This document shows positions 1-40,825 of a stretch of DNA of 40,825 nucleotides, one piece after another (positions within the stretch are counted from its first letter, which is position 1; the number at the start of each line of letters is the position of its first letter). The DNA lies in NCBI GenBank assembly GCA_021806945.1, contig JAKAPQ010000004.1, positions 1 to 40,825 on the forward strand, read 5' to 3'. The translations under genes and the position numbers were made by a program. Origin of the DNA: a bacterium (lineage in GTDB: Bacteria; Vulcanimicrobiota; Vulcanimicrobiia; Vulcanimicrobiales; Vulcanimicrobiaceae). Below the pieces are notes generated by a model. That model was not told where the DNA came from. It ran no database searches and worked only from the letters and a program-made list of their open reading frames with translations.

Positions 1-219
1 TACCAAGGCAAGGGTCTAGGGCGCGCGCTTCTCCGCGACGCGGTTCTGCGGACGCTTCAGGCGGCCGCTCTCGGCGGCATCCGGGCAATACTCGTTCATG
101 CCATCTCCGACGAGGCCAAACGGTTCTATGCGAGCTGCGGCTTCGCGCCAACGCCACTCGACCAGATGACGCTGATGATCACCGTCGCCGACGCCGAGAA
201 GGTGCTCACCGGCAAATAG
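1..219 (+). CDS. GNAT-family N-acetyltransferase, C-terminal part (TacT-like toxin candidate), truncated by window start
   Basis: Frame 1 reads YQGKGLGRALLRDAVLRTLQAAALGGIRAILVHAISDEAKRFYASCGFAPTPLDQMTLMITVADAEKVLTGK*; Q/R-x-x-G-x-G/A acetyl-CoA motif and FYxxxGF..SP/TPxDxMTLM resembling TacT-type GNAT toxins. Confidence 0.8.
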   Translation, partial: YQGKGLGRALLRDAVLRTLQAAALGGIRAILVHAISDEAKRFYASCGFAPTPLDQMTLMITVADAEKVLTGK

Positions 220-226
220 GCCTTGA

Positions 227-395
227 TCAAGCGATTGGCGCCTCACGGTTGTCCGGCGCGCTCGGAGCGTTCGTTGCGAACTTCTGCAGAATGAGGTTGA
301 CCGCGAGCGGCAGTTCCTGCACGCCGAGCGCCTTGATCCAACGCAGAGCCGCGACCATGGCGACGGAGCCAGCGACGATATTGACGCGCCGAGCT
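227..395 (-). pseudogene. MurJ C-terminal relic (relic 1)
   Basis: VAMVAALRWIKALGVQELPLAVNLILQKFATNAPSAPDNREAPIA* aligns by eye to the intact MurJ C-terminus at 21965 (LVMIAALHWIGALGV...RLIVEKFERNIIAPPENREAPIA*) with an internal deletion. Confidence 0.8.
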
Positions 396-399
396 GATG

Positions 400-425
400 C
401 TGTCACGCTGAGGTTATCGAAGCGT
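400..425 (-). repeat. REP-like element copy (degenerate)
   Basis: ctgtcacgctgaggttatcgaagcg resembles the reverse complement of CCCTTCGACAAGCTCAGGGTGACAG. Confidence 0.55.
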
Positions 426-462
426 GCGCGTGGTGCCTGGCTCCCCCGAAGAGCCAACGGCG

Positions 463-684
463 CTATAAGAGTTCGCGCAATTGGTCGACGGTCAAACCGG
501 ACGCTTTAAGCATTGCGGCGACCGTCGCCGTCTTAAGATCGCCTCGGTGCATCGGCACGTTAACGATCCGGCCTTGTGCACTTGTGAAAAACGCATGAGA
601 CCCGGATTGGCGGAGCAGTTCGAAACCCGCCCGTTGCAAAGCCCGCGCAAAATCGCGGGCGGAGATGCGTGGAAGTTTTGGCAC
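463..684 (-). CDS. hicA: HicA-family mRNA interferase toxin
   Basis: MPKLPRISARDFARALQRAGFELLRQSGSHAFFTSAQGRIVNVPMHRGDLKTATVAAMLKASGL...; GSH and H-x-x-D/G-L-K-x-x-T motifs of HicA/YcfA. Confidence 0.9.
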   Translation of the reverse strand: MPKLPRISARDFARALQRAGFELLRQSGSHAFFTSAQGRIVNVPMHRGDLKTATVAAMLKASGLTVDQLRELL

Positions 685-692
685 CAGACGCG

Positions 693-938
693 TTATGCAG
701 CCGCGACGGCGACGATTTCCAAACGTGCGCCCTCAGCGTCCGAGAGCGGAGTTTCCATACCAGCATCTTGCCGGCATCGGAGCGAGAGCGCGATCGCATC
801 TCGCGCCATTTCGAGGGCGTGGGCCAGATCGTCACCTTCGGTAACGATTTCGGGGAGCGCCGGCACCGTGACGGTATATCCGCCACCCTCCTCCGGGGGG
901 CACGGTTCCAACACCACTGCGTAGCGAATCTCGGCCAT
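693..938 (-). CDS. hicB: HicB-family antitoxin
   Basis: MAEIRYAVVLEPCPPEEGGGYTVTVPALPEIVTEGDDLAHALEMARDAIAL...; classic HicB, directly upstream of hicA. Confidence 0.88.
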   Translation of the reverse strand: MAEIRYAVVLEPCPPEEGGGYTVTVPALPEIVTEGDDLAHALEMARDAIALSLRCRQDAGMETPLSDAEGARLEIVAVAAA

Positions 939-1214
939 ACATAGCAGTTCGGTGGTGACCCGAAAGCTCATCCTGGATACTCCTCTCCTGCCTCGGTTCA
1001 TAAAAGTTCGCGGTGAACGGAATCTTGCGGCGAGTGGTGGGCACCGGGGATACCGATGTGCAGCGCGTAGCTCGCGTCGCTCTCGTCCCACATGTCGTGC
1101 GTTCGGCTGCGGAACAGGAACTCGTGTCCCGAAAGACGATCCGCGCTTTCCGATGCGCGCGAGCCCAATCGAAACCCAACGCACCGGCCCCACCGCTATA
1201 CTGTGTTGCGTCGC

Positions 1215-1631
1215 TCAGGCACCGCCCCGAATTCGCTGGCCGATCGTGTAGTAGGGCTTGGGTGGGTGATGACGATGGCGGAAAGCGATGAGCTGAAAGC
1301 GAGTTACATCGATCGGCCGGATGACGAGGCGAAGGACGGCCTTAGTTTCGCCAAGCGGCGGAAAGGCTCCGCGGCGTAGTGCGACGAGTTGATGCTGCAG
1401 CACCACGCCGTAGTTCGCAGGATCCCGAAAGGCCCGTTGAAGCTCTTGTGCGACCGCGAGGACGGCGTTGGTAAAGTCGGCGTCGGCAGGAAACGCGAGA
1501 TGCAGGTCCGCGAGGTCTTCGCCGACGTATCGACGCTGAAACTCGATGCGCGGGTCGGCAAGTAGGCGTCGGAGCGCGCCGATCGCCTCAGCTGGCCCCG
1601 GTGGGTTAGCCGGCTGGGGCTTGTCGGGCAC
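1215..1631 (-). CDS. Putative RelE-like toxin (probable GTG start at 1631)
   Basis: ...LVALRRGAFPPLGETKAVLRLVIRPIDVTRFQLIAFRHRHHPPKPYYT...; size, position downstream of a Phd-like antitoxin, and weak RelE-like C-terminal pattern. Confidence 0.5.
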   Translation of the reverse strand: MPDKPQPANPPGPAEAIGALRRLLADPRIEFQRRYVGEDLADLHLAFPADADFTNAVLAVAQELQRAFRDPANYGVVLQHQLVALRRGAFPPLGETKAVLRLVIRPIDVTRFQLIAFRHRHHPPKPYYTIGQRIRGGA

Positions 1632-1968
1632 GGCGCTGCGCCATGATCGCCTCGTAGCCGTGAACCACGTCGGCGGCGGTTTCTTGGGAGCCACGCACGA
1701 AGGGTTCGTGCTCGTCGCTGAGTCGAGTTGCGATCAGAGCGGCGAGGGCTTCGTCGTCTCGGGCATCGAGTTCAGATTGGAGGGCCCGGTACATCTCTTG
1801 GAGCTCCCGCCAGGCATCGGCTGCGATCAGGACGCCCACGGTCTCATTGCGGCGCTTGATTCGTAGGCGGTGGCAGTCGCGCAGGCGCTCCATAACGCGC
1901 GCGACGTCGCGGAGATCGGTGATAGGGATGTCCAGGTCCTCAATATCGAGGTCGAGCAGGGATACCAT
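1606..1968 (-). CDS. Phd/YefM-like antitoxin
   Basis: ITDLRDVARVMERLRDCHRLRIKRRNETVGVLIAADAWRELQEMYRALQSELDARDDEALAALIATRL...; overlaps the downstream toxin-like ORF. Confidence 0.55.
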   Translation of the reverse strand: MVSLLDLDIEDLDIPITDLRDVARVMERLRDCHRLRIKRRNETVGVLIAADAWRELQEMYRALQSELDARDDEALAALIATRLSDEHEPFVRGSQETAADVVHGYEAIMAQRRARQAPAG

Positions 1969-2085
1969 GGCAACCTCAATGGTACGCGCATCGCCACTCT
2001 TTCGTCAATAGACATGACAGTTAAATGGCAACTCGCTGCCTCCCCGCCGATCTCAAGGGCCGCAGGGGTCGCCGGAACGATCGAT

Positions 2086-2350
2086 TCACTCCATCGCGGT
2101 GAATCCGCGTAAATCGCCACCATCGCATTCTAATCGCAGTTCGCTTTCGATGCTTAGAGAATCAATGATGCTGGGCCGAAATATCGCGACGCATTGCTCC
2201 TCCATTGCGCGCGTCGCGCGCTAACGCATTAGCAGCCTCGTAACGCACGGGATCTGGATCGTACACGTCGGCTGGTACTTGGTCGCGCCGTGCATTGAGA
2301 AGCGGCGCGGCTAGACGTGCGCTGATGACGCGCAACGCCAAATCGTAGCG
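2086..2350 (-). pseudogene. RES-domain toxin C-terminal relic (frameshifted)
   Basis: RYDLALRVISARLAAPLLNARRDQVPADVYDPDPVRYEAANALARDARNGG, then in another frame EQCVAIFRPSIIDSLSIESELRLECDGGDLRGFTAME*; matches the usual RES ending (DPDxYxxxxALxxxxRxxGa...GG.CVavFRP). Confidence 0.65.
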
Positions 2351-2581
2351 CTGTCCTGTGGAAGTCGAGCCAAAGGTGCCGCGCTGGAAGAGCGTCTGCA
2401 CCATCGGATGCGCTAGAACGATCAGGGCGCACACGCGACGCTGCGCGCGATGCCGGGTCGATCCGACGTGGCGAATTGGGAGGCGAGCAGCGGGAAAATG
2501 ATCGTCGCAATTACCGCGGCGAAGATCTGCTACGGAAACCGGGCGTCAGCGTCGAGGCGAAGTAGCGATCGAAAAACAGCG
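2351..2581 (-). pseudogene. MurJ internal relic (relic 2), with internal deletion
   Basis: CALIVLAHPMVQTLFQRGTF matches CALIVLAHPIVQTLFQRGTF of intact MurJ; nucleotides gcgaagtagcgatcgaaaaacagcgc match intact gcgaagtagcgatcgaagaacagcgc near 22796. Confidence 0.85.
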
Positions 2582-2606
2582 CCCTTCGACAAGCTCAGGG
2601 TGACAG
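2582..2606 (+). repeat. REP-like element CCCTTCGACAAGCTCAGGGTGACAG
   Basis: Best copy in the window; other copies at 400, 23535, 24244 and 32832. Confidence 0.8.
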
Positions 2607-2850
2607 GGGAGCGGGTGACGGCGGGGATCGTACGGGCGAGGATGGCGAGGTCGCGTAGAGGCGACCAGGTGTCGATGTAGTGGTTGTCTAGGCGCATCCA
2701 CTCATCGAACGAGACGTCGCAGCGGCCGTTGATCTGCCACAGGCAGGTGATGCCCTGCGGCACGGTTAGGCGGCGCTGGGCATATTCGTCGTAATGCGCG
2801 ATCTCGCTGGGAAGCGGCGGGCGCGGGCCGACGAGCGAGATCTCACCCAA
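2607..2850 (-). pseudogene. Truncated EPS sugar transferase relic
   Basis: GEISLVGPRPPLPSEIAHYDEYAQRRLTVPQGITCLWQINGRCDVSFDEWMRLDNHYIDTWSPLRDLAILARTIPAV is nearly identical to the C-terminus of the intact sugar transferase at 23610-24311. Confidence 0.92.
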
Positions 2851-2856
2851 GCGTTG

Positions 2857-2949
2857 CTATTCGGTCGTGAGGCTCCAACGTTCGGCCAAACGGACGAAGA
2901 TCCGCAGAGCGGCGGCCTCGTCGATATCGGGCATAGTCGTAAGCGGCAT
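2857..2949 (-). pseudogene. MbcA/ParS-like antitoxin N-terminal relic
   Basis: MPLTTMPDIDEAAALRIFVRLAERWSLTTE*QRLG; RLAExWxLTxExQRxLLG is typical of the Xre-MbcA-ParS antitoxin start; TAG in place of an expected Gln; truncated at the sugar transferase relic; ggagggg upstream as SD. Confidence 0.5.
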
Positions 2950-2981
2950 CCTCGCCCCTCCTTCCGATTTCGGCTAGGACC

Positions 2982-3290
2982 TTGAGTGTGGGCCGAAGTC
3001 GGCACCATGGTCAACTGGCGCAAGCGCATGCGATCGCGCAGCGCGTCTTTCACCGTAAGATTTCGCCTCGAGAAGCTCAACAGGCGTACAGGAGCTTCGA
3101 GCACGACACCCAGACCGGCGTATGGGAACAGGTCGATCTGCTCGGAATTGCCTTCGAAACATGCGTCCATCTCACACGCCGGCACGTATCCCGGCTGGGT
3201 CTCCGTACCGGCTCAGGATTCTTGGACGTTTGACGAGCGACAATCAAAGCTCGCCGAGGCCGCAGGACTGAAGACCGCGTGGACGTCGCA
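2982..3290 (+). pseudogene. PIN-domain (VapC) toxin relic with deletion/frameshift
   Basis: HAIAQRVFHRKISPREAQQAYRSFEHDTQTGVWEQVDLLGIAFETCVHLTRRHVSRLGLRT, then in another frame TFDERQSKLAEAAGLKTAW; the expected LD.LHVA segment between them is missing. Confidence 0.65.
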
Positions 3291-3453
3291 CTACTCCAGA
3301 CTGAGATCCTTCCCTGCGCGCGCGACGCGCGAGTGGAAGCCATGCTCGAGCGCGTCGGCGGGGGAGGGCGTCATCGCGCCCGCTATCGGGCGCGGCGGGC
3401 CCGAGGCCGGAGCAAGACGGCATCCCGTCGTCGTGCGTAGAAGGCCTCGCCGG

Positions 3454-5964
3454 ATGTGGATGACCTCTCTTCGCGAGCCTGCACTCAAGCGGATGTCGAA
3501 ATGGCGGTTCGAGACTGTTCTTTTGTGGATCGCGTGCTTCGTCGTTGCGTGTGTCTTCATCTGGACCAGCGCGGACAATGGCGTGCCGGCGCTACGCCAA
3601 GATTGGGACATGCCGCGCTCCTACGCGGCGGAGCCCGGCTACTTTCGAGGGATGTACGAGCCGTGGCTTCCCGTGGGGCTGGGCGCACCACAGCCATACC
3701 CCACCATGTTTCTCCTGGGGTTCGCCGGGCGGCTCCTTGCACCGTTGATCCCCTCGCCGTGGATACTTCTGTTGCTCTTTCTCGCGGCGATCGCGGCGCT
3801 CACCCTCATCTCCAGCGCACGCCTGCTCTCGAGCCTGAAAGTACCCGCGGCCATAACTTTCGCAGGCGCAACCTTCGCGTTGCTCAACCCGTGGGTTTAC
3901 ACGAAACTCGTCGCGGGGCATTTCATCATGGTCGCGGCCTACGGCGCCACGATCGGGATCGTCGCGGAGTTCCTGCGCCCGCAACCGCGAGCCCGGGTGT
4001 TGATACCGCTGACAATCGTCGCAATGATGCAGCTGCAATGGATGCTCCTGGTCGGCGGCGCTGTCTTCGCTTATTTCCTGCTTCGGCGGCGGTGGATCGG
4101 CGCGGTGACGCTCTTCCTGGTCGCCTTGCCGAGCATCCTCGGGATCATCGCCTACCACGACCAACTGCTCGGGACTCCCTATCTGCTCTCCTGGCAGCGG
4201 AATCAATCGGTGGCTCCAAGCCAGGCGATCGTCCTCGGCGGATACTTCGCACGGTATGCCGACCATATGCTGGGCATCGCGCGCATTCCGGTCGTTGTTT
4301 TCGTGCTTATGGCCGCAGCTGGCCTGGTGCTCGGCTTCAAGCACCGCCTCGTGCGGTGGAGCGCTGCAGCAATGACGCTTGCGCTCGTGGTCGCGATGGG
4401 CGCGAAGGGGCCGCTTGCGCCGCTTTATCTCTTCGTCGTCAGAACGATACCCGAGAGCGGCGTCTTCCGGGAGCTCTACGATCTGCTGGCTTTCGCCGCC
4501 ATCGGCTATCTTATACTGTATGGCTTCTGCGCAAGCAGGGTGCGACAGCTCAGCCTCGTCGCACTCCCCGCAGCGATCGCGCTGCTAGCGTCATGGGTCG
4601 CCTACCCGCCAGCCGCTTTCTGGGTCAATGCGGCTACCATTCCGCGACTCCACATCGCGCCCGCTCGCGGGCGCTTTGCGCTATTCCCCGCCTTTCAACC
4701 GCTGACGTTTCGTGGTAAGGGCTCTGGGGCAGACCCGAACGCTCAGGTCCGGTTCCACGGACCAACGGCACTAAACGGCTACCTGCCGGGGTTCCCGATC
4801 GATGTCGCGCTAGCCCGGTACGCTCTGTATGGCGACCCACGGATGCTCGGTGCACTCGGCGTTTCCATGATATACGATCGGCCGTACTTTGAGAGCGATC
4901 CGCTTGCGCTCGGGCAGACCATCGCTCACGCCGCCGGGTGGCGTGCGGCGTTGAATCATCCGGTGGAGAGCGCACACATATCGGCGACACCGCTTGCATC
5001 GCTGGCGGATCACCTGGCGCTCGCCTCCGTCGCCAACGACCCATCCCGGACCGCGGTGTTCGTGGCAGACGTTCCCACCGACCTCGCGAACCGTTTTGGA
5101 CTTTCTAGGCCGGTTGCGATCGCACCAATCCCCTTACAGAGAACGACCGTCGACGCGGACGAGGGGTGGGTTGACGCCCGTCTGGCATTCGTTACGGATC
5201 CGGATCTCGGCCAGGCGTTCGGGGGGGCGTATACGCAAACCGCACGCAGGCCGCTGACGCTGCCGCCTGGTCAGCGAGTCCTGGCATTTATCCGCGGGGC
5301 GCTGGTCGCCGAAGGGTCGCGCTGGCGAATCGGAACGACGCAGGGTTACCGGTGGATCGACCTGCCGGGAAATGTCTCGGCGGTTCGGTGTCTAGGAAGC
5401 TGCGCAATCGCACTCGTCGGAAACGTCGATCCGCACGTGCCGCGCAACGGGCCGCCGATGAACCTGTCCGGTCTACGATCACGGCGCTTGGCACCGTGGC
5501 TGATTCGCGTCGAGATTCCGCGCGGCAAACGCGAACCGCTCCTGCGCATCAACGAAGCGTACAGCCCCTACTGGGTTGCGATCACGCCGTCGGGTGCTCG
5601 CCCGCCTCACGTGCGCATCGACACGGCGCTCAACGGCTACCTCGATCCCCCTACCGGGACGACCTACGTCGTACAGGTCATGGCGCTCGCGCAACTTGCC
5701 ATCGAGCTGTTCGCCGCCTTTTGGTGCGTCGCGCTTGCGGCATACCTCGTAAGACAATATGGAAGGGCGGTCCGCGCGTCGACGACGCGCGGACCGCCCT
5801 TCCATATTGTCTTACATAGAATCATGACGACGCACATTAAATCACGTGCATCCCGTGGTCTCATTCGGACTGAAAATTTCCGCGGTCTTTCTCAACGCTC
5901 CGAAAACGGAGAGCCCCGAAGATCAGCTGTTGGTGCAGTTCCAGGCAATGATCGCGGAGTATGA
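3454..5964 (+). CDS. Large multi-pass membrane protein, GT-C/YfhO-like glycan assembly protein; 3' end extended through a hairpin
   Basis: Many hydrophobic segments (e.g. WILLLLFLAAIAALTLISSARLL) and a large soluble domain; no stop until 5964, although the native protein probably ended near 5760-5800. Confidence 0.7.
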   Translation: MWMTSLREPALKRMSKWRFETVLLWIACFVVACVFIWTSADNGVPALRQDWDMPRSYAAEPGYFRGMYEPWLPVGLGAPQPYPTMFLLGFAGRLLAPLIPSPWILLLLFLAAIAALTLISSARLLSSLKVPAAITFAGATFALLNPWVYTKLVAGHFIMVAAYGATIGIVAEFLRPQPRARVLIPLTIVAMMQLQWMLLVGGAVFAYFLLRRRWIGAVTLFLVALPSILGIIAYHDQLLGTPYLLSWQRNQSVAPSQAIVLGGYFARYADHMLGIARIPVVVFVLMAAAGLVLGFKHRLVRWSAAAMTLALVVAMGAKGPLAPLYLFVVRTIPESGVFRELYDLLAFAAIGYLILYGFCASRVRQLSLVALPAAIALLASWVAYPPAAFWVNAATIPRLHIAPARGRFALFPAFQPLTFRGKGSGADPNAQVRFHGPTALNGYLPGFPIDVALARYALYGDPRMLGALGVSMIYDRPYFESDPLALGQTIAHAAGWRAALNHPVESAHISATPLASLADHLALASVANDPSRTAVFVADVPTDLANRFGLSRPVAIAPIPLQRTTVDADEGWVDARLAFVTDPDLGQAFGGAYTQTARRPLTLPPGQRVLAFIRGALVAEGSRWRIGTTQGYRWIDLPGNVSAVRCLGSCAIALVGNVDPHVPRNGPPMNLSGLRSRRLAPWLIRVEIPRGKREPLLRINEAYSPYWVAITPSGARPPHVRIDTALNGYLDPPTGTTYVVQVMALAQLAIELFAAFWCVALAAYLVRQYGRAVRASTTRGPPFHIVLHRIMTTHIKSRASRGLIRTENFRGLSQRSENGEPRRSAVGAVPGNDRGV
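5750..5814. repeat. Perfect 31-bp inverted repeat with 3-nt loop
   Basis: taagacaatatggaagggcggtccgcgcgtc - gac - gacgcgcggaccgcccttccatattgtctta; arms are exact reverse complements. Confidence 0.97.
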
Positions 5965-7273
5965 ACGCGCACAGATCCTTGAACGATCCCGCCGCGGCAA
6001 GCGTCATCGCGCTCGCCAAGGGGAGGTCAGCGTCTTGAGCGGCGCGCCGTATGGCTATCGCTACGTGCGCAAAAGCGACGAATCCGCCGCGTACTATGAG
6101 ATTATCGAGGCTGAGGCGAACGTGGTTCGCATGGTCTACGAACGCTACACGGTCGGCGCCATGAGCATCGGCGCCATTACGCGCCTGCTCAACGCTCAGG
6201 GCGTACCCACGCGCAAGCAGACGACGCGGTGGGAGCGCTCGACCACCTGGGCAATGCTGCGTAACCCCGCCTACAAGGGAACGGCCTGCTTCGGCAAGAC
6301 TCGGGCGGCCAAGCGTCAACGCATCACCCGACCTGTGCGCCTGCGCGGTGGCATCTCTCAGCGCGACAGCGCCGGCCACGAGCGCCCCAGGGCCGAATGG
6401 ATCGAGATCCCTGTACCACCAATTGTCGATGACGAGACGTTCGCGCTTACGCAGGAGCTCTTGGAGCGCAATAAGGTCCATGCACCGCGCCGCACCATAA
6501 CACCCAGCATCGTACAAGGCCTCGTTTCTTGCAGCAAATGCGGCCATGCTCTGTCGCGCACGTCGACGCGGTCGAGCGCGCGCATGATTCACTACTACCG
6601 TTGCCTGGGTTCTGATGCGTGGCGCCACCTTGGCGGCCCCGTCTGCGACAACCGGCCCGTGCGCCAAGATGTTCTCGACGCGGTTGTCTGGAGCGAGATC
6701 GTCAAGCTGCTCGAGAATCCCAACCTCATCCAGGAGGAACTCGACCGTCGCTTGATCGCCGCGCGAGATGCCGCCCCGACCAAACGTCGCGAAGATGCTC
6801 TGCGGCGCGAACTGATACGCATCGAAAAGAGCATGGATCGGTTGATGACGGCGTTTCAGGAAGACCTTCTGTCGCTTGACGAGCTACGCCAGAGAATGCC
6901 GGCGCTTCGACAACGCGAACACGCAAGTCGTTCAGAACTGCAATCGATCGTCGACCAGGTCGCAAACCGCGCCGCGTATCTGCGCCTGGCCGAAACGCTT
7001 GCCGCATTTCTGGCACGGCTGCGCGAAGCGGCTGATACGTTGGATATCCAGGACCGTCAGCGACTCGTGCGCCTCCTGGTGAAGGAGGTGCTGGTCGGCG
7101 ACGACACGATCCTCATCCGGCACTCAATCCCCATCCCAGGCGACCCCGAAGACGGCAAGGGGCCAACGCCGCCACCCGGGGGCGGCCAAGACGGCGGCGG
7201 CGCGAGTTACCTTTTGCGTTCAGGGCGTCAACATTCCTCAACGCGCCAACGACTGCTTACGCGTCGTGAGTAA
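5846..7273 (+). pseudogene. Serine recombinase lacking the N-terminal catalytic region
   Basis: Starts at ...ISAVFLNAPKTESPEDQLLVQFQAMIAEYERAQILERSRRGKRHRARQG, then recombinase and zinc ribbon domains (CSKCGHAL...YRCLG) and coiled coil; about 100 aa with the nucleophilic Ser are absent. Confidence 0.85.
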
Positions 7274-7821
7274 TCAGACTAACGGCCGGATTAATAATAC
7301 CAACTTCGGAGGAGGGCCCTCCAGCTATTGCCGGGGGGGGTCAGGAAGATCGTGCCGTTTCCAAGCCCTCGTCTTAGTTTGCCAGCAGGTGCAGAAGGAC
7401 CGCGTGCTAATCGTGGGCAAGACTTTATGTAGGTCATCCGGTTCTTTGCGAAGTGGTTTCGTAGCCTCAAGAGTTGGCCCGATGGCCGCCAACGATCGCG
7501 ATATAGCTGGGAGGACGGCCATTCTACACGCATTTTCGTGGGTTACCGTGTCGCGAGCCCACTGGATCACCTCCCGAGCGGCAAGCGGGCAGGCACCGGC
7601 CAACCCGAACCCTCGTCCCCGGCAAGGTAGCGGCTTCGGTGGAGCGCGCACGGGTCCAGGGCGATCCCCAGGCGAAAACCCTGCGGCCTCGGAGAGACGC
7701 GATTCCCGGCTCCCGGTCAGGGACTGCGGCTTGTCGAATCCAACAAGCCGACGACACAGAGGCGGGGCGTGATGGCCACGCGGACGGCGAACGCAGGCGC
7801 CGCACTGAATTCGTGGCGCCC

Positions 7822-8682
7822 GTGGGCGTGAGGCAAGCGATTTCAGTGCCGCGAATTTCCTTTATCGTTCCAACCTTCCACTCAAGGCGATTTTTCGGCG
7901 CTTGCTTTCCGCCGCTGGCAGGCTACGCGGACTCGGAGTTGATCGTCGTCGATAATCATAGCGGCGACGTAGCGGCGGCCGCCGCGTTCGGGGCACGAAC
8001 CTACACGCACGGGCCCGACCAGAATGCCGCCCGGGTGTTTGGCGCGCCATTCCAGCGTGACTTCGGCGCCCGTAAGGCGACCGGAACCGTGCTCTACTTC
8101 GTTGACGCGGATATGGTTGTCAATAATACGGTAATCGACGAAGCCTTGGACCTCATTGCCGCAGGGTCGGACGCCGTTATTGTACGCGAGGAGTCAGTCG
8201 GCGTCGGGTTTTGGGCCCGCTGCAAGTGGTTGGAGCGGAGGTGCTATTGGGGGGACGACCATATTGAAGCGCCCCGCGTCGTGCGTCGCGACGTTTACCT
8301 TGCGATCGGGGGTTTTGACGGTACGGTCGCGCCCGACGACTGGGACCTCGCCCGTCGCCTTCGGGCCGCCGGCTATAGCGTGGCGCGCACAACGCATTAC
8401 ATCGTGCATGATGAAGGGCAGGTTGGGATAGCGCGGCTGGCTCGGAAGCGCTTCCTTTATTCGAGGCATGCGATGGCGTACGTTAAGAAGCACCATTCCT
8501 TTGACATCCAGCAGGCAACATTTCTGCGCCTTGCTTACTTGCGTCATTGGCGAATCCTCCTATCACATCCCCTGGAAGCTGTCGGCATGATGTTTATGAA
8601 GCTTGTTGAGTTCGGGGCCGTAGCGGTTGGAGTTTTGGCGTCAGCGGTTTCGCGGCCGGCAATCCGCCTACGCGATGAATAG
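7822..8682 (+). CDS. GT2-family glycosyltransferase
   Basis: ISFIVPTFHSRRFF...SELIVVDNHSGD...VLYFVDADMVVNN...IGGFDGTVAPDDWDLARRLRAAGY; GT-A fold with DxD-like motif; GTG start inferred. Confidence 0.88.
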   Translation: MGVRQAISVPRISFIVPTFHSRRFFGACFPPLAGYADSELIVVDNHSGDVAAAAAFGARTYTHGPDQNAARVFGAPFQRDFGARKATGTVLYFVDADMVVNNTVIDEALDLIAAGSDAVIVREESVGVGFWARCKWLERRCYWGDDHIEAPRVVRRDVYLAIGGFDGTVAPDDWDLARRLRAAGYSVARTTHYIVHDEGQVGIARLARKRFLYSRHAMAYVKKHHSFDIQQATFLRLAYLRHWRILLSHPLEAVGMMFMKLVEFGAVAVGVLASAVSRPAIRLRDE

Positions 8683-9640
8683 GCCACTAAGAACCATAGC
8701 GGTGAGCGGGGCGTCGGGTTTTATCGGCGGCCACGTTGCACACGAAGCGGAGGTGCGCGGGTACCGCGTGATACGCGGAGGCTTCCGTCGGGCCAGAGCG
8801 GGTAGCGGATGGCGGATCGCTGACCTAAGGGTGCCACAAGAGGCACTCGCGTTTGTAAGCGATGCCGACGCCGTCATCCATTGCGCAGCCCTGGTTGGCA
8901 CCATGATCTCGAAGATGCGGAATCCGGCAACGCTTATGTCGGATAACCTTCGGATGACGATGAACCTGGCTGAATCTCTGGTGCCCGTGGGCGCGCACCG
9001 TCTCGTCCTAGTCTCCTCGGCGGAGATATACGCCGGCAACAGCGATACTTTCGAGGAGGGCGATGGTTTTACGGGAACGCCAAACGGGCCGAACGTGGGC
9101 TACGTATGGTCTAAGCGGATGTCGGAAGTCTTCGCGGAGTTAGCGGCGCGACAGTACGACTTCGATCTGGGCGTCGTCCGCCCAAACAACGTCTTTGGCC
9201 CGGGCGACGACTACGCGGCGGAAACCGCGCGCGCCGTCCCCGCTATGCTCTTTCGGGCCCTGACCGGCAAGGACATAATCCTTTGGGGCGACGGATCACA
9301 GATCCGATCCTTCTTATATGTCGCCGACCTCGCCCGGGCGATTCTGGACGTGACCGAATCCGGCGTTAACCAGGGCGCGATAAACGTCGGGTCAACGGAG
9401 TATGTCAAACTGGAGGATCTCGCATGCCTGATCGTGGACAAGTGCGCGTCCTCTTCACGGATACAGCGCGACCCCACAAAGCCTGCGGGCCCGTTGCGGA
9501 GGCTCGTTAGCACCGCTAAGGCGGAGCGGCTTATCGGATTCTCGCCGCAATTCTCTCTTGCTCAAGGGATAGACCTTTGCGTGGCCGACGCGCGAAGGCG
9601 GTTGGGGCTGGACGGGCAGCGGCGGGAAGGGCCCGTATGA
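8675..9640 (+). CDS. NAD-dependent epimerase/dehydratase (extended SDR)
   Basis: TIAVSGASGFIGGHVAHEAE (Rossmann GxxGxxG), SSAEIYAGN, YVWSKRMSE (YxxxK), GDGSQIRSFLYVADLARAI; overlaps the preceding GT by 8 nt. Confidence 0.92.
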   Translation: MNRPLRTIAVSGASGFIGGHVAHEAEVRGYRVIRGGFRRARAGSGWRIADLRVPQEALAFVSDADAVIHCAALVGTMISKMRNPATLMSDNLRMTMNLAESLVPVGAHRLVLVSSAEIYAGNSDTFEEGDGFTGTPNGPNVGYVWSKRMSEVFAELAARQYDFDLGVVRPNNVFGPGDDYAAETARAVPAMLFRALTGKDIILWGDGSQIRSFLYVADLARAILDVTESGVNQGAINVGSTEYVKLEDLACLIVDKCASSSRIQRDPTKPAGPLRRLVSTAKAERLIGFSPQFSLAQGIDLCVADARRRLGLDGQRREGPV

Positions 9641-9694
9641 CCCAAGAAATGCGTTCGATCAACGGTATGTTTTGCTTGACGGATAAGGGCTGGC

Positions 9695-10366
9695 ATGACG
9701 AACCCGGCGGGTGAAGCGCACAATGATGTCGACTACGAACGCTATGCCGAAGATTTTCCGCACTTATTTGGAAACGTCGAGTTCTTCGATATCGAATATC
9801 GCGCAATCGCGGAAAGCAGCGGCGACTACGTCGACCTGGGCGCGGGTGACGGCAGCCACCTTCGCGCGGCGATCGATAATGGTATGCTCGAGAAATTCAC
9901 TCGCCTGATAGGCATCGAATTGTCGCGCGAACGCGTCGCGCGGATCGCCCGCTTCGTACCCGAGGCCGAAGCGCTTGCCGGCGACGCCTTGGCCATCCCG
10001 CTCCCGGACTCTTCGATGGATTTCGTTTTCTCGGATCAGGTAATAGAGCACGTCCCCGATGACGTTGCGATGGCACGCGAGATCGCCCGCGTGCTCAAAC
10101 CCGGCGCAAAAGCGTTGGTAGGTTCCGTTCTCAAAGGCCGGTTTGGCTGGTATTGGCGCCGCCGCAACGGTCAGTACTGTCTCGATTTAACGCACGAGCG
10201 CGAGTATCGGAGCGTGGCCCAATATGAGGCCGTTTTTTCAAAGGCTGGTTTGTCAGTCGTGGAATCGGAGGCAATTCCACTGCGCTACTCCGGAACGTCG
10301 ATCATCATGCGCCTACTAATACTACTGTGTCATAAACACGGGAGAAGTGCTATACTCGATGCATGA
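9695..10366 (+). pseudogene. Class I SAM-dependent methyltransferase, 3' end interrupted by an IS element
   Basis: YVDLGAGDGSHLRAAIDNG...LAGDALAIPLPDSSMDFVFSDQVIEHVPDDVAMAREIARVLKPGA; native codons end at 10319 and resume at 11823. Confidence 0.88.
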
Positions 10367-11818
10367 GCATCGAGCAAAAGCACATGCTGTCGGCGACGGA
10401 ACGTCGCTTCAAGAAGTATGTTGACAGGTTGGCATCGGTTCTGGGGCACGTGGACCGCGTGGCTCCTTTTCGTCTCTATACAACTGGGCTGCTCTTACCC
10501 GGCGATCGCAAGAGCGTCGAGCCGATGGCAGCGCGATTGGTACCCGAGCGTGTGCGCGCGGCACATCAGTCGCTGCATCATCTCGTGGCGCAGGCGGAAT
10601 GGAGCGATCGAGCGGTCCTGTCCGAGGTCTATGAGGCCGTACTGCCTGCGATTGAGCGCCACGGACCGATTCGGGCGTGGATCGTTGATGATACGGGAAT
10701 CCCCAAGAAGGGCTCGCATTCGGTTGGTGTCGCGCACCAGTATTGCGGCAACTTGGGCAAACAGGCCAACTGTCAAGTCGCGGTGACGCTTTCGATCGCC
10801 AACGCCTTTGCCAGCCTGCCGATCGCCCATCAACTTTATCTGCCCGAGGAATGGACGAAGAGCAAAGTGCGCCGAGCTAAAGCCGGCGTTCCGCGCGGGG
10901 TTCGTTTTGCCACTAAGCCGCAAATCACGCTTGAGCAAATCCGCGCGGCTCTGGCGGCTGATGTCGTTCCTGGCGTGATCGTTGCTGACGCTGCCTATGG
11001 AAACAATACGGTGTTTCGCGACGAGGTCACCAAGATGGGGCTTCAGTACATCGTCAGCGTCCAGTCAAATACCACCATTTGGCGTCCTGGGGAAGCTCCG
11101 TTACCGCCACGCAAGCGAAAGGGTCCCGGGCGCCGGGCTACGTTGCTGCGGCGAACGGTGCGCCACGCACCGGTGTCCATGGAGGAGTTAGCGGCGCAGC
11201 TACCACCCAGCGCATTCCGCACGGTCACCTGGCGGGAAGGGACAGCGGCAGCTCTCCAATCGCGGTTTGCCGCCGTGCGCGTACGCCCGGCGCATCTCGA
11301 TACGTTGCGTAGTACGGCGCGCGAAGAAGAATGGCTGCTTATCGAATGGCCAAAAGGCGAAGAGAAACCACGCAAGTATTGGCTCTCCACGCTCCCGCCC
11401 TCTGCGACATTGCACGAACTCGTTGAGATGGCGCAATCGCGCTGGCGTATTGAACGTGACTACCAGGAACTGAAAGATGAACTCGGATTAGATCACTACG
11501 AGGGCCGAAGTTGGCGCGGCTTTCATCACCATGCGACGCTTTGCATCGCCGCATACGGATTCCTGATCGCCGAACGCGGCGCTTTTCCCCCCGGTAAGGA
11601 TATCCGTTCAGCGTTCCGGCAATCTCCCCTACCCGACGGTTACCGACCCCGAGGAGCTGCCCGTGCGAGTTGAGCGACATGTCGAAGAATCGATCGCATC
11701 CCGTCGTGCTGCCCTGATCGCCGCACTGGCGCCCGCACTCACGCGATGTCCAACCTGCTTACGGTCCAGGTCCGCATGAGAGACATCTTTTTGATTCGAT
11801 CTTTATGACACAGTAGTA
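10320..11818 (+). mobile_element. IS701-like insertion sequence, 1499 bp, 17-bp perfect terminal IRs, CTAA target duplication
   Basis: IRL tactactgtgtcataaa (10320-10336), IRR tttatgacacagtagta (11802-11818); CTAA at 10316-10319 and 11819-11822, consistent with the YTAR target duplication described for IS701. Confidence 0.93.
10363..11673 (+). CDS. IS701-like DDE transposase (C-terminus likely frameshifted)
   Basis: WIVDDTGIPKKGSHSVGVAHQYCGNLGKQANCQVAVTLSIAN...VIVADAAYGNNTVFR...ERDYQELKDELGLDHYEGRSWRGFHHH. Confidence 0.93.
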   Translation: MSIEQKHMLSATERRFKKYVDRLASVLGHVDRVAPFRLYTTGLLLPGDRKSVEPMAARLVPERVRAAHQSLHHLVAQAEWSDRAVLSEVYEAVLPAIERHGPIRAWIVDDTGIPKKGSHSVGVAHQYCGNLGKQANCQVAVTLSIANAFASLPIAHQLYLPEEWTKSKVRRAKAGVPRGVRFATKPQITLEQIRAALAADVVPGVIVADAAYGNNTVFRDEVTKMGLQYIVSVQSNTTIWRPGEAPLPPRKRKGPGRRATLLRRTVRHAPVSMEELAAQLPPSAFRTVTWREGTAAALQSRFAAVRVRPAHLDTLRSTAREEEWLLIEWPKGEEKPRKYWLSTLPPSATLHELVEMAQSRWRIERDYQELKDELGLDHYEGRSWRGFHHHATLCIAAYGFLIAERGAFPPGKDIRSAFRQSPLPDGYRPRGAARAS

Positions 11819-11822
11819 CTAA

Positions 11823-11959
11823 GCCGGGTCAAGCTTATTTCACCTAAAGCGATGGTAGATGCGCACAGTCGAAACCCGGCGTTACGTCGTTTGTCAAAGA
11901 TCTTTCGCATCAGAATTCCTGACTATTACGCCTGCTACGCGGTGTTGCGCAAGGTCTGA
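11823..11959 (+). pseudogene. 3' remainder of the IS-interrupted methyltransferase
   Basis: Joined in frame to 10319 it reads ...MRLLSRVKLISPKAMVDAHSRNPALRRLSKIFRIRIPDYYACYAVLRKV*. Confidence 0.85.
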
Positions 11960-12073
11960 TATGTTCCGGTCGGGTCGCCTCGGATCGCGGTAGGGACGAG
12001 CATCGCTGCCCGCCTCCCACACAGATCCCGGCGGGCGCAATTATTAATCCGCTCCTGGAGGGGGCCGCGGTGC

Positions 12074-13114
12074 TCAGGTCGACCGTTCTCCGTAGGCGAG
12101 GGCGTACCTGAGGAAGGCTACCGGGTCGATTGACCGCCCCACGAGCGAGAATAGCTCGCGGTCACTGCGAACACGAATCCGTCCGATGCGTCGTCGGTCC
12201 GCAATCGTTTTAGGAAGGCGCGCGACGTTCCAGGCGAAGGCACGTACTACCGCGAAGGCGTTCGTCCGCCGGCCTCGCAATAGATAGAACACCGTCGCCG
12301 CACCCATCAGCGCGATCTGCATCGGGATCGCAACAAGTAGCGAGTGCCACTCGAACAGCGTGAGATTTGCGGCAAGGCGATTCTTGAAAGAGTGATAGTC
12401 AAGAAATGCGCTCGGGAATCGGGTCGTCGTTTTCCCGAGACCGTGAAGCACCACCGCCTGCGGTAGCCAGACAACGCGCTCCCCAAGAATCCACATGCGC
12501 CAGCACAACTCCGTCTCCTCGAAGTATGCAAAGTAGTCGTCGACGAGAAAGCCGTGTCGCCGGAGCAAGTCCGTCCTTACGAGCGCGCAGGCACCCTTAA
12601 CCGTGAACACCGCCTTTGCATCGTGCCAACGCTCGTCGTCGATAGAGCGCCAACCGACATTGTAGACGTATCCGAACCGCAATAGATTGGTCGGTACCGA
12701 GTCTAATCGCCGCGGGTCGTCCATGAGAAGCAGCTTTGCACCCACTATGGCGGTGTCGCTATGCGTATCGAGGTATTCAACCATGCTGCAGAGGGCGCCA
12801 TCGAGCAATTTTGCGTCGCTGTTGAGCATAAGCAGGTAACGGCCACGCGCAACCTCAAGGCCCTGATTGTTCGCCATAGCGAAGCCTAGGTTACGATCAT
12901 TGCGGATCACGCGGACGTTAGGGTACGCCGTCAGGAGCGTTGAGACCGATCGGTCAGGCGAGGCATTGTCGACCACGATCAGCTCGACACTTAAATCACG
13001 TTGCGTCAGGAAGATGGATGTCACGGCCTCCATCAGCATCACCCCATCGTCGGACGAGTAGTTTGGCACGATAACCGAAACATCGACGGGGCGCTCCTGC
13101 TCGCGTGTCAGCAC
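12074..13114 (-). CDS. GT2-family glycosyltransferase (rhamnosyltransferase-like)
   Basis: VSVIVPNYSS...SVELIVVDNASPDRSVSTL...NLGFAMANNQGLEVARGRYLLMLNSDAKL...FAYFEETELCWRMWILG. Confidence 0.93.
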   Translation of the reverse strand: MLTREQERPVDVSVIVPNYSSDDGVMLMEAVTSIFLTQRDLSVELIVVDNASPDRSVSTLLTAYPNVRVIRNDRNLGFAMANNQGLEVARGRYLLMLNSDAKLLDGALCSMVEYLDTHSDTAIVGAKLLLMDDPRRLDSVPTNLLRFGYVYNVGWRSIDDERWHDAKAVFTVKGACALVRTDLLRRHGFLVDDYFAYFEETELCWRMWILGERVVWLPQAVVLHGLGKTTTRFPSAFLDYHSFKNRLAANLTLFEWHSLLVAIPMQIALMGAATVFYLLRGRRTNAFAVVRAFAWNVARLPKTIADRRRIGRIRVRSDRELFSLVGRSIDPVAFLRYALAYGERST

Positions 13115-14811
13115 GGCCCCCGACCAAAGAGGCTTGTGTCAGCGATGGCCGACGAGATCAATGGGAACGGCTTCCCCACGTTGGCCAGTGCACCGGGCAT
13201 TGCGGCGATTGCGTCGTATCCTCCTAGTGTTCTAAATTGGCCGTAGTGGAGGACGACGTACCGCACGCCCGACGAACGAAGGGCCTCGGTTAGCGCACCG
13301 CTCGGGATTGGCGTTTGACGATATGCGTCGTCGATAAACGCCGGCTGATGGCCTGCCGCAACGGCCTTCACGACATCTATCGCGGAATCCGCCGAGCCGT
13401 AGAGCGGTACAGGGAGATCGGCGACGCTACCGGACGGGCATCGAGCAAGCGTCTCGTATGCAGGATCTGCCCTAAGGAAGAAAGAAAAAGAAGACGTGTC
13501 CGGGTGCACCACGGGAATCGTCATAAGCAGGAGCCCTGCCGCGGTAAACATCACGATCGCGACAGCAGAACGTCGCTGCATCTCCTGCGTGTAGTAAGCC
13601 GCCAGCAGAACCATTCCGCAATACAGCCCCTGTGCAACGAGCAGGTCCGTACCCATCGGCGCCCGCATACCGAGCGCGCGAACCGCCGCGATCACAGCCA
13701 TCCCTGCCAGATCGAAAATCACCACGAGCGAGAGGGCACGGCGCACTCGCCATAGCACGACAACGGTACCGACCAAGGCAGCAATTAGAATCGGAGGGTG
13801 CAGGCCGAGCGGTTCTGCGAACTGTGGAAAAACGGTCATACGCGCGGTGATAAAAGCCGCAGCGCCAGCAAATCCTAGCGTCGCGAACGCCACGATGCGG
13901 GGACCGCCTAGGGCGAGGGCCGGCACGAGGCCCGCCACTACGATGATCGGCCAGCACATCGGTGCAGCCACCAGCATCGCCGCGGCGCCCACGATGGCTA
14001 ATGTGCCATTTTTCGGCGCCATAAGAACCAGCGCGACGGTCGCCGGTGCCGTCCACGAGGGAACGGCCGCGAACGTGGATTCGGCACCTATGAACGAACT
14101 CGCGGCATATGCCGCGCCAACGGCGATAGCGGCACGCGTACCGAGCAGGAACCGTGCCCCAAGGAAGGCAGCGATGCCGCTCGCAACAACCTCGAAGACT
14201 ACAGTGACGTGCCAGCCGACCCCAACGCCCATAATGGAACGGATACCAGCGGCGATAACGTCGAACCGATCGCTCCAGAGGGCCGTCTCGGCGAACGTCG
14301 CGATGTTCCCTGCGTAGAACGCGAAGAGGCGCGCAGGCGCGGAGAACTCGGTCGGGTCAATCTGAGCTACGAACAGTCTCAGGAGGAGTGCCGCGATGGT
14401 GAACCCGGCGATCGACGCGCAAACGCGCTGGATCACGATGGTACGCAGATGCACGCGCTGCGATGACGTCAGAAGCTCAATTGCGACAAGGGACAGCCCC
14501 GCGAGCAAGGCACCCGGCACGAGTGCGTCCGCGGAGCCGTCCAGCCTTAGCGACGAAAGGAGTGCCGCGAGCGCAACGCCGATCATGAACATCGTCGCGA
14601 GAGCCCGTCGAACATCACCGATTCCACCACGGCGCGCCGCAATTAGCGCAACGGCCGCCGTAACGACTGCGTAAAGCACAGTTGACGTATTGGGCGCGAT
14701 ATTCAATACGCTTAACGCAAGAGCGAGTGCGACCACTACAGCGATTCCACTGCCCATGATCGCGGATCGCCAAAAACCACTCATTGCTCCGGACCGCCTA
14801 TGACCGGCCAC
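13108..14811 (-). CDS. Polytopic membrane protein of the glycan locus, function unknown
   Basis: 567 aa, many TM segments; overlaps neighbouring co-oriented genes at both ends. Confidence 0.75.
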   Translation of the reverse strand: MAGHRRSGAMSGFWRSAIMGSGIAVVVALALALSVLNIAPNTSTVLYAVVTAAVALIAARRGGIGDVRRALATMFMIGVALAALLSSLRLDGSADALVPGALLAGLSLVAIELLTSSQRVHLRTIVIQRVCASIAGFTIAALLLRLFVAQIDPTEFSAPARLFAFYAGNIATFAETALWSDRFDVIAAGIRSIMGVGVGWHVTVVFEVVASGIAAFLGARFLLGTRAAIAVGAAYAASSFIGAESTFAAVPSWTAPATVALVLMAPKNGTLAIVGAAAMLVAAPMCWPIIVVAGLVPALALGGPRIVAFATLGFAGAAAFITARMTVFPQFAEPLGLHPPILIAALVGTVVVLWRVRRALSLVVIFDLAGMAVIAAVRALGMRAPMGTDLLVAQGLYCGMVLLAAYYTQEMQRRSAVAIVMFTAAGLLLMTIPVVHPDTSSFSFFLRADPAYETLARCPSGSVADLPVPLYGSADSAIDVVKAVAAGHQPAFIDDAYRQTPIPSGALTEALRSSGVRYVVLHYGQFRTLGGYDAIAAMPGALANVGKPFPLISSAIADTSLFGRGPC

Positions 14812-17800
14812 CGTGATGCAACGCGCCAGAACGCGGCGAGTAGGACGAGAAACAATGCGCTAACCGTGCTGCATGCGATCGCAGCGACGTATAGCGCCTG
14901 TGGACCGTACCGTATATTAAGCCGCCCTCTAGCTCCAGCGGGGACGACCCAGCCGTTCTGCCAACCGTTCACTTCAACATGACGAAGAGTTCGGGAGCCG
15001 ACTTCGTCGCTAAGCGTCGCGCGCCACGACGGGTTGAATGCCTCGTCTAAGATTACGAGCCGGGCGCGATCACGCGCTGCAAGGTCCGCCACGACATGGG
15101 TAGGGGAAGCCCGTACCACGGGTATCGCGTAGACTTCGGCCCTTCGTGATGCGGCAGAATCGATTGCGACCGTATCACCGCGTGAAGCTGGGCATCCGGG
15201 ACCGACGGGGCATGTGATCCGTACGCGACCTAATACGATTCCTTCCGAGGCAGCATTGATTTGTATGTCAACCGCCACGAGGCGAGCGTGGGGGCCGAGA
15301 GCCTCAACTCGAGCGAGCTGCCCCAGATCAACGGAAAGCTCGCGGCCCTCTGGAGCGACTACGCCTGAAGGCAGACTGAGCATCCGCTTGACATCGTAGA
15401 AGGCGCCGGTTTGCGACGCAACACTCGAGACGGTGACCTGGCTAACGCCCCTGAGCCCCGCATTCGGGACGGAGGTGTCCGCTTCAACCACGCGGCGGAC
15501 GCCATTCCCCAGCGCGACCTCCAGATTCACGGCCAGGTTCTGCAAGCTGCCGCCGGGCCGGTAAGAAATGGAAAGACGCCGCCTGTCGAGAGCGACCGGC
15601 TTCACCGCTGCCCGCACGAACAGGCGCCCACCGACTGATGGCGTCGCGAGCGAGGTGATCGACGCACGTGCAAGGTCACGAACGTTCCCCGCATCAACGC
15701 GGACTCGGACGTCGGCGCGCGTCGCAGACAGCACTTGCCCGTCGAATTTTTCCCCCGTCGAAAGGACAAACGCATAGCGGACCCCCGCGGCAAGACGTGC
15801 GGCGTCACCGTTGTAATCCGCGAAATCGATGACCGGCCGCGGCGGGATAACGATCGTGCCGTCGGTGCTGTCGAACATATGCACGGTCGCTGGCGCGACT
15901 ATGCCCGTCCAACGCGCGGCCATCGGGTTGAGATTCAAATCCGTCTCGTCCACCGGAGCGTACACGTTCGTACCCGTCAGAGTGAGCTCAGCAATTCTGA
16001 CGTTTACCGTAGGGTCCACTACACGGGCGCCCGCCGGTTTTCCAATTTCAAGCACCATATCGGCTTTGCCGCCTTCCACGCGCTCCGGAAGGCGATGCTC
16101 ATCTGTCCACGCCCGGTCTCCACGGCGGAGCATGGATTCCCTAAGCCAGGTGCTCCGGAGGCGGCGATCGAACTCCGCGACGACATCGACGTGTGTCCGC
16201 CCTTGAAGCGAAACATACTCGCGAAGTTTCGTCCCATCGAGCATCGTGATGTCGAACCGGACGCGCGCAAATGTCGGCGTCGTTCCGGCGAATGCGACGT
16301 CCGCATCCAAAATCGGCATGCTGTCGAGATCGATTCCGTTTCGCAATGGAATGGCTACTCCGGCTTCATCTTGCTCCGAGATTCCCCGTGGGAGGAGAAG
16401 ATGCACGAGCGTCGAGTTTCCGACGCGACGTGCGCTGCCGTGCACGCGGACCGAGCGCACACGCCCCATCGAAGCAACACTCATGATCTGCCCCGAAACC
16501 ATGCCGTCCGAGATTCCAATCGTGCGCGACGACGATCCTGTCGGCACCCAAACCACAAGGAGACCGCCACGAGCCGACCAGGAAATGAAGCCGGCGGCAG
16601 CCGTGTCAGGAACGACGTCAGCACCCGAGTTCATTTGCACGGTCACCCGCGCCGGGGAACCGTCGTTTTCAAAGGACAGCAGTTCCGTACCATTCGCCTG
16701 GTCGATCACCTGGAGACGAACCGAGTCGCTACCGAAGGTGCCGACCCTGCTCGGGCGAATCCACGGCCGGTTCACCGTATCGCCGATGGACGTCCGGTTC
16801 AGTGAGAAGAGGACGGCGACGCGTTCGCGCGACTCCGCGGTCCCGGCGGCAGCGATGGTCCCCCGGATCGCTCCTGTGCCCCGCGTCACCGTTGCAACAT
16901 GCACCGACCGCGCCATACGGAGATAGCGGACCAACGCATCCGGCTCCGGCAGGGGCCGAGCTCGGACGTAGGTCGGGTCCGTAATGCCGCGCACTTTCGC
17001 AGCATCGTCGGCCCGCACGTACGGAATGTGCTCCGCCCCTTCCCATGTGCCGATCTCGTCAAGGGGAAGATCACCGATCGCTACGGTATCAGCAACTTGC
17101 AGTAGGCCCCTGTACGACAACGAATAGACATCCCACGGGCCGAAGTGCGCCGTTTGGATAACGCCAGGGATCCGCCGAATGGCGGCCTCCCAAACTGCGG
17201 CGGAAATAGTACGAGCCCCACCCAGATCGATCCACGCATCGTGCTGAACCAGCAAATCACTGATACCTAGGGTTCGCAAGTCGCCTGCAGCAGCGGGATT
17301 TTCAGCGAGAACGTGTTGGAGCGCCGTCTGCAACATCGCGTTAAAACGCCGCTTTGAGAGCGCCGTAGCGCCCGCGGGTCTAAGCCATGCCATCGGCCGC
17401 GATGTGAAGAGGCCCGTGATAGGCGAGGAGCTGATGAACGGGCCGTCACGCCAAGCGAAGATACTGGGAGAGAGCGAGAGGATCGGGAAGGCGAGGTAGC
17501 GGCCGGTGCGCCCCGCGAGATAGCGCGCCGCCACCGGCACATACCAGGGATAACGAACGACGAATCCGGGGATGTTTTCTCGACCGGGCTTAAGGAATGC
17601 TCCGTTAAGCAGTGGAAATGCGTAGACGAGAATCGAGACAACGGCGGTGGCGGTTACTAGCGACCGCGTCAGCCGCGGCCCCCGGCGGACGACCTCGCTT
17701 ACGGCCAATCCAAAGCCGATCCCGTACGCTAACGGGAGAAACTGCTCGAACATAAACCACGGGCTACGGATAACTTGGAATCCAGGAACGTGCGTATGCA

Positions 17801-18911
17801 ACCACAAGAAAACCGTCCCCGTCGGTGCGTGAGCCCCGGCGGAAAAGAACGCGCAGAGCGCGACGACTGCCGTCGATGCAATCGCTACGGTACGGTGGCG
17901 ACGGAAACGGGTCATGGTTACGGCCATGATGCTGCCCAGGAAGATGATGGTCCCAATCGCCACGAATGCTGGCTGGTGTAGGTAGGTGTCCGCATACCAA
18001 TCGAACGGTGCCCCGGCGAACGTCTGGAACCAGTCCCAACTTCCAAGCATACGTAGTACGACGAACAATGAGTCGTGCGCGGTCTGGCTGACAACCCAGT
18101 CGGGATAGCCAAAATCGTTTAACGACGTCCCCCCTGACTCCCTTACGGTGTTGAGAATGTACTCTCCGAGCGGGACGATCCAAAAGAGGTTGACGGCAAC
18201 GTAGCTTGCCGCCAGCGCCGTTGCGCCAATCCCAAAGCGCCGCAATCGAGACGGTCCGCGATTAAGCGCGAATACGACGAGCGTTATGGTGGCCAAAACG
18301 AGGAATAACGCGATCAATAAGGGCGGCAACATCCCAACGGGACTCGCGACAAGCGCCAATAAGCCGAACGTGCCGACTCCACGAAGCAGCGGGACATCGC
18401 GCCGCATCGTTGCTACCAACGATGCGGCCAGCGCCGGCGTAACCGCGTAGACGGCGATGTTTGAGACCGATGCGTTCTCATAAAGCGCGCCGGTGATCAA
18501 GACCGGGTTAAATTGGTAGAGTAGAACGCCCACATATGTCGCAATCGCGTCTCGTGTGAAGTAGCGCATCGCGGCATACATCGACAATCCGGCGGCTACG
18601 TACCAGAACGAGAGAAACGCCTTTTCCTGCAGCGTCGGAGACAACGATGTATGAGCTAGCAGCGTCTGCAAGGCATGCCACTCAAGACCCGCGACCGACG
18701 AGCCGAAGTCGTGGCCCCCGTTGTCGCGCGGATCCCACATGAAAAGCCGCGCAGCGAACCATTCACCGGCGTTTGACGGCCACGACGTGTCGTTCCCGTT
18801 CATTAACCAAGGGGCGCGAAACCAGAGGAATGGAGTAAGGCCAGTGAGCCCGACGATCAGCACTTCGAGTAACGGCGATCGAAATCGTATGCTCCGATAG
18901 CGGTGCAGCAA
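14781..18911 (-). CDS. Very large membrane glycosyltransferase-like protein (GT-C / AftD-like architecture)
   Basis: 1376 aa: N-terminal polytopic part (LTPFLWFRAPWLMNGNDTSWPSNAGEWFAARLFMWDPRDNGG...) followed by about 700 aa beta-rich soluble region and a C-terminal TM. Confidence 0.65.
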   Translation of the reverse strand: MLHRYRSIRFRSPLLEVLIVGLTGLTPFLWFRAPWLMNGNDTSWPSNAGEWFAARLFMWDPRDNGGHDFGSSVAGLEWHALQTLLAHTSLSPTLQEKAFLSFWYVAAGLSMYAAMRYFTRDAIATYVGVLLYQFNPVLITGALYENASVSNIAVYAVTPALAASLVATMRRDVPLLRGVGTFGLLALVASPVGMLPPLLIALFLVLATITLVVFALNRGPSRLRRFGIGATALAASYVAVNLFWIVPLGEYILNTVRESGGTSLNDFGYPDWVVSQTAHDSLFVVLRMLGSWDWFQTFAGAPFDWYADTYLHQPAFVAIGTIIFLGSIMAVTMTRFRRHRTVAIASTAVVALCAFFSAGAHAPTGTVFLWLHTHVPGFQVIRSPWFMFEQFLPLAYGIGFGLAVSEVVRRGPRLTRSLVTATAVVSILVYAFPLLNGAFLKPGRENIPGFVVRYPWYVPVAARYLAGRTGRYLAFPILSLSPSIFAWRDGPFISSSPITGLFTSRPMAWLRPAGATALSKRRFNAMLQTALQHVLAENPAAAGDLRTLGISDLLVQHDAWIDLGGARTISAAVWEAAIRRIPGVIQTAHFGPWDVYSLSYRGLLQVADTVAIGDLPLDEIGTWEGAEHIPYVRADDAAKVRGITDPTYVRARPLPEPDALVRYLRMARSVHVATVTRGTGAIRGTIAAAGTAESRERVAVLFSLNRTSIGDTVNRPWIRPSRVGTFGSDSVRLQVIDQANGTELLSFENDGSPARVTVQMNSGADVVPDTAAAGFISWSARGGLLVVWVPTGSSSRTIGISDGMVSGQIMSVASMGRVRSVRVHGSARRVGNSTLVHLLLPRGISEQDEAGVAIPLRNGIDLDSMPILDADVAFAGTTPTFARVRFDITMLDGTKLREYVSLQGRTHVDVVAEFDRRLRSTWLRESMLRRGDRAWTDEHRLPERVEGGKADMVLEIGKPAGARVVDPTVNVRIAELTLTGTNVYAPVDETDLNLNPMAARWTGIVAPATVHMFDSTDGTIVIPPRPVIDFADYNGDAARLAAGVRYAFVLSTGEKFDGQVLSATRADVRVRVDAGNVRDLARASITSLATPSVGGRLFVRAAVKPVALDRRRLSISYRPGGSLQNLAVNLEVALGNGVRRVVEADTSVPNAGLRGVSQVTVSSVASQTGAFYDVKRMLSLPSGVVAPEGRELSVDLGQLARVEALGPHARLVAVDIQINAASEGIVLGRVRITCPVGPGCPASRGDTVAIDSAASRRAEVYAIPVVRASPTHVVADLAARDRARLVILDEAFNPSWRATLSDEVGSRTLRHVEVNGWQNGWVVPAGARGRLNIRYGPQALYVAAIACSTVSALFLVLLAAFWRVASRWPVIGGPEQ

Positions 18912-18912
18912 C

Positions 18913-19743
18913 TTACCGCCGCGCTTCCCGCTGAGCGACCAGCAGAATGCCGTTCCCTCTTTTTAGAGGAAAAGAGTCGGCGACGGCTGCCAACGCCATC
19001 AGAGGAGGAAACGCCACCGCTTGGAGGGGCGTGCCGGCGCACAGCATGTTGAGTTCCCAGGCAAGCGATGCGCCAACGCCAATCGTGCTACAAGCATGCG
19101 TGCTGCTAAAGCCTGCGTTTTGCGCACAATCCTTCAATTCGCTAGCTGTAAGGCCCTCGCGCTTATGGTCGTGATGTTCCCATTGTCTAAACCGTCGAAG
19201 GTGGCGTTGCTGGCCCTCAGCCGGCACATGCACGACTAGCGTGCCGCCACGTTTTAGCAGACGATACGAATTCGAGAAAAATCGCGCGACGTCCGAGGGC
19301 GCCAGGTGCTCGAGAACGTCCACTGAAATTGCGGCATCGTATGCGTTGTCTTCACCGTAGCTCAAAGCGTCTGCCACCAGGCATCGCGCGCGTGGGTGAG
19401 CAGCCTGCGCGATACGGACTGACTCTGCGTCGATGTCGATTCCAGTCATCTGCGCGATGCGTCCCACTCGCTCAAGGGCGCCGAAAAGGAAACCCGCGCC
19501 GCAGCCGAGATCGATGAGCGAATTCACGATGGGAAGACTCCGCAGTACATGGACGACGCGCAGTTGAACGCCGATCTCAGGCACTCCGAAGATACGCACG
19601 TACTGCGAGGCGAATCGATCCACCAGCCGGGAATTCCTGATCGTCACGTCGAGTTCAGCCGTTGCGCGCCCGCGCAGATATGGGACATTACTTGCGAGTT
19701 CACAACCGACACGAGGCAACACCAGGAATTTTCGCGTATTCAT
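18913..19743 (-). CDS. Class I SAM-dependent methyltransferase
   Basis: SLIDLGCGAGFLFGALERVGRIAQMTGIDIDAESVRIAQ...DAAISVDVLEHLAPSDVARFFSNSYRLLKRGGTLVVHVP; ATG at 19743. Confidence 0.9.
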   Translation of the reverse strand: MNTRKFLVLPRVGCELASNVPYLRGRATAELDVTIRNSRLVDRFASQYVRIFGVPEIGVQLRVVHVLRSLPIVNSLIDLGCGAGFLFGALERVGRIAQMTGIDIDAESVRIAQAAHPRARCLVADALSYGEDNAYDAAISVDVLEHLAPSDVARFFSNSYRLLKRGGTLVVHVPAEGQQRHLRRFRQWEHHDHKREGLTASELKDCAQNAGFSSTHACSTIGVGASLAWELNMLCAGTPLQAVAFPPLMALAAVADSFPLKRGNGILLVAQREARR

Positions 19744-19744
19744 A

Positions 19745-21775
19745 TCACTCCACGTCCACACCGCTGCGGTGTCTACCGGACGTAAGTGCATGCAAGGGCC
19801 GACAAGAGCATATTTGATCGCGAAACGACAGTGGGCTGCGCTCCGCCGCCCCGGGCCGCGTTTGGACATGTATGCCTGGTACAACGCTCCAGCCATCGCC
19901 GACGCGGGCCAGGCTAAATGAATCACCTGCGACGTTGTGCATAATGACATCGAGAAAGCGCTCCGCCGTCGCACTCCATGAGAACTCGGCAGCGCGCTGC
20001 AAGGCTCCCTCGCACAAACCCGTGCGGACGCCCCGGTCGCTGAGGATTCGTTCTATCGGGCGCACCATATCCGTGCCGTCCGGAACCAGAACGCCGTTTA
20101 GACCGTTCACCACTGCCTCGCGCAGACCCGGAACGTCGTAAGCAAGCGCCGGCGTACCGCAGGCATTCGCCTCGATTACTCCGATTCCCCAGCCTTCCAT
20201 CGACGAAGGTGTGACGAAAAGCCACGAACGCTGCAGGATCTCGATCTTCTCCTGGTTACTGACATGGCCAGCTATCTCTACTGCGCCGGTAAGTCCCAAA
20301 CCGTTTACTAATCCACGCAACGGCGCCTCCTGATCGCCGCTTCCGGCTATAATTAGCTTCGCCCCTGGTATTGAAGCGCGAACCTTCGCAAACGCTTGGA
20401 CTAGTGCGTCGATTCGCTTATAGCGTTTCAATCGTCCGACGTAGCAAACGAGAGGTACGTCGGACTTCGTCCCGGGCACACAATTCTTATCGACACCGCT
20501 GTGAACCACCTCGATTGGGTGGTTAGAGAAGCCCTTCTTCATCATCTCGTCGTGTGAGGTCTTCGAGATGGTCACGAAGCGTGAATTGCGGTAAACATAC
20601 GGCATGACCCGCGTTTCGAGCCACACGAAGAGCCACGCGATCGGCGCGGCTAACTGGGTCAGAAACACACGCTCATGTACGTGAAAAATCAAACACAACT
20701 TTGTTTTCAAGCTAAACAGCGGGGAGAAAAATGGGATCCCATTTTCCGCATCAACGATAACGTCGAACCGACCGCGAAGGCGCGACAGGTACAGCCACGG
20801 TGCTCGCAGGTACACCGTCACTGCGTTACCGACGCGGGTGATCTTGACGCCCTCAAGCGTCTCGCTGCCTGCGCAACCTTTGAACCCGGCGGTCAGCCAT
20901 TCGACGTGGTTGCCCCACGCCACCCAGTGCCTAGCCATCTCGAAAAGGTAGGTTTCGGCACCGCCAGCTTGTGGATGTTTGGGATCCCGCCAATTAATGA
21001 TGAGGATCGAAAAAACTTCATGCGTCCGGATCACCCGCGTCGGGAGCAATCGGTCGAAGAGCGGCACGATTAAACGCAGTGCCGAATACTGCAGCCGTAG
21101 GCGAACTATTCCACAAAGCATCCCCACGGACGTAGGGAAGAGTCGCACGCCGCTCCCTGAACGCTCCCTCCACTCCGTTGGTTCCTCATGAATGCGGAAC
21201 CCGGCGCGCTTGAGCGCGACGAGCAGGTCGACGTCAAAAGCCATATTCGACGTTTCAACATTTCGGGCGACGCGTTGTAAACACTGTGCCCGAAAGACTT
21301 TCGCACCGCACTGTGTATCACGCAAGCGCAGCCCAAACAGCAATCGGACGAGCCCGTTGAAAAGGCGGCTAGCGATACGGCGCTTCAACGGTTGTGGGGG
21401 ACTTACCTTGGAGCCCGGCAGCCACCGCGATCCAACGACCGCGTCCCAATTCTGCAGTCGCTCAAAGAGCCTACGCATCTCGTGCGCCGGCGTCGAGCCG
21501 TCCGCGTCGACGAAACCAATATGCTCCGCTCTTGCGAGGAGGAATCCGGCACGAACCGCGCCGCCTTTCCCCACCGGATGCTCGATCTCGACGTATTGGA
21601 TATTGGCGTGCTCCAAGCGCACGCGCTGTACGCAGGTTTCGGTCGCGTCCGTGCAGCCGTTGAGTACGACGATAATCTCGGAATCCTCGAATGCCGCCGC
21701 ATATTCGTGGAGCGTCGCCTCGATGCGTGCCTGCTCGTTGTGAGTCGGCATGATCACCGAATAGCGTGGCTTCAT
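19745..21775 (-). CDS. Bifunctional glycosyltransferase: N-terminal GT2 (DPM1-like) fused to C-terminal GT4
   Basis: N: YSVIMPTHNEQARIEATL...VGKGGAVRAGFLLARAEHIGFVDADGSTPAHEM; C: AGGAETYLFEMARHWVAWGNHVEWLTAG...VCYVGRLKRYKRIDALVQAF...EGWGIGVIEANACGTPALAYDVPGLREAV. Confidence 0.92.
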   Translation of the reverse strand: MKPRYSVIMPTHNEQARIEATLHEYAAAFEDSEIIVVLNGCTDATETCVQRVRLEHANIQYVEIEHPVGKGGAVRAGFLLARAEHIGFVDADGSTPAHEMRRLFERLQNWDAVVGSRWLPGSKVSPPQPLKRRIASRLFNGLVRLLFGLRLRDTQCGAKVFRAQCLQRVARNVETSNMAFDVDLLVALKRAGFRIHEEPTEWRERSGSGVRLFPTSVGMLCGIVRLRLQYSALRLIVPLFDRLLPTRVIRTHEVFSILIINWRDPKHPQAGGAETYLFEMARHWVAWGNHVEWLTAGFKGCAGSETLEGVKITRVGNAVTVYLRAPWLYLSRLRGRFDVIVDAENGIPFFSPLFSLKTKLCLIFHVHERVFLTQLAAPIAWLFVWLETRVMPYVYRNSRFVTISKTSHDEMMKKGFSNHPIEVVHSGVDKNCVPGTKSDVPLVCYVGRLKRYKRIDALVQAFAKVRASIPGAKLIIAGSGDQEAPLRGLVNGLGLTGAVEIAGHVSNQEKIEILQRSWLFVTPSSMEGWGIGVIEANACGTPALAYDVPGLREAVVNGLNGVLVPDGTDMVRPIERILSDRGVRTGLCEGALQRAAEFSWSATAERFLDVIMHNVAGDSFSLARVGDGWSVVPGIHVQTRPGAAERSPLSFRDQICSCRPLHALTSGRHRSGVDVE

Positions 21776-21972
21776 CGCGCCGCTATCGGTGACGCCGGGG
21801 CGCCGTATTCCTGCATGCTAATCTTTCGGCTAAGAACGGCATGTATCGTATAGTTCAGGGCATTGCCGAACATCGCCAAGCCGAAGACGATAGCGCCATC
21901 TCGCGCAAAATCGCTTCGCAGGAGGCGTCCAGACGGGGTTGTTGAAACGGCGAACGACCCCCGCTTACGCAA
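21772..21972 (-). pseudogene. N-terminal relic of a Wzx-type polysaccharide flippase
   Basis: LLRSDFARDGAIVFGLAMFGNALNYTIHAVLSRKISMQEYGAPASPIAAR*; first TM helix of an oligosaccharide flippase, then stop. Confidence 0.6.
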
Positions 21973-23665
21973 TTGGCGCCTCGCGGTTCTCGGGCGGCGC
22001 TATAATGTTCCGCTCGAACTTCTCTACGATTAGCCGCCACGCCATGGATAGCTCTTCGATATCGAGCGCGCGCGCAGCGGCGACGAACACGAGCCCGCCG
22101 ATCGCGACCTGGCCGAAGAGGTACCATGCCCGCGAAACGAGCGACGGCGCGGGATGCACCCCCAACGCGCCGATCCAATGCAACGCCGCTATCATGACGA
22201 GTGAACTCAGGCAGATCTTCCCCAGGGAACCGAGCAGCGGCTTCCATCGGATGCCGTGCACGAGCCGCCATACTAGCCCGAACAACAGCAGGGCCTGCAT
22301 GCTCTGGCTCACGGAATTTGCCAACAACAGCCCCCTCGCACCTAAAGAAGACAGCCATGCTAGGGAAAGTAACACGTTCACGACGACGGTAAAAACCGAG
22401 ATCGCAACGGGCCAACTCATTTCCTTGCAGGCGAAACAACACCTTGTTAAGACAACGTTAGAAGCCAGAGCGATGAGCCCTACCGCCGCGTACGGCAGCA
22501 GACCGGCGGTGAGTTCGGTGGCGCTCGCCTTGAACGTTCCGCGCTGGAAGAGCGTCTGCACGATCGGGTGGGCGAGTACGATGAGGGCGCAAGCCGACGG
22601 AATCGTGATGAAGTTCACCAGCCGCAACCCGGTGATGACGCTCGTGCCGACTCCGCGCCGGTTCGCCTGCGCGAACTGTGCGGCGAGCAGTGGAAAGATC
22701 ACCGTCGCGATGGCCGCCGCGAAGATCTGCAGCGGAAAGCCGACGAGTTTTGTGGCGTAATTCATGCCGGCCATGTAGCCGGGGCTCAGCGTCGAAGCGA
22801 AGTAGCGATCGAAGAACAGCGCGATCTGCCCGGCGGCCGATCCGACCATGATCGGCCCGAGCAGGAGCCAGATCTTTGGCAGCCCCGGGTGGTTCCAATG
22901 GATAACCGGGCGGTACTTCCCGATCGCCAGCAGCGCCGGCAGCTGCACGGCCATCTGCGCGATCAGTCCGAGTGCCGTGCCCAGCGCAAGTGCGTAGATG
23001 CCGATTTTCTGGTTGAGTGCGATGACGCAGCCGATCGTGACCGCATTGACGGCGATGCCCGTCAGCGAGGCGGCTCGGAAGCGCCGGTAGGCGTTGAGCA
23101 TGGCGCTGAAGACGCCGCTCAAGCTCACCGCGACGATGCTCGGCATCATCCAGCGCGTCATGCGGATCGCGACACCCATCTGCGGGCCCGGGAAGCCGTG
23201 CGCGATGATCGGCACGTAGTAGGGCGCGAGGATGTAGCCGAGGACCGCGCAGAGCGCCAAGAGGATTGCCAGGCCGTTGATGATCGTGTTGCCGAGGCGC
23301 CACGCCTCCTCTTCTTCACCGTGGGTGAGGTATTCGGAGAAGGTCGGCACCAGCGCGCTCACGAGCGCGCCGTTGAAGACGCCGAAGAGGATCGTCGGCA
23401 CGGTGGCCGCGATGAGGAACGTGTCCATCTGCCACTGCGTGCCGAAGTACCGCGCGTTCACGACCTCACGGGAGAAGCCGAGGATCGTCGAGCCGAGGGT
23501 GGCGGCCATCACGAAGAGGGTTGAAGATGCGATGCCCTTCGAGACGCTCAGGGTGACGCGGGGGATAGCCCTGCGGCCACCATCGGGGGTGACGGCGCGG
23601 AGTTGGGGTTTAATGGGCGCCGTCCTTGCGGAAGACGGCGGGGATCGTGCGCACGAGGATGGCAA
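21965..23665 (-). CDS. murJ: MurJ/MviN-family lipid flippase
   Basis: STILGFSREVVNARYFGTQWQMDTFLIAATVPTILFGVFNGALVSALVPTFSEYL...; full-length, 14-TM-like; start uncertain, N-terminal ~40 aa contain a REP-derived segment. Confidence 0.93.
   Translation of the reverse strand: MPSSCARSPPSSARTAPIKPQLRAVTPDGGRRAIPRVTLSVSKGIASSTLFVMAATLGSTILGFSREVVNARYFGTQWQMDTFLIAATVPTILFGVFNGALVSALVPTFSEYLTHGEEEEAWRLGNTIINGLAILLALCAVLGYILAPYYVPIIAHGFPGPQMGVAIRMTRWMMPSIVAVSLSGVFSAMLNAYRRFRAASLTGIAVNAVTIGCVIALNQKIGIYALALGTALGLIAQMAVQLPALLAIGKYRPVIHWNHPGLPKIWLLLGPIMVGSAAGQIALFFDRYFASTLSPGYMAGMNYATKLVGFPLQIFAAAIATVIFPLLAAQFAQANRRGVGTSVITGLRLVNFITIPSACALIVLAHPIVQTLFQRGTFKASATELTAGLLPYAAVGLIALASNVVLTRCCFACKEMSWPVAISVFTVVVNVLLSLAWLSSLGARGLLLANSVSQSMQALLLFGLVWRLVHGIRWKPLLGSLGKICLSSLVMIAALHWIGALGVHPAPSLVSRAWYLFGQVAIGGLVFVAAARALDIEELSMAWRLIVEKFERNIIAPPENREAPIA
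23535..23557 (+). repeat. REP-like element copy inside the murJ 5' region
   Basis: cccttcgagacgctcagggtgac; read on the minus strand as VTLSVSKG in the murJ frame. Confidence 0.7.
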
Positions 23666-24311
23666 GGTCGCCTAGGGGCGACCAGGTGTCGATGTAGTGG
23701 TTGTCGAGGCGCATCCACTCATCGAACGAGACGTCGCAGCGGCCGTTGATCTGCCACAGGCAGGTGATGCCTTGCGGTACGGTTAGGCGGCGCTGGGCGT
23801 ATTCGTCGTAATGCGCGATCTCGCTGGGGAGCGGCGGGCGCGGGCCGACGAGCGACATCTCACCGCGCAGCACGTTCAAGAGATTCGGCAGCTCGTCGAT
23901 GCTGGTGCGGCGCAGGCAGGCTCCGAGCGGATGCAGCCGCGGGTCGTTGCGAATCTTGAAGACGGGGCCGTCGACTTCGTTGAGGTGCTGCAGGTCCTCG
24001 CGCATCGCGTGCGCGCCTTCGACCATGGTGCGCAGTTTGTATATCCGGAAGCGGCGGCCGTGCTGGCCGACGCGCTCCTGCGCGTAGAAGGGCGTGCCGC
24101 CGGTGGTGACGGCGATGGCGATGGCGGCGACTGCCACGATGGGGAGGGTTGCAACGAAGAACGCGGTGCCGAGCAGCACGTCGGTGGTGCGCTTGGCTGC
24201 GTGCCAGGTGGCGGGGATGGGGCGGCGCTCGCCCTCGCCCTTCCCCTTCGGCAGGTTCAGGGTGACAGAGTCGGTGGCACGCTTGTCCACATCGCTATCA
24301 GCTAGTTGCAT
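23610..24311 (-). CDS. Undecaprenyl-phosphate sugar phosphotransferase (WcaJ/EPS sugar transferase type)
   Basis: RTTDVLLGTAFFVATLPIVAVAAIAI...FYAQERVGQHGRRFRIYKLRTM...LRRTSIDELPNLLNVLRGEMSLVGPRPPLPSE...GITCLWQINGR. Confidence 0.95.
   Translation of the reverse strand: MQLADSDVDKRATDSVTLNLPKGKGEGERRPIPATWHAAKRTTDVLLGTAFFVATLPIVAVAAIAIAVTTGGTPFYAQERVGQHGRRFRIYKLRTMVEGAHAMREDLQHLNEVDGPVFKIRNDPRLHPLGACLRRTSIDELPNLLNVLRGEMSLVGPRPPLPSEIAHYDEYAQRRLTVPQGITCLWQINGRCDVSFDEWMRLDNHYIDTWSPLGDLAILVRTIPAVFRKDGAH
24244..24268 (+). repeat. REP-like element copy (degenerate) inside the sugar transferase N-terminus
   Basis: cccttcggcaggttcagggtgacag; minus-strand reading VTLNLPKGKG. Confidence 0.6.
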
Positions 24312-25432
24312 AGGATACCATCAAAAGCGGTCGTTACTGTTTTGCCTACGACATCGAGGCCTTCGATGATTCCCAAATCTTCGCCGGGTTTCTCGCTCAG
24401 GTGGATGAATGGAACGAACTCGCGGGTGTGGTCGCTGCCGGGGGCGGTCGGGTCGCAGCCGTGATCGGCGGTGAAGATGACCTCGTCGCCCGGGCGCAGC
24501 AGCGATTCCAAGCGCGGGAGCAGGCTGTCGAGCGCCTCGAGCGCGTCGCCGTAGCCGCGGACGTTGCGCCGGTGGCCGTACTTCGAGTCGAAGTCGTTAA
24601 GGTTCACGAAGATGAAGCCGTTATCGACCCGCTCGAGCAGTTCGAAGGTCTTCTCCATGGCGTCGCGGTTATCGGCCACGCGGACGGTCGTCTCGATGCC
24701 GTGCCCGCAGTAGATGTCGCAGATCTTGCCAACGGCATGCACCCCGACGCCCTTCGCGGCGAGCGTATCCAAGACGCTCGGCGGCGGCTCGATAGCGTAG
24801 TCCCGGCGGTTGGGCGTGCGCGCGAAGGCGCCGGGCGTGCCCACGAACGGGCGGGCGATCACCCGGTTGACGGCGTGCGGCGCTACCAGCATGGCGCGTG
24901 CCTGCTCGCACCATGAGTAGAGGGTCGGCAGCGGCACGACCTCTTCGTGGGTCGCCACCTGGAAGACCGAGTCGGCCGAGGTGTAGAGGATCGGGCGCCC
25001 GGTCGCGATGTGCTCGGCGCCCAGCTCCTCGATGATCTCGGTGCCCGAGGCGGTCTTGTTCCCAAGCGGCGGCTTGCCCGCGATCCGGGTGAACTCGCTG
25101 ACGACCTCTTGGGGGAAGCCCTGCGGGTAGGTCGGGAACGGGACCTGCGTGATGATCCCGGCCATCTCCCAGTGGCCGGTGATCGTGTCCTTGCCCTTGC
25201 TGCGCTCGCGCAGCCGCGCCACGCGGGCGCGCGGATGCGCGCTCGGCGCGACGCCCGCGATCGGGGTTAGGTTGCCGAGGCCCAGGCGCTCGAAATTGGG
25301 CAAGTGCAGCCCGCCGAGACGGCGGGCGACGTTGCCAAGGGTGTTCGCACCCGAAGCATCACCGTAGGTGGCGGCATCCGGTAACGCCCCGACGCCACCC
25401 GAATCGAGAACAATCGTAATAAAGCGCGCCAT
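24302..25432 (-). CDS. deoB: Phosphopentomutase
   Basis: MARFITIVLDSGGVGALPDAATYGDASGANTLGN...GKDTITGHWEMAGI...FADHGCDP-type TADHGCDPTAPGSDHTREFVP; 377 aa. Confidence 0.96.
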   Translation of the reverse strand: MARFITIVLDSGGVGALPDAATYGDASGANTLGNVARRLGGLHLPNFERLGLGNLTPIAGVAPSAHPRARVARLRERSKGKDTITGHWEMAGIITQVPFPTYPQGFPQEVVSEFTRIAGKPPLGNKTASGTEIIEELGAEHIATGRPILYTSADSVFQVATHEEVVPLPTLYSWCEQARAMLVAPHAVNRVIARPFVGTPGAFARTPNRRDYAIEPPPSVLDTLAAKGVGVHAVGKICDIYCGHGIETTVRVADNRDAMEKTFELLERVDNGFIFVNLNDFDSKYGHRRNVRGYGDALEALDSLLPRLESLLRPGDEVIFTADHGCDPTAPGSDHTREFVPFIHLSEKPGEDLGIIEGLDVVGKTVTTAFDGILCN

Positions 25433-25659
25433 AAGTACCCCGTGTGCCGCGTTTCTGGCTCGCCCGGCGAGTCGCCTCCCGGCTTCGCCCGGCCCCGTTG
25501 GAGTGAAGGCCACGCTCATGCTCGATGAACGCAGAGTGGTTGCGGAGAACGCGGCCGGGCGGCACGCACCGATTCAAGAGGAGGCTCTAATATGCGTACC
25601 GTTTCTTCCGCGCCTTTGGGGGCAAGGCACAGGGTGCGGTGATTGGCTTTGGCACCCCG

Positions 25660-25808
25660 CGTTGCTATTCAAGGTGCTCACCCAGAAGCGCTGGGAGCTG
25701 TTAGCAGCCCTGCGTGTCGCAGGCGACGTCAAAGCCGTGCATAGCGATGTCCATGCCTTGCTCGATTTTGATGCGGTCCGCGTCGATTTCACGCTGCGAG
25801 CGGCGTAG
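25660..25808 (+). pseudogene. Relic of a COG4190-like HTH antitoxin/regulator
   Basis: KVLTQKRWELLAALRVAGDVKAVHSDVHALLDFDAVRVDFTLRAA*; matches the VLTpkRweLL...RDvkaVhsDvhaLldlGLi...yDairvdf pattern with two internal gaps. Confidence 0.5.
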
Positions 25809-25824
25809 GGCGCCGGCGACCTTG

Positions 25825-26187
25825 TCAGGTACGCAATCGGCAACCCACAATTGCCGCCGCGCGATCGAGCCGCTTATCGAGCGTCCAGAGCCGGCAGCCG
25901 GATACGAGTGCAGAGGCGAGAAGATGAGCGTCTATCCAGCCGATCCCTTTGCCCCAAAGTTTATGTCCGTCGACCAACTTCACGACTTCTTCGTGATCGG
26001 CCGAGGTTGCGACCGGCAAAGCCTCGAGGTTTGCAAGTATGCGAGCACGGTTCCTCAAATTGCCGCAAGCGATCTCGCCGATCACGAACGGGTGTAGCAG
26101 AACGCGCTCCTCTTCGAGGATCTCGACCAGCGCCGCGTTCCCGAATCGGAGATGATCGATCCAAACGGATGTATCGACCAGAATCAC
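25825..26187 (-). CDS. vapC: VapC toxin (PIN domain)
   Basis: MILVDTSVWIDHLRFGNAAL...HPFVIGEIACGNL...GIGWIDAHLLASALVSGCRLWTLDKRLDRAA. Confidence 0.93.
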   Translation of the reverse strand: MILVDTSVWIDHLRFGNAALVEILEEERVLLHPFVIGEIACGNLRNRARILANLEALPVATSADHEEVVKLVDGHKLWGKGIGWIDAHLLASALVSGCRLWTLDKRLDRAAAIVGCRLRT

Positions 26188-26390
26188 CGGCCGGGCTCAG
26201 CCCGTCGCCTGGGAATGGAGCGCAGCTTGGGTTCGGAGCCGCCAAGGGCGGATAGGCGTTCCCCCGCCTCACGAGCGATCAGTGCCCTTAGGCCGGCGTG
26301 CACGAGAGCCGTCTTCCCCTGGATACCTGAAAGCTGTCTCGCGCGCTCAAGCAATTCCCGGTCTATAATCAAGGTCGTTCTCATATGCAT
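26184..26390 (-). CDS. vapB: VapB antitoxin
   Basis: MHMRTTLIIDRELLERARQLSGIQGKTALVHAGLRALIAREAGERL; 4-nt overlap with vapC. Confidence 0.92.
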   Translation of the reverse strand: MHMRTTLIIDRELLERARQLSGIQGKTALVHAGLRALIAREAGERLSALGGSEPKLRSIPRRRAEPGR

Positions 26391-26470
26391 AAGTATGGCT
26401 CATCCATGCATACTCAGTCAATACGAGCGTGACGCTGCCCTACCATCCCGGGTGGGAAACAGGAGGTCCG

Positions 26471-26520
26471 CCCGCGCGATCGAGCCGCTTATCGGGCGTC
26501 CAAGCCGGCAGCCGGAAGAA
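26471..26520 (-). repeat. Duplicated fragment of the vapC 3' coding region
   Basis: gcgcgatcgagccgcttatcgggcgtccaagccggcagccgga vs 25860 gcgcgatcgagccgcttatcgagcgtccagagccggcagccgga. Confidence 0.8.
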
Positions 26521-26542
26521 TCGTGCTCGTCAGCGCTTGACA

Positions 26543-26577
26543 GCATGCCATCAGTATATGATAGCATGATGGCATGC
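26543..26577. promoter_or_regulatory. Palindromic operator overlapping the start of the RHH antitoxin gene
   Basis: GCATGCCATCA-N13-TGATGGCATGC, perfect 11-bp arms (26543-26553, 26567-26577); TTGACA at 26537-26542; ATG at 26574 lies in the right arm. Confidence 0.75.
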
Positions 26578-26834
26578 ATCGCATTCAGGTCCAGTTAACG
26601 CAGGAGCAAGAGCGGGTCCTGCGCGAGATGGCGCGTCTGCGCGGCTCGTCGATTTCGGCGCTGATTCGAGAGGGCGTCGAGCAACTGACGGCGCCGGAAC
26701 GCGAGCGCCGCGATCGAGCGCGTCGCGCCGCGCTCGCATTGATCGGAGCCTTCAGCGACGCCCCCGACGTGAGCCGCCGGCACGACGACTATTTGGCGGA
26801 CACAATCCAATCGTCACTGCCCGGCAAGGCGTAG
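26574..26834 (+). CDS. Ribbon-helix-helix (CopG-like) antitoxin
   Basis: MHRIQVQLTQEQERVLREMARLRGSSISALIREGVEQL... Confidence 0.85.
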   Translation: MHRIQVQLTQEQERVLREMARLRGSSISALIREGVEQLTAPERERRDRARRAALALIGAFSDAPDVSRRHDDYLADTIQSSLPGKA

Positions 26835-27245
26835 ATGCTCGTCTACTGTGACACATCGGCGCTTTACGCGGTGGGGAATCGTGACGACGAAGCGCATGAA
26901 GCCGCCGCCGAGGCGTGGGAAGCGCTCATAGGCGGCGATCGCCATCGCCTCGTCAGCACGAACTACGTCGTCGTCGAAACGCTCTCGCTCGCGCAGAAGC
27001 GCCAGGGACTCGCCGCGGTGCGCGTGCTGCGCGATGCCCTCGAGCAAACCGTCGAGGTAACATTCGTCGATGAAACGCTCCACAACGCAGCGGTCGAGGA
27101 CTGCTTGCGTACGCGGCGGCGCGGCGTGAGCCTCGTGGATTGCGTCGGCTTCGCCTTCATGCGCCGCCATGGCATCCATCACGCTTTCGCGTTCGACCGG
27201 CACTTCACGGAGTACGGCTTCAAGCCGTTCGTAAAGCCTAAATAA
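26835..27245 (+). CDS. PIN-domain toxin (VapC-like)
   Basis: MLVYCDTSALYAVGNRDDEAHEAA...STNYVVVETLSLAQ...RGVSLVDCVGFAFMRRHGIHHAFAFDRHFTEYGFKPF; immediately follows antitoxin stop. Confidence 0.92.
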   Translation: MLVYCDTSALYAVGNRDDEAHEAAAEAWEALIGGDRHRLVSTNYVVVETLSLAQKRQGLAAVRVLRDALEQTVEVTFVDETLHNAAVEDCLRTRRRGVSLVDCVGFAFMRRHGIHHAFAFDRHFTEYGFKPFVKPK

Positions 27246-27250
27246 AGATC

Positions 27251-27297
27251 TTACGCGATTGGCGCCTCACGGCTATCCGAGCGCTTGGATCCAATGA
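27251..27297 (-). pseudogene. Mini relic of the MurJ 3' end (relic 3)
   Basis: ttacgcgattggcgcctcacggctatccg-agcgcttggatccaatg; matches murJ tail at 21966 and relic 1 at 233 with internal deletion. Confidence 0.65.
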
Positions 27298-27311
27298 AGG
27301 AAGGGCGTATC

Positions 27312-27716
27312 CTAGAGCCGCTGCACTTTCTTCGCCTTGGCAGCTCGTATCAACTCGAGATCGTCCGTCGCAAGTGGAACGCCGCGCCTGATTGCCAGCT
27401 CCAAGTACGTTGCGTCGTAGATCGTAAGGCGGGTCTCGGCCGCGATCTTGATAATATTCGGGAAGTTCGCCGGAACGTGCGGATCCACATCGAGGCGCAA
27501 GAGCGCCAATCGCGCCAACCGATCGCAAGCGACTTCAATGGGTATCCGATTGCGTCGAGCGCCCATGAGCAACCCGCTCGATACTTCGTAGTGCCATAAG
27601 GCGGGAACGATCGCGTTCTCCTCGGCAATGCGTCGCAAAAGGCTCGTCGTACGTTTCGTTCGCTCTTCTTTGAAGAACCATGTGAGAGCAACCGACGCAT
27701 CGACGACAAAGGCCAT
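27312..27716 (-). CDS. PIN-domain toxin (VapC-like)
   Basis: MAFVVDASVALTWFFKEERTKRT...PALWHYEVSSGLL...LTIYDATYLELAIRRGVPLATDDLELIRAAK. Confidence 0.92.
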   Translation of the reverse strand: MAFVVDASVALTWFFKEERTKRTTSLLRRIAEENAIVPALWHYEVSSGLLMGARRNRIPIEVACDRLARLALLRLDVDPHVPANFPNIIKIAAETRLTIYDATYLELAIRRGVPLATDDLELIRAAKAKKVQRL

Positions 27717-27961
27717 TAAAACCGGCGCCCGTACTCGACCATCTTCCGTATGGACAGGCCACCCGAGCTCAGTTCATTTTGAACTTCCAGCAGTTCGTCA
27801 ACCACGCGCCGAACGTCCTCGCGGTTGCGCGTGGGGGGTACGATCCGCGCAACGGTCCGGCCGTTGCGCGTAATGGCAACTTCCTCACCGGCCTGAACCT
27901 CATCAAGCAGCTGACTAAAGTGCGTTTTCGCGGCGTACGCACCTATGACTTTCATTCTCAT
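27716..27961 (-). CDS. Phd/YefM antitoxin
   Basis: MKVIGAYAAKTHFSQLLDEVQAGEEVAITRNGRTVARIVPP; TAATG junction with the toxin. Confidence 0.92.
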   Translation of the reverse strand: MRMKVIGAYAAKTHFSQLLDEVQAGEEVAITRNGRTVARIVPPTRNREDVRRVVDELLEVQNELSSGGLSIRKMVEYGRRF

Positions 27962-28170
27962 CCCTCCTGGCGCATTTCGACCAGCCTTTCGACCAGTCTA
28001 GCATTTTCTTGTGGAGCGACGCAAGTGCGCCCGGAGGTTGCGGTGCAATCGAATAGGCGGTCCGCCCGCACGAGATGGCGCGTCCGCGCTCTGCGAGGCG
28101 ACCGAATCAACGAACTTTTCGTGCCGCCCTCGATGCGCGCCGGTCAGTGTTGGTCAGGGAATTTCGACTG

Positions 28171-28480
28171 TCATGCGGCACTCAACCGTTTCAGCGGCTT
28201 AAGTTTGGCAATAGCCTTAGCGTTCGGGCGATTAAGCGCATCCCACAGTTCGAGCTGGTTCTGCAAACGAAGCCATAGCTCCGCACTCGTGTTAAGTACT
28301 CGGCCAAGGCGCAGAGCGGTATCCGGAGTGATGCCGCGCCTATCGTTCAGAATCTCATTGACAGGTTGCGGCGCGTGATGCCAAGGGCATCGGCAAACTG
28401 TTGTTGCGTGACAGAGTGCTCCTCGATGATATCCCGTAGGTGATCTCCAGGAGTCAACGGTCGCCGCGAGCAGGCCTCGG
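28171..28480 (-). pseudogene. HigA-type antitoxin, frameshifted, without a visible HigB
   Basis: RRPLTPGDHLRDIIEEHSVTQQQFADALGITRR in one frame, VNEILNDRRGITPDTALRLGRVLNTSAELWLRLQNQLELWDA in another; shift near 28365. Confidence 0.75.
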
Positions 28481-28507
28481 GGGACTCCGCGCACAACCGA
28501 TAGCCGG

Positions 28508-30322
28508 GTGCGAGCGTTCCGAATTACGGGAGATTCCCCGCTGCGAAACTTTTCGCTAAGGCTTACCGTTCTTGCGCTCTTCGCGCTGGCGCTGTGCGCG
28601 CCGGCTGGGGCGGCGACGATCGTTCGCTTGCATGCCAACCGCATCGCGTTCTACTACGATCGCTTTCTGATCGAGGCCGACGGCAACGTGCGCGTGCAGA
28701 CGAGCGACGGCATGACGGTGACGGGCCAGGCCTTCACGATGGACCTACGGTTGAACCGCTTCATGGTCGCGGGACACGTGCACGTCGATTCGCCGTCCGG
28801 TTCGCAAGACGGCGCCGCTCTCGCCGATTTCATCAGCTTCAACCGCGTCTATTTCGTGCCCATTACCACGGAGCCCGATCGCTGGACGTTTATTAACGGG
28901 GATTTCAAGCATCCCGTTAAGGGGTTGGTGATGCCGGGGGATACGTTTTTCTTCCCCGATCTAGCGCACGCGCGCGTCTATCTCTACGCTCGCAGCGCGG
29001 TGATCGGACCGCAAGCGTTCGTGCGCTTCGGGCCGAGCCGCGTCGCGCTCGTCGGCCACGCCTACGTGCCGTTTCCATCGTATTACCTGAACTTCTCGAC
29101 CAACCAGAACCTCGGAGCCAACTCGCTTGCCGGCGCGAACTTCGACGGCACGTATCAGTTCGCGGGAAACGCGAACGCGATCAGCGCGGTGCACGTGCGG
29201 TACGACACGGTCAACAAAGCCTACCTCTCTTTCGAACAGCACTTGAGTTCGAAGAAAGCGTACGGGGTGTTCTCGCTCAATCCGGCGACGAAGACGTCGA
29301 AGTACTGGAACCTGCTGCTGGACGACCGCCCCTCGAAGACCTTCGAGATCCAAACCTTCACGCAGCTGCACACGGTTCAATACGGATTGGGCCAGCCGTT
29401 CCAGGCGCAACAGGTGACCAACGTGCAGCTCACCCAGGCACTGAAGCGGGCGTTTCTGCAAGGGAACTACCAGTTTTTCAACGCCAGCCTCTTGGCGCCG
29501 TTCGCACCTAATATCAACGCCGGCGCGATCAATGCGTTCTTCCCCTACCATCCCTCCAACGCGTCGCTCGGCATAAGCACCTCCGACGAGCAGTTTGGCA
29601 AGCTGCCCTTCTTCGAACGGATGCGCTTCGGCTTCGGCTTTCAGCACAACTCGTACGGCTTGCAGACGATCGGCCGCGTTTCGTACACGACGATTTGGGA
29701 CCATTACGCGGGTTTCACGATATATAGCAATCCGATCCGCATCGGCGACCCGATGAAGCGCTTCACCGATCTCTACCTCAACGCGATTCTCGATAAGCAG
29801 CGCACGTGGAACTCGGCGCCGCACTACATCGATACCACCAACACGACGTTCAGCCTGAGCAAGACGTTCAACCAGCACCTCTCCAGCTACCTGATGTACA
29901 ACGTCAACAACACCGGAGACTTCTATGAGAACGGTTTGCAGTCGGTCGCCTACGCACCCTTCGTTCCGGCGCTCAACGGGAGCAGCTACCCCGGCTACGC
30001 GGCCTTCCACGGCCAGGCTACGCTCCGAACGCTGAGCCTCGGAGCGACCTATACGAATCTGGACTACTTCACGTTCTCGCTCCTGGCGCGGCAGCATAAG
30101 GATTTTCCGGCACCGATTCCGTTTCTGTTCCCGCTGCCGCCGACCAACGTGCTCGGCCAGTTCCTCTACCCGAACTTCCTCGGCCAGCCGGCGTTCGATA
30201 TCACCGGGGACCTGCGCTTCCGCGTGAACCCGCACATGTCGATCGACATCTCGCGTTCGTACTATTTCAACTACGAGAACCTGCGCTGGACGCCGCAGTT
30301 TGTCTTCCAGGTAATGCAATGA
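28508..30322 (+). CDS. LptD/OstA-like outer-membrane beta-barrel protein
   Basis: Signal peptide (LTVLALFALALCAPAGAA), OstA-like IRLHANRIAFYYDRFLIEADGNVRVQTSDGMTVTGQAFTMDLRLNRFMVAGHV, then long barrel-like repeat region with aromatic termini ending FVFQVMQ. Confidence 0.7.
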   Translation: MRAFRITGDSPLRNFSLRLTVLALFALALCAPAGAATIVRLHANRIAFYYDRFLIEADGNVRVQTSDGMTVTGQAFTMDLRLNRFMVAGHVHVDSPSGSQDGAALADFISFNRVYFVPITTEPDRWTFINGDFKHPVKGLVMPGDTFFFPDLAHARVYLYARSAVIGPQAFVRFGPSRVALVGHAYVPFPSYYLNFSTNQNLGANSLAGANFDGTYQFAGNANAISAVHVRYDTVNKAYLSFEQHLSSKKAYGVFSLNPATKTSKYWNLLLDDRPSKTFEIQTFTQLHTVQYGLGQPFQAQQVTNVQLTQALKRAFLQGNYQFFNASLLAPFAPNINAGAINAFFPYHPSNASLGISTSDEQFGKLPFFERMRFGFGFQHNSYGLQTIGRVSYTTIWDHYAGFTIYSNPIRIGDPMKRFTDLYLNAILDKQRTWNSAPHYIDTTNTTFSLSKTFNQHLSSYLMYNVNNTGDFYENGLQSVAYAPFVPALNGSSYPGYAAFHGQATLRTLSLGATYTNLDYFTFSLLARQHKDFPAPIPFLFPLPPTNVLGQFLYPNFLGQPAFDITGDLRFRVNPHMSIDISRSYYFNYENLRWTPQFVFQVMQ

Positions 30323-31125
30323 TGCGCACGTGGCTCATGCGCGCCATGGCGCTAGCGCTCGTCATCTGCGCGCTCGGCGCGGGGACCGGCGCTCTTTCGA
30401 TCACCGGGCAGTTGCTCGACTACGAGAAGGGCTACGTCTTCTTCACCACCGGCGACGGCTTCCGGGTCGCGTCGGATCTGCGCCTGCGCAGCTATAAGAC
30501 GGGCGGCCCGACCACGCTGCAGCCGCAGGCGCGCATGTACGCGCGCGCCACGTTCGACGCGGCCGGTGACGTGAGCGAGCTCGATCTTTCGCGCGCGCCT
30601 CTCACCTTTGCCGGCGACTATGCCGCCGCGCACAAGTTCGCGGTCGCGCTCTCGCCGCCGGTTGCCAATCCCGCGCTCGTTCCGAAGCACGGAGGCGGCT
30701 ACTGTTCGAACACCGTGCCCGGCAAGTTGGTACCGGTCACCATCACGGTGCAGGTGCCGCCCGACACCGCGCCCACCGACCAAGTCTACATGACGACCGA
30801 TGTCAGCGCCTGGAACCCACAGGCCTACCTGCTCACGCGCATCAACGCGATGGAGTACCGCCTGGTACTGCAGTTGCTCTCGGGTACCGTGATGCACGTG
30901 CTCTTCGACCGCGGCTCGACGCAATCGATTCAGCGCGGCGAGAACGGCCTTCAGCAGCAGCCGTATCTGCTGTGCGTCGGCGACTCGACCGTGCAAGCCT
31001 ACACCCGAACGATCTACCACTGGGGCGACGAGCAGCACGGCAACCTCTCCGCTCCGCAGGCGTTCCCCACGCCCTACAACCCCGCGCCGTTCCCGAACCT
31101 GCCAACGCCGCCACCGTCGCCGTAA
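30319..31125 (+). CDS. Secreted protein with possible CBM20/starch-binding-like fold
   Basis: Signal peptide; VTITVQVPPDTAPTDQVYMTTDVSAWNPQAYLLTRINAMEYRLVLQLLSGTVMHVLFDRGSTQSIQRGENG; 4-nt overlap with upstream gene. Confidence 0.5.
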   Translation: MMRTWLMRAMALALVICALGAGTGALSITGQLLDYEKGYVFFTTGDGFRVASDLRLRSYKTGGPTTLQPQARMYARATFDAAGDVSELDLSRAPLTFAGDYAAAHKFAVALSPPVANPALVPKHGGGYCSNTVPGKLVPVTITVQVPPDTAPTDQVYMTTDVSAWNPQAYLLTRINAMEYRLVLQLLSGTVMHVLFDRGSTQSIQRGENGLQQQPYLLCVGDSTVQAYTRTIYHWGDEQHGNLSAPQAFPTPYNPAPFPNLPTPPPSP

Positions 31126-31150
31126 TGCGCCGGACGCGGCGTATCGGCTG

Positions 31151-31744
31151 CTAACGGATCGTGATCGGGATGCCGCCGGTGACCGCGGCACCGGCGGTGT
31201 TGCGCGCGGTCACCTCGATGGTGTAGGTGCGCCGCAGAAACGATGGCAGGTTCGGCACCTGGTAGGTCAGCTCGAAGCGGCCGACGCCGACCTTGGCTAG
31301 GGGATGCGCGTAGCCGGCGATGCGCGCGACGACGCTGGCAACATTCGACGAAGTCGTGACCGTCCCCGAGACGATCTGCCCCGGGTGGGCGACGCTCGTG
31401 CTGAGCGACATGCCCGTGATCTGCGGTGGAGCATTCGGCGCGGCCACGGGAACGGCCGGCGGCCGTGCGGGCACCGCTGTAGCGGCGGGCGTGGCCGGAA
31501 TCGCCGCGGTGGGAGCCGCGCTCGCAGCCGCGGCCGGCGCGCTCGTCGGAGGGGCACTCGCGGGTGGGGCGCTCGTGGGCGCAGCGCTCGGCGGCACGCT
31601 GGGCAGCGCGGTCGGCCCCCCGGCAAGCGTTGCCGCGGGCGGGTCCGAGAGATTGCGCTGCGACCAGGAGTACAACTCCAGCGCTGCGACGCCGGCCACG
31701 ATAACGGCCAAGACCACGAGGGGTATGATTTTACGGCTCTTCAT
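31151..31744 (-). CDS. Membrane-anchored protein with Ala/Pro/Ser-rich linker and C-terminal beta-sandwich-like domain
   Basis: N-terminal TM (KIIPLVVLAVIVAGVAALELYSW), repetitive PPSAAPTSAPPASAPPTSAPAAA linker, Ig-like tail. Confidence 0.6.
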   Translation of the reverse strand: MKSRKIIPLVVLAVIVAGVAALELYSWSQRNLSDPPAATLAGGPTALPSVPPSAAPTSAPPASAPPTSAPAAAASAAPTAAIPATPAATAVPARPPAVPVAAPNAPPQITGMSLSTSVAHPGQIVSGTVTTSSNVASVVARIAGYAHPLAKVGVGRFELTYQVPNLPSFLRRTYTIEVTARNTAGAAVTGGIPITIR

Positions 31745-31836
31745 GTAACCTCAGATTCGGTGAACGGTTTGTCCCCCGCTATGGTTGCGTTCCTGCTCGC
31801 AAGCGAAGCTCCGCCGCGCGTCGAACGAGCGGGGCC

Positions 31837-32817
31837 ATGGTAGCTCCCCCACCACCGGAGAGTATCGCGCTCAGCATCGTCGTACCGCTCTTCAACGAGG
31901 AAGCGAACGTCGACCCGTTGCTCGAGCGCATCGCCGGCATCGTCGAACGCTTGCCCGATCCTCCGTCGTACGAGATCGTGCTGGTCAACGACGGCAGCCG
32001 CGACGGCACGCTCGCGCGCATCCGCGAGCAACTGCTCCGGCGCCCCAATCTGGTACTGCTGAACCTCTCGCGCAACTTCGGGCACCAGCTCGCCGCCACC
32101 GCCGGCATCGACGCCGCGCGCGGCGACGCCGTCGTGCTGATGGATGGCGATCTGCAAGATCCGCCGGAACTCATCGAGCGGTTCGTCGAGCGCTGGCGTG
32201 CCGGTTACGATGTCGTCTACGCCGTGCGGCGCTCGCGCAAAGGCGAGAGCGCGTTCAAACTCGCGACGGCGCGGCTCTTCTACCGCACCATCAAGCGTTT
32301 GACCAACGTCGCGATACCGGTCGACGCAGGCGACTTCCGCCTCATGAGCCGGCGCGTCGTCGAGGCGCTCAAGCGTTCGCGCGAGCGCCATCGCTTTTTG
32401 CGCGGCATGGTGAGCTGGATCGGCTACAATCAAACCGGCGTCGAGTACGATCGCGACGAGCGCCGTTCGGGCACCACGAAGTACCCGCTTTCGAAGATGC
32501 TCTCGTTCGCGATCGACGGCATCACCTCGTTCTCCGACGTACCGCTGCGCTTCGCATCCTATCTCGGTTTCATCGCGAGCACCTTCGCGTTTCTCTACGG
32601 CATCTTCGTCATCGCCGTGCGCCTCTTCGATATCAAAGGCATCCCGGGCTTTGAACGCGGCTGGGCCTCGACGATCGTCACCGTCCTCTTCCTCGGCGGC
32701 ATCCAACTCATCGGCATCGGCATCCTCGGCGAATACATCGGCCGCATCTACGACGAAGTAAAAGCCCGCCCACTCTACCTCGTCGCCGAGATAGAACGCT
32801 CCGCCCCTCCAAAATAA
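31837..32817 (+). CDS. Polyisoprenyl-phosphate GT2 (GtrB/DPM1-like) with two C-terminal TM helices
   Basis: LSIVVPLFNEEANVDPLLERI...YEIVLVNDGSRDGTLARI...NLSRNFGHQLAATAGIDAARGDAVVLMDGDLQDPPELI. Confidence 0.95.
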   Translation: MVAPPPPESIALSIVVPLFNEEANVDPLLERIAGIVERLPDPPSYEIVLVNDGSRDGTLARIREQLLRRPNLVLLNLSRNFGHQLAATAGIDAARGDAVVLMDGDLQDPPELIERFVERWRAGYDVVYAVRRSRKGESAFKLATARLFYRTIKRLTNVAIPVDAGDFRLMSRRVVEALKRSRERHRFLRGMVSWIGYNQTGVEYDRDERRSGTTKYPLSKMLSFAIDGITSFSDVPLRFASYLGFIASTFAFLYGIFVIAVRLFDIKGIPGFERGWASTIVTVLFLGGIQLIGIGILGEYIGRIYDEVKARPLYLVAEIERSAPPK

Positions 32818-32831
32818 ACCACTCCGCCCCC

Positions 32832-32871
32832 CTGTCATCCTGAGCTTGTCGAAGGGCAGAGCTTGTCGAAG
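32832..32871 (-). repeat. REP-like element copy plus partial tandem copy
   Basis: ctgtcatcctgagcttgtcgaagggcagagcttgtcgaag. Confidence 0.75.
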
Positions 32872-32939
32872 AACGGAGGGCTGGTGCGCGAGCGCGGCAA
32901 AATACGTCATCTCGCCGAGTGTCTCGATGGAGTACCGCG

Positions 32940-33551
32940 ATGCATTATGTCGATCGAGCGATTCATGTCGCCACCGAAGAGAGGGACGAGCACACGGCAC
33001 GGCATGATTTCAGCGTCGGTTACTTGGCCGAAGCCTTGGGCCAGGCCATGCGCTTGCCGGAAAACGAGCTCGTACCGTTGCGAGAAGCCGGTTTCGTCCA
33101 TGACGTCGGAAAGATCGGCATCCCGGACAAGATCCTGCTGAACCCCGGAAAATTAGATGCCGAAGAATGGGAGATCATAAAAAGCCATAGCCTGCGCGGA
33201 GAGCGCATTATCGCAGCACAATCAAACCTTTCGTGTGAAAAGGCAGGGACGGCCGTCGAGATCGTCAGGGCGGTGCGGCACCACCACGAGCATTACGATG
33301 GCTCCGGCTATCCGGATGGATTGAAGGGCGATGAGATACCGCTATGGGCCAGAATCCTCCTCGTCGCTGATTGCTACGATGCTCTAACCCAAAGGAGAGT
33401 ATATCGTTCGGCCGCTTCTCACGAAGAGACGATGGCGATCATGAATGCCGAGTGTGGGGCGTTCAGCGATCCCAAATGCTTTGAAGTCTTCGCAAGAATG
33501 ATCGAAACCAGCCCATTAAAGGTACGCCCGGAGAGCGCGCAGGGAGTTTAG
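32940..33551 (+). CDS. Stand-alone HD-GYP domain phosphohydrolase
   Basis: HDVGKIGIPDKILLNPGKLDAEEWEIIKSHSLRGERII...VRHHHEHYDGSGYPDGLKGDEIPLWARILLVADCYDALTQRRVYR. Confidence 0.93.
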   Translation: MHYVDRAIHVATEERDEHTARHDFSVGYLAEALGQAMRLPENELVPLREAGFVHDVGKIGIPDKILLNPGKLDAEEWEIIKSHSLRGERIIAAQSNLSCEKAGTAVEIVRAVRHHHEHYDGSGYPDGLKGDEIPLWARILLVADCYDALTQRRVYRSAASHEETMAIMNAECGAFSDPKCFEVFARMIETSPLKVRPESAQGV

Positions 33552-33573
33552 GGTGGCGCCTGAGGGCAAGCGG

Positions 33574-34008
33574 TTATGGCTTCCATAGGAGACGCAGATC
33601 GGTAGCGGCCCGCTTCAACTTCTCGTCGCGCGTCATGAGCGGCACGGAACGGCGCACGGCCAATTCCAGATACGCCGCGTCGTACGCTGTCAATCCGAAT
33701 CGTTGGGTGAATTCGAAACCAGTCGCAAGCGGCGACGTCAAGATAAGCCCATCCACCGCAATGCCCAACTCGTCAAGGGCGGCCAGGCTTTCCGTAGCTC
33801 GATCAAACGAAATGCGTTTCCGCCGAACGGCCGCCAAGAGCGCATTTTGTACTTCCCAACGAAACAAGGGCGGTGCGATCGCACTATTCACGACGACGGC
33901 GTTTGCCATCGCTATCGCTTCCTCATCGCGCTCGTCTTCAAAGAGCCACGACAGTGCGGTGGACGCGTCGAGTACGGCGGCGGGCCTAATAGCGGCGGCC
34001 CGTTTCAA
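33574..34008 (-). CDS. PIN-domain toxin (VapC-like)
   Basis: AAVLDASTALSWLFEDERDEEAIAM...PPLFRWEVQNALLAAVRRKRIS...FGLTAYDAAYLELAVRRSVPLMTRDEKLKRAA. Confidence 0.92.
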   Translation of the reverse strand: MKRAAAIRPAAVLDASTALSWLFEDERDEEAIAMANAVVVNSAIAPPLFRWEVQNALLAAVRRKRISFDRATESLAALDELGIAVDGLILTSPLATGFEFTQRFGLTAYDAAYLELAVRRSVPLMTRDEKLKRAATDLRLLWKP

Positions 34009-34225
34009 TGAGCTGTCGGATGGTGGCTTTACCGAGCGTCATCTTACTCGAGAGGATCCGTTTCATCGCCCCTTCGGCGGTATTGATTGACGCCTTTGAG
34101 CTTACGGGGCCAATCTGCGCAACCGCCTGACCGTTCTTTGTAACGATAATTATTTCACCGTTCTTGGCCTCTTCGATCAGCGCCGAGAAGTGGGTCTTGC
34201 CCTCAAATATCCCAACTTTCTTCAC
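33986..34225 (-). CDS. Phd/YefM antitoxin
   Basis: MKKVGIFEGKTHFSALIEEAKNGEIIIVTKNGQAVAQIGPV. Confidence 0.92.
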   Translation of the reverse strand: MKKVGIFEGKTHFSALIEEAKNGEIIIVTKNGQAVAQIGPVSSKASINTAEGAMKRILSSKMTLGKATIRQLIETGRRY

Positions 34226-34329
34226 AGAGCGATCGTATCACATTTTCGGTCTAGTTGACTAGCCCATCCGATTCCGATCTCGATTCCGTCTGGCCGACGA
34301 CAACGACAAGCGTCTCGGCCACCGCGCTT

Positions 34330-34800
34330 CTAATTCTTGCTTTTCTTGCGTCCGTAGACGACAAGCGAAGCACTTCCTTTGCGGCCGCCGGATGATACGC
34401 GTCTGTCCACGGCTCTTGCGGTGGCTTTTCTTGACTCGCTGACCTCCTCGAGCGCTGCCCAGAGGTCGGCGCCTTTGACGAACTCTGTGCGTGGCGTCTT
34501 GAATCGCTCAGTGATTTGTGCATCGGTGACGGGACCGATAAACCCAGGCGCGAGAAGCTCGGCGACGGGGCAATCCAGCACAGCGGCGACCTTGGCGAGC
34601 GCCGAGATTTGGAAGTCGCCGATAGCAGTCTCCAGTTTGGAAATGACGGGTCGTGATACGCCCGATCGTTCGGCCAGATCGACTTGACTAAGTTGCAGCG
34701 TTGCACGCCGGACCAGTATATTCGCACTTAGGTCTTTCCTCGCGGATTCGAGGGCACGTTCAGCACGCGCCTTGACCGTTTTGGGATTCAAAGTTTTCAT
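34330..34800 (-). CDS. XRE-family HTH regulator/antitoxin without a visible partner
   Basis: NILVRRATLQLSQVDLAERSGVSRPVISKLETAIGDFQISALAKVAAVLDCPVAELL; ATG at 34800. Confidence 0.85.
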   Translation of the reverse strand: MKTLNPKTVKARAERALESARKDLSANILVRRATLQLSQVDLAERSGVSRPVISKLETAIGDFQISALAKVAAVLDCPVAELLAPGFIGPVTDAQITERFKTPRTEFVKGADLWAALEEVSESRKATARAVDRRVSSGGRKGSASLVVYGRKKSKN

Positions 34801-34899
34801 TGCCTTCAAGAGCCTTTTGTTCGGTGCGAAAGTTTTTGTGCCGATAGCCGGGTAATGGCTGATGGCTCGGCAAGCAGCATAGCATTTCCCGTGACCCAT

Positions 34900-34917
34900 T
34901 GTCAACGTACGTTGACA
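34900..34917. promoter_or_regulatory. Perfect 18-bp palindrome upstream of the XRE gene (candidate operator)
   Basis: TGTCAACGTACGTTGACA, about 100 bp upstream of the XRE start. Confidence 0.65.
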
Positions 34918-35029
34918 GCGTAAGGAGCCCTCGAAGCCGAAGAGCCTCGCCTGCTGGCTGGCCTCTTTTCTTCCCAGGGAGCCGTCCAAGGGGGCATTGG
35001 AAACAAGCCATTCAACACGACGGACAGCC

Positions 35030-35449
35030 TCAGGATGACAGGTGGAGGGATTTTAGGGCGGTGCGGATCTCTTCGGGGGTGGGGGGGCAGCCGCGGACGG
35101 TGATTGTGGCTTGTAATTCGATTCCGGCTCCGGGGCCGGCGGATGGAGCGCCGGACCAGGGGCCTTCGCCGGCGGCGCAATCGCCGATCGCGACGACGAT
35201 GCGCGGGCGCGGTACGGCGTCGAGCGTCTCGCGGGCTGCGGCGCGCATCGCCGGCGTCATCGGGCCCGTCACCGTTACGATATCGGCGTGGCGCGGCGAC
35301 GCGACGATATCCCAACCGTCTTGCGTGATGTCGTAAAAGGCGTTCGAGAGCGCGTTCATCTCGTGCTCGCAGCCGTTGCAGCTGCCGCAGGCAACGTGGC
35401 GCACGCCAAGCGACTTGCGAAACGTCTCGCGCTTCATCGGTCCGCACAC
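35030..35449 (-). CDS. hyfI: Group-4 hydrogenase small subunit / NuoB-like (HyfI-like)
   Basis: VACGSCNGCEHEMNAL...WDIVASPRHADIVTVTGPMT...RIVVAIGDCAAGEGPW...VRGCPPTPEEI. Confidence 0.88.
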   Translation of the reverse strand: MCGPMKRETFRKSLGVRHVACGSCNGCEHEMNALSNAFYDITQDGWDIVASPRHADIVTVTGPMTPAMRAAARETLDAVPRPRIVVAIGDCAAGEGPWSGAPSAGPGAGIELQATITVRGCPPTPEEIRTALKSLHLSS

Positions 35450-36834
35450 GCGTAGCAGAGATTGAAACTTTTATTGACGAGCGGAAAGTCCGGAACGATG
35501 TTGCCGTCCATCGCGCGCGCGACCAGCGGCCAGTTGCGGTACGACGCGGAGATGACGTGCAGCCGCGTGAGGATCCCGTCGCCGCCGGTGTGAAGCGCGA
35601 CGACCTCGCTGCCGCGCGGCCCCTCGACCACCGCGCTGGCGTCGCCCGCCGGAACGGCCATCGGCTGCGGATCCGGCAGCGCGGCGTCGCCGATCTCCGC
35701 GAGCGCCGCGCCGATCAGGCGCAGCGATTCGCGGATCTCGTCGCGCTTCACGCGAGCGCGCCCGAACGAGTCGCCGCCCGAAGCGTGCGCGATACGCACC
35801 GCAAACTCGCGGTATGCGCCGTACGGAGCGAAGGTTCGAACGTCGATCTCGCCGCGCGATGCGCGATGTGCGGGGCCGACGGCGCCGAACGCGTGGGCCG
35901 ACTCGCGCGACACCACGCCCACACGCTGCCAGCGCGCGACCGTCGACGATTGGGCGAATAGCCGCGTCAGGTACGCTTCGAGATCGCGGGCGAGATCGGC
36001 GAGATCGCGCGCGATGCGGGGGCGCTCGCGCAGCGTCTGCGCGCCGACGCCGCCGGGAACGATCGCGTCGAAGAGCAGCCGGTGGCCGCCTGCGAGCCGG
36101 CACAGGCGCATGGCGCGCTCCTTGAGCGCCATGCCGCTAGCAAAGCCGGGCCCCCAACCGGCGCCGGCGGCGCTCGCGGCTAGATCGCCGAGATGATTGT
36201 AGATGCGTTCGAACTCGGCGAGAACGAGCCGCGCGAGCTCCACCTCGCGCGCGATCTCGATTCCCGCGAGCTGCTCGAGCGCACGCGCGTACGCGAACGA
36301 GCGCGCGGCGCTGCAGCTGCCGCAGATCCGCGCTACGAGCGGCGCGGCCTGCAACGCGCCGAGCCCCTCGACGTGCCGTTCGACGCCGCGATGCGCGTAG
36401 GAGAGCTGCGCGTCCAGATGCACGATCGTTTCGCCGCCCGAGCTGAAGGTGAACCGCCCCGGTTCGTTGATCCCCGCGTGCACCGGCCCGACGACGAAAC
36501 GCATGAGGCCGGCGCCCTGCGCGACGATCGCCGGCGGCATCTCGCCACCGGTTCCGCGCAGCGGGCGCGCATCCGGGAGCGCGTCGAAGCGCACGCCCCA
36601 CTCTTGCGCCATCTCGCGTTCGTCCCACGAGAAGAGCGGAGACGTTCCGGAGACGGCTCGCAGCAGCGCGTCCGCATCTCGCGGGTGCGCGAGCGCGTAG
36701 GGACCGCTCGCGGCGAGGAACAGGTAGCGCACCTCCTCGGCGCGCGCGTACGCGCCGAGCGGAAGCGCGGTGAGGCACTCGGCCTCCACGCGATCGGCGA
36801 AGCGCTCCGCAGCGATCTCGTGCGCGCCGCTCAC
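35434..36834 (-). CDS. hyfG: Group-4 hydrogenase large subunit, NuoCD-like (HyfG/HycE-like)
   Basis: GPVHAGINEPGRFTFSSGGETIVHLDAQLSYAHRGVERHVEGL...VARICGSCSAARSFAYARALEQLAGIEI...FNLCYACADR*; GTG start. Confidence 0.88.
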   Translation of the reverse strand: MSGAHEIAAERFADRVEAECLTALPLGAYARAEEVRYLFLAASGPYALAHPRDADALLRAVSGTSPLFSWDEREMAQEWGVRFDALPDARPLRGTGGEMPPAIVAQGAGLMRFVVGPVHAGINEPGRFTFSSGGETIVHLDAQLSYAHRGVERHVEGLGALQAAPLVARICGSCSAARSFAYARALEQLAGIEIAREVELARLVLAEFERIYNHLGDLAASAAGAGWGPGFASGMALKERAMRLCRLAGGHRLLFDAIVPGGVGAQTLRERPRIARDLADLARDLEAYLTRLFAQSSTVARWQRVGVVSRESAHAFGAVGPAHRASRGEIDVRTFAPYGAYREFAVRIAHASGGDSFGRARVKRDEIRESLRLIGAALAEIGDAALPDPQPMAVPAGDASAVVEGPRGSEVVALHTGGDGILTRLHVISASYRNWPLVARAMDGNIVPDFPLVNKSFNLCYACADR

Positions 36835-38249
36835 GGCGTTCCTTCGATACGCGACGAGGTTGCGTGGAGCATGGTTCCGAGCGGCGTCCATGGGACGACG
36901 ATCGTGAGAAGAGCGCCGGCGAGCGCCAGCCCGGCGGCGATCGCCGAGAGCCGCGACGCGGCCGGCCGGTGCGGCGCGGCTTTGGCGCGGCCGCCTTCGA
37001 TCTCGATCGCCGCACGCGAGAGCGCGATGAAACCTAGCGCGATGCCGAGCAGACCGAACCCGAGCGGAATCCACTGACGCGATGCGACCCCGGCCGCTAC
37101 GAGCAAGAGCTCGCTGATGAAGAGCCCGAACGGCGGCATGCCGCAGAGAGCGGTCATCGCGCCGAGCAAGAAGCGCCCGCCGGCGCCGGTGGAGATGAGC
37201 CCGTGCAGCGCTCCCAACTCGGTCGTTCGCCGTTCCCGCTGCACCATGCCGGCGGCGAAAAAGGCGGCGGACTTCGCGAATGCGTGGGCGACGATGTGGA
37301 AGAGCGCCGCAAAGAGGCCGATCGGGCCCCCGAAGCCCAGCGCCAGCGCGACGATGCCGGCGTGTTCGACGGTCGAGTACGCGAGCAAGCGCTTCAGATC
37401 GCGCTGGCTCAGCATCAGCGTGCCGGCAACCACCGTTGAGAGCGAGCCCAGCACCAGCAGCAGCGTGTGAATCACCGGCCCCGCGCCGAGTGCCGCGGCG
37501 ACGGAGAGCGTTCGCACGATCGCGTAGAGCGCGCACGAAACGAGCACGCCCGAGAGCAGCCCGCTGATCGGCGCCGGAGCCTTCGAGTGCGCGTCGGGGA
37601 GCCACGCGTGCATGGGGACGAGGCCCGCTTTGGTGGCGAATCCGATCGCCATGAGCGCGGTCGCCAGCCGTGCGAGCGGCGGCGCCGTTGCCGGCGCGTG
37701 CGCGGCGATGCTCGTCCACGAAAGCGCTTGCAGTGGGCTCAATCCCGCTGCCATGGTAACGTGCCCCAGCACGACGATGCCGAGCAGTGCGAGCGCGATG
37801 CCGACGCTGCACAGCACGAGATATTTCCACGCCGCTTCAAGCGCGGCGGCCTCGCCGCTGAAGCCGACGAGGAAGGCCGTCGCGAGCGTCGTCGCCGAGA
37901 TTCCAAGCCACAGCAGCGCGAAGTTATCGGCGAGCACGACCACCAGCATCGCACTCCAGAACGCGCCGAGCAGCACGAAGTAGACCGGCTTGCGCGACCA
38001 CACCGCTTCGCCGCTTCCCCAATCCAGAGAGTCCGCTCCGGCGGAGAAGACGGTCGCCAAGAGCCCCAAGACCGAGACGAGCGCAGCGAAGAGCAGCGAG
38101 AGCGCGTCGACGCTGCCGGCGAGCGTCACCGGTAGGAGCGCCGCGGCGACTGCGAGCGCGATGCGCACCGCCTGCCGTTGCGCGCGCACGCGGAACGCCA
38201 GCGCGAGCAACGCGCCCAGCAAGGGCGCGGCGATCGCCACGCCGATCAT
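36831..38249 (-). CDS. hyfF: HyfF/HycQ-like proton-translocating antiporter-type subunit
   Basis: GFATKAGLVPMHAWLPDAHSKAPAPISGLLSGVLVSCALYAIVR...RDLKRLLAYSTVEHAGIVALALG. Confidence 0.9.
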   Translation of the reverse strand: MIGVAIAAPLLGALLALAFRVRAQRQAVRIALAVAAALLPVTLAGSVDALSLLFAALVSVLGLLATVFSAGADSLDWGSGEAVWSRKPVYFVLLGAFWSAMLVVVLADNFALLWLGISATTLATAFLVGFSGEAAALEAAWKYLVLCSVGIALALLGIVVLGHVTMAAGLSPLQALSWTSIAAHAPATAPPLARLATALMAIGFATKAGLVPMHAWLPDAHSKAPAPISGLLSGVLVSCALYAIVRTLSVAAALGAGPVIHTLLLVLGSLSTVVAGTLMLSQRDLKRLLAYSTVEHAGIVALALGFGGPIGLFAALFHIVAHAFAKSAAFFAAGMVQRERRTTELGALHGLISTGAGGRFLLGAMTALCGMPPFGLFISELLLVAAGVASRQWIPLGFGLLGIALGFIALSRAAIEIEGGRAKAAPHRPAASRLSAIAAGLALAGALLTIVVPWTPLGTMLHATSSRIEGTP

Positions 38250-38854
38250 CCGCGCAGCCTTCGCAGCGACTCGACGTCGAGCACCGGATTCTCCGCGACG
38301 AAGGCGCGCACGAGCGCGAGCCCGATGAACGTGGCGACCAGCGCGTCGAACGTCGCGCCGAGCTCGACCGATTCCGGAAGAGCCGGGGCGAGCGTAGCAC
38401 CCGCGAGCGTGATCCCGGCTCCAAGCGCCAGCAGCCCCATCACGTGCGCGAGCAGATTGCGGTGCACGATCAACATTCCGACGCTGCAGAGTACCACGTA
38501 GGCCACCATGCTTTGCATCGGAACCGGGGCGAGCGCCGCGGAGTGGCCGACGAGGCGAGCGATCGACGCGAACGCCACGACCAGCACGATCCGCGCCGGC
38601 AGACCGATCGATGGCCGCAGATCGCTCGCAGCCGGATTCGCGCGCAAGAACAAGAGGATGCCCACCGGAACGACGACGAGTTTCACCAGCGACGAGAGCG
38701 CGAAGAGCGCGAGCGCGAGCGGCGACTCCAGCGCCGAGGGCAGGATGAAGATGCTGGCGGTGGCGGCCAGCACGACGTAGGCAATGAGAATCCGGGGAGT
38801 CCGCCTCTCGACGATCAAGAGCCCGCCTGCGAAGAGCATGAGGAGATCGACCAT
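38246..38854 (-). CDS. hyfE: HyfE/HycP-like membrane subunit
   Basis: MVDLLMLFAGGLLIVERRTPRILIAYVVLAATAS...; 4-nt overlaps both sides, correct position. Confidence 0.82.
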   Translation of the reverse strand: MVDLLMLFAGGLLIVERRTPRILIAYVVLAATASIFILPSALESPLALALFALSSLVKLVVVPVGILLFLRANPAASDLRPSIGLPARIVLVVAFASIARLVGHSAALAPVPMQSMVAYVVLCSVGMLIVHRNLLAHVMGLLALGAGITLAGATLAPALPESVELGATFDALVATFIGLALVRAFVAENPVLDVESLRRLRG

Positions 38855-39738
38855 CACGCGAGCACTCCCAGCAGGCGCAGCCCGATGCTCGTCGCCGCCA
38901 GGATGAAGGCGATGAGCAGCAGCTGGGGCACTTCGAACAACCGCACCTTCGCGGAGGCGTTCTCGACAAGCGTGATTGCGGCGGCCAGAGCGGGGACGTA
39001 CAGAACGTGCGCCCACCACGCGCTGCCGGGAAGTAAGAAGGCGGCCAGCAACAACCAACTCAGCTGCCGCACGCAGGCCGCGAGCTGCAGCCCCGCGAGC
39101 TGCCAGCCGGCATATTCGAGGACGAGCCCTTCATGAATCATCGTGAGCTCGTAGTGCGTCTCTTGATTGTCGATGGGGACGCGGGCCGTCTCCGCCAGCA
39201 GAACGAGAAAGAACGCGGCGAACGCCAGCAGGCCGGCTAGCCCGAACGGCGCGCGCAGCAACGCGGAGAATCCCGTGCCGTAGCCGAGCGCGGCGCCGCC
39301 GAGCAGCGCGAGAAGCAGCGCGGGTTCGACGAGGCTGCTGAAGGTCATCTCGCGGCTGGCCGCCATTCCCGCAAAGCTGCTGCGCGTATCGAGCGCGGCC
39401 AAGCCCAGCACGAACCGCCCGAGCGCCAGCAGAAAGACGAGCGCGACGATATCGATGACGCTCGCGGCTGCGGGCGCGGCCAGCGGAATCGCCGCTGCGA
39501 ACGTCAGCGCGACGCCGAGCACGACCCCCGGCGCGATAACCGCGAGCATCGAGGCCCCCTCGGGTAAGAGCGCCTCCTTTCCCCACAGTTTGATCAGGTC
39601 GCGATAGGGCTGGGCGACGCTCGGCCCGGGGCGGCCTTGGAGCCGCGCGCGCAGCCGTTTCATCGCACCCTGCAGCAGCGGCGCGAGCGCGACGATCGCT
39701 ATCGCTTGGACGATCGCTATCGCTTGAAGGTAGCTCAT
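38854..39738 (-). CDS. hyfC: HyfC/HycD-like (NuoH-type) membrane subunit
   Basis: LQGRPGPSVAQPYRDLIKLWGKEALLPEGAS...ETARVPIDNQETHYELTMIHEGLVLEYAG. Confidence 0.92.
   Translation of the reverse strand: MSYLQAIAIVQAIAIVALAPLLQGAMKRLRARLQGRPGPSVAQPYRDLIKLWGKEALLPEGASMLAVIAPGVVLGVALTFAAAIPLAAPAAASVIDIVALVFLLALGRFVLGLAALDTRSSFAGMAASREMTFSSLVEPALLLALLGGAALGYGTGFSALLRAPFGLAGLLAFAAFFLVLLAETARVPIDNQETHYELTMIHEGLVLEYAGWQLAGLQLAACVRQLSWLLLAAFLLPGSAWWAHVLYVPALAAAITLVENASAKVRLFEVPQLLLIAFILAATSIGLRLLGVLA
39692..39727. repeat. 18-bp in-frame tandem duplication in hyfC start region
   Basis: acgatcgctatcgcttgg/acgatcgctatcgcttga, encoding QAIAIVQAIAIV. Confidence 0.85.
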
Positions 39739-40825
39739 CGGGCGAGCGCTACCGCCAAGACGAGCGCGGCTAGCGCGTAGGCGACGTAGAGCCGCAGGCT
39801 CCCGCTCTGAAGCGCGCGCGTGCGGCGCGAGAGGCGCAAGGCCGCGCCCGAGAGGCGGCGCGCGACCTCGTCGATCACGTAGCGGCTCTCGGTGTGGTAG
39901 CGGATCTGCAGCGGGAACCACGGCGAGATCCCGGCCTCGAGCACGCGGCGGCGCTCCGGAAAGAGCACGAAGGCGAAGATCGTCCGTAGCGGCTTCGAGA
40001 AGGCGGTGGCCGTATATTGCGCCGCCGCGGTAACCGGCGATCCGCAGGTCCAGGTCGAGACGCGGCGCACGCCGCGCCGTGCGGCCAGAACCGCGGCAGC
40101 CACGGCACCGAGCAGCGGCACGATCGCCAACGTCAGCGGCAGCGTAGGTAGTGCCGGCAGCGCTATCGGCACGCCGCCCACGATCCCCGCGGCGATTCGC
40201 TCGAGCGGAGCGACCGCCAGCATCGGCGCGAGCCCGAAGAGCGTGCAGAGCGCGGCCAGAAAGCCCAGACCGAAAGTTGACGCGTCAACGCGTTCGCGGG
40301 CGGCGGTGGCCGGCGGCAGCGCGCGGCGGGCGCGGCCGAGAAAGACGACGCCGAAGACCTTCACGAAGCAGGCGGCTGCGAGGCCGCCCGTCAAGGCGAA
40401 GCCGGCGATCGAGGCCAGGAGCACGAGCCGCACCGAGATCGTTCCGAGATGCAGCCCGGCGACGAGGCTTTGGAAGGTCATCCACTCAGAAGCGAAGCCG
40501 TTGAACGGCGGAAGGCCGGCGATCGCGGCGCAACCGATGAGAAAGAGCGGCGCGGTCCAGACGAGGCGAGCCCAGACGCCGCCGAGACGCTCCAAATCAG
40601 CCGTCCCCTCCGCATCGATCACCGTCCCCGCGCCCAAGAAGAGCAGCCCCTTGAAGAGGCCGTGATTGATCGTATGAAAGAGCGCCGCAGTCAGCGCGAG
40701 GGCCGCCACGGCAGCGTTGCCGGAGGCGAGCCCGACGACGGCGACGCCGATCCCGATGACGATGATGCCGACGTTCTCGACGGAGTGATAGGCGAGCAGC
40801 CGCTTGAGATCGTGGTCCACGAGCG
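39735..40825 (-). CDS. hyfB: HyfB-like antiporter-type subunit, C-terminal part (truncated by window end)
   Basis: DHDLKRLLAYHSVENVGIIVIGIGVAVVGL...ALTAALFHTINHGLFKGLLFLGAGTVIDA...GLPPFNGFASEWMTFQSL. Confidence 0.92.
   Translation of the reverse strand, partial: LVDHDLKRLLAYHSVENVGIIVIGIGVAVVGLASGNAAVAALALTAALFHTINHGLFKGLLFLGAGTVIDAEGTADLERLGGVWARLVWTAPLFLIGCAAIAGLPPFNGFASEWMTFQSLVAGLHLGTISVRLVLLASIAGFALTGGLAAACFVKVFGVVFLGRARRALPPATAARERVDASTFGLGFLAALCTLFGLAPMLAVAPLERIAAGIVGGVPIALPALPTLPLTLAIVPLLGAVAAAVLAARRGVRRVSTWTCGSPVTAAAQYTATAFSKPLRTIFAFVLFPERRRVLEAGISPWFPLQIRYHTESRYVIDEVARRLSGAALRLSRRTRALQSGSLRLYVAYALAALVLAVALAR

Follow-up and report, generated by a model that had tools for sequence, protein, structure and literature searches.

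The operon at the contig end

The window, which is the whole stretch of DNA that was analysed, comes from a soil bacterium and carries all six genes of a hyfB-C-E-F-G-I operon on the minus strand at 35030-40825, each backed by Pfam/NCBIfam matches. The contig (40,825 bp in total) stops inside hyfB and cuts off the 5´ end of this gene. The genes and motifs are:

39735..40825, minus strand: hyfB, membrane subunit of antiporter-like type (361 codons, truncated on its 5´ side where the contig stops; PF00361)
38854..39738, minus strand: hyfC, membrane anchor of NuoH/HycD type (PF00146)
38246..38854, minus strand: hyfE, NuoK-like membrane subunit (PF00420 and the hydrogenase 4 membrane subunit model)
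36831..38249, minus strand: hyfF, second antiporter-like membrane subunit (PF00361)
37896..37898, minus strand: residue 118 (Ser) of HyfF, equivalent in position to the TM5 glutamate (E144 of NuoM in E. coli)
35434..36891, minus strand: hyfG, large subunit, NuoC-like in its N-terminal part (start uncertain)
36301..36330, minus strand: L1 motif of HyfG, RICGSCSAAR, with both cysteines and with Arg at the place of the motif histidine
35446..35457, minus strand: L2 motif of HyfG, CYAC (in SFNLCYACADR-stop)
35030..35437, minus strand: hyfI, small subunit with the cysteines for one proximal 4Fe-4S cluster and without a fused ferredoxin domain

Gene calling thus recovers the compact operon of HyfB, HyfC, HyfE, HyfF, HyfG and HyfI types described in the initial annotation, and neither hyfD nor hyfH lies within 35030-40825, as had been read there. 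The 16-bp overlap of hyfG and hyfI given in the same annotation holds only if hyfI starts at the GTG at 35449; the ATG at 35437, which is the start call common to a same-genus relative, reduces it to a 4-bp ATGA overlap. The operon is far beyond chance, judging from purifying selection on the genes (Ka/Ks 0.04-0.21) and from a gene order that recurs across the family. A viral fold search gave no match.

The 5´ side was read in a genome of the same genus (G002, locus L034), the HyfG of which is 97% identical to that of the window. Here, the gene for an ArsR-type regulator overlaps a full hyfB of 622 aa, and the remaining genes follow as in the window. Among solved structures, the regulator is nearest to Rv0081 of M. 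tuberculosis, and by analogy it may control the operon in response to oxygen. The operon ends, as seen in L034 and the window, have no ferredoxin gene adjoining, and genes for formate dehydrogenase or of HycB/HycF type are found neither in the operon nor beside it. A 4Fe-4S electron-input subunit of the HyfH/HycF/EchF type is absent from the window, from the same-genus operon and from those operons examined in clade W, the window-type HyfG clade carried by 32 Eremiobacterota genomes. Extension upstream had been called for in the initial annotation, with a ferredoxin subunit in the same operon as the finding that would speak against it; none was found in the same-genus genome, and an upstream ferredoxin or formate dehydrogenase was rejected on this ground.

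Phylogenetic placement and active-site residues

In the tree, the window clade shares a branch with six-subunit complexes of Desulfitobacteriaceae (support 100/99), apart from formate hydrogenlyase (FHL), Mbh and complex I. The earlier view of a group-4-like six-subunit membrane complex is borne out by the tree and the gene calls, and the proposed phylogenetic check places HyfG outside complex I. The large, small and membrane subunits are homologous to those of complex I, but the locus is without NuoE/F/G/I, the cysteines are present and the branch is a separate one. Complex I proper was rejected because HyfG lies outside the NuoD branch and because of this gene content; the host has its own NuoD besides the HyfG of the window.

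The HyfH-less six-subunit set is in itself not unusual or rare, and recurs in Rhizobium, Rhodococcus, Melainabacteria, Eisenbacteria and Desulfitobacteriaceae. The widespread branch mixes cysteine-bearing members with cysteine-less “Ehr” members. The former probably belong to HydDB group 4f (“Ehf”; reference Desulfosporosinus orientis EhfE; D. hafniense ACL22288-93), which is filed as hydrogenase, an assignment based on their grouping with the Desulfitobacteriaceae complexes. The Desulfitobacteriaceae complexes are of HyfBCEFGI type, have both CxxC pairs and are without HyfH, and a complex of D. hafniense has been named a 4f Ech hydrogenase (PMC9888536). The window clade differs from group 4f in the replacement of the L1 histidine by Arg, in NLC instead of ELC/DPC before L2 and in the loss of the TM5 glutamate of HyfF.

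Wherever a clade-W HyfG sequence covers them, both CxxC pairs (L1 and L2) are retained, in the window too. The four positions match exactly those of L1/L2 in active enzymes and are invariant even though the clade has diverged to about 48% identity. The surroundings are altered: the histidine of the CxxCxxxH motif of FHL and Mbh is Arg throughout the clade, and NLC stands in place of their DPC. By sequence, and by a predicted fold whose confidence is low for residues 123-167 and 463-485 (beside or at the site), HyfG is most similar among solved structures to HycE of the group 4a formate hydrogenlyase (HycE/HyfG) of E. coli; the nearest to HyfI are MbhJ and FHL HycG. The E. coli complex lies in a separate branch and, unlike that of the window, has ferredoxin-type subunits, formate dehydrogenase and a C-terminal extension of the large subunit; HyfG of the window stops right after L2. 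The invariant CxxC pairs and the closeness to HycE are what would be expected of a real [NiFe] subunit, and as such they count against the explanation that we favour below.

Along the presumed proton path, HyfB retains the TM5 Glu, TM7 Lys and TM12 Glu in 20/20 clade-W sequences, and the conserved acidic residues of HyfC are mostly retained. HyfF has kept the TM7 Lys and the TM12 Glu; at the TM5 glutamate place, all clade-W sequences have Ser, Thr or Ala, whereas the other aligned HyfF sequences have Glu with a single exception, from Rhodococcus.

The nearest branch to the window clade is formed by Ehr-type loci (Rhizobium, Paraburkholderia, Rhodococcus), which have the same six subunits, are without HyfH and sometimes carry a regulator gene in front. 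Ehr complexes are by definition devoid of the Ni- and Fe-binding residues (PMC6349859), a loss that the window clade, with all four cysteines, does not share. The sister group of the window clade is cysteine-less (support 93/91 and 93/87), and six-subunit cysteine-less versions are common; the fold therefore works without the cysteines. This invites an explanation in which the complex is of Ehr type, the cysteines are structural only, e.g. as a Zn site, and quinone or polysulfide is reduced at or near the proximal cluster. We regard this as quite improbable, as the cysteines are fixed to the degree described above, a structural role need not retain both pairs, and the complex I residues that meet quinone near L1 are not present.

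The six subunits encoded by Rv0082-Rv0087 of M. tuberculosis match the set of the window, as given in the initial annotation and in the published list (PMC6901956). With Rv0081 included (“Hyc”, a predicted formate hydrogenlyase), an ArsR gene stands in front of them, as here. In this comparison by published subunit list, the gene order differs, with the small subunit first in Mycobacterium. A Rhodococcus locus with the Mycobacterium-type order has lost all four cysteines.

Maturation genes in the carriers

The search for maturation genes covered HypC, HypD, HypE and HypF. HypE and HypF score above cut-off in only 6 of the 32 clade-W genomes, and HypC is found in the same six, as is HypD among the 26 clade-W genomes searched for it. 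HypC, HypE and HypF are thus lacking in 26/32 carriers, and HypD is lacking in those of these 26 in which it was sought. Weak HypE/HypF matches occur in nearly all genomes; they were taken as paralogues because they fall below the curated cut-offs and are also seen in controls, the genome of B. subtilis among them. Most of the genomes are MAGs, and missing Hyp genes could be an artefact of incompleteness. This is highly improbable and was rejected: 15 of the 26 carriers are 90-100% complete and have none of the Hyp genes sought, every Hyp-bearing carrier has the whole set tested, and HypD and HypF are also absent from a Desulfitobacteriaceae genome in one 3.18-Mb contig (G183).

The six Hyp-bearing carriers have, in addition to the whole tested set, a conventional PF00374 large subunit. 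In the genome of the window itself, Hyp genes are present beside another hydrogenase, and their products could in principle load the six-subunit complex.

The same absence is met elsewhere in the branch. HypD was not found in 12 Melainabacteria-type and 5 Eisenbacteria genomes with cysteine-bearing members, nor HypF in any of the 15 tested from this set; neither these 15 nor G183 has a conventional large subunit of full length. In the family search of Desulfitobacteriaceae, HypD is present in 19/20 genomes, so that a normal cofactor is possible in that family. In Melainabacteria, a gene of ~195 aa after hyfI was considered as a maturation factor and rejected, as it is a transporter of GPR1/FUN34/YaaH type.

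These observations bear on the possibility that the complex is a genuine [NiFe]-hydrogenase of group 4f, coupling H2 turnover to proton pumping and matured by Hyp proteins where present and by an alternative pathway elsewhere. The conservation of all four cysteines, the branch shared with the Desulfitobacteriaceae complexes and the Hyp genes in the window genome are in keeping with it. We nevertheless find it unlikely in view of the missing HypC/E/F, and HypD where sought, in most carriers, the absence of HypD and HypF in Melainabacteria, Eisenbacteria and G183, and the loss of the L1 histidine in clade W. For [NiFe] enzymes, Fe(CN)2CO is not known to be made without the Hyp pathway. The “hydrogenase-like” reading of the initial annotation is thus upheld in the intact CxxC pairs; as a hydrogenase, the complex is doubtful, since HypC/D/E/F are missing from most of the organisms that carry it.

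A possible redox site other than Ni-Fe

What is new here is a contradiction: the cysteine ligands are kept and the Hyp genes are missing in most carriers. As most owners are without the enzymes that build the hydrogenase metal centre, the complex probably does other chemistry there. Our preferred explanation, to which we assign a probability of roughly two in three, is an energy-converting, HyfH-less six-subunit oxidoreductase of 4f/Ehr kind with a Hyp-independent four-cysteine redox site, which is probably no conventional [NiFe]-hydrogenase. In such a complex, a soluble low-potential carrier, with ferredoxin as the first candidate, would dock on HyfI at the place of HyfH, and electrons would reach the four-cysteine site by way of the proximal cluster. 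The site could consist of reactive thiols or hold a metal or Fe-S centre that is free of Fe(CN)2CO, and a small substrate would be turned over there; no gene points to which. Turnover would drive proton movement, chiefly via HyfC and HyfB, and the channel in HyfF may be altered through the loss of the TM5 glutamate. One more specific and still tentative version is that the branch kept the four-cysteine frame and dropped Ni-Fe(CN)2CO, such that the pocket now holds a different metal or Fe-S centre and serves a new substrate along with proton pumping.

Surveys of genomes and metagenomes now recognise hydrogenases from sequence, for the most part through their cysteine motifs. Where the organism is unable to make the cofactor, a cysteine-bearing “hydrogenase” would push such counts too high, and it would suggest that a respiratory proton pump has a redox centre of a new kind. 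If this more specific version is true, part of the database group 4f hydrogenase is not hydrogenase. The related locus of M. tuberculosis, which a low-oxygen regulator controls, continues to be described as a formate hydrogenlyase. The complex also bears on the history that leads from hydrogenase to complex I, with the cofactor machinery gone and the ligands remaining, and with close relatives that have lost the ligands too.

The hyf operon in the window and in a same-genus genome

The window spans all of contig C228 (40,825 bp) and belongs to a 2.36-Mb MAG, G000, that is 87% complete. Its features of interest are:

35030-40825, minus strand: hyfB (truncated at the contig end), hyfC, hyfE, hyfF, hyfG and hyfI, occupying the final 5.8 kb
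33574-34225, 27312-27955 and 26574-27245: small gene pairs, each of a PIN-type protein and a small partner

The hyf junctions are mostly overlaps of 1-4 bp, that of hyfF and hyfG being longer to an extent that depends on the start chosen, and domain searches are consistent with the six gene identities. The small gene pairs look like toxin-antitoxin modules; one lies near hyfI and is kept in a relative of the same genus (G002). This relative carries a complete operon in the order ArsR, hyfB, C, E, F, G, I, with a HyfG 97% identical to that of the window. The ArsR-type regulator (106 aa) overlaps hyfB (622 aa) by 4 bp, and the genes further upstream have no relation to the complex. The initial annotation had described an operon without the ferredoxin-type subunit HyfH and named a ferredoxin gene upstream as the case against it; the complete operon and unrelated upstream genes of G002, among which no ferredoxin gene was found, bear the description out. 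For the hyf genes of this pair of genomes, Ka/Ks is 0.04-0.21. Directly downstream of the G002 operon, a hyfG fragment (locus L034, 14776-15396; residues ~237-384, 95% identical) is fused to another reading frame and looks like a partial duplication.

Distribution and phylogeny of HyfH-less complexes

Close relatives with named records belong to Candidatus Eremiobacterota (WPS-2). When 148 relatives were searched at the protein level, window-type HyfG (clade W; 48-100% identity) turned up in 32 genomes, with the recurrent order (ArsR)-B-C-E-F-G-I. In one of these (G047:C154, ~66-88 kb; loci L035 and L036) two such operons stand head to head with one ArsR gene between them, their HyfG sharing 75% and 55% identity with that of the window. 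Part of the clade-W genomes have a second complex, ordered C-E-F-G-I-B, in which HyfG lacks all four cysteines of its CxxC motifs (L1 and L2) and the small subunit has an additional N-terminal ferredoxin-like part. It is seen in L006 (G000:C99, 1-4722) and L047 (G002:C20), where the small subunit has lost proximal-cluster cysteines.

Outside the phylum, HyfH-less six-subunit loci are present in Melainabacteria, Eisenbacteria, Paraburkholderia, Ferrovaceae, Terriglobia and Desulfitobacteriaceae, and on plasmids of Rhizobium, Rhodococcus and Methylocalor. Because such loci recur across many groups, the lack of HyfH is a trait of a large family and by itself unsurprising. A small subunit with a fused ferredoxin part is found in UBP16-type genomes, Allomeiothermus and some Eremiobacterota clades. 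In Melainabacteria, a GPR1/FUN34/YaaH-type (acetate family) transporter gene directly follows hyfI (L154, 10659-11246; L155, 10863-11447) or precedes hyfB (L160, 3001-3597). A ~225-aa helix-turn-helix regulator precedes hyfB in L094, L096 and L100 (families f15, f9 and f16), a clade whose HyfG is cysteine-less and whose HyfI carries a ferredoxin-like part.

In two trees (LG+C20 PMSF, drawn with a midpoint root), the HyfH-less complexes form a single branch separate from formate hydrogenlyase (FHL), the membrane hydrogenase Mbh and complex I (100/99), so that placement in complex I proper, the other case named against the initial annotation, does not apply. Clade W forms a separate, long-stemmed branch (100/100), and its sister is a set of cysteine-less Ehr complexes to which the Rhodococcus and Rhizobium loci belong (93/91 and 93/87). 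The direction of change was inferred from the cysteine-bearing FHL and Mbh; the cysteine-bearing state requires about six changes on the tree, and the four cysteines were therefore probably lost several times.

A four-cysteine site and the Hyp maturation genes

In clade W, HyfG has RxCxxCxxxR as L1 and SFNLCYxCxDR or DK as L2, at the extreme C-terminus, with both CxxC pairs invariant. Compared with FHL and Mbh, arginine replaces the L1 histidine and NLC replaces DPC; the C-terminal extension for cleavage is absent. The predicted HyfG fold is nearest E. coli HycE (7z0s_E; query-normalised TM-score 0.82), the model being unsure in two stretches around the site. HyfI has the cysteines for one proximal cluster; among solved structures, MbhJ and HycG match it best.

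The known [NiFe] centres depend on Hyp proteins for their assembly, their Fe(CN)2CO part being made by HypC, HypD, HypE and HypF. HypC, HypE and HypF exceed curated cut-offs in the same six of the 32 clade-W genomes (G000, G002, G010, G021, G030 and G047), all of which also carry a conventional large subunit, and HypD, searched in 26 of the 32, is present in these six. In the window's own genome, hypE, hypD, hypC and hypF lie with the large subunit of a conventional [NiFe] uptake hydrogenase (G000:C233, ~10.8-18.4 kb). The other 26 have no HypC, HypE or HypF over cut-off and no HypD where searched, and this group includes 15 genomes of 90-100% completeness (G007, G008, G012, G013, G025, G028, G034, G042, G043, G045, G048, G051, G058, G060 and G086). 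Since Hyp genes also occur without clade W (G014, G036, G117 and G130), the two are independent traits.

The same branch provides further cases. Melainabacteria-type and Eisenbacteria HyfG is cysteine-bearing wherever read; HypD was not found in 12 and 5 of these genomes, respectively, nor HypF in the 15 tested. Desulfitobacteriaceae have HypD in 19 of 20 genomes, the exception being G183 (L218), a single contig of 3,176,073 bp with a cysteine-bearing complex, in which no HypD, HypF or other [NiFe] large subunit was found. G183 is possibly a cultured species and, if so, would be the best test organism. From this presence pattern, the Hyp genes searched (HypC to HypF) thus track conventional hydrogenases and not the HyfH-less complex. 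The missing maturation genes are unreported in the open-access papers searched.

Group 4f has been named in Melainabacteria (PMC6349859) and Desulfitobacterium (PMC9888536) and serves as a HydDB reference (PMC7811984). The window's complex is a cysteine-bearing member of this 4f/Ehr branch: it departs from [NiFe]-hydrogenases in the lack of maturation genes from most of the genomes that carry it and in the L1 histidine, and it falls outside Ehr as defined (PMC6349859) because the ligand cysteines are kept. We put at about two in three the probability that HyfG holds a Hyp-independent four-cysteine redox site; a host with Hyp genes, such as G000, may fill the site in another way.

Regulator and membrane arm

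The ArsR proteins preceding hyfB lack the CVC metal-binding motif. Among solved structures, the G002 protein matches best to Rv0081 (E 1e-14), the hypoxia regulator preceding Rv0082-Rv0087 (PMC6901956). A shared low-oxygen role is suggested as a lead only, because the similarity falls within a large family.

In function, the complex resembles a membrane-bound group 4 oxidoreductase that moves protons. In 20/20 clade-W sequences HyfB retains Glu in TM5, Lys in TM7 and Glu in TM12; HyfC retains most acidic residues, and HyfF retains the Lys of TM7 and the Glu of TM12. In all clade-W sequences, the TM5 glutamate of HyfF (NuoM E144) is replaced by Ser, Thr or Ala; the position is Glu in all other aligned sequences except Rhodococcus. 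As loss of this glutamate in complex I impairs pumping by the subunit concerned, the clade-W complex may, by analogy, move fewer protons per electron.
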